Shown here one piece after another: positions 1-44,747 of a DNA stretch of 44,747 nucleotides. The first letter of the stretch is position 1. The number at the start of each line of letters is the position of its first letter. Source of the stretch: Idiomarina baltica OS145 (lineage in GTDB: Bacteria > Pseudomonadota > Gammaproteobacteria > Enterobacterales > Alteromonadaceae); NCBI RefSeq assembly GCF_000152885.1, contig NZ_CH672407.1, positions 10,212 through 54,958 of the forward strand, given 5' to 3'. The notes beneath the pieces were generated by a model, which saw only the letters and a program-made list of their open reading frames with translations, did no database searches and was not told where the DNA came from. Both the position numbers and the translations under genes were made by a program.

Positions 1-1
1 C

Positions 2-145
2 GACTTCAAAAGCGTCTACCGGTGGTTACATGAATCAGTTACTGCCGATAAAAGGACTCATCAGGCAATCGCGCAACGAATGGAGCAACTCGCAGAGTTG
101 ATGCCGCCGTCAGTCGTAGAGGAAGCAAAAAGCCCCTTAAATTAG
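2..145 (+). CDS. 3' end of an unrecognised gene (47 C-terminal residues)
   Basis: An open frame runs in from the window edge and stops at TAG 143-145. It encodes a charged, helix-prone tail (for example RMEQLAELMPPSVVEEA) with no motif I recognise. Its last codons and stop codon lie inside a terminator hairpin at 129-152, as expected for the genuine 3' end of a gene. It converges on nspC. The family cannot be assigned from this fragment. Confidence 0.6.
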   Translation, partial: DFKSVYRWLHESVTADKRTHQAIAQRMEQLAELMPPSVVEEAKSPLN

Positions 146-152
146 GGGCTTT
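129..152. terminator. Bidirectional intrinsic terminator between the partial gene and nspC
   Basis: A perfect 9-bp stem (AAAGCCCCT 129-137 with AGGGGCTTT 144-152) closes a 6-nt loop. Read on the minus strand, the stem runs straight into a T5 tract, so it is a good terminator for nspC. On the plus strand the T tract is short and interrupted, so termination of the left-hand gene would be weaker. The left-hand gene's stop codon lies in the loop and right arm. Confidence 0.75.
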
Positions 153-160
153 CAGGTTTC

Positions 161-1294
161 TTAGGATAAGCGAGAGCGGAAATCTTCGTACGTAAAATGA
201 CGGATACGTTCAAAACTGCCGTCTTCACGCAGAATGCCAATATCTGGATGTTGTACACCATTAAAGAACGTTGTTTTTACCATGGTGTAATGCATCATGT
301 CGGCAAAGACTAATCGGTCGCCGGGTTTTAACGGCTCATCAAAGCTGTATTCGCCGATGACGTCACCTGCCAAACAACTGTTGCCACCAAGGCGGTATCG
401 GTAAGGTTTATCAGCAGGTAACCCTGCACCCTCGATATGCGGTCGGTATGGCATTTCAAGAACGTCGGGCATGTGCGCAGTAGCGGAGATGTCTAACAGT
501 GCGATAGAACCTTGGTTCTCGACAATATCCACTACTTCACAGACCAATGGACCCGTTTGCCAAGCAACTGCTGATCCGGGTTCTAAAATAATGTCCAAGT
601 TGTAAGTCGCTTTTAACCGTTGCAACTGGCTAATTAGATGGTCAACATCATACCCTTCGCGCGTCATTAAATGACCGCCGCCCAGGTTTAACCACTTCAC
701 CTGATGCAATAAATCGCCAAACTTGTTCTCTACGGCTGCGAGCGTCCGCTCTAAAGCGTAGGAATCGCATTCACATAGGTTGTGTACGTGTATGCCTTCT
801 ACATCGTCTAGTGAGACGTTTTCAAGCTCACTTGCGCGTACACCCAGTCGTGATCCCGGTGCACTGGGATCATAGAGTTCGGTATCGGCCTCTTGGTGTT
901 CGGGATTGACCCGCAAACCAACGGATACGCCTGCCGCCTTTGCTTGGTCGGCGTAGGCTTCCCATTGCGAGATGCTATTAAAAGAGATGTGATTAACAAT
1001 CGGCAACAACTGTTTGATATCCTCAGCCTTGTAGGCTGGAGCATAAGCATGGACTTCGCTGCCGAACTTATCGGCAGCGAGTTGAGCTTCCCAAACCGAG
1101 CTTGCTGTACATCCTTTCAAATACTGCTTGATAAGCGGAAAAGCAGACCACATCGAGTAGCCCTTAAGCGCCAGAATGATACTGGCGCCACTTTCTACTT
1201 GCACACGTTTCATCAACTCTAGATTGTTACGCAGCAATGCTTCGTCGAGTACGTAACAAGGCGAGGGTATATCCTCACGCAGGTACTTGTTCAT
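161..1294 (-). CDS. nspC: Carboxynorspermidine/carboxyspermidine decarboxylase NspC
   Basis: PLP-dependent decarboxylase of the alanine-racemase fold. It removes CO2 from carboxy(nor)spermidine to give (nor)spermidine, the last step of the aspartate-semialdehyde route to polyamines found in Vibrio and many other bacteria. The PLP lysine is K44 in ALKGYSMW. A glycine-rich GGGHLMTREGYD and an EPGSAVAW motif follow, as in the family. Length is 377 residues, the usual size. The frame is open 17 codons further upstream, but ATG 1294 is preferred: it gives the family N-terminus MNKYLREDIPSPCYVLD and has a GGTGAG site before it. It starts 1 nt after the stop of the dehydrogenase gene, so the two are translationally coupled. 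Confidence 0.92.
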   Translation of the reverse strand: MNKYLREDIPSPCYVLDEALLRNNLELMKRVQVESGASIILALKGYSMWSAFPLIKQYLKGCTASSVWEAQLAADKFGSEVHAYAPAYKAEDIKQLLPIVNHISFNSISQWEAYADQAKAAGVSVGLRVNPEHQEADTELYDPSAPGSRLGVRASELENVSLDDVEGIHVHNLCECDSYALERTLAAVENKFGDLLHQVKWLNLGGGHLMTREGYDVDHLISQLQRLKATYNLDIILEPGSAVAWQTGPLVCEVVDIVENQGSIALLDISATAHMPDVLEMPYRPHIEGAGLPADKPYRYRLGGNSCLAGDVIGEYSFDEPLKPGDRLVFADMMHYTMVKTTFFNGVQHPDIGILREDGSFERIRHFTYEDFRSRLS

Positions 1295-1295
1295 A

Positions 1296-2495
1296 TTACT
1301 CACCAAAAGGCTGCTCACACTCAGTAACGTGCCAAGGCAAGCCATACTGATTTAGGCGATTCATGAATTCATCTGGGTCGAATTGTTCCATGTTCCAAAC
1401 GCCTGGTTTCATCCATTCGCCTTGCAACATCATTGCCGCGCCAATCATAGCGGGTACGCCAGTAGTGTATGAGACTGCTTGTGCGCCTACTTCTTTGTTC
1501 GTTTCAGCATGGTCACAGTTATTGTAAATAAAGATGGTTTTCTCTTTGCCATCTTTCATACCTGTTACATAGGTACCAATACAAGTTTTACCGGTGTAGC
1601 CTTCTGCTAACGAGCCTGGGTTAGGCAATACGGCCTTTAAAAACTCAAGCGGTACGATGTCTTGTCCTTGGAACTGAACGGGCTTGATTGACGTCATGCC
1701 AACATTCTCCAACACACGCAAATGCGTCAAGTATTGGTCGCCAAAGGTCATCCAGAAACGCGCGCGCTTGATAGTTGGGAAGTGCTTAACCAAAGATTCA
1801 AGCTCTTCGTGATACAGCAGATAAGAAGGACGTTCGCCAACATTGGGATAATCTAAATCCTTGCGGACGCTGATTGGATCGGTTTCGTGCCATTCGCCAT
1901 TTTCCCAGAACTTACCTTTTTGCGTGATTTCACGAATATTGATTTCTGGATTAAAGTTGGTCGCAAAGGCTTGTCCGTGGTCACCGCCATTACAATCGAC
2001 GATATCGAGATAATGAATCTCGTCGAAGTAGTGTTTAGCAGCGTAGGCTGTGAATACGTTAGTCACACCCGGATCGAATCCCGCGCCTAACAGCGCCATC
2101 AGCCCCTTCTCTTTGAAGCGTTCTTGATAGGCCCATTGCCAAGAATATTCGAATTTAGCTTCATCTTTTGGTTCATAGTTAGCAGTGTCGAGGTAGTGCA
2201 CGCCGGTTTCCAAACACGCGTCCATGATTGGTAAGTCTTGGTATGGCAGGGCTACGTTGATGACTAGTTTAGGCTGCACTTGGCGAATCAGATCCGCGAC
2301 TTTAGCAGAATCGTCAGCGTCGACCTGATACACACCTACTACGCGATCGGCGCCGGCTTGTTCCTGCAAGGCTTCACACTTAGAAAGGGTACGGCTTGCC
2401 AAATGAATTTCTGAGAACACTTCTGGCAGCTTGGCACATTTTTGTACAACTACGCCGGCAACACCGCCCGCGCCAATGATTAAAACCTTAGACAT
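1296..2495 (-). CDS. Carboxynorspermidine dehydrogenase (saccharopine dehydrogenase family)
   Basis: NAD(P)H-dependent reductase of the Lys1-like family. In this context it condenses a diamine with aspartate semialdehyde and reduces the Schiff base to carboxy(nor)spermidine, the substrate of NspC. The N-terminus has a Rossmann glycine motif (VLIIGAGGVAGVV), followed by ALPYQDLPIMDACLETGVHYLDTA, typical of saccharopine-dehydrogenase-like proteins. At 399 residues it is normal for this subgroup. A clear AGAGGATAGAG ribosome site precedes ATG 2495. The pairing with nspC, 1 nt apart, separates it from lysine-pathway homologues. No diaminobutyrate-forming gene for norspermidine supply lies nearby, so spermidine from putrescine is the likelier product. 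Confidence 0.9.
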   Translation of the reverse strand: MSKVLIIGAGGVAGVVVQKCAKLPEVFSEIHLASRTLSKCEALQEQAGADRVVGVYQVDADDSAKVADLIRQVQPKLVINVALPYQDLPIMDACLETGVHYLDTANYEPKDEAKFEYSWQWAYQERFKEKGLMALLGAGFDPGVTNVFTAYAAKHYFDEIHYLDIVDCNGGDHGQAFATNFNPEINIREITQKGKFWENGEWHETDPISVRKDLDYPNVGERPSYLLYHEELESLVKHFPTIKRARFWMTFGDQYLTHLRVLENVGMTSIKPVQFQGQDIVPLEFLKAVLPNPGSLAEGYTGKTCIGTYVTGMKDGKEKTIFIYNNCDHAETNKEVGAQAVSYTTGVPAMIGAAMMLQGEWMKPGVWNMEQFDPDEFMNRLNQYGLPWHVTECEQPFGE

Positions 2496-2565
2496 TCGCT
2501 CTATCCTCTATCGTAAATGCAGTATCATTTCTTGCTGCGAAAGATAGCATAAAATTATCAGTGCT

Positions 2566-4716
2566 TCATTCGCTATCTTTGCCTTGTGTAACTGTCATGT
2601 TGAGCTTATTTGCCGCAAATGTCCAAAGCTTGCTAACGTGTTCAATGGTCATCCATGTTGGTCGATCATTTAAGTGACCAGCAGAAGGCTGTGTAAGCAG
2701 TAGTATCGGTTTGTCGCAGTTTTGCGCGCGTTGCAAAGCAGCAGCAAGTTTATAACTGTGCCAGGGCGCCACGCGAGTATTGTTTTGGGATGTGCTGACA
2801 ATAGTCGCCGGATAACAGCTTGGTTTTTCGATATTGTGCAGTGGCGAATAGTTATAGAGCGTATTGAATTGCGACGCATCGCTACTCAGTCCATATTCGG
2901 TCGCCCACGCTTTGGCGTTGGCGTTGGCCGTTTGATAGCGCAGCATGTCAAACAAGCCATTATCAAGTAACGCGACGTTAAACAACTCGGGCGACTCCGC
3001 CATCACTGCAGCACCTAGCATTGCGCCATTGCTGCGACCGTAAAACGCTAACTGGTCGCGCGTGGAATACTGGTTTCTAAGTAGATATTCGGCGGCGCCT
3101 TTAATATCACGAATGACCTGTAGCTTACCGGTTAATCGGCCTGCGTCGTGCCATTGTTCGCCGAACTCGCCACCACCGCGGACATTGGCAATTGCGACTT
3201 GGCCACCGAGTTCCAACCACGTCAACCAAGCAGGGTTGTATGTAGGAAGCATCGAGATACCAAAACCACCATAAGCGATGAGCAGCGTAGGACGTGCTGT
3301 TGGCTCGGATTTAACATCTTTACCAACGATAAACATTGGGATCGGCTGGCCATCAGATGAGGTGTAGGTAACTTGTTTAGCTTGATAGCTGTCGACGCCT
3401 GCCGGCTGTTTGAATGAACGCCAAAGTGTCGTGCGTTGCTGTTCTGCTTGGTAGCGATAGATGCTGCCAGGTTGAGTGAACTGTTCAAATTTAAAGAAAG
3501 CCTCACGCCCGATTTTATCTGCTGTGAGCTCCGAAATATGGCCCTGCCCAGGTAGCGCTAACTCCCTTAACACGTGCCCCTCTTGGCTAAAAATGACTAA
3601 GCGTGACTGAGCTTTATCTAAATAATGAGCAATGATCTGATCATTAATCACAACGGCGTCAGCTAACGTTTGCTGTTGTTCCTCTACCACGATTTTCTGA
3701 GATTGTTGCGGTTGCTGGATATCTAATGCAGCGAGTAACCCTCGACCTTGCTTACCCCGCAGTTTAAATATAAGTGATTGTCCGCTGCGGCCGATAAACG
3801 TGGCAAATTCATTATCAGGAAAGTTTATGGCAATCAGTTCGTTGGGCTGCTTTACATCTGCCAGTAAGTACCAACGATTTTTGTCAAAGCCAGACGTCTC
3901 TTTGATCAATAATGCAGAGGTATCGGGTAACGTATAGATATAGCTGTCATTTTTTATCCCGGTTGCAATCCGTTTGTCTTGTGTTTGTGCCGAACCTAGC
4001 TTGTGGAAGTATGTTTGAACCGGTGCTTGGCCATCATAACCGCCATCACTGCTTTGCGGATAGCGACTGTAGTAAAACCCCTTCGAGTCCATAGTCCAGG
4101 CGAGTGGAGTAAACTTCACACCACTGATCACTGGTTGCGCGGGCGGTTTTGGCTCGGCAACTGGCGTGATGTACCAATCAACCCAGTCGCTGCCTTGTTC
4201 GCTCAACGAGTAAGCGATAGTCTTGCCATCAGGCGATACACTATAGTCGTGAATCGAGGTCGTGCCAGAGGGATCAAGTTGGTTGGGATCGATCACGATA
4301 TGTGGTGCGCCCGAGTCTGATTGACGTACGTAGAGTACCGACTGATCTTGCAAGCCATCGTTTTGCAGATAGAACCAATGTCCAGCGACTTCGGTAGGCG
4401 CACTGGTACGTTCGTAATTTGATAACTCTGTCAGCCGTTGTCGAATAAACTCAGCGCTGCTTAACTGACCTAAGCGTTGTTCTGTATAACGGTCCTCTGC
4501 CGCTAGCCACTTTACTACTTCCGAGTGCTGTTCATCTTCTAGGCTGCGAAAGTCGTCAGTGACCTCCTCGCCGTGATAGTTATCGGTCACGGATTTTGAG
4601 GCAAGAGTGGGATAGCCATAGGGATTCTCAGGCTTGGCTGCTGGTTTTTCGTTCTGACTCGAGCACGCTGAGACTAAAGCGAAAATTAACAGGCTAGCAA
4701 ACCGTGTGTGCTTCAT
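2566..4716 (-). CDS. Prolyl oligopeptidase-family (S9A) lipoprotein with altered triad
   Basis: The N-terminus is a lipoprotein signal with lipobox LVSAC (Cys18), so the protein should be membrane-anchored outside the cytoplasm. A beta-propeller region is followed by a C-terminal alpha/beta hydrolase domain. The nucleophile is S562 in YGRSNG (family GGSNGG) and the histidine is H681 in SAGHLNDRP. The position matching the triad Asp (D641 of porcine prolyl oligopeptidase, in HDDRVVP) is N646 in NNTRVAP. The neighbouring arginine (R648) is kept. At 716 residues it is full length. It stands alone, 65 nt from tmcA. Either it is a weak or specialised peptidase, or it no longer cleaves proline-containing peptides. 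Confidence 0.85.
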   Translation of the reverse strand: MKHTRFASLLIFALVSACSSQNEKPAAKPENPYGYPTLASKSVTDNYHGEEVTDDFRSLEDEQHSEVVKWLAAEDRYTEQRLGQLSSAEFIRQRLTELSNYERTSAPTEVAGHWFYLQNDGLQDQSVLYVRQSDSGAPHIVIDPNQLDPSGTTSIHDYSVSPDGKTIAYSLSEQGSDWVDWYITPVAEPKPPAQPVISGVKFTPLAWTMDSKGFYYSRYPQSSDGGYDGQAPVQTYFHKLGSAQTQDKRIATGIKNDSYIYTLPDTSALLIKETSGFDKNRWYLLADVKQPNELIAINFPDNEFATFIGRSGQSLIFKLRGKQGRGLLAALDIQQPQQSQKIVVEEQQQTLADAVVINDQIIAHYLDKAQSRLVIFSQEGHVLRELALPGQGHISELTADKIGREAFFKFEQFTQPGSIYRYQAEQQRTTLWRSFKQPAGVDSYQAKQVTYTSSDGQPIPMFIVGKDVKSEPTARPTLLIAYGGFGISMLPTYNPAWLTWLELGGQVAIANVRGGGEFGEQWHDAGRLTGKLQVIRDIKGAAEYLLRNQYSTRDQLAFYGRSNGAMLGAAVMAESPELFNVALLDNGLFDMLRYQTANANAKAWATEYGLSSDASQFNTLYNYSPLHNIEKPSCYPATIVSTSQNNTRVAPWHSYKLAAALQRAQNCDKPILLLTQPSAGHLNDRPTWMTIEHVSKLWTFAANKLNMTVTQGKDSE

Positions 4717-4780
4717 AGGATATCCCTTTGGTGAAATGAACGTACTATTCTATGAACCCTGACTCAGTGACTCAATCGCT

Positions 4781-6550
4781 TTACAGAATTTTAGCGATAT
4801 CTGAACGTATTAGTGCGCTGAGTTGTTTGAAGGAATCTGCTTTATAAGTATGTTTGAGTGACTGCATCGCGTTTTGAGGTACGGCAAAGTCAGATGGAGT
4901 AAATGTGAGCGCATCATGGTTGCTGACTAACGCACAGGCAAATAGCACACTGTCTAGCGGCAAAATGGCTTCTTTAAAGGCGCTGAGTAAAGCGTTTGTG
5001 GTAGCGTCGAGTGTGTTTGATGGAATCTGGCCGTTAAACCACCAACGCAGCTGAGCGGCACCCCATTCACAAAGAGGCGTACACAACGCTTCAGCGTCAG
5101 CTGTTATTGGGAAGACCCAAAGCGATGCATAGCGCGCGCTGACGCGATCTTGCTTACTACTGAGCCGGATCAGGTGGTAGCCGTTGGCACGCCAAAATTG
5201 AGCTAAACCTGGATCGTAACCAAAACTTGTACCGAGCGCATGCACGTTTTGCGTTGCTGCCCAGTGTTGAACGGCATTGAGGATATTCGAGGCGATATGC
5301 TGTCGACGGTGACTTTCTTGGACGGCGATTCTACTCACTCGGCACCATCGTAAGGCCGCTAGACGGGGGCTTTGCAGAAAGTAAGTGAGACTTTGAGGCA
5401 ATAAATTTCCAGCTGGACGTCGTTTGCCTAATTGCACTTGCAAAGCGAGGTCATCTGCCAGTGGGCCTTCTAGCGCGAGCCAGGCAACCGCGATGACAGA
5501 GCCATTGTTAACGTGCAAGTAAAGGTAATGCTGCGGCTCATCGAGTAATAGTTTGAGATCATTTGGACTACTTTGGTAGTGGGCTTCGAGTAGTAACTCA
5601 AACGCTTGGTGCAGAGCATCCTCTGGTAGCTTGCTGGCATGATAAACGCCGCTATCTATTGACTGGGTTAATTGTCGTGGCGCCGCATTCAGCAGTAATG
5701 CTTGCTGTAGCCAATGCTCTAAAGGGTCACCCGTTAACCAACGGATGGGGTCTTTTAATGTGTGCATCTTCACGTGAGCAAACGTCCGTTCGGCCCACTC
5801 GACAAAGTGAATAGCAAAGCCTCGGCCACACCCCTCATAACCATCTACAGTTGTCGCTAGCATCCACGCCGGATACTTTTGCACCAACTTTTGAATCGCC
5901 CATAAAGGAATACCTGCCGCTTCATCGATAATGAGTCGCTCTGTTGAGCCAGGTTGATCAATCAGTGTGTCCCATGCAACAAAGTGAGCATGAGGTGCGT
6001 GTTTCAGTAATACTTGAGCATTAGCTTTTCTGGGCGCTGTGACAATACATTGGCTTGCGTTGTCGGCTTGAGCAAGCGCTGTCCCTAAACAACTGCTTTT
6101 ACCACGACCTCGTGATGCAATAACGATATGCACAGATTCCTTGTCCTGCAACTGTTGGACAAGGTCCTGTTGGGCTGCCGTAGGCAGTGAAGGTGGCTTA
6201 GCATCGCTTGTGGTCTCAATGGGCGAACGCATTTGCCAACAATCGATGAGCCGCTGTAACGCGGGAGAAGGCCGTTGTGGCGTCAGTAGCACTAGCTCGC
6301 CACCGGCGACTAAAGTGCCACACAAAGAAGCTATGGCATCAAAATTCAGTTGGTTTCGACAGTCAATGACAACTTGGTTGAACTCGTGTCCAAGATAGTC
6401 TCTATAACGGTTGCTGGCTGCATGGGCTGCTGTATCAGAGTCAGATAAATAAAGCGAAAGGTTTTCGGGAGGAGTATCAAAAGAGGGGCTCAAAAGAGCC
6501 CCATCTGACATGATACGTAACTGTCTAAAGTCAGTATTCTCTAGAACCAC
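4781..6550 (-). CDS. tmcA: tRNA(Met) cytidine acetyltransferase TmcA
   Basis: ATP-dependent acetyltransferase that makes N4-acetylcytidine at the wobble base of elongator tRNA-Met. The P-loop is ASRGRGKS with K151. A DEAA Walker B (LIIDEAAGIP) follows, then a GNAT domain around RIAVQESHRRQHIASNIL, and then the C-terminal tRNA-binding region. At 589 residues it is shorter than the E. coli enzyme (about 670), with the loss mainly at the N-terminus and tail. The start is GTG 6550, overlapping the transporter stop by 10 nt. ATG 6511 is the alternative, but the upstream start keeps FRQLRIMSDG, which resembles the family's N-terminal strand. A hairpin sits in its first codons. Confidence 0.9.
   Translation of the reverse strand: MVLENTDFRQLRIMSDGALLSPSFDTPPENLSLYLSDSDTAAHAASNRYRDYLGHEFNQVVIDCRNQLNFDAIASLCGTLVAGGELVLLTPQRPSPALQRLIDCWQMRSPIETTSDAKPPSLPTAAQQDLVQQLQDKESVHIVIASRGRGKSSCLGTALAQADNASQCIVTAPRKANAQVLLKHAPHAHFVAWDTLIDQPGSTERLIIDEAAGIPLWAIQKLVQKYPAWMLATTVDGYEGCGRGFAIHFVEWAERTFAHVKMHTLKDPIRWLTGDPLEHWLQQALLLNAAPRQLTQSIDSGVYHASKLPEDALHQAFELLLEAHYQSSPNDLKLLLDEPQHYLYLHVNNGSVIAVAWLALEGPLADDLALQVQLGKRRPAGNLLPQSLTYFLQSPRLAALRWCRVSRIAVQESHRRQHIASNILNAVQHWAATQNVHALGTSFGYDPGLAQFWRANGYHLIRLSSKQDRVSARYASLWVFPITADAEALCTPLCEWGAAQLRWWFNGQIPSNTLDATTNALLSAFKEAILPLDSVLFACALVSNHDALTFTPSDFAVPQNAMQSLKHTYKADSFKQLSALIRSDIAKIL
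6485..6502 (-). terminator. Terminator-like hairpin inside the start of tmcA
   Basis: A perfect 7-bp stem with a 4-nt loop (GGGGCTC 6485-6491, GAGCCCC 6496-6502). On the minus strand it is followed by TCTTTT. It lies about 40 nt after the transporter stop codon and inside the tmcA reading frame. It may terminate or attenuate transcription leaving the transporter gene; the T tract is imperfect, so termination would be partial. Confidence 0.45.
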
Positions 6551-7959
6551 GTGATGCCAAAGAATTTGCTTAATACGGTGTTGACGAATACCACAAATAG
6601 GATGGCAGGAATAAAGGTGGTAATGGATACACGTACGTATTTGGCTAAGAATGTATTGGGATAATTGCTATTACCCTCAGATAACTCTTTTTCAAGGCTG
6701 CTATACCGCCAGTGCCACCAAACAAATAAGCAAATGAGCAAACCGTTAAGCGGTAAAATGGTGTCATAAAACACATCGTAAATGACATCAAACACAGACT
6801 TTGTAGCGCCGCCGTAACTAACAAACTCGGTAAATGCTGGTATAAATCCAAATGAAGTGGCTGCGATAATTGTGAGTACTGTGGTCGCTGCACACATAAT
6901 TGATAGTGCTTTTTTACGCGACGTGCCACGTTGTTGAATGATGGCTGCCGTCGGTACCTCGATAATAGAAACCAACGAGGTAATGGCAGCTACAAAAGCG
7001 AGCAAGAAGAAAATGGTGGCTGCAATGCTGGCGCCAACGTATCCAATTGATGCTTCTAAAGCGATAAAAATTTGTGGGAAGAATGAAAAGATCATGCTTA
7101 CCGAAGAATCGCTAAGTGAGTTAGGGTCGGTATTCGGGTTAATTGCGAATATCGCCGGCAAGGTCATAAGGCCTGCGGTGAAAGCGACCGCGGTGTCTGT
7201 AATTGCGACAAGCTTACCGGAGGTTACAATATCGTCCTTGCGGCTAAAATAAGAGCCATAAGTGATGAGAATGCCCATACCGAGTGACAAGCTGAAGAAT
7301 GCCTGTGAGAGGGCGCCACTGATTACCGAACCATCAATTTTGCTAAAGTCAGGAACTAAGTAGAACTGAATGCCGAGCGATGCGTTATCTAATGAAAGTA
7401 CAAAGATAACGAGTAAAATCAGCATAATAAATAACGCTGGCATCAGGAATTTAGCCGCTTTCTCAATACCCTGGCGAACGCCGCCCATGAGAATAATGTT
7501 GACGATTAACGTCACCGCGACAAGGAAACCAACAAAGCTGTAGTCGTTGACAAATTGACCGAAGTAACTCGGGTCCGCTAGTTTATTGAGGTCACCGATG
7601 GCGGCATGGTAAAGATAACCGAAAATCCAGACAGTGATGACCATATAAAATATAGCGATCATGAAAGGAGTGAGAACAGCTAAGAAGCCCGAAAAGCTCC
7701 AAAATGGTTTGCCACTGCCTAATGCTAAATAAGAGCCGAGCGGATTTTTTTGAGCTTTTCGGCCAAGCCCCATTTCGGCAAGCATGACGGGTAGACATAT
7801 AAATGCAACAAAGAGTGCATAGATTAAAAGAAACGCTCCGCCACCATTTTTAGTTGCAGCGACAGGGAATCCAACCAGGTTACCAATACCAACCGCTGAA
7901 CCTGCGGCAGCTAGGATAAACCCGATCTTGGAACTGAATTGATCGCGTTGTTCGCTCAT
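6541..7959 (-). CDS. Sodium-dependent transporter, neurotransmitter:sodium symporter (NSS/SNF) family
   Basis: Inner-membrane Na+-coupled symporter, usually for amino acids or related small molecules. The N-terminal signature FSSKIGFILAAAGSAVGIGN, with the unwound TM1 sodium/substrate region, followed by FPVAATKNGGGAF, is diagnostic. About eleven or twelve hydrophobic segments follow over 472 residues, typical of bacterial members. AGAAGGAAAC precedes ATG 7959. The substrate cannot be read from sequence. It overlaps tmcA by 10 nt; the functional link is unclear and may reflect compaction only. Confidence 0.9.
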   Translation of the reverse strand: MSEQRDQFSSKIGFILAAAGSAVGIGNLVGFPVAATKNGGGAFLLIYALFVAFICLPVMLAEMGLGRKAQKNPLGSYLALGSGKPFWSFSGFLAVLTPFMIAIFYMVITVWIFGYLYHAAIGDLNKLADPSYFGQFVNDYSFVGFLVAVTLIVNIILMGGVRQGIEKAAKFLMPALFIMLILLVIFVLSLDNASLGIQFYLVPDFSKIDGSVISGALSQAFFSLSLGMGILITYGSYFSRKDDIVTSGKLVAITDTAVAFTAGLMTLPAIFAINPNTDPNSLSDSSVSMIFSFFPQIFIALEASIGYVGASIAATIFFLLAFVAAITSLVSIIEVPTAAIIQQRGTSRKKALSIMCAATTVLTIIAATSFGFIPAFTEFVSYGGATKSVFDVIYDVFYDTILPLNGLLICLFVWWHWRYSSLEKELSEGNSNYPNTFLAKYVRVSITTFIPAILFVVFVNTVLSKFFGITWF

Positions 7960-8123
7960 TAGTTTCCTTCTTTTTAATTGTTATTGTAGAGCTCTATATA
8001 GCGAGCCAAAAATTTAAGCAATCCTAGCAAGGGGCAGGGCGCTCGGCAAGCATGCGCCCGCCTGTTCTGCGATTAAAGGTGTAAAGCGTAGGTTTAATAA
8101 GGAAATTTAAGAGGTTCTGCGGT

Positions 8124-9191
8124 TTACCAAGACTGCATTTCTATAATTCGTGACACACAGCGCTGAAACGGAAACTTAAGTAACTCAGCCTGATACAGGC
8201 GGTCGGGCTCATCGGCAGCATTAAGTATGAGTAAGCAACCTCGATCGTAGCACTCATCGACTAACGCGATAAAACGGCGAGCCTCATTGTCCAAGTGACT
8301 TTCGTGTTGATGCGCTGCGTCGCGTTGGTAGCCGTCCTCGACTCCTTGTTGAATTGAGTTTTTCGGCTTAAAAGTAAAACGTGGAACCTTATCAACGGCG
8401 ATCTGCTTATAGTGCTCCGCGAGTTCCATATAGTCACGCTGGCTTCTTGGACCCGAACAGAGCTGAGCGAAGTCAAACAGAATCGTCTTTTCTGAACGAC
8501 ATATACAAGGTAAGTCGCGGTTCATGATGGTCACTGGCTTATTATCAGATAACTGACCAAAGTGTGCGGCGACTTGCTGCTGAAAGTCTTGTGCTGACTG
8601 CTCAATAAAGTAATACGGCGCTTCACCCTGTTTTAGTCGGCGGTAATCAATACCTGAATCAAGGTCAATGATTTGGCATTGTCGCTCGAGCAACTGAATG
8701 AAGGGTTCAAAGCGGTGCCGTGCAAGACCGCCCCGATACAGCTCTGACGGTGGTGTATTTGAGGTCGTGACGAGGGTGACACCATGACTGAACAACGCCT
8801 GCCAGAGATTAGCTAACAGCATGGCATCACCAATGTCTTCGACGATAAACTCATCTAAACATATCACTCGATATTCTCGCGCCCATGCGTCAGCGATAGT
8901 TAATAGGGGGTTCGCTTCGCCTTGGTGTTGATTGAGCTGATCATGAATGCGCTTCATGAAGTGGTGATAATGTAATCTGATTTTGCTCGGTACGGCTAGG
9001 CTACTATAAAACAAATCCATCAACATCGACTTACCGCGACCGACGGGACCGTAAATATAAACAGATTGTGGATGCGCATATTGAACAAGTTGCTGGCGCA
9101 GAATATCAAGACGAGCGCACACAGATTCTTGCAGTGCATCCGCTTGCAATTTTCCTGAGTGAATAAGGCTTTGATACTGTGTCTTTATCAT
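8124..9191 (-). CDS. zapE: Cell division ATPase ZapE (AFG1-like)
   Basis: P-loop ATPase that associates with the Z-ring in E. coli during late division and under stress. The Walker A motif is YGPVGRGKSM with K54. Walker B is CLDEF, followed by LVTTSN, a sensor-1-like motif, and ARHRFEPFIQLL, all family features. At 355 residues it is slightly shorter than E. coli ZapE (375). The N-terminus TQYQSLIHSG matches the family start. ATG 9191 directly follows the T6 tract of an intrinsic terminator, so the gene has no Shine-Dalgarno sequence in the usual place. Transcription either reads through the terminator or starts in an unseen position. Confidence 0.92.
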   Translation of the reverse strand: MIKTQYQSLIHSGKLQADALQESVCARLDILRQQLVQYAHPQSVYIYGPVGRGKSMLMDLFYSSLAVPSKIRLHYHHFMKRIHDQLNQHQGEANPLLTIADAWAREYRVICLDEFIVEDIGDAMLLANLWQALFSHGVTLVTTSNTPPSELYRGGLARHRFEPFIQLLERQCQIIDLDSGIDYRRLKQGEAPYYFIEQSAQDFQQQVAAHFGQLSDNKPVTIMNRDLPCICRSEKTILFDFAQLCSGPRSQRDYMELAEHYKQIAVDKVPRFTFKPKNSIQQGVEDGYQRDAAHQHESHLDNEARRFIALVDECYDRGCLLILNAADEPDRLYQAELLKFPFQRCVSRIIEMQSW

Positions 9192-9197
9192 AAAAAA

Positions 9198-9221
9198 GCG
9201 GCCGGTTGAGGGAACCGGCCG
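9198..9221 (-). terminator. Intrinsic terminator of cnoX touching the zapE start
   Basis: A perfect 9-bp GC-rich stem (CGGCCGGTT 9199-9207 with AACCGGCCG 9213-9221) with a 5-nt loop. On the minus strand it is followed by C and then six T (9197-9192), and the next base begins the zapE ATG. This is a textbook rho-independent terminator for the cnoX transcript. Confidence 0.9.
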
Positions 9222-9244
9222 AACTCGTTGCTAGTGAACAGCCA

Positions 9245-10096
9245 TTAATACATCATGCTGTAAAGAGTTCTACGCGCCTTCGATGCAAGCGGATCACCGT
9301 CAGGTAATTGATTGATAACGTCGAGTGCATATTTTTTAGCTTCAGTGCGTGCGGGATCCTTTCGCATTACTTCAAATAACAATGAAATGGCTTCTTCATC
9401 TCGGTGCGACTGGTGCAATTGTAGCGCGAGTTTGATTTTTAATTCGCTATTATCTGGCTCTTCCTCGACCTGCGCTTGTAGTGCTTTAATCTCTGGCGAG
9501 TCGGCGCTATCTTCAGCGAGTTCGATTTTGCTCATGATCCGTTGATAGTCACTATCTTGCTCGACCATTGGGATCGTCGCCGCGAGCTCCTTAGCTTGTG
9601 CTAAACGACCGTGGTCGACCGCTGCTTCAGCCAGTAATTTGATGGCAGTCATGTTGCTATTATCAATGTCAAAAGCCTGTTTGGCTTGAGTGTAAGCTTC
9701 TGCAGCGTTGCCTTCGGCAAGCGCTTGTTGTGCATTTTGAATAAAACTATCGGCTGGGCTTGGCAAATGGGGTTCGAGCATTGTCATGATTTCAGTTTCA
9801 GATTTAACCCCCGCGAAGCTGTCAACGGGCTGACCGTCCTTAAAGAAGGCTACGGTAGGCAAACTACGAACGCCAAACTGCATGGCAAGCTCTTGTTGCT
9901 CGTCACAATTAATTTTTGCCAAGGTAATGTCGTCGGGGTATTGGCTCGCAATACGTTCTAATACCGGCATTAATTGTTTGCAAGGCTCGCACCAGTCGGC
10001 CCAAAAATCGATGATCACTAATCGCTCTTTGGAGCCTTCTAATAAAACTTGCTGAAAATTTTGTAGCGTAATGTCGACAATATTGCTTTGTGCCAT
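9245..10096 (-). CDS. cnoX: Chaperedoxin CnoX (YbbN): thioredoxin domain plus TPR repeats
   Basis: Holdase that protects proteins under oxidative stress and passes them to GroEL. Residues 1-110 form a thioredoxin domain with an intact CxxC (WCEPC, C36 and C39). Residues from about 115 to 283 are TPR-like helices rich in A-E-A repeats. The E. coli protein has lost the first cysteine of this motif, so this version should keep redox activity, as reported for alphaproteobacterial CnoX. Length (283) matches the family. AAAGG lies 8 nt before ATG 10096. It is followed by a strong terminator and appears monocistronic. Confidence 0.92.
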   Translation of the reverse strand: MAQSNIVDITLQNFQQVLLEGSKERLVIIDFWADWCEPCKQLMPVLERIASQYPDDITLAKINCDEQQELAMQFGVRSLPTVAFFKDGQPVDSFAGVKSETEIMTMLEPHLPSPADSFIQNAQQALAEGNAAEAYTQAKQAFDIDNSNMTAIKLLAEAAVDHGRLAQAKELAATIPMVEQDSDYQRIMSKIELAEDSADSPEIKALQAQVEEEPDNSELKIKLALQLHQSHRDEEAISLLFEVMRKDPARTEAKKYALDVINQLPDGDPLASKARRTLYSMMY

Positions 10097-10168
10097 GAGT
10101 CAGCCTTTATTTAATTGTATCAATACATAGCAACATCGGGGCAACCCATAGAAAATTCAATGGCATCA

Positions 10169-11554
10169 TTACTTGAGCCACGCCAGCAGCTTGTCTTTAA
10201 GTTTGGTGTAAGGAGGATAACGCAGCGCTACGTCGAACTTAAAGGAACGTTTCATGACTGCCTTTTGGTGACTGAGCGTGTCAAAACCAAATTTACCGTG
10301 ATAACGACCCATGCCACTTTGGCCAACGCCTCCAAACGGAAGCTCCTCGTTAAGCATAAACATCAACGTATCGTTTGCGCAGTAGCTTCCGGCACTGACT
10401 TGGTGCTTAACTTGTTCTAGGGTGCGATTATTTTTACTAAAGGCATAGCACGCTAACGGTTTCGGCTTTGCTATCACGTAATCAATGGCGGCTTGTATGG
10501 ACGTCACTGATTTGATTGGGAGTAGCGGACCAAAGATCTCTTCGTGATGAAGTGGGTGCTCGCTGTCCAGTCCATCTAAGTTGATGAGTGTGGGCGCGAT
10601 GTAGTTATCTTTACGCTGATAGTCTCCGCCACTGATGATGTCTGTGTCGTCGAGTAGCTTTACGAGACGTTGCCAATGGTTGGCACTAATAATTCGACCG
10701 TAATCATCGCTCTGTTGCGGGTCACTGCCGTAAAACAGTTCGATTTGCTCTTTGATTTTGCTTATCAACGTATCGCGAATGCTGTCCTGAACCAGCACAT
10801 AATCCGGTGCTATACAGGTCTGACCGGCGTTAAGGTATTTGCCCCAGACCAAGCGTCGAGCGGTGACCTCAATATCACAATCTTCACTTACTATCGCCGG
10901 ACTTTTACCACCGAGCTCTAGTGTTGTGGGTGTCAGGTGTTGCGCTGCGTTACGTAAAACAGCTTTAGCACCATTACTACCGCCAGTGTAGAAAATATGA
11001 TCAAAAGGTTGTTGGGTGAGTTCGTTAGCAACCGAGACATCACCGGTGACAACCTTAATCGCATGATTGTCGATATAGTCGCCCAGCTTATTGGCGATGA
11101 CCTCTGCGGTGTTTGGCGCATGTTCTGATGGCTTCAGTATCACACAATTTCCAGCCGCAATGGCGGCAATAGCTGGCGCGATAAGTAGCTGCAGGGGATA
11201 ATTCCACGCCCCTAAAATAAGCACGGTACCGAGCGGTTCAGGATAGAGCTGACTTGAGCCAGGCCAAGCCAGTAACGGCGTTTTCACACGCGTCGGTTTA
11301 ACCCACTTATTGAGGTGCTTCAGTGTGTAATCGATGTGACTTAATAAATAGTTGAGCTCAGTTAATCGACTTTCGCTTGGATGTTTACCCAAGTCCTGCG
11401 TGAGGGCGCGCTCGATCGAAGACTGCTCTTTTGTGAGAAAGTTTTTAATGCCTTCTAGCTGTTGTTTACGCCAAAAAACCGGGCGTGAAAGCCCGGTTTT
11501 GTAGGTGTTACTGAGTGAATCAAATAACTCAGCTATTGATGGGGTCGTGCTCAT
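10169..11554 (-). CDS. Aldehyde dehydrogenase, class 3 / coniferyl-aldehyde type
   Basis: NAD(P)+-dependent oxidation of an aldehyde to the acid. The catalytic general base is E213 (LELGGKSP) and the nucleophile is C247 (NAGQTCIAPDY). The short length (461) and the C-terminal ELPFGGVGQSGMGRYHGKFG motif place it in the ALDH3 / coniferyl aldehyde dehydrogenase branch, which acts on fatty or aromatic aldehydes; the exact substrate is unknown. Its ATG overlaps the gabD stop (ATGA), so the two are one operon. A joint role in detoxifying aldehydes is plausible. Confidence 0.88.
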   Translation of the reverse strand: MSTTPSIAELFDSLSNTYKTGLSRPVFWRKQQLEGIKNFLTKEQSSIERALTQDLGKHPSESRLTELNYLLSHIDYTLKHLNKWVKPTRVKTPLLAWPGSSQLYPEPLGTVLILGAWNYPLQLLIAPAIAAIAAGNCVILKPSEHAPNTAEVIANKLGDYIDNHAIKVVTGDVSVANELTQQPFDHIFYTGGSNGAKAVLRNAAQHLTPTTLELGGKSPAIVSEDCDIEVTARRLVWGKYLNAGQTCIAPDYVLVQDSIRDTLISKIKEQIELFYGSDPQQSDDYGRIISANHWQRLVKLLDDTDIISGGDYQRKDNYIAPTLINLDGLDSEHPLHHEEIFGPLLPIKSVTSIQAAIDYVIAKPKPLACYAFSKNNRTLEQVKHQVSAGSYCANDTLMFMLNEELPFGGVGQSGMGRYHGKFGFDTLSHQKAVMKRSFKFDVALRYPPYTKLKDKLLAWLK

Positions 11555-13008
11555 TCAAGGCCGCCTAACGTGATGGTCTTAATTTCCAAGTACTCATCTA
11601 TACCGTATTTTGACCCTTCACGTCCAATACCCGATTCTTTAATTCCGCCAAAGGGGTTATAGGCGTGTGAGATACCGCCCGTATTAACGCCAACCATGCC
11701 ATATTCAAGCCCTTCACTGACTCGGAATATGCGTGCAGTATCTTTAGCGGCAAAGTAGGAAGCAAGACCGAACGGAGTGTCGTTCGCCTGTTGAATCGCT
11801 TCTTCCTCAGTTTCAAAACTCGAAATTGCGATGACGGGACCGAAAATTTCTTCTTGCGTGATTTCCATGTCCTGAGTCACACCCGAAATCACCGTCGGGG
11901 CATAGAATAAGTCGCCCAGATCGGTCATCACTGATCCGCCTTCTTCTATCTCTGCGCCATCGGATTTAGCACTGATGACTAAACGTTGAACTTTATCGAC
12001 AGCGTCTTGATCAATCAATGGTCCCAGATCGACGTCTTCTTTATCACCTGGACCCACATTAAGCGCTTTAACTTTAGAGACCACTTTCTTAATGAACTCT
12101 TCTTTCACGCTATCTTGTACCAACACACGGTTCGCTGAAATACAAGTTTGACCGCCGTTGCGGAATTTGCACGCCATCAACTGTTCGGCGGCTGCATCTA
12201 AATCGGCATCATCGAACACGATAAAGGGTGCATTGCCACCGAGTTCGAGCGAGATCTTTTTAACGTTCTCGGCACATTGCTTCATTAAGATCTTGCCGAC
12301 ACCCGTTGAACCAGTGAAAGACAGTTTTCTAACTTGTTTTGATGTTGCCAGAATTTCGCCCACGGTTTTCGAATCCGTGGTCGGTAAAATATTAATGACC
12401 CCGTCCGGAATACCGACTTCACTGGCGAGCTGAGCCAGAGCGAGACTTGATAAGGGTGTCAGTTGTGGTGGTTTAACAACGATGGTGCAACCAGCTGCCA
12501 ACGCAGGCGCGACTTTGCGCGTGATCATTGCGTTCGGGAAGTTCCAAGGCGTAATCGCGGCACATACACCCACAGGTTGTTTGATCACCATGACACGCTT
12601 GCTGTTATCGGTAATTGGTAGAATATCGCCGTTGATGCGTTCCGCTTCACCGGCAAACCAATCGACAAAGCTAGCACCGTACTCGACCTCACCAACAGCT
12701 TCAGGAACAGGTTTGCCTTGCTCGGCGCTCATCAGTTCGCCCAAAGCCTGCTTGTTGTCCATGATGGCTTGATACCACTTGCGCAACAGTGCTGCGCGCT
12801 CTTGAGTGGATGTGGCACGCCATTTAGCGAGTGCTACTTCAGCGGCGTTGATGGCTCGCTTCGTGAGATCGCCATCCGCGTCGGCCACTTCTGTGATTAC
12901 CTCGCCATTGGCAGGGTTTGTAACGGCGAACCGTTTTTCCGTCGGTACCCAATGCCCCTCAATGAAACAATCCTGCTTTGTGAGTGACGACATAGAGTGA
13001 GATGACAT
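11551..13008 (-). CDS. gabD: Succinate-semialdehyde dehydrogenase GabD
   Basis: NADP+-dependent oxidation of succinate semialdehyde (and glutarate semialdehyde in relatives) to the diacid. The general base is E255 (LELGGNAP) and the nucleophile is C289 (GGQTCISAN), one position from the E. coli numbering. Motifs TPWNFPNAMITRK and FGGIKESGIGREG are typical, as is the 485-residue length. A near-perfect AGGAGG 6 nt before ATG 13008 fixes the start over the internal ATG five codons later. No gabT or gabP lies nearby, so the source of the semialdehyde (GABA, putrescine or other) cannot be told. Confidence 0.93.
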   Translation of the reverse strand: MSSHSMSSLTKQDCFIEGHWVPTEKRFAVTNPANGEVITEVADADGDLTKRAINAAEVALAKWRATSTQERAALLRKWYQAIMDNKQALGELMSAEQGKPVPEAVGEVEYGASFVDWFAGEAERINGDILPITDNSKRVMVIKQPVGVCAAITPWNFPNAMITRKVAPALAAGCTIVVKPPQLTPLSSLALAQLASEVGIPDGVINILPTTDSKTVGEILATSKQVRKLSFTGSTGVGKILMKQCAENVKKISLELGGNAPFIVFDDADLDAAAEQLMACKFRNGGQTCISANRVLVQDSVKEEFIKKVVSKVKALNVGPGDKEDVDLGPLIDQDAVDKVQRLVISAKSDGAEIEEGGSVMTDLGDLFYAPTVISGVTQDMEITQEEIFGPVIAISSFETEEEAIQQANDTPFGLASYFAAKDTARIFRVSEGLEYGMVGVNTGGISHAYNPFGGIKESGIGREGSKYGIDEYLEIKTITLGGLE

Positions 13009-13312
13009 AACGCCTCCTGTTATTCGGGTTAGTATATCAATGTAGGCAAAAACTAATGGAATGGTTCAGTTTTTTAGAAAAATAAATGACTATCTCTGTG
13101 TAAATGCATAAAACGTATACAAATGAGTTGTAATTTTCCAATAACTAGGTACAATTCGCGCCTCGCAGTTATCCGTGTATATGAAACACGCAATCTGCGA
13201 CCGAGTAAGGGTAAGCCTAATTTCTAGAGATGCTCAAAAGCATAATGGTGGCCGGGCGAAACCCTCGAACACACATCGTGGTTTATAACCACCTTATGAC
13301 TTTGAGATTTTT
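13009..13312. other. Divergent intergenic region gabD/deaD with a structured deaD leader
   Basis: A 304-nt region with no ORF worth calling. The left half is AT-rich and must hold the gabD promoter, which I cannot place with confidence. The right half, after a promoter-like element at 13128-13155, forms several hairpins: TCGCAG/CTGCGA (13163-13168 with 13195-13200) enclosing CGTGT/ACACG (13174-13178 with 13186-13190); ATGCT/AGCAT (13230-13243); and GTGGTT/AACCAC (13278-13292). AGGGT 13208-13212 could also pair with ACCCT 13261-13265. A long structured 5' UTR fits the known post-transcriptional and cold-linked control of deaD in E. coli; the detailed structure is inference. Confidence 0.55.
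13128..13155 (+). promoter_or_regulatory. Candidate sigma-70 promoter of deaD
   Basis: TTGTAA (13128-13133) and TACAAT (13150-13155) are separated by 16 nt. The predicted start, near 13162, would give an approximately 150-nt 5' UTR beginning just at the first strong hairpin. Confidence 0.5.
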
Positions 13313-15076
13313 ATGAAAAATGATACTACCGCTGTGTCTTTCCAAGACATGGCATTGCCTTCTGTTGTCTTAAATCAACTTGAAGCGCTAGGTTTTACAC
13401 AACCTACACCTATCCAACAACAAGCCATTCCTAGCTTATTGGAAGGGAATGATGTATTGGGTGAAGCGCAAACCGGCACGGGTAAAACCGCCGCGTTTTC
13501 ACTGCCAGCTTTAGCTTCAATTGAAGCGAATCAACGTCAAACTCAGATGCTTGTCGTGACGCCGACCCGTGAGCTCGCGATCCAGGTCGCTGATGCCATC
13601 GAAAGCTTCTCTAAGCAAATGAAGGGTATGGAAGTCGCAACCGTTTATGGCGGCAGCGCCTTTGGGCCACAAATTCAAGCGCTAAAACGTGGCGCGTCTG
13701 TAGTTGTTGGTACGCCAGGTCGATTGATCGACTTACTCAACAAGAAAGTGTTGAAGCTTGACGGACTGCGCTTTGCTGTGTTGGATGAAGCCGATGAAAT
13801 GCTAAACATGGGCTTTATTGAAGACATCGAAACTATTTTACAGTCGGTGCCGGATACCGCACAACGTGCGTTGTTCTCGGCGACGATGCCAACCGCTATT
13901 CGTAAGTTAGCCAAAACGTACTTGACGGATCCTGTGAACATTCGTATTGCTCCCGTAGAGCAGGCGAAGGCGAACATTCGTCAGCGCGCATGGAAAGTCA
14001 TGGGCATGACTAAAATGACAGCATTGACTCGTCTTTTAGAAGTGACTGAATATCAACGCGCGTTAGTGTTCGTGCGTACGCGTCAAGATACTATGGACGT
14101 GGCAGAGCTTTTACAGCGCCAAGGATTCCGTGCAGCACCTTTGAGTGGTGATTTGAACCAAGCACAACGTGAACAAACAGTCACTCAATTGCGTAGCGGC
14201 CACATTAAAGTGCTCGTAGCAACAGACGTTGTCGCGCGTGGTCTTGATGTACCCGAAATTACTCACGTCATTAACTACGATCTACCGAGTGACACCGAGT
14301 CATACGTTCACCGTATCGGTCGTACCGGTCGTGCAGGTCGTAGCGGCGAGGCTATCTTGTTCTATCGCGGTAAAGAGCGTCACTTGTTACGTCATTATGA
14401 AAAACTGACGAACGGTTCAATTGAATACTTTGACGTACCTTCAGCAGAAGAACTGAGTCGCTTCCGCCAAGAGCAATTGCAGCAAAGCCTATTGAAGCAA
14501 CTTGAGTCGGATGTTGACAGCAACGTTCAGAAGCTTCTCAGCAGTTGGTTAGCTGACGGGTCGATGACCGCTGAACAGATCGCGCTGAGCCTATTGGCTC
14601 AACGTAACCAGCAACAGCCGTTGTTCGTGAAAGAAGAGCGTCGTCCGCGTCCTGAACGCGCAGAGCGTGCTGATCGTGATAACGGACGTCCTCAGCGTGG
14701 TGAAAAGCGTGTACGCGCGACCACTAAACGTGTGCCGGATAGCGAGTTCGATACTTATAAGATTCAGGTCGGCCGTGACCACGGTGCGCGTCCAGGCGAT
14801 ATCGTGGGTGCCATCGCCAATGAAGCTGAGATCGATAGCCAATTCATTGGTCAGATTCAACTGTTCGCACAGCACTCGTTGGTACAACTGCCCAAAGGGA
14901 TGCCTGCTGAATTGAAGAAAGCGTTGCAACGCACACGCGTGCGTCAGCAGCCGATGGCACTTGAGTTATCTGATAGTCCGCTTAAGAAAATGCCGCCTCG
15001 CGCGAGTAAAGGCAACGGCGACAATCGCCGCCGCGCTCCGCGTAAAGGTCAACCTGCTGCACGTCGATTCAATTAA
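13313..15076 (+). CDS. deaD: ATP-dependent RNA helicase DeaD (CsdA)
   Basis: Cold-shock DEAD-box helicase acting in 50S ribosome assembly and mRNA turnover. Motifs in order: Q motif (QPTPIQQQAIP), I AQTGTGKT, Ia PTRELAIQ, II DEADEM, III SAT, then VI HRIGRTGRAGRSG. A DbpA-like RNA-binding domain follows near residues 480-555 (YKIQVGRDHGARPGDIVGAI). The tail after about residue 545 is basic and rich in R, K, P and G. At 587 residues it is slightly shorter than the E. coli protein (629), mainly in this tail. Only a weak GAG precedes the ATG. Its stop shares the TTAA at 15073-15076 with the converging blc gene. Confidence 0.95.
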   Translation: MKNDTTAVSFQDMALPSVVLNQLEALGFTQPTPIQQQAIPSLLEGNDVLGEAQTGTGKTAAFSLPALASIEANQRQTQMLVVTPTRELAIQVADAIESFSKQMKGMEVATVYGGSAFGPQIQALKRGASVVVGTPGRLIDLLNKKVLKLDGLRFAVLDEADEMLNMGFIEDIETILQSVPDTAQRALFSATMPTAIRKLAKTYLTDPVNIRIAPVEQAKANIRQRAWKVMGMTKMTALTRLLEVTEYQRALVFVRTRQDTMDVAELLQRQGFRAAPLSGDLNQAQREQTVTQLRSGHIKVLVATDVVARGLDVPEITHVINYDLPSDTESYVHRIGRTGRAGRSGEAILFYRGKERHLLRHYEKLTNGSIEYFDVPSAEELSRFRQEQLQQSLLKQLESDVDSNVQKLLSSWLADGSMTAEQIALSLLAQRNQQQPLFVKEERRPRPERAERADRDNGRPQRGEKRVRATTKRVPDSEFDTYKIQVGRDHGARPGDIVGAIANEAEIDSQFIGQIQLFAQHSLVQLPKGMPAELKKALQRTRVRQQPMALELSDSPLKKMPPRASKGNGDNRRRAPRKGQPAARRFN

Positions 15077-15633
15077 TCGGCGTTAGCTAACCCGATGTCG
15101 GCCAGAGATTGTGTGATAATCATCTGGTCGATATCATATCCCCACTGTTTTGCTTTAGCTAATGCAAAGTCAATATCGCTTTGATCGACATTAGGTGAGC
15201 GCGCCAAAAACCAAAAGTAGTCGTGTGAATCGCTCGTAACAATCGCCATTTTGTAGTTGGGTGATAACCAGCTGACATAGTATCCCCCATAAAACGGCCA
15301 GAAAAAGGTTACCTTGTAAGCGGCTGACATGCCTTCTACAGGCTCGGCTTTGCCAATTGCGGTCTGCCATTCGTCATCCACTACATTATAACCGCGATTA
15401 GTCACCTCGATAGTGCCGTCAGCGTTGAGTCGGTACTCTGCGGTGACGCCTTGCAGGTTTTCTTCAAAGCTGTGCGGCATACGGATAATTTCATACCATT
15501 TGCCCAAATATTTTTCCGCTGAGAACTGTTTTACTGTCGGCGCCACGGGCGTCGGGTCAGATTTGCAGCCGGGTAGGGCGAACAACACAAATAAAGATAA
15601 GAGACCGAGTAACGACTTGTTTAAATAACTCAT
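15073..15633 (-). CDS. blc: Outer-membrane lipoprotein Blc (bacterial lipocalin)
   Basis: Lipocalin that binds lysophospholipids or fatty acids at the outer membrane under envelope stress. A lipoprotein signal ends in the lipobox ALPGC (Cys22 or 23), with KSD after it. The lipocalin GxW motif is YLGKWYEI, followed by a second conserved stretch near YYVSWLSPNYKMAIVTS and DYFWFLARSP. At 186 residues it has family size. It is the last gene of the flavin reductase-photolyase-blc operon, 2 nt after the photolyase stop. Lipocalin genes are known members of light and singlet-oxygen regulons in several proteobacteria, in line with this setting. Confidence 0.93.
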   Translation of the reverse strand: MSYLNKSLLGLLSLFVLFALPGCKSDPTPVAPTVKQFSAEKYLGKWYEIIRMPHSFEENLQGVTAEYRLNADGTIEVTNRGYNVVDDEWQTAIGKAEPVEGMSAAYKVTFFWPFYGGYYVSWLSPNYKMAIVTSDSHDYFWFLARSPNVDQSDIDFALAKAKQWGYDIDQMIITQSLADIGLANAD

Positions 15634-15635
15634 GA

Positions 15636-17192
15636 TTATAAATCATCCATGTTGTTTAAATAATATTCTGCTTGCTTGGCAAGCGCCTTTTGTTCTTCTT
15701 GCGTTTTCTTGTTCCACACCGAATACATCATTGCCATGCGTTGATTATTACTAAAGTGTGATTCATGTCGAGCCAAGAATTGCCAATAAAGCGAATTAAA
15801 CGGACATGACCCCTCGCCAGTTTTCTTATCCGGATTATAGCGACACTGAGAACAATGGTGACTCATTTTCTTTATATAATTTGCGCTTGAAATATAGGGT
15901 TTGGTGGCTAGCACACCATTGTCAGCATATTGACTCATACCACGGGTATTAGGGAGTTCTACCCACTCGAGTGCATCAATATAAATGCCGAGATACCATC
16001 CATCGACTTGATCGGGATCGCAGCCCGCTAATAGTGCAAAATTTCCAGTCAGCATAAGACGTTGAATGTGGTGTGCGTAAGCGTACTTTAAAGACTGTTT
16101 AATGGCTTGCGATAGACAACGCATATGTGTCTCACCATCCCAAAAAAACTTCGGCAGATCGCGTTGATGTCCGAGCGCATTAAGATTCTTATATTCAGGC
16201 ATGTGATGCCAGTAAATGGCGCGGATAAATTCTCGCCAACCAATAATTTGTCGAATAAACCCTTCAACTTGATTGATACTGATTGTGCCTTCATTTTCGC
16301 GCCAATGAGTGAGAACTGCGTTCACGACTTCCATTGGATGTAACATTTTGCTGTTCATCGCAAATGATAAACGTGAATGGTACAAGCTCCATGCGTGATC
16401 GTGCACTTCAGTATCCGTTATCGCATCTTGGTAGGTGCCAAAGTGAGCTAATTGGTGTTGGCAAAAGAATGATAAAATATCCCGAGCTTGCTTGCGTGTG
16501 GTCGGCCAAATAAAGTGTTGAGGATCGATGTCTCCAAAGTAATTAATATCCTGTTGTGTCACCATTTGGTGAATATCTGTGACATCATTCGCTGGGCAGC
16601 TTGGGGCAATAACAGAGCTACTTTTTGGTAGCTTGTTACGGTTATCATGATCATAGTTCCACTGACCACCTTCGGGTTTGTCGCCCTCCATCATGATATC
16701 GAACTGCTTTCGTACGCGACGGTAAAAGCTCTCCATCAAAAAATTATCACGACCGGGAAACCACTCAGCCAAAACAGTTCGTTGGGTAAGGAAGTGCTCA
16801 CTGTCGACCCAGTCAATGTGTATATCTTCTTTCCCCGCCCAGCTACGGAGTTGATGATCAACCCGGTACTCGTCGGGCAGCATGCAGCTCAGCTTCGCGT
16901 TGGGGTGCTGGGCTAATATGGCCGCTAAGTTCTGCGTAAGTGACTGGGTGTTGTTTGCATCATCCAGTTTCATGTAATGAACTCGATGACCTGCTTGCTC
17001 AATGGCGCTGGCAAAATTACGCATCGCGGCAAAAAAAGCAACGATCTTTTGTATATGGTGTTTGACGTAATCAGTTTCTTGGCGCATCTCCATCATCACG
17101 TACAGCACGTTATCATGCTGCGTGCGCCACCAAGTGTGCTTCGCGTTAAGCTGGTCGCCCAATACTAAGCGAACTTCCCTTATGTCACTCAT
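15636..17192 (-). CDS. FeS-type (6-4) photolyase / bacterial cryptochrome (PhrB/CryB-like, photolyase-related protein)
   Basis: Flavoprotein of the iron-sulfur bacterial cryptochrome/photolyase class, whose characterised members repair (6-4) photoproducts or act as photoreceptors. The N-terminal Rossmann-like antenna domain begins VRLVLGDQLNAKHTWW. The C-terminal FAD domain carries four cysteines: C359, C447, C450 and C463. Their spacing (88, 3, 13) equals that of the cluster ligands I recall for Agrobacterium PhrB (350, 438, 441, 454). GDQLN, REFIRAIYW and WVELPNTRGMSQYADNG are typical of the class. At 518 residues it is normal length. It overlaps the flavin reductase gene by 8 nt. Confidence 0.92.
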   Translation of the reverse strand: MSDIREVRLVLGDQLNAKHTWWRTQHDNVLYVMMEMRQETDYVKHHIQKIVAFFAAMRNFASAIEQAGHRVHYMKLDDANNTQSLTQNLAAILAQHPNAKLSCMLPDEYRVDHQLRSWAGKEDIHIDWVDSEHFLTQRTVLAEWFPGRDNFLMESFYRRVRKQFDIMMEGDKPEGGQWNYDHDNRNKLPKSSSVIAPSCPANDVTDIHQMVTQQDINYFGDIDPQHFIWPTTRKQARDILSFFCQHQLAHFGTYQDAITDTEVHDHAWSLYHSRLSFAMNSKMLHPMEVVNAVLTHWRENEGTISINQVEGFIRQIIGWREFIRAIYWHHMPEYKNLNALGHQRDLPKFFWDGETHMRCLSQAIKQSLKYAYAHHIQRLMLTGNFALLAGCDPDQVDGWYLGIYIDALEWVELPNTRGMSQYADNGVLATKPYISSANYIKKMSHHCSQCRYNPDKKTGEGSCPFNSLYWQFLARHESHFSNNQRMAMMYSVWNKKTQEEQKALAKQAEYYLNNMDDL

Positions 17193-17850
17193 CGTACGTG
17201 TCTGCCCCCTTGAGAGGGATCTCCTCTAGGGCTTTATCGGGTTTAGCATAACTGAGTCGAAATAGTCTCGAGGCGCTGTGATAGCTATCAAGGCCAGATA
17301 CCGCGACGGTCTCTAATGTGTTCAAATCAATAAAGCCATCTTCTTGGATCGCCTCCTCGTCAGTTTGAATCCATTGAATTTCGCCAATGACAAAGTCGGT
17401 ACCATTGTGCGTAATATTAGTAATTTCGACGAGCTTTACACCCATTGAGAGCGGGCTTTCTTTAACGAAAGGGGCGTGAAAACCATTACAACGGTCAGGC
17501 GTTAAGCCGGTTGCTTCAAACTCCGATACCTTTCTATCGTATCGCGCTGCCGTTTGATGTGCCGCTTTAACTATCGATTGGGATACATGATTAATCGTAT
17601 AAACACCTGTTTCTTCGATATTTTCCAATGTATGGCGCTCAACTGAATCGGGGCGCATGATGAAACCAATGAGGGGAGGGTTAGCGCCTAAATGAACCAC
17701 TGAGCTGACGATTGCCAAGTTGTCTTCATTTTTACGGCTACTAGTACCAATTAAGTTAGCGCTTTTATAACCCGATAATGAGTTGATGAAATTAACACGA
17801 TGACGGTTATCCATATTAGCCAAGTCGGCCTGAGCGATATGCTTTGTCAT
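17185..17850 (-). CDS. Flavin reductase-like, FMN-binding split-barrel protein
   Basis: Member of the flavin-reductase-like family (pnp-oxidase-type split barrel) that typically binds FMN and reduces flavin with NAD(P)H. LSGYKSANLIGTSSRKNEDNLAIVSSVVHLGANPPLIGFIM matches the flavin-binding region. At 221 residues it is a complete single domain. AGAGGAG stands 10 nt before ATG 17850. It is the first gene of an operon with the FeS photolyase and Blc. It may supply reduced flavin to the photolyase or respond to oxidative damage; this is inferred from position, not shown. Confidence 0.85.
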   Translation of the reverse strand: MTKHIAQADLANMDNRHRVNFINSLSGYKSANLIGTSSRKNEDNLAIVSSVVHLGANPPLIGFIMRPDSVERHTLENIEETGVYTINHVSQSIVKAAHQTAARYDRKVSEFEATGLTPDRCNGFHAPFVKESPLSMGVKLVEITNITHNGTDFVIGEIQWIQTDEEAIQEDGFIDLNTLETVAVSGLDSYHSASRLFRLSYAKPDKALEEIPLKGADTYDE

Positions 17851-17875
17851 AAGTTGAATACTCCTCTTTTGCTTT

Positions 17876-17905
17876 CAGTTACGTGCTAGTCTAGGGATAG
17901 GATCT
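17876..17905 (-). promoter_or_regulatory. Possible ECF-sigma (RpoE/ChrR-like) promoter of the photolyase operon
   Basis: On the minus strand AGATCC (17905-17900) and TAACTG (17881-17876) are separated by 18 nt. This resembles the TGATCC-N18-TAAGTA form of singlet-oxygen sigma factor promoters in Rhodobacter, and sits at the right distance to start transcription just before the ribosome site at 17867-17861. Three positions differ from that form, so this is a suggestion only. Confidence 0.3.
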
Positions 17906-17964
17906 AATACCGAACTGCTTTAATTTGTGGCATTATGGGCAGATTAAATGATTAGGGAGCCGTT

Positions 17965-18717
17965 ATGAGCGACGCACAACAAAAAGTTAATGTAATCTGC
18001 ATCAAATGGGGTGACAAATACGGGAACGACTACGTCAATACATTGTACTCGATGGTCAGCCGTAACCTTAGCTTACCCTATCGGTTTGTATGCTTTACAG
18101 ACGAAGCAGAAGGTATTCGTGATGAGGTCGAAGTTAAGCCGATTCCAAAAATTGGGTTTGAAGACTTCGACGAGAAGAAAGCATGGGCGAAAGCGCATGG
18201 GTGGTTGAAGTTAACGTGTTTTGCGAATCCTCTCTCTGATTTAACCGGACCCACATTGTTTCTTGATTTGGACATCGTCATTGTTGGTTCGCTCGATGAC
18301 TTTTTTAAACCGGAAGGTGACTTCATGGTTATAAAAGAGTGGGACAAGTCAGATGCTACCGGTAATACCTCGGTATTCCGTTTTGAAGCGGGGGCTCACG
18401 AGGATGCGCTGGATTATTTAAAGGCCGATCCCGAGAAAGCAACGGAGTCTGTTCGCAACGAACAAGAGTACATTACACAATTTGTCGACCGCCAAAATCG
18501 TCTGAAGTATTGGCCAGAGAAGTGGTGTCGAAGCTTCAAACGTCATTGTATTCGACCGTTCCCGTTGAGCTTTTTCCAACAGCCGCGGATCCCCGAAGAT
18601 GCGCGCGTTATTATTTTCCACGGTAAGCCACATCCCGATGATGCGTTAGCGGGTCGTAGCGGTAAGTGGTATCGTAAAGTGCTACCAACCCGTTGGATAG
18701 CTGAATACTGGCAATAA
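17965..18717 (+). CDS. Putative GT-A-type glycosyltransferase, probably LPS core
   Basis: A 250-residue soluble protein beginning with a nucleotide-sugar-binding-like strand (VNVICIKWGDKYGNDYVNTL), followed by LPYRFVCFTDE. A DxD metal motif (D101, D103 in LFLDLDIVIVGSL) matches glycogenin-like / GT8-like folds. A C-terminal HGKPHP is like the metal-binding HxxGxxKP-type motif of GT8 enzymes. GGGAG lies 5 nt before the ATG. The stop is 2 nt from the WaaA-KdkA fusion, so a role in inner-core LPS or a related glycan is likely. The sugar donor and acceptor are unknown. Confidence 0.75.
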   Translation: MSDAQQKVNVICIKWGDKYGNDYVNTLYSMVSRNLSLPYRFVCFTDEAEGIRDEVEVKPIPKIGFEDFDEKKAWAKAHGWLKLTCFANPLSDLTGPTLFLDLDIVIVGSLDDFFKPEGDFMVIKEWDKSDATGNTSVFRFEAGAHEDALDYLKADPEKATESVRNEQEYITQFVDRQNRLKYWPEKWCRSFKRHCIRPFPLSFFQQPRIPEDARVIIFHGKPHPDDALAGRSGKWYRKVLPTRWIAEYWQ

Positions 18718-18719
18718 GC

Positions 18720-20714
18720 ATGTTACGTTGGCTCTACAGCGGTGTGATGACAGGTGTCGCACCGCTGGCGCTTGCTTGGTTTTATTACAGAGGCCGAAAA
18801 GATGCTGGTTATCGAGCGCATCATTGGGAGCGACTGGGTCGCTTGGAGGTTACTGACACTGAGCAAAACGGATTACTCATCCATACCGTATCGGTGGGTG
18901 AGACCATCGCTGCGCGTCAGTTGATTCAACAAGCTATTGAAGAGTTTCCGCATAGCCCCATCACGATTAGTTGCATGACGCCTACTGCACGTCGTCTCAT
19001 CGAGCAAAGTTTTGGTGATAGGGTGTCTGTGTGTTACTTGCCTATCGATCACCCTTGTGCAGTGCGGAGCTTCCTGTCGAAGCTCAGACCGCGCGCGATT
19101 TGGGTGATGGAAACTGAGCTTTGGCCTAATTTGGTGTATCACGCCGGCCAACGTCATATTCCTGTGAGTCTCCTCAACGCCCGTCTATCAAAACGTTCAG
19201 CACGCGGTTACGCCCGAGTCGGGAAACTCATGCGTGAAAGCTGGCACAGCCTAGCTTATGTTGGCGCACAGTCGCGTGCCACAGCAAAGCGTATGTTATG
19301 TTTGGGGGTAAGAGATACGAGGCTCTATATTGATGGTAACTTGAAATATGATGTTTCCGTGCCCACATCAGAAAAAGTAGCCGCAGAGGAATTACTGAAA
19401 TTGCGCGGAGAACACTTAGTTTGGCTGGCTGCAAGTACGCACCCAGGCGAGGAACAAGCGGTACTGAGCGCGCATCAAAAACTGTTAGAAACGTATCCAG
19501 CGATGCTGCTGATTTGGGCACCACGTCATCCTGAGCGGTTTGATGAAGTTGCAGCGCAACTTCAGAGTTCTGAACTCGTTTGGATGCGCCGTAGTGAGTT
19601 GAGTGATCAAGGTGTCCCATCGGACTGTAATGTGTTGCTAGCCGACTCAATTGGCGAGATGTTGAAGTGGTGCAGTATTGCTCAAGTGACTTTTGTCGGT
19701 GGAAGCTTAATTGAGCGCGGCGGACATAATCCGCTTGAAGCCGTAGCGGCAGGTTCAGCTGTCGTTAGCGGAAGAAAGATATTTAATTTTGCCGAGGTGT
19801 ATCGGCTGTTAGACGAGCAGCGGGCTGTGCATTGGGTTAAGGACTTAGATCTTGCCACACCACTGCAATATTTATTTGATAATGATTCATTGAGAAAAAC
19901 GAGCGTAAGTGCCGCTGAAAACGTGCTTAGCACGCATCAGGGCGCCAGTCGACGTATGCTTAAGCATGCGCAAAGATTTAGCGATATAGGACAGCAAATG
20001 ATAGCGACATTTACGACAAAACGTGATGTGATTAAGTTTGATAAGGACGTGTTGCCAGAATTTGAGGATAACTTTTTTTCTGCCAAATATTGGCAGCAGA
20101 AAAAGGCCATAGCAGGCAATGCGACGGGCCGTGCAACTGTTTGGTTTATTCAACAGGGGGATCACGGCATGGTGTTGAGGCACTATTACCGCGGTGGACT
20201 TGTAGGTAAGGTCAATAAAGATAAGTTTATGCGAGAGCCGGTAGAGCGAAGCCGTGCTATCGCAGAGTTTGATTTGTTGGTAAAGCTACGCAATCAAAAT
20301 TTACCTGTACCTCGGCCTATTGCTGCACGTATGCGCAAAGTGGGTGTCATGAGTTACACCGCAGATATTTTAGTTGAAGTGATTCCTGGCGCTGTGGATG
20401 TTTACCGATTGCTCCGTGAACGTCAATTGAATGTAGAGCAATGGCAGTCTTTAGGTGCTGCGATACGTCAGTTGCACGATAAGAACGTGTTCCACTCAGA
20501 CTTGAATTGCCACAATATCATGCTCGATGATAATGATAAGCCTTGGATCGTTGATTTTGATAAGTGTGGATTTAGAGAGCCCGGTGAGTGGAAAAAGGAA
20601 AACTTAGACAGGTTACTGCGCTCATTGAAGAAAGAAAAAGCTAAGTACGATACCTTTTATTGGAAAGAGAGCCGTGATTGGCCCGAGTTATTGACCGGTT
20701 ACGAAAAAGGTTAG
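18720..20714 (+). CDS. waaA-kdkA: Bifunctional Kdo transferase-Kdo kinase fusion (WaaA-KdkA)
   Basis: Residues 1 to about 430 are 3-deoxy-D-manno-octulosonic acid transferase (WaaA/KdtA), which adds Kdo to lipid IVA at the inner membrane. It has an N-terminal membrane anchor, catalytic E61 in HTVSVGE, then METELWPN, APRHPERF and GGSLIERGGHNPLEA. Residues from about 437 to 664 are Kdo kinase (KdkA), with LRHYYRGGLVGKVNKDKF, the catalytic loop HSDLNCHN (D594) and the metal Asp in DFDKCG. Each half has the full length of its stand-alone family (about 425 and 240), with almost no linker and an uninterrupted frame. Kinase-bearing species usually have a WaaA that adds a single Kdo, then phosphorylated, so the fusion joins consecutive steps. 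Confidence 0.93.
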   Translation: MLRWLYSGVMTGVAPLALAWFYYRGRKDAGYRAHHWERLGRLEVTDTEQNGLLIHTVSVGETIAARQLIQQAIEEFPHSPITISCMTPTARRLIEQSFGDRVSVCYLPIDHPCAVRSFLSKLRPRAIWVMETELWPNLVYHAGQRHIPVSLLNARLSKRSARGYARVGKLMRESWHSLAYVGAQSRATAKRMLCLGVRDTRLYIDGNLKYDVSVPTSEKVAAEELLKLRGEHLVWLAASTHPGEEQAVLSAHQKLLETYPAMLLIWAPRHPERFDEVAAQLQSSELVWMRRSELSDQGVPSDCNVLLADSIGEMLKWCSIAQVTFVGGSLIERGGHNPLEAVAAGSAVVSGRKIFNFAEVYRLLDEQRAVHWVKDLDLATPLQYLFDNDSLRKTSVSAAENVLSTHQGASRRMLKHAQRFSDIGQQMIATFTTKRDVIKFDKDVLPEFEDNFFSAKYWQQKKAIAGNATGRATVWFIQQGDHGMVLRHYYRGGLVGKVNKDKFMREPVERSRAIAEFDLLVKLRNQNLPVPRPIAARMRKVGVMSYTADILVEVIPGAVDVYRLLRERQLNVEQWQSLGAAIRQLHDKNVFHSDLNCHNIMLDDNDKPWIVDFDKCGFREPGEWKKENLDRLLRSLKKEKAKYDTFYWKESRDWPELLTGYEKG

Positions 20715-20735
20715 CACTTACTCTAAACGTCTAAT

Positions 20736-20773
20736 AAAAAGGCCTGCCAAGTTTAACTTAGCAGGCCTTTTTT
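20736..20773. terminator. Bidirectional terminator between waaA-kdkA and proA
   Basis: A perfect 12-bp stem (AAAAAGGCCTGC 20736-20747 with GCAGGCCTTTTT 20761-20772) has a 13-nt loop that can pair further. It has T6 on the plus side and T5 on the minus side, so it serves both converging transcription units. Confidence 0.92.
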
Positions 20774-20794
20774 GTACCGTCGCAACCTAAATGA

Positions 20795-22048
20795 TTAGTC
20801 GCGAATCTGTCCGTTACCTGTCACTACGAACTTCTCAGTTGTAAGCGCTTGTAAGCCCATTGGACCGTATGCATGCAGCTTACTGGTTGAGATACCAATC
20901 TCAGCGCCTAAGCCAAGCTGACCGCCGTCAGAGAAGCGTGAAGATGCATTTGCCATGGTCACTGCAGAATCAACTTCGCGAATGAAACGCTTAGCTGTCT
21001 GATCGTTTTCAGTGACGATGACTTCGGTGTGTCCGCTGCCAAAACGTTTGATGTGCTCAAGTGCACCATCAAAGTCATCAACGGTACGGACAGCGATTTC
21101 AAGCGCAAGATACTCTTGGCCGAAATCATCGACTGAAATTTCATCAGCACCGTCAAAATAGCCCACCGATTTGTTGCAAGCGTGAATGGTCACGTCTTTT
21201 TCTGCCAATGCTTTGGCTGCCATCGGTAAGAACTTATCAGCGATATCTTGATGGACTAGCAGACCTTCCAGCGCATTACATACACCTGTGCGTTGGGTCT
21301 TGCCATTAAGCAAGATGGCGAGCGCTTTATCAAGGTCGGCATCTTTATCAACATAAAGATGGCACACGCCTTTGTAATGTTGAATCACTGGGATCTTACT
21401 GGTATCGCTCACGAAATGAATGAGGCCTTCGCCGCCGCGAGGAATCACCAAATCGATGTAGTCTTTCTGCTGCAGTAGCTCGGTCATGACTTCGCGATCT
21501 GGCGTTGGTACTACAGTGATCACATCTTTTGGTAAACCGCTTTGCTCTAAAGCCTCATGCAGTGCATCAGCGATAGCTTTACTACTTTCGATTGCTTCGC
21601 GACCACAACGCAAGATGACTGCATTACCAGATTTAAAGCACAGTGCTCCCGCATCCGCTGTGACATTCGGGCGTGCTTCATAAATCATGCAAATGACACC
21701 CAGCGGAATACGCATTTTTTCGATTTTTAATCCGTTAGGGCGTTCTTCTAACAGGTAGCTGTCACCCACTGGATCTTTTAGGTCGATAATTTCTTCGATA
21801 GCCGTCGCCATGCCTTCAACACGTTCTTCAGTTAAATGAAGACGATCCATCATTGCATCGCTCAGACCTTTTTCTTTGCCTGTTTTCATGTCCGTTTCGT
21901 TCACTTTAAGAATTTCATCTTTATGTGCACGAATCGCATTCGCCATCTTCTGTAGTACGGCGTTTTTCTCTTGTTCTGACAGTGTTGCCACCGCGTGTGC
22001 CGCATCGGCCGCACGTTTGGCAATCTGTTGTGCTAAATCTTGACTCAT
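20795..22048 (-). CDS. proA: Gamma-glutamyl phosphate reductase ProA
   Basis: NADPH-dependent reduction of gamma-glutamyl phosphate to glutamate semialdehyde, the second step of proline synthesis. The catalytic cysteine lies in QRTGVCNALEGLLV. FDGALEHIKRFGSGHTE, and SSRFSDGGQLGLGAEIGIST near the C-terminus, are diagnostic. At 417 residues it is full length. Its ATG overlaps the proB stop (ATGA), giving the usual coupled proBA operon, closed by the terminator at 20736-20773. Confidence 0.97.
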   Translation of the reverse strand: MSQDLAQQIAKRAADAAHAVATLSEQEKNAVLQKMANAIRAHKDEILKVNETDMKTGKEKGLSDAMMDRLHLTEERVEGMATAIEEIIDLKDPVGDSYLLEERPNGLKIEKMRIPLGVICMIYEARPNVTADAGALCFKSGNAVILRCGREAIESSKAIADALHEALEQSGLPKDVITVVPTPDREVMTELLQQKDYIDLVIPRGGEGLIHFVSDTSKIPVIQHYKGVCHLYVDKDADLDKALAILLNGKTQRTGVCNALEGLLVHQDIADKFLPMAAKALAEKDVTIHACNKSVGYFDGADEISVDDFGQEYLALEIAVRTVDDFDGALEHIKRFGSGHTEVIVTENDQTAKRFIREVDSAVTMANASSRFSDGGQLGLGAEIGISTSKLHAYGPMGLQALTTEKFVVTGNGQIRD

Positions 22049-23160
22049 GAGTCCTCCAAAATCATCAAATCGTCACGGTGAATCACTTCTGTAATTGGGC
22101 TGTAACCAAATTGTTCAGCAATATCTTCCGTCTGCTGACCTTTGATGTGTAATAGTTCGTGAGAACTGTATTGGCAAATACCCTTAGCGATTGCGTCTGT
22201 ATCATTTGCGCTGCGGACGAGTACCGCATCGCCTCGGTCAAAGTCGCCTTGAACATCGACAATACCGGAACTTAACAGTGACGCACCGTTCTCTAATAAA
22301 GCTTTTTCTGCACCTTCATCGATTAAAATCTCGCCTTGCGCGACGAGCGTGTGACGTAACCAGTGCTTCTTGTTACTAATGGGGTCTGATTGACGTCTAA
22401 ATAAAGTGCCAGGAATCTCGCCTTGCAACAGCGATTCAAAAGTCTCGCCTTTGCGGCCGTTCACAATATAGGTATCAATACCGTGTGAAGTCGCTTTTTC
22501 TGCAGCCTCGACTTTTGTTCTCATGCCGCCTGTGCCAACCGCACTGACAGAGCCGCCTGCTAGCGAGAAAATACTTTCATCGATTTGCTCAACCACAGGA
22601 ATTTTCTTGGCGTCTGGGTTCACATTCGGATCGGCGTCATAAAGTCCATCGATGTCTGAGCAAATAAATAATGCATCTGCGTCAACGAGCGTTGCGACCA
22701 TCGCCGCCAAGTTATCGTTGTCGCCCACTTTCATTTCATCAGTGGCAAGTGCATCATTTTCATTCACAACAGGTAAAATGTTGTGTTCTAACAATCTATT
22801 CAGTGTGTTTTTGATACTTACGTAACGTGCACGGTCACGTAAATCACTGTGCGTCATCAAGAGTTGGGCGCATGGAAAGTCAAAAAAGCGCGACCAATAC
22901 GCCATCATTTCGTTCTGTCCTACAGCTGACATGGCTTTACGAACGGTGACGGGTAACTTTTGATGCTCAAATGGAATATGCTTTCTTCCAGCGGCAACAC
23001 TGCCTGAAGAAACGAGTACGACCTCTTGGCCGCGTTCTCTACACTCGTTGATGAAACGAGCGATTGGCAGTAGGTACTTGGTACTCACTCCGGTTTCATC
23101 TGGCGCAATGAGCGCACTGCCTACCTTTAGGACGGCTCTTCGCCAGGATGGCGCTTTCAT
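22045..23160 (-). CDS. proB: Glutamate 5-kinase ProB
   Basis: ATP-dependent phosphorylation of glutamate and the feedback-controlled first step of proline synthesis. The amino-acid-kinase domain spans residues 1 to about 260 (VLKVGSALI, VSSGSVAAGR, VNENDALAT, GDNDNLAA, VGTGGMRTKVEAA). A PUA domain fills about 275-371, as in the long E. coli-type form. GGGAG lies 5 nt before ATG 23160. The 147-nt upstream gap has an AT-rich stretch and a perfect palindrome AGCTTTAAAGCT. A TTGACA is present on the minus strand, but without a convincing -10 at normal spacing. Confidence 0.97.
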   Translation of the reverse strand: MKAPSWRRAVLKVGSALIAPDETGVSTKYLLPIARFINECRERGQEVVLVSSGSVAAGRKHIPFEHQKLPVTVRKAMSAVGQNEMMAYWSRFFDFPCAQLLMTHSDLRDRARYVSIKNTLNRLLEHNILPVVNENDALATDEMKVGDNDNLAAMVATLVDADALFICSDIDGLYDADPNVNPDAKKIPVVEQIDESIFSLAGGSVSAVGTGGMRTKVEAAEKATSHGIDTYIVNGRKGETFESLLQGEIPGTLFRRQSDPISNKKHWLRHTLVAQGEILIDEGAEKALLENGASLLSSGIVDVQGDFDRGDAVLVRSANDTDAIAKGICQYSSHELLHIKGQQTEDIAEQFGYSPITEVIHRDDLMILEDS

Positions 23161-23307
23161 ATAGACTCCCTTTTCATGAATTCGTTAGTAGTCTAACAGA
23201 TTGGCTTTTTTTTCTCTACTCACAGAGCTTTAAAGCTTCATAAGCCAAAGCTATTGTCAATATATTAGTCAAAAATAAATCACTGTGTTAGTGAATTTGT
23301 GCATCCA

Positions 23308-23580
23308 TTAATCACTTGGCGGGGTGTAACCCTCAACCGTGACATCCTTTCTTTCGAATAGGAATTCTTTCATACGTTCTTCAAGGAATTTTCGATCGTC
23401 TTCCGCCATCATATTTAAACGATTTTCGTTAATTAGCATAGTTTGCTTCTTCTGCCACTCGGCCCAAGCTTCTTTGGAAATGTGATTAAATATACGTTCA
23501 CCTAGCTCACCAGGATAGAGCTGAAAATCGAGTCCCTCAGCTTCCTTTTGTAAAAATTCGCAATAAACGGTTCTGCTCAT
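23308..23580 (-). CDS. yggX: Fe(2+)-trafficking / oxidative damage protection protein YggX
   Basis: A small 90-residue protein with the family N-terminus [19 protein letters not shown], then [21 protein letters not shown] and a C-terminal helical stretch ending in EGYTPP. The family is linked to protection of Fe-S enzymes from oxidation and to iron transfer. It overlaps mutY by 4 nt (ATGA), the conserved mutY-yggX order of gammaproteobacteria. This arrangement may help protect the Fe-S cluster of MutY. Confidence 0.96.
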
Positions 23581-24614
23581 TTTAGTACCTTTAGTTTTTT
23601 AAATAGTTTTACTGTAACTGCCGAATACCCCAGTTCAATATCCTCGTGGAGTGGCACCCAGCGTTGCTTTCTTTCATTAATGGCATCTGTAGCGTGACTG
23701 TCAACTACGATCGGATAACAATGCAGGGTGAAATGACTAAAAACGTGCTTAAATGGTGATAATTCGATCAATTGTTCGGGATGAGCTGGCGCTGAGTTCA
23801 AGAGTGCTGATTTACTCTCGTACTCTGGAAAGCTCCAAAGTCCGCCCCAAATTCCTGTTGCTGGTCGCTGCTCTAGCAAAATGGATAATGTTTGGATATC
23901 CCGTTGAATGAGCAGATAAACGGTGCGAGTCGGGTTTTCCTTTTTAGGCTTAGGCGCTGGGATAGTCGCGACCGTGTCTTCTTGATACGCGAGACAATCG
24001 CTCCTAAGAGGGCAAGCCTGACAATCCGGCTTGCTTCGCGTGCAGACCAGAGCGCCCAAATCCATCATTGCCTGATTATAATCATCATGTCGGTGAGCGG
24101 GTGTGAGCGCTTCAGAGTGTTGCCATAACGATCGTTGTACCGCTGTTTTACCGGGCCATTCTGACTCACCGAAATAGCGAGCTAGCACACGTTTTACATT
24201 GCCGTCGAGAATAGCTGCAGGCTTGCCAAAACCTAGCGATAATATTGCGCCTGCTGTAGAACGACCGATGCCGGGTAGCGTCTCGAGTTCAGCCTGAGAG
24301 TCGGGTAACTGGCCGTCATATCGCTCGACAGCGAGCTGTGCGGCTTTATGGAGGTTGCGAGCGCGTGCATAGTAGCCTAATCCCGTCCATAAACTGAGCA
24401 CGGTATCTTGTTCGGCTTCGGCTAAGTCGGGAAGTGATGGAAAGCGCTCTACGAATCGCTTAAAATAGGGGATAACGGTATTGACTTGGGTTTGCTGTAG
24501 CATAATTTCTGACAACCACACCCGATAAGGCGTTTTATTAAGTTGCCATGGAAGCGTCTTGCGCCCGAACTTATCAAACCAACTTAATACATGGCTTGAA
24601 AACTGCTCATTCAT
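23577..24614 (-). CDS. mutY: A/G-specific adenine glycosylase MutY
   Basis: Removes A opposite 8-oxoG. The catalytic residues are E36 ([11 protein letters not shown]) and D137 (ILDGNVKRV), in a helix-hairpin-helix fold with [13 protein letters not shown]. The 4Fe-4S ligands follow the C-X6-C-X2-C-X5-C pattern in CTRSKPDC...C...C. The C-terminal third is the Nudix-like 8-oxoG recognition domain (WGGLWSFPE). At 345 residues it matches the E. coli enzyme. It is divergent from ompA and trmB. Confidence 0.97.
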
Positions 24615-24695
24615 TAAGGCCTCTGACTTTTATCAAGTTACGTTAGTTCTATTTAGTTTATTGTCTAAAGCTGTGTAAATAAACCGCAAACCTAT

Positions 24696-24723
24696 CTGAC
24701 AAATAAAAAAATAGCACTATAAT
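24696..24723 (+). promoter_or_regulatory. Candidate ompA promoter and leader
   Basis: CTGACA (24696-24701) and a perfect TATAAT (24718-24723) are separated by 16 nt, fitting a strongly expressed porin gene. The inferred 5' UTR is about 90 nt. It contains an inverted repeat CTCAC-A-GTGAG flanked by complementary CGTAC/GTACG (24769-24790), which could form a stabilising stem just before the ribosome site AAGGAG (24811-24816). Confidence 0.6.
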
Positions 24724-24822
24724 TTTAATAATTATGAATGATCATTATGATCTACATATTTAATTTGTCGTACTCACAGTGAGACGTACGAATTTACAGA
24801 TTGCATGAATAAGGAGATTGCA

Positions 24823-25911
24823 ATGAAAAAACTAAACGCGATTGTTCTAGCCCTTTTAAGCGCCGGTGTGTCTGGGACTGCACTTGCACAACAATCTCAA
24901 GTAGAAAAAAACGATATTTATGTGGGAGCGCGTTTGGGAGTTTTTGCGCCTGACTCGGAGCGTGTCGCTGCGCAAAACAATGTTGGTGTGCCGGTAGATA
25001 ATGGTTTGAGCACTTGGACCGGCGGTCTTGAGCTAGGTGTGATGTTAACCGAAGCTTGGGAAGCACGCGTTTATTATGACTATATGGAAGCAGATTTAGA
25101 CCCGAGCGGCACTGCTTACGGTAAAAGTTACGGTACTGATGTGCTGTATCATTTTAATGATATGGTCTACGGTGGTTTAGGCCTAACGAGTACTGATATC
25201 GGAGATATCGCGGACAAATCGGTTCGGTTGACGGTGGGTCACCGTTCTTTCATCAATAACAATTTAGCTTGGCGCGTAGAAGGTGGTGTTCAGCAAGGGT
25301 TTGATGAAGATTACACCGAAGGTTTTGCGAACGTTGGTCTTCAGTATTTCTTCGGCGGACGCAATGCTGTAACAGAGGCGAAACCTCGTCCAGCGGCTGC
25401 GCAGCCAACTGAAACGACACCTGCACCGCAGCAGACGATGGATAGTGACAACGACGGTGTGATAGACAGCCGCGATAAGTGCGCTGATACGCCTCGTCGT
25501 TACTCAGTGGATGCAGACGGTTGCACCATGTATGAAAATGAAACTGTACGCGAACAGCTGCTCGTTGAATTTGATTTTGATTCCTCGCAAGTTCGCAAAG
25601 ATGCGATGGAACCTATTGCGGAAATGGCGGAATTTATGAACGAGCATCCGCAGTTAGATCTGACAATACATGGACATACCGACAAAATCGGTGATGCAGA
25701 GTACAACCAGTGGTTGTCGCAGCGCCGTGCAGAGTCAGTCAAAAATGTACTGGTTGAAAGCTACGGCATTTCAGCAAGCCGCATTAACACAGTCGGTCAT
25801 GGCGAGAGTCAGCCTAAAGTTAAAGGTGACAGCCCTGCAGATCGTCAAGAAAATCGTCGCATTGAAGCTGAACTGAAAGTCATGACACGTGTACCTGTCA
25901 TTGAGAAGTAA
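24823..25911 (+). CDS. OmpA/OprF-like outer-membrane protein
   Basis: Outer-membrane protein with an N-terminal 8-stranded barrel and a C-terminal peptidoglycan-binding domain. The signal peptide is MKKLNAIVLALLSAGVSGTALA. The barrel spans about 27-190 of the precursor. A proline-rich linker follows, then a thrombospondin type-3-like calcium motif (DSDNDGVIDSRDKC) as in OprF. The OmpA_C domain ends in NQWLSQRRAESVKNVL and GHGESQP. The start is ATG 24823 rather than an in-frame ATG 18 nt earlier, because AAGGAG lies between the two, 6 nt before the second. It is followed by a strong terminator and is probably monocistronic. Confidence 0.93.
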   Translation: MKKLNAIVLALLSAGVSGTALAQQSQVEKNDIYVGARLGVFAPDSERVAAQNNVGVPVDNGLSTWTGGLELGVMLTEAWEARVYYDYMEADLDPSGTAYGKSYGTDVLYHFNDMVYGGLGLTSTDIGDIADKSVRLTVGHRSFINNNLAWRVEGGVQQGFDEDYTEGFANVGLQYFFGGRNAVTEAKPRPAAAQPTETTPAPQQTMDSDNDGVIDSRDKCADTPRRYSVDADGCTMYENETVREQLLVEFDFDSSQVRKDAMEPIAEMAEFMNEHPQLDLTIHGHTDKIGDAEYNQWLSQRRAESVKNVLVESYGISASRINTVGHGESQPKVKGDSPADRQENRRIEAELKVMTRVPVIEK

Positions 25912-25946
25912 ATTGCGTTAAGTACCTTGAATAGGTGATAATAGAG

Positions 25947-25977
25947 AGCAGGCTCATGAAAATGAGCCTGCTTTTTT
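25947..25977 (+). terminator. ompA terminator
   Basis: A perfect 11-bp stem (AGCAGGCTCAT 25947-25957 with ATGAGCCTGCT 25962-25972), a GAAA loop and T5-6 after the stem. It is a strong rho-independent terminator 36 nt after the ompA stop. Confidence 0.95.
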
Positions 25978-26010
25978 ATTATGGTGACAGCAACAGTTGA
26001 GTGTAAATAA

Positions 26011-26730
26011 ATGAGTCAGTTTAAAAGCGCTGAAGAAGCCGCAGCGGCTGGGAAATATGTACGTCGAGTTCGCAGTTTTGTAAAGCGTGAGGGGCGATTA
26101 ACTAAAGGCCAAGCGGCCGCAATTGAACGTCAATGGCCACAACTTGGTCTTGCGCTAGAGCAAGGTCTGCTCAACTTTGAAACAGTGTTCAATAACAGCA
26201 ACCCAGTCACTCTAGAAATAGGCTTTGGTATGGGGCACTCGTTGGTTGAAATGGCAAAGAATGCACCTGAGCAAAACTTCATCGGTATCGAAGTCCATGA
26301 ACCCGGCGTCGGTGCCTGCTTGATGGCTGCAGAGGATGCTGGTGTTACTAATTTACGCTTATTCAATGACGATGCAGTTGAAGTACTTGAGCAGTGTATT
26401 GCTGACGAGAGCTTACAGCAGGTGCAAATTTTCTTTCCTGATCCATGGCATAAGAAGCGTCATCATAAACGCCGACTAATTCAACCGGAGTTTGTTGCTC
26501 ACCTGTGTAAAAAGCTCAAACCCAACGGTGTGATTCACTTGGCGACCGACTGGGAAAACTACGCCGAACATATGCTTGAGGTGTTGTCCGGCGAGCCACG
26601 TTTGAGCAACCTATCGACCGCGGGTGACTTTATTCCGCGCCCAGAAGAGCGTCCTAAAACCAAGTTTGAACAACGTGGTGAAACTAAAGGCCACGGTGTC
26701 TGGGACCTTAAGTTTCAGAAAGCAAAGTAG
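26011..26730 (+). CDS. trmB: tRNA (guanine-N7-)-methyltransferase TrmB
   Basis: SAM-dependent methylation of G46 in tRNA variable loops. The SAM-binding strand is [16 protein letters not shown], followed by [16 protein letters not shown]. The family signature [17 protein letters not shown] is complete. At 239 residues it has the E. coli size. The N-terminus [19 protein letters not shown] is also conserved. Its last 23 nt overlap the 3' end of hemW on the other strand, with no terminator hairpin between them. Confidence 0.97.
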
Positions 26731-27859
26731 TTAAAACGTCGTTCAGGAATCGGTGACCGAGCTGACTTAGCTGCCAATGGTCACCGTCTGATTCGACCCA
26801 GCCTTTTCTCTTGGCTTCGTCTAGTGCACGGTCACCGTGTTCGATCGGTAAGCCGGTAAAGTCAGTAAACTGCTGTTTAGATACAGGCTGAAATAGACGA
26901 AATTGGTTCATGAAGAACTCGAAGCTTCGCTCTTCGGGGTCAACATCCCACTCCCGATAACGTAACGCGCGCGTCAAATCGAGATAGCCCTGAGGATGTT
27001 TCACCTTTTCGCAACGCCGTATTTTATGTTGCTCTGGGAGGGTTATTTTACTGTGTGCTCCACAACCGATACCTAAATAGTCACCAAACTCCCAATAGTT
27101 AGTGTTGTGTAGACTTTGGTGCCCGGGTTTACAGTAAGCACTGACTTCGTATTGCTGATAACCGGCTTTCAGTAATCTCTCGTGGCCGCGTTGATAGATG
27201 GCCCATAGCGTATCGTCATCGGGCAGTTGAGGTGGTCGGCTGGCAAACATAGTGTTGGGTTCGATGGTCAGCTGATACCATGAAATATGAGGTGGATTTA
27301 GTGCAATAACACCTTCAAGATCGCTCAGTGCGTCGTGCGCCGATTGACCGGGCAAACCATGCATCAAGTCCAGGTTAAAGCTCTTCAGAGGTAACTGACT
27401 GGCGTGCTCTGCCGCGGTGCGAGCTTGCAACGGGTCATGGATACGACCGAGTGTACGTAAGTGTTCTGCATTGAGGCTTTGAATACCGATAGAGAGTCTG
27501 TTGACACCCGCGTTGATGAAGCCCGCAAAGCGCTCTACCTCGAAAGTTCCTGGGTTAGCTTCCAACGTGATCTCGCAATCACTGGCAAGAGTCAGGCGTT
27601 TGCGCACGCCATCAAGTAACCGTTGAATCCCCTCCGCAGTAATCACGCTTGGGGTTCCTCCGCCAATAAAAATAGATTGGATAGCGCGACCTTGCACGCC
27701 GCCGAGATCGGCTGATAGGTCATCTAGCAAGCGACTTATATAAGCTTGTTCAGGAATGCTACCTTGTATTTTGTGCGAGTTAAAGTCGCAGTAGGGGCAC
27801 TTCTCGACACACCATGGAATATGGATATACAGCGATAACGGTGGAAGCGTAAGTGACAT
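26708..27859 (-). CDS. hemW: Radical SAM heme chaperone HemW
   Basis: Heme-binding radical SAM family member related to HemN, with heme delivery to respiratory enzymes shown for E. coli and Lactococcus HemW. The cluster motif is CVEKCPYC (CxxxCxxC), followed by [15 protein letters not shown] and [11 protein letters not shown] are SAM-binding regions, and LSIGIQSLN is typical. At 383 residues it fits. It starts 1 nt after the rdgB stop, the conserved rdgB-hemW pair. Confidence 0.96.
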
Positions 27860-27860
27860 A

Positions 27861-28475
27861 TTAGGCCTGTTCTGCTATGTGTTGCAGTAATTGGGAGAGT
27901 GCTTTACCACGGTGACTCAATTGCTGTTTAGCGGCTTTATCGAGCTGGGCTGCTGAACACTGCTGGTCAGCGATATAAAAAATTGGATCGTACCCGAAAC
28001 CGTGGTCACCTTGCGGGTGCGTTAAGAGCTCGCCGTGCCATTGCCCGTGACAGATTAACGGCGTTGGATCGGCAGCATGGCGCATATAAACCAGTACGCA
28101 ATGAAAGCGAGCTTGGCGTTGCTTTATGCTCGACATATCCGCAAGTAAACGCTCGATGTTATCTTGATCGGTCGCATGCTCGCCCGCATAACGCGCCGAG
28201 TAAACGCCTGGTGCACCGTCGAGCGCAGGAATTTCGAGGCCAGAGTCATCCGCTATGGCGGGTAATCCCGTATGTAGACAGGCATTACGCGCCTTAATGA
28301 TGGCGTTTTCTACAAACGTTGTGCCGGTTTCTTCTGCTTCGGGCACGTTCCATTCACTCTGTGGTCGGACTTGCCAAGACTGAGTTGCCTGTTGGCTCGC
28401 CAACATCGCTTGCAGCTCGCTCACTTTTCCTTGGTTTCCAGTTGCGAGCACTAGGGTAAAGTCGCTTGTTATCAT
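27861..28475 (-). CDS. rdgB: dITP/XTP pyrophosphatase RdgB
   Basis: Hydrolyses dITP, ITP and XTP to monophosphates, keeping deaminated purines out of nucleic acids. Signatures are LVLATGNQGKVSEL, the metal/catalytic site ADDSGLEIPAL followed by GAPGVYSARYAGE, and GFGYDPIFY near the C-terminus. At 204 residues it is normal. It is the first gene of the rdgB-hemW unit, divergent from nhaP2 with a 115-nt spacer. Confidence 0.97.
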   Translation of the reverse strand: MITSDFTLVLATGNQGKVSELQAMLASQQATQSWQVRPQSEWNVPEAEETGTTFVENAIIKARNACLHTGLPAIADDSGLEIPALDGAPGVYSARYAGEHATDQDNIERLLADMSSIKQRQARFHCVLVYMRHAADPTPLICHGQWHGELLTHPQGDHGFGYDPIFYIADQQCSAAQLDKAAKQQLSHRGKALSQLLQHIAEQA

Positions 28476-28590
28476 AGAAAAATCTCAAGTCAAATCGGTG
28501 ACATCATGATACCGTTTGAACGTGCCTTTTAAAATCAATGATTCATAATAAGCGGCACGGATAAAATAAAAGAATAAAAGGAGAATGCAC

Positions 28591-30318
28591 TTGGATGCTG
28601 CAAATACACTGATTTTAGTGTGTGGTTTTTTGTTAGTGGTGAGTATCCTTGCAGGAATTATTTCTAATCGCTTGGGTGCACCGATTCTACTCGTGTTTCT
28701 TGTCGTGGGTATGCTCGCGGGAACCGATGGTGTGCTCGGGTTAAGTTTTGATAGCCCTAATATTGCGTTTTTCATCGGCTCTATCGCATTAGTGATTATC
28801 CTATTTGATGGTGGCATGCGCACCAATCCTGAGCGCTTTAGGGTTGCACTTTGGCCCGCTATTAGTTTGGCAACTATCGGGGTGGCCTTAACCTGCACCT
28901 TGGTTGCAACGACAGCGGTATATTTATTCGATCTACCTTGGACGGCTGCCTTATTGATAGGCGCCATTTTAAGTTCTACCGACGCGGCCGCTGTATTTGG
29001 TATCTTTCAGTCGCAGGGTTTACAGATTAAAGAGCGGGTCGGTGCGACACTTGAGATAGAGTCAGGTAGCAACGACCCGATGGCGGTTATCCTCACGCTG
29101 ACCATGACCAGCGCTGCCGCATCTGGCGAATTTTCAGCGTGGTATCACATGGTGGGAAATGTCGCCTGGCAGCTTGCAGGTGGCTTGGCGATGGGATGGT
29201 TAGCGGGTCGTGCATTCATTATTGCAGCCAGGAAATTACCGCTGAGTTTCTCATTTCTACCCTTATTAGCGATTGCCAGTGCCGTGATGATCTATGCACT
29301 GACTGCATTTTTGGGTGCCAGCGGTTTCTTAGCGGTGTACTTAATGGGCTTCGTTATTGGCAATTCGCGTCTACCACAACTTGTGCATATTCTGCATGTA
29401 CAGGATGGGCTAGCTTGGTTAAGTCAAATTAGCATGTTTCTTATACTTGGCTTATTAGTAACACCTTCACATGTTGTTCAATACTTACCTGTCGCAGTGG
29501 GTGTTGCCTTTACGCTGATATTCGTAGCGCGTCCGATAGCAGTCTTGGTGAGTTTACTCCCATTCAGCTTTCCCTGGCGTGAACAAGTGTTCATCAGCTG
29601 GGTCGGATTACGTGGGGCGGTACCTATTATCTTAGCCCTATTTCCATGGTTGAGTGGTGTTGAGCAACAAGAGCTCTATTTCGATGTCGCATTTGTCGTA
29701 GTGCTCATCTCTCTAATCATTCAAGGCTGGACCATCGCGCCTGTGGCGCGTTGGTTACAGTTAGAAGTTCCCAAACGTCCGGAACCGGCGCAACGGATGC
29801 CATTGGCGTCTGTTTCGAGTCGCGAAGCACTCGAAGTTTGGTCTTATCCTATCGATAAGGATTCTCCCGCCTGTGATCACGCGTGGAAAGAGCTCAAGTT
29901 GACCGCCCCTGCGACTTTTGTCGGTGTTATTCGTGACGGTGACTGGCTGCAACCCGAGACACAACCTATTGTGCGTGAGGGGGATGTACTGCTAGTGACT
30001 GCAACAGTCAAAGATATTGATGAGGTGAGTCGTATCTTAGCATCCGGCGGTAAGGGCATGCAGATGAGTGATAAAGGCTTCTTCGGTGACTTTACTTTAA
30101 GGGGCGACTTGACCATTGCCGAGCTGGCGAGCGTATATCCGGCAGGCGATGTGGATGAATCTATCCTCAGCATGACTCTTAATGACCACTTTAAGGACAA
30201 GTTCCATCGTCGCGTAGTTATCGGTGATAGCTTGGTTATTGGCGCGTTGACAGTGACAGTGCGTAGCTTAAATAAAACAGGTGATATTGAAGCGGTGGGT
30301 GTTAAAGCAAAAGAGTGA
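28591..30318 (+). CDS. nhaP2: K+/H+ antiporter NhaP2 (CvrA), CPA1 family
   Basis: Inner-membrane cation:proton antiporter with about twelve transmembrane segments over residues 1-390. The core includes GAILSSTDAAAVFG and LEIESGSNDPMAV, typical of CPA1 ion-binding sites. An RCK_C-like cytoplasmic domain (VGVIRDGDWLQPETQPIVREGDVLLV) and a CorC-like C-terminus follow, as in NhaP2. An in-frame ATG exists at 28585, but it sits 1 nt after GGAG. The TTG at 28591 has AAGGAG at good spacing and gives MDAANTLIL, like the E. coli N-terminus MDATTIISL. The gene interrupts the otherwise conserved yggT-rdgB-hemW order. It shares a terminator hairpin with the converging DUF4426 gene. Confidence 0.9.
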   Translation: MDAANTLILVCGFLLVVSILAGIISNRLGAPILLVFLVVGMLAGTDGVLGLSFDSPNIAFFIGSIALVIILFDGGMRTNPERFRVALWPAISLATIGVALTCTLVATTAVYLFDLPWTAALLIGAILSSTDAAAVFGIFQSQGLQIKERVGATLEIESGSNDPMAVILTLTMTSAAASGEFSAWYHMVGNVAWQLAGGLAMGWLAGRAFIIAARKLPLSFSFLPLLAIASAVMIYALTAFLGASGFLAVYLMGFVIGNSRLPQLVHILHVQDGLAWLSQISMFLILGLLVTPSHVVQYLPVAVGVAFTLIFVARPIAVLVSLLPFSFPWREQVFISWVGLRGAVPIILALFPWLSGVEQQELYFDVAFVVVLISLIIQGWTIAPVARWLQLEVPKRPEPAQRMPLASVSSREALEVWSYPIDKDSPACDHAWKELKLTAPATFVGVIRDGDWLQPETQPIVREGDVLLVTATVKDIDEVSRILASGGKGMQMSDKGFFGDFTLRGDLTIAELASVYPAGDVDESILSMTLNDHFKDKFHRRVVIGDSLVIGALTVTVRSLNKTGDIEAVGVKAKE

Positions 30319-30334
30319 GCAGGCGCTCACTCTT
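30311..30334. terminator. Hairpin spanning the stop codons of nhaP2 and the DUF4426 gene
   Basis: A perfect 10-bp stem (AAGAGTGAGC 30311-30320 with GCTCACTCTT 30325-30334) with loop AGGC. The nhaP2 stop lies in the left arm and the converging gene's stop in the right arm. T-rich tracts follow in both directions (T6 on the plus strand after a 6-nt gap), so it should act as a shared bidirectional terminator. Confidence 0.75.
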
Positions 30335-30767
30335 GATACATTTTTTGCTCAAATTCAAGGCGATGGCTATGACCCGCTGAATCGCGGATATCAATTTTAA
30401 AGCGCATTAACTCTTCATCACCAAATAAAAAATCGGCAATGTAATAGACGCTTGTGCCCTCATCAATTTTTTGGAACTGCAATGTCTGTACGCCACCGCG
30501 AGGGTTTATCACGTGGCCTTTTAAGTCTGCAGCGACCGACTGTTGGTTAGAACGATTCAAGACCGCAATATTTACCAATCCTGACTTCTCACTGCGCTGG
30601 ATGTCATAGGTTGAAGCGATCTCGGGCGTTAGAAACGTCGAGTTAAACGCGTTGTAATGAACATCCCACTCGCCCAACTGCTGTTTTTGTTCAGCGAGCG
30701 AAGCACCCGTAAAGGTGCTCGCTGCCAATAATAGTGTGAAGGTTAAATAACGACTCAATTGATGCAT
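30327..30767 (-). CDS. DUF4426 family exported protein
   Basis: A 146-residue protein of unknown function with a signal peptide (hydrophobic to about residue 25, cleavage near ASLA). EWDVHYNAFNSTFLTPEIASTYDI is characteristic of the DUF4426 family. It is likely periplasmic and beta-rich. It is the last gene of the yggS-proC-yggT unit, 9 nt after yggT. Its constant presence beside these genes in marine gammaproteobacteria hints at a linked envelope role, but no activity is known to me. Confidence 0.85.
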   Translation of the reverse strand: MHQLSRYLTFTLLLAASTFTGASLAEQKQQLGEWDVHYNAFNSTFLTPEIASTYDIQRSEKSGLVNIAVLNRSNQQSVAADLKGHVINPRGGVQTLQFQKIDEGTSVYYIADFLFGDEELMRFKIDIRDSAGHSHRLEFEQKMYQE

Positions 30768-30776
30768 TGTGTGCTC

Positions 30777-31304
30777 CTATACGCCAATTAAGATGCGTAA
30801 GAACTGAATCGCAATAATGACAATTAACACCGATAGATCTAAGCCTCCTAGCGGCGGAATGATACGTCGCACGGGCGCAAGAAAGGGCTCTGTCAATTGA
30901 TACAACATCGCTTCCATCGGGTTATAGCCTTGGGAAAACCAGCTCAACAGCGCGCGGATAATTAGGATCCAGAATAGGGTGGTTAAAAATGCACTAACGG
31001 TAGACAGTAAGCCCTGAACAACAATTACCAAGGGGTTCACCGGGATGTCATTTAACCAAACCAGCGCTCCTATTTTGAGCATGCCTAGCGCAATAGCGAG
31101 TATTAAACACGCTAAATCTATGCGACCTTTAGATGGAATCACTTTGCGCAAGGGACCCAACAAAGGCTCGGTTGCTTTGACAACAAACTGACTGAGCGGA
31201 TTATAGTAATCCGCTCGAACAGCTTGCATCCAGAGTCGCAAAATAACCACAATCGAGTAAAGTTCGATTAAGGTGGTCAGAAGAAACTGCATTGCGTTAT
31301 TCAT
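30777..31304 (-). CDS. yggT: YggT family membrane protein
   Basis: Integral membrane protein with two tandem YggT repeats. Each has the form hydrophobic helix, short loop, then PLLGPLRKVIPSKGRIDL (first) or PFLAPVRRIIPPLGGLDLS (second), and a second helix. At 175 residues it is normal. Its function is poorly defined; relatives have been linked to osmotic tolerance and, in plastids, to cytochrome assembly and nucleoid positioning. It lies 8 nt downstream of proC. Confidence 0.94.
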   Translation of the reverse strand: MNNAMQFLLTTLIELYSIVVILRLWMQAVRADYYNPLSQFVVKATEPLLGPLRKVIPSKGRIDLACLILAIALGMLKIGALVWLNDIPVNPLVIVVQGLLSTVSAFLTTLFWILIIRALLSWFSQGYNPMEAMLYQLTEPFLAPVRRIIPPLGGLDLSVLIVIIAIQFLRILIGV

Positions 31305-31312
31305 GGTCGCTC

Positions 31313-32134
31313 CTAAAACAGATCCGCCATTTCTTGATTACGTTTCACTGCGGCTTTCACAGCATCGGCCGAAATGTTATGCAGATCGCGTTGTTGATAG
31401 ACTTCTACGCCTTTTGCGGTTGAGCCGCCCTTACTGGTTACTTGCTTGCGTAAATCTTCTAATGTTAAGTCGCTTTCTTTCGCCATTTGTGCGGCACCTA
31501 AACAGGTTTGCTGAACCATAGCGCGCGCTTTTTCTGGGTCAAAGCCGAGTTCCGTTGCGCCTTTGGCTAAACTATCCATAAATTCGAAGAAGTACGCTGG
31601 GCCACTGCCCGCAACGGCGCCTAGGATATCGAGTTGATCCTCATCGGCGACCCACAAGGTATCACCCACGCCATCGAATACGTCAGTCACATAGGCTTTA
31701 TCTTTGTCATCGGCGCTATCGGTCACTAAACCTGACATGCCCTGACCGACCAACGATGGCGTATTAGGCATCACGCGGATGATGGTGATGTCATCACCTA
31801 AATAAGTGCGGTATTTCGGCATACGAATACCAGCAGCGATGGTGATAATCAGTTTGTCGGCAAGGTTACTGACTTTGCTTTTAATATCAGCACAAACTTG
31901 TTCCATTAATTGCGGCTTAACTGAGAGCACGATAACGTCGGCTTGCTCAATAACCTCAATATTGTCTTGGCTAGTATTGACGCCTAAGTTGGACTTCATC
32001 TTTTCAAGTTTCTCAGGGCTCGGGTTGCTGACAAAAACATGGTCAGCTGGATAGCCACTTTTGCACATGCCACCAACGATGCTTTGTGTCATGTTACCTG
32101 CGCCAATAAATGCGATCTTACGAATATCGTTCAT
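31313..32134 (-). CDS. proC: Pyrroline-5-carboxylate reductase ProC
   Basis: NAD(P)H-dependent last step of proline synthesis. The Rossmann motif is IAFIGAGNMTQSI. VAGSGPAYFFEFMDSL and the C-terminal TSKGGSTAKGVEV are diagnostic. An upstream in-frame GTG (32140) overlaps the yggS stop, but the GGGAG sequence sits 5 nt before ATG 32134, so that ATG (273 residues, MNDIRKIAF) is chosen. It lies in the yggS operon away from proBA, as in many gammaproteobacteria. Confidence 0.96.
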   Translation of the reverse strand: MNDIRKIAFIGAGNMTQSIVGGMCKSGYPADHVFVSNPSPEKLEKMKSNLGVNTSQDNIEVIEQADVIVLSVKPQLMEQVCADIKSKVSNLADKLIITIAAGIRMPKYRTYLGDDITIIRVMPNTPSLVGQGMSGLVTDSADDKDKAYVTDVFDGVGDTLWVADEDQLDILGAVAGSGPAYFFEFMDSLAKGATELGFDPEKARAMVQQTCLGAAQMAKESDLTLEDLRKQVTSKGGSTAKGVEVYQQRDLHNISADAVKAAVKRNQEMADLF

Positions 32135-32136
32135 TA

Positions 32137-32832
32137 TCACTCCCGTTGTCCAAAAATTGCACTTCCAATACGTACCATGTTAGCACCTGCGTGTATTGCT
32201 TGTCGCATATCACCGCTCATTCCCATAGAAAGGGTGTCAACAGATGGGTGCAGTTGTTGCAGCTGTTGGTAAAGTTCACGCATGCTCGTGAAGCTATCAA
32301 GTTGCTGCTTTTCATCGGTATCTGCTTCTAAGATGGTCATGATGCCGCGTAGTTTCAAGTGCGGGCACTTGCTGACAAACTTTGCGAGTGCATTAATATC
32401 ACTTTTTTTTACACCGGATTTATTCGGGTCGTTATCGATATTTACCTGTAAGAGTACATTGAGCGGGGGCAAAGCACCTGAGCGCTGGTCATTTAAACGA
32501 CGAGCAATTTTCTCTCGATCGATACTTTGAACCCAGTCAAAGTGTTCAGCGACAAGTTTAGTTTTATTGGACTGTAGCGGACCAATAAAGTGCCAGGTTA
32601 TATCCAGCGCTTGCAACTGTTGCACCTTGGCAACCCCTTCTTGAACATAATTCTCAGCAAATTCGCGTTGGCCGGCTTCGTACGCAACCCGAATTGCTTC
32701 GGCTGAATGCTTTTTACTCACAGCGAGCAGCCGCACGGACTCCCTATAGGTAGTCTGTTCGGCCATAGCGTTAATGTTTTGACGAATTTGTCCAAGACTT
32801 TTGACAATATTTTCTGCTACCTTGGTCACCAT
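32137..32832 (-). CDS. yggS: PLP homeostasis protein YggS
   Basis: PLP-binding TIM-barrel protein that buffers free PLP. The lysine is K40 (AVSKKH). GQREFAENYVQEG, WHFIGPLQSNK and the C-terminal MSGDMRQAIHAGANMVRIG are family features. The frame is open from a TTG at 32862, but ATG 32832 gives the normal N-terminus and has AAGGAA before it. This leaves only 32 nt to the divergent pilT start, so the promoters of the two genes must reach into each other's coding sequence. Confidence 0.95.
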   Translation of the reverse strand: MVTKVAENIVKSLGQIRQNINAMAEQTTYRESVRLLAVSKKHSAEAIRVAYEAGQREFAENYVQEGVAKVQQLQALDITWHFIGPLQSNKTKLVAEHFDWVQSIDREKIARRLNDQRSGALPPLNVLLQVNIDNDPNKSGVKKSDINALAKFVSKCPHLKLRGIMTILEADTDEKQQLDSFTSMRELYQQLQQLHPSVDTLSMGMSGDMRQAIHAGANMVRIGSAIFGQRE

Positions 32833-32864
32833 TATTCCTTGTTTATCAGATAGAGAATTCAACG

Positions 32865-33899
32865 ATGAATGTAAGCGAACTGCTTTCCTTTAGTATGAAG
32901 CAATCGGCTTCAGATTTGCATCTTTCTGCAGGCAGTGTGCCTATGATACGAGTGGATGGTGATATTCGACCACTTAAAATGGACCCTCATTCACATCAAG
33001 AACTTCGTACCATGTTGTTCGATATTATGTCAGAAGGTCAGCAGGAAGAGTTTAACGAGCGTTTCGAATGTGACTTCTCGTTTTCCATTGAGTCTGTTGC
33101 GCGCTTCCGTGTCAACGTTTTCACTCAACGGCACGGTATCGCGGCTGCCTTCCGGGTCATCCCAAGCGAAGTTACGACCTTAGAAGAGCTCAATGCGCCA
33201 GAGATATTTAAAGACATTGTCGATGCGCCTCGCGGTTTGGTGTTGGTTACAGGACCCACGGGATCGGGTAAGTCAACAACGTTGGCGGCGATGGTTGATT
33301 ACATTAACCGTTCACGTTCACAACATATTTTAACAATTGAAGATCCGATTGAGTTTGTGCATGAGAATAAACAAAGCTTAATCAGTCAACGCGAAGTGCA
33401 TCGTGATACACGCAGCTTTGAAGCCGCTTTACGCTCGGCGTTGCGGGAAGACCCGGATGTCATTTTGGTCGGTGAGATGCGCGACTTGCAAACCATTCGC
33501 TTAGCCATGACTGCGGCAGAAACCGGGCATTTGGTGTTGGGTACGTTGCATACCACTTCAGCGCCTAAAACCGTTGATCGTATTATTGATGTGTTCCCTG
33601 GAGACGATAAACCCATGGTGCGCTCGATGCTCTCAGAATCATTACGGGCAGTCATTTCGCAAAGCTTATTAAAACGCGTGGGCGGAGGTCGTGTGGCGGC
33701 ACATGAGATCATGCTGACAACCCCGGCGATTAAGAACTTGATTCGGGAGGATAAAGTCGCACAAATGTACTCTGTTATCCAGACGGGACAGGAGAAAGGA
33801 ATGCAAACACTCGATCAGTCGTTAAAGAAATTACTCTCGCGAGGCGATATAGATAGTGAAGAGGCGCGTCGTTGCGCTGCGAATAAAGAGGATTTCTAG
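32865..33899 (+). CDS. pilT: Type IV pilus retraction ATPase PilT
   Basis: Hexameric cytoplasmic ATPase that drives pilus retraction and twitching. The N-terminal PAS-like domain begins MNVSELLSFSMKQSASDLHLSAG. Walker A is GPTGSGKST with K136, the same number as in Pseudomonas PilT. An Asp box, Walker B (VILVGEMRD) and a His box (LVLGTLHT) follow. The C-terminal AIKNLIRE motif is specific to PilT and needed for retraction. No pilU follows; instead a PhoD-like gene starts on the last base of the stop codon (TAGTG). Confidence 0.96.
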   Translation: MNVSELLSFSMKQSASDLHLSAGSVPMIRVDGDIRPLKMDPHSHQELRTMLFDIMSEGQQEEFNERFECDFSFSIESVARFRVNVFTQRHGIAAAFRVIPSEVTTLEELNAPEIFKDIVDAPRGLVLVTGPTGSGKSTTLAAMVDYINRSRSQHILTIEDPIEFVHENKQSLISQREVHRDTRSFEAALRSALREDPDVILVGEMRDLQTIRLAMTAAETGHLVLGTLHTTSAPKTVDRIIDVFPGDDKPMVRSMLSESLRAVISQSLLKRVGGGRVAAHEIMLTTPAIKNLIREDKVAQMYSVIQTGQEKGMQTLDQSLKKLLSRGDIDSEEARRCAANKEDF

Positions 33900-34930
33900 T
33901 GATACGACTCGGGTGCGCGGTTGTCATTTTGACCCTTTCGCTGGCTGTTCAGGCGCAGCAATCTACACGTATTGCGCTAGGTTGTTGTGTCGACCAGAGT
34001 GAGCGACAGGCGGTATGGGATGCGTTGAACCTGGCTGAACCCGAGGTGTTTGCTTTACTCGGTAATGGGGTTGCTGCAAACGCTGATGATATGGATGACT
34101 TACTTGCGGCGTACGAGGTGTTTAATCGTTACCGAGGTCCGCGGATGCTACGCAGAAACAGCGCTTTTGTCTCGACGTGGGGAGAGGATGATTACAGTAT
34201 TGATGGACACGTCGGTGCTGACAACCCGCAACGTTATGCGGTACGCAATCACTTTTTGACCTTTTGGCGTGAGCCGCTGACGTCTGAACGTATGTTCCAA
34301 GAGCATGGTATTGCTAAAAGCTTTATCATCGGGGAAGCGCCGCAGCGGGTACAGGTGATTTTATTGGACACGCGCTGGGCGCGCGAGCCGTTAAAGAAAA
34401 GAGGTTTGCTTGAGCGAGTCAGCCTTTACTTCGATGACAATAATGGTCCCCTACAAGTGGGTGACGCCAATAGACTGCTGGGTGAAGGCCAATGGCAGTG
34501 GTTAGAACAGCAACTGTCGAAAGAAGCAGAAATACGTATTTTGCTTTCTGAAATGCCATTTTTAGCACCACAGAACGGATATCCGAGTTGGGCGTTGTTT
34601 ACACAGGAGCAGAAGCGACTGTTTGCGCTACTAAAAAATCTCAATGTAAAGCACGTTTTATTGGGCCATGGTGGTATTAACTTTGGGCAAATTGTCAAAG
34701 CGCCTCAGTTACTAGACTATCCTGTTTGGCAAGTCAGTTCGGGCACCATTAATAGAGACAATGGGACGCCGTATCAGTTTAGTCAGCGACAAGGTTTGGG
34801 CGAGCCAAGTACGCGGTTTGGTATGATCGAGATTACATGGTCAGAACAACCGACCGTGACACTCTCATTGAGAGACGTCAACGGGCGGCCATTGACTCAA
34901 ACGACAATTAATTTGCGTGACTTGCAGTAA
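33899..34930 (+). CDS. PhoD-like (alkaline phosphatase D family) protein with lost metal ligands
   Basis: An exported 343-residue protein; the signal peptide ends near VQAQ. The whole length aligns by eye with PhoD-type phosphodiesterases (RIALGCC, VQVILLDTRW, QWQWLEQQLS, WALFTQEQKRLFALL). All three metal-binding motifs are changed: GDNIY is GNGVA (N56); WDDHDY is WGEDDY (G95, E96, D97); and the late GDRH is GGIN (G259, N261). It therefore looks like a pseudoenzyme that keeps the fold. Translation starts at GTG 33899, overlapping the pilT stop by 1 nt. Its 3' end overlaps the amidase gene by 23 nt. Its role is unknown; a pilus or envelope accessory function is only a guess. Confidence 0.8.
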   Translation: MIRLGCAVVILTLSLAVQAQQSTRIALGCCVDQSERQAVWDALNLAEPEVFALLGNGVAANADDMDDLLAAYEVFNRYRGPRMLRRNSAFVSTWGEDDYSIDGHVGADNPQRYAVRNHFLTFWREPLTSERMFQEHGIAKSFIIGEAPQRVQVILLDTRWAREPLKKRGLLERVSLYFDDNNGPLQVGDANRLLGEGQWQWLEQQLSKEAEIRILLSEMPFLAPQNGYPSWALFTQEQKRLFALLKNLNVKHVLLGHGGINFGQIVKAPQLLDYPVWQVSSGTINRDNGTPYQFSQRQGLGEPSTRFGMIEITWSEQPTVTLSLRDVNGRPLTQTTINLRDLQ

Positions 34931-36545
34931 TGTTTAATTGTGGCGGTTGACGATGCTGGGTCGCTTGCTCGTAGCTGTAGGCGGCCTCGATCAATACAGG
35001 CTCTGCATTCGCCGTGGAAAAGAAGCTAATGCCAACGGGTAGTTTTGGCTGCTTGGGAAGTTCAATATAGCCCATCGGTACGGTAATGTGCGGATAGCCC
35101 GCAACAGCTGCCGGTGAGCTTGCGGAACCAGCGTAATGGTCACCATTCACCAAGTCGATTTTCCAACTAGGACCGGTCGTGGGCGCAACTAACAAATCCA
35201 GATCATGCTCAGTAAGCATCTTATCGATACCCTCGGGTCCAGCTAGACGCTTACTTTTCTCCAGCGCATCTAAATAGCGAGATTCATCAGCAGCGGTCAT
35301 ATTGTTTGCCATGATAAAGAGCTCTTGACCAAAATACGGGAGTTCTTTATCTGCCATCCGATTGTTAGCCTCAATTAAGTCCGACATGCTGCGGTACGGC
35401 AGATTAGTGGTCGCAAGGTACGCCGCCATATCGTGCTTGAATTCATATAACAAAACGGTGAATTCGGCATCGCCGTACTCACCATAAGTTGGCATTTCCA
35501 CATCAACTAGCGTAGCGCCTTGTGCTTTTAGCACGTCCAATTGTTGCTCGAACTGCTGATCAAGTAATTCGTTATACCCCATTAAATTACGAACGACTCC
35601 AATACGCTTACCTTTGAGCCCATCTTCGTTCAAATAGTCGGTCAACACGGTGTCGGAGCGGAAGCTAGCAGAATCGCTCCCATCGTAGGATGCCATTGCT
35701 TGCATTAGTGTAACTGCGCCCGCCACGGTTCGTGCCATTGGACCTGCGGTATCTTGACTGTGCGAGATAGGGATGATGCCGTCACGACTAATTAAACCTA
35801 ACGTTGGTTTGATGCTGACAATACCGTTTACCGCTCCGGGGCAGACGAGTGAACCATCGGTTTCAGTACCGACTGCGAAGGTGGTGAAGTCGGCAGCGAC
35901 GGCCGCTCCTGAGCCTGCGCTTGAGCCACACGTGGAGCGGGTAGGATCGTATGGATTACGCGCTAAGCCGCCAACACCACTCCATCCCGAGCTTGAACGT
36001 GTTGAACGAAAGTTAGCCCACTCACTCAAATTGGCCTTGCCTAAGATAATTGCACCTTGCTTACGAAGGTTTGTCACTAAAGTGGCGTCATCCTCGGGAT
36101 AGTTCTCGGCAAATAAAACGGATCCCGCGGTATTGGCGAGTCCATCCGCTGTATCGATATTATCTTTCAGTAACACAGGAATTCCGTGAAGAGGACCGCG
36201 GACATTGCCTTGTTCACGTTCGTTATCTAACATTTTAGCTTGATTTAACGCATCAGGGTTAAGGCTGATAACCGCACGCAATTGAGCGCCCTGTTGGTTG
36301 TTTGCTTCTATCTGACGTAAATAATGCGTTATCAGTTCCGCTGAAGAGAGCTCGCCTTGTGCTAGTGCGTCTTGAATCGTTAGATAATCGGCATGTGCGA
36401 ATTGAAACGTGGCTTCACTTTGTTGGCTGCTGACCGTGGCGGGATTCGTTTCTGTCGGCAACGTTTGACATGCGGTTAACGCTAAAGCCAAGCTGAGTGA
36501 TAAGGTTGTTTTGCTAAGTTTGGATAGAGCCATAATCGAGTTCAT
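34908..36545 (-). CDS. Amidase-signature family lipoprotein
   Basis: Ser-cisSer-Lys hydrolase related to GatA-like amidases, here exported as a lipoprotein (lipobox LTAC, near Cys26). The catalytic lysine is in GIPVLLKDNID. The glycine/serine-rich segment with cis-Ser and nucleophile is STCGSSAGSGAAVA, followed by GTETDGSLVCPGAVNGIVSIKPT. The 545-residue length suits secreted amidases. ATG 36545 is kept; an internal ATG four codons later is possible, and neither has an ideal ribosome site. It probably hydrolyses an amide in the periplasm; the substrate is unknown. Confidence 0.88.
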   Translation of the reverse strand: MNSIMALSKLSKTTLSLSLALALTACQTLPTETNPATVSSQQSEATFQFAHADYLTIQDALAQGELSSAELITHYLRQIEANNQQGAQLRAVISLNPDALNQAKMLDNEREQGNVRGPLHGIPVLLKDNIDTADGLANTAGSVLFAENYPEDDATLVTNLRKQGAIILGKANLSEWANFRSTRSSSGWSGVGGLARNPYDPTRSTCGSSAGSGAAVAADFTTFAVGTETDGSLVCPGAVNGIVSIKPTLGLISRDGIIPISHSQDTAGPMARTVAGAVTLMQAMASYDGSDSASFRSDTVLTDYLNEDGLKGKRIGVVRNLMGYNELLDQQFEQQLDVLKAQGATLVDVEMPTYGEYGDAEFTVLLYEFKHDMAAYLATTNLPYRSMSDLIEANNRMADKELPYFGQELFIMANNMTAADESRYLDALEKSKRLAGPEGIDKMLTEHDLDLLVAPTTGPSWKIDLVNGDHYAGSASSPAAVAGYPHITVPMGYIELPKQPKLPVGISFFSTANAEPVLIEAAYSYEQATQHRQPPQLNITASHAN

Positions 36546-36651
36546 CCCTGTTATTTTTATGTTGCACTAAAATCGCACACCTTCTTAGGTAAGGCGAGAA
36601 AAAATAAGGTAGAATAGCGGAATATTGAGATTTATAGCAGGTTGTATAGGT

Positions 36652-37671
36652 ATGAAAGTTCTGGGTATCGAAACGTCATGTGACGAGACGGGGATCGCTA
36701 TTTATGACACTGAGAACGGGCTACTGGCGCATAAATTATACTCACAAGTAAAACTGCACGCAGATTATGGTGGTGTAGTTCCGGAGTTGGCTTCCCGGGA
36801 CCACGTTCGTAAAGTGTTGCCGCTTATACAGGAAGCGTTTGCCGAAGCCGAGCTATCGCGGGAAGATATTGATGCGATAGCTTACACCTGTGGCCCGGGT
36901 CTAGTCGGAGCTTTGCTTGTCGGTAGTTGTATAGGTCGAAGCCTCGCTTTCGCTTGGGATGTTCCAGCGGTGGGCGTTCACCACATGGAAGGGCACCTGC
37001 TGGCTCCGATGTTAGAAGATACACGTCCCGAGTTTCCCTTTGTCGCGCTACTCGTTTCTGGGGGACACACGCAACTAGTTGATGTGAAAGGAATTGGACA
37101 ATACGAGTTGCTTGGAGAGTCGGTCGACGATGCGGCTGGTGAAGCGTTTGATAAAACAGCTAAGTTGATGGGGCTGGATTATCCGGGAGGACCTCGACTG
37201 GCTCGACTTGCTGAAAGTGGGCGTTCTGAACGTTTTAAGTTTCCGCGACCAATGACCGATCGCCCAGGTCTCGATTTTTCGTTTAGTGGCTTAAAAACGT
37301 TTACCGCCAATACGTTGGCGAGCAGTCCTAATGATGATCAAACGCGAGCTGATATTGCCCGCGCATTCGAGGATGCTGTCGTTGATACTCTGGCTATTAA
37401 ATGTAAACGTGCGCTCAAACAAACTGGACGTCAGCGACTAGTTGTTGCGGGCGGGGTGAGCGCTAATAAACACTTGCGCCAACAACTTGAACATTTAATG
37501 AAGAAATTGAAAGGGCAGGTGTTCTATCCAAGAACAGAGTTTTGCACTGACAATGGTGCCATGATTGCGTTAGCAGGCGCCCTTCGTTTAGAGGCGGGCG
37601 AAAAAACAGGGTTGGCGATCAAAACTTTCCCGCGTTGGCCATTAACTGATCTTGCTGCGCACGGTTCTTAA
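36652..37671 (+). CDS. tsaD: tRNA N6-threonylcarbamoyladenosine transferase TsaD
   Basis: Transfers the threonylcarbamoyl group to A37 of ANN-decoding tRNAs, with TsaB and TsaE. The N-terminus [19 protein letters not shown], the metal motif [21 protein letters not shown], and the later [10 protein letters not shown] and [10 protein letters not shown] are diagnostic of the ASKHA-fold family. The frame is open from a TTG nine codons upstream, but ATG 36652 gives the standard 339-residue protein. It is divergent from the amidase gene and ends 2 nt from plsY. Confidence 0.97.
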
Positions 37672-37673
37672 AG

Positions 37674-38264
37674 TTATTGATCTCTACGAAATGAAGTTTC
37701 TTTACCTGATGTGAGTCGTATAATATTCGCTTGATGGCGCCACAGAATGAGCGCTGAAATCATAATTACAGGCACGGTGTATTGAGGTTTTATCCAATAT
37801 GCATAAAACGGCGCAAGACACACGGTAACGAGCGCAGCAAGAGAAGAAATGCGACTCAGCTTGAAGACCAGAAGCCAGGTCGCGATCAGCAACAGCGCCA
37901 TCGCCCAAGCCACAGGAAACATTGAGCCTAGGGCGGTTGCGACGGCTTTGCCGCCACGAAAATTAAAGTACAAGGGGAAGATATGGCCCAGGCAAGCGGC
38001 GACAGCTATTAAGCCAAGAAAAAACGGTTCGATCCCTAAAAAATAGGAGCTCCAGACAGGGATCATCCCCTTGAGCACGTCGAACAGAAGCGTCAATATT
38101 GCGGGCAGTTTACCCCCAACTCGATATACATTGGTCGCTCCGGGATTACCGGAACCCGATAATCTGGGGTCGGGCAGTCGCCAAAGCTTACAAATGAGCA
38201 CGGCACTACTGATCGAGCCCAGTAGATAGGCAGCGAGTATCATCAGTAAAGTCAGTGCGCTCAT
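37674..38264 (-). CDS. plsY: Acyl-phosphate:glycerol-3-phosphate acyltransferase PlsY
   Basis: Inner-membrane enzyme that makes lysophosphatidic acid from acyl-phosphate. Conserved motifs are [37 protein letters not shown] and [18 protein letters not shown]. Five or more hydrophobic segments span 196 residues. It is convergent with tsaD and divergent from folB, the arrangement seen in E. coli. Confidence 0.96.
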
Positions 38265-38348
38265 AGGGTTCGATTCTTCCTAAGATTAGGTTAAGCTTTA
38301 TAGACCTAGAATAAGCGGTTTTTAGTCGAATTACCAATGAGGAAATTT

Positions 38349-38732
38349 ATGTCCCAACAAGGATTAGATGAAGTACTGATTGAGGGGCTAGAAGTTGACG
38401 CAACTATCGGCGTTTACGACTGGGAACAAGATATTCAACAAAAGCTGATCATTGATCTCACACTGGCATGGGATTGCCAGCGCGCAGGTCAGTCGGACAG
38501 TATCGATGATGCGCTCGATTATGCCGCAGTCAGCCAAGCCGTTGAACGTTGGATTCAAGCGAAGCCGAGAGCATTAATTGAGACCGTTGCAGAAGGTATT
38601 GCCGAGTTATTATTTAAAGATTTTGGTGTTAATGAAGTCCAGGTAAAGGTCAGTAAGCCTGGCGCTGTGCCAACGGCAAACAATGTAGCTGTAAAAATAC
38701 AGCGGACCCGTGTAGACGGACCGTTCGGATAA
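38349..38732 (+). CDS. folB: Dihydroneopterin aldolase FolB
   Basis: Cleaves 7,8-dihydroneopterin to 6-hydroxymethyl-dihydropterin in folate synthesis. LDEVLIEGLEVDATIGVYDWEQ is the family N-terminus. A later ALDYAAVSQ and ETVAEGIAELL include the conserved glutamate. ATG 38349 is chosen over one 12 nt upstream because GAGGAA lies 5 nt before it. At 127 residues it is normal. It is followed 5 nt later by folK, which uses its product. Confidence 0.93.
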   Translation: MSQQGLDEVLIEGLEVDATIGVYDWEQDIQQKLIIDLTLAWDCQRAGQSDSIDDALDYAAVSQAVERWIQAKPRALIETVAEGIAELLFKDFGVNEVQVKVSKPGAVPTANNVAVKIQRTRVDGPFG

Positions 38733-38737
38733 TTGCG

Positions 38738-39232
38738 ATGGCACGTGTATTTTTAGGTGTGGGTTCGAACTCCGACCGAGAGCGCCACATTCTTAATGGG
38801 CTGATTGATATCAACGAGCACTTTAACTGGGTGCAGCGTTCCCAGGTCTATGAAAGTGAAGCGGTTGGCTTTGCAGGACATGCGTTTTATAACCTCGTAG
38901 TTGAAGTAACCACAACGCTCGATGTCGAATCGGTCCTTCAGCAGTGTAAGGCGATTGAAAAAGCACATGGACGTACTCACGGGGGGCCTAAATTTAGTCC
39001 CCGTACGTTGGATATCGACGTACTGCTATACGATGACTTGGTTCGCGAATCAGAGCCTCAATTACCGCGTGCTGAAATTTTAGAGAATGCCTTCGTTTTA
39101 TTGCCGCTAGCGGATATCGCACCGATGCGCAGACATCCGGTTAACGGCAAAACCTATCGTGCTTTGTGGCAAACTTATAACCGAACACAACAGCTAGCTC
39201 CGCTCAAAGATGAGCGTTGGCTGCCGTTTTAA
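38738..39232 (+). CDS. folK: 6-hydroxymethyl-7,8-dihydropterin pyrophosphokinase FolK
   Basis: Transfers pyrophosphate from ATP to 6-hydroxymethyl-dihydropterin, the step after FolB. The start RVFLGVGSNSDRE, the YESEAVGFAGHAFYNLVVEV stretch and the signature GGPKFSPRTLDIDVLLYDD are complete. At 164 residues it has family size. Its TAA shares TTAA 39229-39232 with the converging cca stop. The folB-folK pair forms a two-step folate unit between plsY and cca. Confidence 0.95.
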   Translation: MARVFLGVGSNSDRERHILNGLIDINEHFNWVQRSQVYESEAVGFAGHAFYNLVVEVTTTLDVESVLQQCKAIEKAHGRTHGGPKFSPRTLDIDVLLYDDLVRESEPQLPRAEILENAFVLLPLADIAPMRRHPVNGKTYRALWQTYNRTQQLAPLKDERWLPF

Positions 39233-40317
39233 ATTAAGCCACGTTTTATCGCTAACAAGCGCTCCTCATTCAGTACTTGGCCTACCTCAGGCCCTTTAAG
39301 GCCTCGTGCAACGATAGATGAGGCATCAATCGATCTTGCCTGAGTCAAGGCACTTACAATACAGCCATCACTGATATTAGGTCGTGCGATATGGCGAATG
39401 TGTGCCAATTGCTCGATACGCTCTGGTTGGCGCCACATATCAGCGCCATTAGCAAGCTCTAATAGTTGTGCGGGACTGAGTGGTGAGGGTTGCAATAACC
39501 ACTTGCGGCTACCAAACACTGCTTGTGCTAACCGTTTATACTGATTGGGCAGACGTAGCTTTTGACTCAACAAATTAATTTCAAAAGTATCGCCTTGACG
39601 TAACATGAGCGTTGCAAATCGTGTGTGAGTGCACTGTGTGACTTGGCTAATTTGTTGTAGGTCGCTCACTGATGAGGGCGATATCGTCAATTCAGGCATC
39701 ACCTGCGACCATGCATCAATTTCGACTAATAGCTCAATAAACGCTGCTGGCGCATCGGTGGCGAGCGCCTTTTCCCACTCTCGCCATACTCGTTCTGCAA
39801 CGAGTGTCTTTAACTCGCCCGAACGAGCCATGGCTTTCATCAGGTTTTTGGTTTCCTGTGCGACCGTAAAGCCCAAGGGTTTAAATCGTGCATAGAACCG
39901 TGCCACGCGAAGCACTCGCAAGGGATCTTCAACAAACGCAGGCGAAACGTGACGCAATAGCTTGCGTTCAATATCTTGCTGTCCGCCATAGGGATCGATC
40001 AGGTGTCCGTGCTCGTCTTCAGCGATGGCATTAATGGTTAAATCTCGACGCTCTAAGTCTTGGGTGAGCGTTATCGTGGTCTCTGTATTAACTTGAAACC
40101 CCGTGTATCCTTGTCCTTGCTTACGCTCAGTACGCGCCAGTGCATACTCTTCCCGTGTCTGTGGGTGTAAGAACACAGGAAAGTCCTTACCCACTTGTTG
40201 ATAACCTAAAGCGAGCATTTGGTCAGGGGTTGCGCCCACCACAACATAATCTTTATCACCGACAGGACAGCCCAATAACTGGTCTCGAACGGCTCCACCG
40301 ACTAAATATATATCCAA
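39229..40317 (-). CDS. cca: CCA tRNA nucleotidyltransferase, short form
   Basis: Adds CCA to tRNA 3' ends. The nucleotidyltransferase motif is YLVGGAVRDQLLG followed by GDKDYVVVG (metal Asp pair DKD). ERRDLTINAIA, EDPLRVLRVARFYARF and ELKTLVAERVWREWEKAL match class II enzymes. At 362 residues it is about 50 shorter than E. coli Cca. The region where the HD phosphohydrolase domain should be lacks the HD pair, so repair phosphatase activity is probably absent. The start is TTG 40317, giving MDIYLVGG as in E. coli MKIYLVGG. An in-frame ATG 12 nt upstream overlaps the GGAGG ribosome site that serves the TTG. Confidence 0.92.
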   Translation of the reverse strand: MDIYLVGGAVRDQLLGCPVGDKDYVVVGATPDQMLALGYQQVGKDFPVFLHPQTREEYALARTERKQGQGYTGFQVNTETTITLTQDLERRDLTINAIAEDEHGHLIDPYGGQQDIERKLLRHVSPAFVEDPLRVLRVARFYARFKPLGFTVAQETKNLMKAMARSGELKTLVAERVWREWEKALATDAPAAFIELLVEIDAWSQVMPELTISPSSVSDLQQISQVTQCTHTRFATLMLRQGDTFEINLLSQKLRLPNQYKRLAQAVFGSRKWLLQPSPLSPAQLLELANGADMWRQPERIEQLAHIRHIARPNISDGCIVSALTQARSIDASSIVARGLKGPEVGQVLNEERLLAIKRGLI

Positions 40318-40403
40318 GTGCACCTCCATGCTTTAAGGTGATGATCGCGAATCACTAGTTTAAGCGCAAGTAACTCGTTACACTGAGGCTAAAAAAGTTT
40401 GGC

Positions 40404-41846
40404 ATGACTATGTATCAACAGCATTTTGGATTAACCGCAGAACCATTTTCGATCGCGCCCGATCCGCACTTTCTCTATCATAGTGAGCGTCACCAAGAAG
40501 CGCTCGCGCATTTAGTGCAGGGGTTGCAAGGTAGTGGTGGTTTTATTCTACTGACCGGAGAAGTCGGTACGGGAAAAACCACGGTATCGCGTGCGTTACT
40601 TGAGCAACTGCCCGAGTCGACAGAAATTGCCTTTATCCTAAACCCGATGCTTAACGAGGATGAGTTGTTGGCGACGTTATGTGATGAGTGGGGAATCCGC
40701 TATCAAAAAGGACGTGCAACACGTAAAGTACTGACCGATAAAATCAGTCAGTTTCTACTCGATGCTCATCAACAGGATCGTCAGTGTGTCGTGCTGATTG
40801 ATGAAGCGCAACACTTAAAGCCCCAAGTACTCGAGCAGCTGCGGTTACTAACCAATTTAGAAACGACAAAAAATAAGTTACTACGAGTCATTTTAATCGG
40901 ACAGCCCGAACTACAAACCTTATTAAAACGGCAAGAGCTTCGACAGCTGGCACAGCGTATTACTGCTCGTTATCACTTGTTGCCATTGACCAACTACGAT
41001 ACTGAAAGGTATATCGCTTATCGCTGTCAGATGGCGGGCGCCAACCGAGCGCTGTTTACTCAGCCTGCGGCGATGACGGCTCACAAACTGACGGGCGGAG
41101 TACCCAGGCTATTAAATTTACTCTGCGATCGCGCGCTTTTAGTTGCTTACGCAGATGGTCAAATGCAAGTCGACAAAGCGCATGTTAAACGCGCCTCACA
41201 AGAGCTGGGCCAATTTGACGAGCCTCAACAACGCGCTCAGACGGCGTCACGTTGGCCGTGGCTTCTACTGCCAATCGCGGCAGTAATAATAGCCGCTCTG
41301 ATGCGCTGGTGGTCGGTTCCCGAGATTCAGGTGGAAGAACCGATTAGCAACTATGACTATCAAAATGCGCAATTACTGGCGACTGCGTGGCAATTACCTC
41401 AACCGCCTCGGCAACAAGCCTTTTGTGATTGGGTAAAGAATTATCAGCTCGCTTGCTTAAAAACCAATGCGGTCAGCGTGTCGCAATTACAGCAAATAAA
41501 CTATCCGGCGTTATTGTTACGTGATGCTCAAACAGGCATCGTATTGAAGTCGATGGAGCCGGTTGATACCCAGGGGTGGACAGGAGAAGTCATCGGCTTA
41601 TATCAGCGACCCGATATTCGATACCAAGATGGGGCTACGGAATCTGAAGCTTTGACACAATGGGTTAAGGAGCAACTGGCGCGTTATTTAAGCGATACCC
41701 AGCAGCGTTTGAATGCGCAAGCACAATTACAAGCGATTCAAAGACAAGCTGGGCTACCGATCACTGGCGAGTTAAATCAAGTTACATTGGCGTGGTTGAG
41801 TGCACGCTACTTTGAATCCGGTCCGCGCTTACAGGAGGTTAACTGA
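40404..41846 (+). CDS. gspA: General secretion / ExeA-type AAA ATPase (GspA)
   Basis: AAA+ ATPase that with GspB binds peptidoglycan and helps assemble the type II secretin (ExeAB in Aeromonas). The N-terminus YQQHFGLTAEPFSIAPDPHFLY is the ExeA/MshM hallmark. Walker A is TGEVGTGKTT (K58), and Walker B is VVLIDEAQHL. One transmembrane segment lies at about 284-303, placing the rest in the periplasm. The C-terminus has a peptidoglycan-binding-like repeat (QAGLPITGELNQVTLAWL). The gspB gene overlapping by 1 nt (TGATG) favours GspA over MshM. At 480 residues it is somewhat short for ExeA. Confidence 0.88.
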   Translation: MTMYQQHFGLTAEPFSIAPDPHFLYHSERHQEALAHLVQGLQGSGGFILLTGEVGTGKTTVSRALLEQLPESTEIAFILNPMLNEDELLATLCDEWGIRYQKGRATRKVLTDKISQFLLDAHQQDRQCVVLIDEAQHLKPQVLEQLRLLTNLETTKNKLLRVILIGQPELQTLLKRQELRQLAQRITARYHLLPLTNYDTERYIAYRCQMAGANRALFTQPAAMTAHKLTGGVPRLLNLLCDRALLVAYADGQMQVDKAHVKRASQELGQFDEPQQRAQTASRWPWLLLPIAAVIIAALMRWWSVPEIQVEEPISNYDYQNAQLLATAWQLPQPPRQQAFCDWVKNYQLACLKTNAVSVSQLQQINYPALLLRDAQTGIVLKSMEPVDTQGWTGEVIGLYQRPDIRYQDGATESEALTQWVKEQLARYLSDTQQRLNAQAQLQAIQRQAGLPITGELNQVTLAWLSARYFESGPRLQEVN

Positions 41847-42553
41847 TGTCTTCTATCTTAAAAGCGCTAAAGCAACAGCAGTCCCCCATCGTGCGCACAC
41901 AAAGCCAACTTAATAACGAGCTATTCGCAGCGCAAAAAAACTCGGCTTCAGGGACTGCCAAGTGGGCTATCGGTGCTTGTGTAGCTGCCATAGCCTGCAG
42001 TTTAGTGGTTTTGTATCTTCCTTTAGGTGAACAAGACAACGCGGTAGCGCAACGGGCCCAGCAACCAGAGGTCTATCGTTGGGGAGACGCGGCTACAGTA
42101 CCTACCATCGATTGGGCGGCAGCACCTGAACCGAAACCAGCTGAACCCGAGCCGATAATTGTCAACCCGAGAGGGCAAACGGCTCAGCAGCCAGCTAGCC
42201 AGCAAGATGCGTTGGCTACCGAAGGCATTTCTGAGGATTTGCTGAGTCGCTTTGAACAAGCTGTTAAAGCAACGGCCGATGCTAAGCAAAATGACGTCGA
42301 TAGCGTGATTCCTACTTTATCGAAACTCAATCCGTCGTTACAGCGACAGATTCGTGCGTTCACGTACGATGCGCATATGTACGTTTCTGATGAGAGTCGT
42401 CGGTGGATAGAGCTTGATCAACAAAAACTCATGGTTGGCGATCAATTTCGTGACATGCAAGTTGTAAAGATCGAGCCACAACGAGTGGTTTTACGCAGAC
42501 AGGGCAAGCTTTTCGCGGTCGAAGCGCTGGTTGATTGGGAAGGCGCCCAATGA
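41846..42553 (+). CDS. gspB: General secretion pathway protein GspB
   Basis: Inner-membrane partner of GspA in secretin assembly. MSSILKALKQQQSP is the conserved cytoplasmic N-terminus. One transmembrane helix lies at about 39-60, then a long proline/glutamate-rich periplasmic linker (about 85-115). The C-terminal GspB domain has IRAFTYDAHMYVSDESRRWI and later KIEPQRVVLRRQGKLFAVE. AGGAGG precedes the ATG, inside the end of gspA. The rest of the type II machinery is not in the window. Confidence 0.92.
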   Translation: MSSILKALKQQQSPIVRTQSQLNNELFAAQKNSASGTAKWAIGACVAAIACSLVVLYLPLGEQDNAVAQRAQQPEVYRWGDAATVPTIDWAAAPEPKPAEPEPIIVNPRGQTAQQPASQQDALATEGISEDLLSRFEQAVKATADAKQNDVDSVIPTLSKLNPSLQRQIRAFTYDAHMYVSDESRRWIELDQQKLMVGDQFRDMQVVKIEPQRVVLRRQGKLFAVEALVDWEGAQ

Positions 42554-42582
42554 TTGACAATTGAGCGTGACCTTTTTACTCT
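42554..42582 (+). promoter_or_regulatory. Candidate promoter of the acyl-CoA dehydrogenase gene
   Basis: A perfect TTGACA (42554-42559) immediately follows the gspB stop. A 17-nt spacer leads to TACTCT (42577-42582), a weak -10. The 5' UTR would be about 65-70 nt. A weak -10 with a perfect -35 often goes with regulation, but I see no clear operator. Confidence 0.45.
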
Positions 42583-42655
42583 TTAAACAACTGAATTAAA
42601 CGCCTGTTTGAAAAAACGTCGAACGGGTTCAACTTTGTATAAAGAGAGGTAGGTC

Positions 42656-44437
42656 ATGGCCGATTATCGTGCGCCAAGAGATGACATGGATTTTGTCCTT
42701 CATGATGTATTTAATGTCACCGCCGATTGGCAAAAAAGCGACATGCTTGCGGAGATGATGGATCAAGACACAGCGTCAGCGATTCTTGATGAAGCCGCAA
42801 AGGTCGCTGAGCAGCTCATCGCGCCGGTATCTCGTCAAGCTGATGAGGAAGGCGTGAGTTTTAATGGCGGTGAAGTCACGACGCCCGCAGCGTATAAGGA
42901 AAACTTCCGCCAATTAGCTGAAGGTGGCTGGGTCGGGGTTACCGCAAACCCAGATTTTGGTGGTATGGGGCTACCGAAATCACTCTCAGCTCAGTATGAA
43001 GAAATGCTGTGTTCGGCCGATGTCGCTTTTTCCCTTTACCCTGGGCTAACCTCTGGCGCCATCATGACGCTTGATTTGCATGGCAGCGACGACATCAAAC
43101 AAACCTATCTAGAGAAAATGGTGCAAGGCGAGTGGACCGGCACCATGTGCTTAACTGAACCTCATGCGGGTACTGACTTAGGGATTATAAAAACTAAAGC
43201 AGAACCACAAGGTGACGATAGCTATCTCATTTCAGGAACCAAGATTTTCATCACCGGTGGTGAACATGATTTGGTCGATAATATCGTACACCTAGTGCTG
43301 GCAAAACTGCCTGACGCACCCGCTGGCACGAAAGGTATATCGCTTTTTGTAGTGCCGAAATTTTTAGTCAACGACGATGGCTCAGTCGGTGAGCGTAATG
43401 CGGTCAGTTGTGGCTCCATTGAACATAAAATGGGAATCCATGGTTCAGCTACTTGCGTGATGAACTTTGACGGCGCACGCGGCTGGATGGTCGGTGAGCC
43501 TAACCGTGGTTTGGCTGCGATGTTTACCATGATGAACTATGAACGTCTGGGAGTAGGGATTCAGGGTCTTGGTACCGCAGAACGCTCTTATCAAAATGCG
43601 TTGGAGTATGCGAGAGAGCGTATTCAAGGACGTGGTGCAAAAGCGACGCGTGATATGAGTGCAGCCGCTGATCCCTTATTGGTGCATGGCGACATCCGCC
43701 GCATGTTGTTAACCATGAAGTCACTCACCGAAGGTGGACGTGCGTTTTCAACCTGGGTCGGGCAACAATTGGACCGAGCAAAATACGGTGAGTCAGATGA
43801 AGTGAAGCAACAGGCGGACGCAATGGTGGCATTGCTAACCCCTGTTGCAAAAGCCTTTTTGACGGACACGGGTCTTGAGTCAACAATTCATGGACAACAG
43901 ATTTTCGGCGGTCACGGCTATGTGCGGGAGTGGGGACAAGAGCAACTCATTCGTGACACCCGCATTGCACAAATTTATGAAGGCACCAATGGTATTCAAG
44001 CACTCGACTTACTCGGGCGCAAAGTGGTTGGTTCTAAAGGTCAGCTGTTACATCCATTTGTTGCCGAGATTAAAGCATTTGTTAATGAAGCTGCCACCGA
44101 CAACTGGAATGCTCAATTTAATCAACTCAAGCAGGCCGTTGATGAACTAGAACGCGTGACCGGACAAATCATTGAGCGCACGCAAAGTGACGAGAATCAA
44201 GTCAACTCCGTTGCGGTGGAGTATTTGCATTTGGTCGGTTATATTGCGTATGCATACTTATGGTTACGTATGGCATTGGTTGCAGAGACAAAGCAAGGCG
44301 AACGGCCTTACTTGGCGAGCAAAATTAAGACAGCACGGTTTTATTTTGCGCGGATATTGCCACGTATTTCGTCATTGATCAGTACCATCGAAGACGGTAG
44401 TGAGAGCTTATATTTACATGACGACGAAGACTTCTAA
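42656..44437 (+). CDS. Acyl-CoA dehydrogenase, long (593-residue) DmdC/FadE-like form
   Basis: FAD-dependent alpha,beta-dehydrogenation of an acyl-CoA. The family signature is MCLTEPHAGTDLG, the FAD-contacting part is FITGGEHDL, and the catalytic glutamate is in IYEGTNGIQALDLLGRK. It has an extra N-terminal helix block and a C-terminal domain of about 130 residues, absent from the 380-residue enzymes. This long form includes 3-methylmercaptopropionyl-CoA dehydrogenase (DmdC) of DMSP breakdown, as well as general fatty acyl-CoA enzymes; sequence alone does not decide. GAGAGGTAGG precedes the ATG. No other beta-oxidation or dmd genes lie in the window. A strong terminator follows. Confidence 0.9.
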   Translation: MADYRAPRDDMDFVLHDVFNVTADWQKSDMLAEMMDQDTASAILDEAAKVAEQLIAPVSRQADEEGVSFNGGEVTTPAAYKENFRQLAEGGWVGVTANPDFGGMGLPKSLSAQYEEMLCSADVAFSLYPGLTSGAIMTLDLHGSDDIKQTYLEKMVQGEWTGTMCLTEPHAGTDLGIIKTKAEPQGDDSYLISGTKIFITGGEHDLVDNIVHLVLAKLPDAPAGTKGISLFVVPKFLVNDDGSVGERNAVSCGSIEHKMGIHGSATCVMNFDGARGWMVGEPNRGLAAMFTMMNYERLGVGIQGLGTAERSYQNALEYARERIQGRGAKATRDMSAAADPLLVHGDIRRMLLTMKSLTEGGRAFSTWVGQQLDRAKYGESDEVKQQADAMVALLTPVAKAFLTDTGLESTIHGQQIFGGHGYVREWGQEQLIRDTRIAQIYEGTNGIQALDLLGRKVVGSKGQLLHPFVAEIKAFVNEAATDNWNAQFNQLKQAVDELERVTGQIIERTQSDENQVNSVAVEYLHLVGYIAYAYLWLRMALVAETKQGERPYLASKIKTARFYFARILPRISSLISTIEDGSESLYLHDDEDF

Positions 44438-44747
44438 ACAAACAATTAGCTTTTATCGCGATAGTCGCCGCCCCCAAGGTTGGGGCGGCTTTTTTTTAGC
44501 CCTATGGATGGCGATTTATATTGGTGGAAAGGTTCCGTTGTGGCTGATAGCTATTGGCGTACTGTTAACGATGACGATATTTATTATTATCGTAATTAAG
44601 TTCCGACCAAAACAGGAAGCTGCGTATTGGGACGGGCGAGAACTCGTTGAAAGGCGTTTTATCTTGCCACCCAAACACTATCTGCTAAATGAACCACCGC
44701 GGGTTGTCCGTCATGAAGCGGATATAGCCGCCGTCGAATTTAGTGAC
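44418..44747 (+). CDS. Unrecognised small membrane protein, 5' part (runs off the window)
   Basis: An open frame from ATG 44418 reaches the window edge (110 codons). Its product begins with polar residues (TTKTSKQTISFYRDSRRPQGWG), then has two hydrophobic segments (FFLALWMAIYIGG and LWLIAIGVLLTMTIFIIIVI), then a soluble part (WDGRELVERRFILPPKHYLL). The start overlaps the acyl-CoA dehydrogenase by 20 nt, and the terminator of that gene lies inside codons 17-27. An internal ATG at 44507, just after the T8 tract, is an alternative start. The late part looks somewhat like a bacterial PH-like domain, but I do not recognise the family. Confidence 0.6.
   Translation, partial: MTTKTSKQTISFYRDSRRPQGWGGFFLALWMAIYIGGKVPLWLIAIGVLLTMTIFIIIVIKFRPKQEAAYWDGRELVERRFILPPKHYLLNEPPRVVRHEADIAAVEFSD
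44467..44497 (+). terminator. Terminator of the acyl-CoA dehydrogenase gene, inside the next ORF
   Basis: An 8-bp GC-only stem (GCCGCCCC 44467-44474 with GGGGCGGC 44482-44489), a 7-nt loop and a T8 tract (44490-44497). It is a very strong rho-independent signature 30 nt after the dehydrogenase stop. It coincides with the reading frame that starts at 44418. Confidence 0.9.

Follow-up and report, generated by a model that had tools for sequence, protein, structure and literature searches.

A fused waaA-kdkA gene in Idiomarina baltica OS145 and its relatives, with a conserved internal start that probably yields free KdkA

The window, i.e., the whole stretch of 44,747 nucleotides of Idiomarina baltica OS145 that was analysed (contig NZ_CH672407.1, positions 10,212 to 54,958 of the forward strand), contains a gene that, as judged from its sequence, encodes WaaA (Kdo transferase) followed by KdkA (Kdo kinase) in one polypeptide. 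The features of the locus are summarized in Table 1. The ATG of the fused frame lies 2 nt after the stop codon of the upstream gene. At 15073-17850, on the minus strand, three adjacent genes overlap or sit a few bases apart; they are taken here to encode a lipocalin, a photolyase-like protein and a flavin-reductase-like protein, and probably form one operon.

Table 1. Features of the waaA-kdkA locus (positions within the window)
Feature	Position	Strand	Remarks
Upstream gene, putative glycosyltransferase	17965..18717	+	250 aa, DxD-like stretch
Fused waaA-kdkA frame	18720..20714	+	single ORF, ATG start, 664 aa
WaaA half	18720..19976	+	residues 1-419; E61 at 18900-18902; NF004388; fold matches 2xci, 4bfc
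AGGA, Shine-Dalgarno (SD)-like motif	19988..19991	+	before internal ATG; SD motif kept in 44/44 g1 and g27 fusions
Nested in-frame kdkA frame	19998..20714	+	internal ATG (M427, 19998-20000), 238 aa
KdkA half	20001..20708	+	residues 428-663; D594 at 20499-20501; DFD at 20553-20561; NF002475

A Pfam scan of the 664-residue frame placed Glycos_transf_N (PF04413; 184 bits against a cut-off of 23.9) at residues 36-212 and the Kdo/WaaP kinase family (157 bits against a cut-off of 21.3) at residues 456-661. Among the NCBIfam models, the KdkA equivalog NF002475 covers residues 428-663 with 281 bits, above its cut-off of 142, and the WaaA model NF004388 covers residues 1-419 with 423.9 bits, slightly below a cut-off of 438 that is a naming threshold and no property of the enzyme; NF004388 was matched by 30/30 aligned fusions. 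With the KdkA model alone reaching its naming cut-off, automatic annotation may label the fused protein a kinase and leave waaA seemingly absent. The open reading frame, the Pfam scan and the NCBIfam matches confirm the one uninterrupted frame of the preliminary description, and its wording that there is almost no linker was right, as eight residues separate the end of the WaaA model from the start of the KdkA model. An AlphaFold2 model of the fused protein has a pLDDT of 90.5 and a pTM of 0.84. In this model the WaaA part resembles the solved WaaA structures 2xci and 4bfc (PDB fold search), residues 2-24 form an N-terminal helix that is hydrophobic on visual inspection, and residues 428-432 form the first strand of the kinase.

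The active-site signatures listed in the preliminary description (E61 in SVGE, GGSLIERGGHNPLEA, D594 in HSDLNCHN, and DFDKCG) are present as claimed. Conservation was counted in an aligned subset of 30 of the 64 fused genes found, and the active-site residues are invariant in 30/30: E61 together with G335, H336, N337, P338, L339 and E340 of the GGHNPLE motif in the WaaA half, and D594, N599, D612 and D614 in the kinase half. E61 is presumably the catalytic glutamate and GGHNPLE a conserved WaaA motif; D594, N599 and D612 are assumed to be the catalytic and metal-binding Asp and Asn residues of the kinase.

The 64 fused genes, found by listing genomes with the same architecture as the preliminary description had proposed, belong to six genera: 18 to Idiomarina (g1), 26 to genus g27 and 20 to four other genera of the family. 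Within the family, 34 of 196 genomes carry the fused frame (g1 8/8, g27 6/6, g18 7/7, g45 7/7, g42 5/6 and g48 1/1), and at the genus level it was found in 18/19 genomes of Idiomarina and 26/26 of g27. With this many family and genus genomes sharing it, the frame is neither a chance product nor a missed stop; a sequencing error at the junction, raised earlier as a possible explanation, is rejected on the same 64 genes in six genera. In g42 the match of genome G081 comes in two pieces of one frame, and the family search gave no match in the draft genome G136. Among named relatives, the fusion is present in an Idiomarinaceae MAG (98%), Idiomarina sp. MD25a (94%) and I. fontislapidosi (85%), and likewise in I. 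seosinensis and I. rhizosphaerae; 5/33 loci in the search of named relatives were fused, the remaining 28 being Aeromonas loci with the WaaA part only. Among the matches listed in a search of the class (369 genomes, 338 matching), a full-length fusion occurred in one genome only (G000), and among those listed in a search of the order with the kinase half (394 genomes, 299 matching), all frames of more than 600 aa came from the family. In G464 and G352, class genomes that belong to one family, the WaaA match falls within open frames of 855 and 669 aa, respectively, that have no KdkA match; these long frames possibly reflect an N-terminal extension, or merely an open upstream frame.

Profile searches of the host genome (completeness 98.89%) for a second waaA or kdkA, a check that had also been proposed, found no further copy of either. 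There is one WaaA match, and the Kdo-kinase family has two matches: the fused gene, and a frame that scores 22.5 bits and so barely passes the cut-off of 21.3. The latter, to judge by its sequence, is probably a Ser/Thr protein kinase, and no second kdkA was found elsewhere in this genome.

The joint of the two halves carries a possible start of its own. M427 stands at the start of the KdkA model and immediately ahead of the first kinase strand in the AlphaFold2 model. An SD motif was defined as AGGA, GGAG or GAGG within the 11 nt ending 4 nt before an ATG. An in-frame ATG with such a motif is present at the joint in 44/44 fusions of g1 and g27 versus 4.7 expected from synonymous shuffling with the proteins kept, where the 44 genes are related by descent (with 31 distinct 21-nt contexts among them) and the site was defined after the pattern had been seen, as the best ATG within 16 codons, the shuffles being treated alike. 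The spacing from motif to ATG is 6-11 nt in 44/44. At the other in-frame ATGs of the same genes the motif occurs in 3/509 cases, in a control that counts single ATGs where the site takes the best one; the mean anti-SD energy is -5.2 at the internal site versus -1.3 at these other ATGs. The start of the fusion itself (nearest ATG) has the motif in 1/44 genes and a mean anti-SD energy of -1.8. Judged gene by gene on SD energy alone, p<=0.05 was reached in 1/18 g1 genes and 15/26 g27 genes.

The linker around this site is variable, with 38 distinct 22-aa stretches among the 44 genes and Met in one alignment column in 35/44, and since the signal is kept while the peptides differ, different peptides encode the same SD motif and start. 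Where an Arg precedes the site it is encoded by AGG in 18/19 cases, whereas elsewhere in these genes AGG accounts for 1.5% (g27) or 4.7% (g1) of Arg codons. The internal ATG precedes the first kinase Trp by 31-34 residues in 44/44. For comparison, genome G204 is the only Idiomarina with separate waaA and kdkA (10 nt apart), and its kdkA has 31 residues to the first Trp and AAAGG ahead of the ATG. SD sequences are depleted inside coding regions, according to the excerpted part of PMC5100845.

The internal start is a property of part of the fusions. The signal is at the site in 4/5 fusions of g42, the fifth having it further upstream, and outside g42 most of the other fusions are without it: 0/7 in g18, where one (G146) carries it further upstream, 1/7 in g45 (0.6 expected) and 0/1 in g48. 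In g1 and g27 the sequence comparisons argue firmly that the internal SD motif and start are under selection beyond what the protein requires, and two products, the WaaA-KdkA fusion and free KdkA, are probably made from the gene. The earlier interpretation stands in part: the conserved active sites and architecture, the finding of no second waaA or kdkA in the genome and the agreement with a published structure (see below) support it, whereas its single enzyme is incomplete, as the conserved internal ribosome-binding site (RBS) and start codon predict an additional, free KdkA.

The best of the other explanations is that the full fusion is the sole product, the internal SD motif and ATG being either a fossil of the start that kdkA once had or a matter of chance. 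The signal is positioned exactly where a fossil start would be, and most g18 and g45 fusions are without it; a fossil, however, is expected to decay, and 44/44 genes of g1 and g27 keep the signal across 38 distinct linker stretches and by way of rare AGG Arg codons (18/19), which makes this explanation unlikely. Somewhat less probable still is a translation pause that lets WaaA fold, with no initiation. The SD-like stretch is situated at a domain boundary, as a pause would have it, but a pause requires no ATG, and 44/44 retain one in frame, 6-11 nt downstream. A known gene of the kind predicted here is cas8b, within which an internal in-frame start gives Cas11b (excerpt of PMC11899642); the function differs in that system, and here the predicted start is at the joint of a two-enzyme fusion.

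From sequence, the activities proposed for the two halves are Kdo transfer and phosphorylation of Kdo at O-4. The WaaA half, predicted to be membrane-associated, would place Kdo on the lipid A precursor, and the tethered kinase would phosphorylate its O-4, the hydroxyl otherwise accepting a second Kdo, so that the product would be a single Kdo-4-phosphate, extended later at O-5. The RBS and start codon of the former kdkA would have been retained within the fused gene, and ribosomes probably initiate there too, giving free KdkA. The tethered kinase would reach each new Kdo first, and the free kinase would raise the amount of kinase over transferase; tether and extra kinase together would let capping of O-4 beat the addition of a second Kdo. 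Such a race, with a surplus of kinase, may be the purpose of the arrangement, although G204 manages with separate genes. On balance, a Kdo transferase with an attached Kdo 4-kinase that leads to a single Kdo-4-phosphate, complemented by free KdkA from the internal start, is considered likely.

The single phosphorylated Kdo predicted in the preliminary description agrees with the published lipooligosaccharide (LOS) of Idiomarina zobellii, a strain that may carry the fused gene. In this LOS a single alpha-Kdo bears a phosphate at O-4 and alpha-Glc at O-5, and a Neu is terminal; its description, as excerpted, names no second Kdo and no core heptose (PMC9695755). The Kdo-4-phosphate product in the genus is thus already published in that source; what is new here is the conserved SD motif and ATG inside the fused gene.

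A bifunctional WaaA half, with the kinase winning in part of the cases, would give mixed Kdo-P and Kdo2 cores. Pasteurella multocida shows such a mixture with separate enzymes, KdtA and KdkA competing for Kdo O-4 and producing two glycoforms (excerpt of PMC5577588), and the specificity of WaaA differs among species (excerpt of PMC3078933). The likeness to P. multocida is that kinase and transferase target the same hydroxyl; the difference is that the proteins are separate and the glycoforms two in that species, while in Idiomarina the enzymes are fused and one form is reported in the genus. As the excerpted description of I. zobellii LOS has one Kdo with an O-4 phosphate and no second Kdo (PMC9695755), mixed cores appear improbable. 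The WaaA tree does not discriminate between mono- and bifunctional WaaA. That the kinase half is inactive or acts on another substrate is very hard to credit: its activity is a prediction, but the KdkA equivalog match (281 bits versus a cut-off of 142), the active-site residues invariant in 30/30, the finding of no other KdkA in the host genome and the Kdo-4-P of I. zobellii (excerpt of PMC9695755) all speak against it.

The preferred reading, a transferase coupled to its competing kinase, has parallels in known systems. Both enzyme families also occur in Haemophilus influenzae and Bordetella pertussis, where they presumably catalyse the same reactions in succession, with the phosphate at Kdo O-4 (PMC10743493 as excerpted, citing Brabetz 2000). 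WaaA (KdtA) and KdkA are two genes and two proteins in those species, in contrast to the one frame here, with a nested kinase start in some fusions. For B. pertussis, removal of kdtA and kdkA was possible only with E. coli kdtA supplied, which suggests a need for either the phosphate or a second Kdo (same excerpt, PMC10743493). Joined or clustered genes for consecutive or related steps of lipid A synthesis are the lpxC/fabZ fusion and the waaA-lpxK clusters; the enzymes are different ones, and waaA-kdkA is absent from the excerpted part of that account (PMC3087551). No description of a WaaA-KdkA fusion was found in searches of the open-licence PMC literature. The reaction of WaaA is central to building the lipid A-core, and the form of the inner core depends on which group O-4 receives, a phosphate or another Kdo. 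In the fused gene the two enzymes that compete for Kdo O-4 are joined, and a nested start could set their ratio; this joining makes the coupling of the two consecutive steps directly testable.

No heptosyltransferase (PF01075) was found in the host genome or in 18/19 genomes of the genus, the sole positive genome being that of G204, the species with split genes. At the G204 locus (L073 217-1796) an apparent heptose bisphosphate phosphatase, identified by reading, adjoins waaA and kdkA. In the family, PF01075 occurs in 9/34 fused genomes (3 of g18, 6 of g45), and the five unfused genomes of g11 have no PF01075 match; the link between the fusion and loss of heptosyltransferase is loose there, and a strict one finds no support on either count. 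A homologue of the upstream gene adjoins the fusion in 18/18 fused g1 and 26/26 g27 loci, and no match to it was found in the 5.5-kb locus of G204. The upstream gene itself gave no Pfam, NCBIfam or PDB-sequence match; its product is a candidate for the transfer of Glc to Kdo. The full interpretation is that one gene gives two proteins, the fused transferase-kinase and a free kinase from a selected internal start whose SD motif is stronger than that of the fusion's own start, and that this would be a device forcing a Kdo-4-phosphate core in bacteria in which no heptosyltransferase was found, by a fusion that evolved at least twice (see below); it is held with moderate confidence.

On the trees of each half the label 'fused' requires four changes, and the fusion of G048, one 85%-complete genome that is the sole representative of its genus in the data set, is placed among unfused relatives. 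The trees were built after removal of near-identical rows (fusions and order sequences) and of partial genes, along with most of the Aeromonas loci and some rows of the class. One clade holding all fusions together with the interspersed unfused rows was rejected by the AU test (p-AU 1.2e-11 for WaaA and 0.015 for KdkA), in which the groups were completed after the trees had been inspected. A single origin for all fusions is rejected on this test, so the fusion, as reconstructed from these sequences, arose at least twice. The unfused genus g11 is nested in the main fusion group on the WaaA tree, and a grouping that excludes it was not rejected (p-AU 0.25). In G043 (L086 2205-4348), waaA and kdkA lie in the same frame with a TAA between them, 15 nt from the kdkA ATG; this arrangement, one step away, is a likely road to fusion. 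For the separate genes of G204, acquisition of WaaA from outside had been suspected from its 43% identity and is disfavoured, as the tree puts this WaaA beside the Idiomarina WaaA (SH-aLRT 95); on that placement, a split of the fusion is the likelier origin. In three family genomes (G158, G050 and G023) a separate kdkA occurs together with two waaA genes, each belonging to a distinct type.
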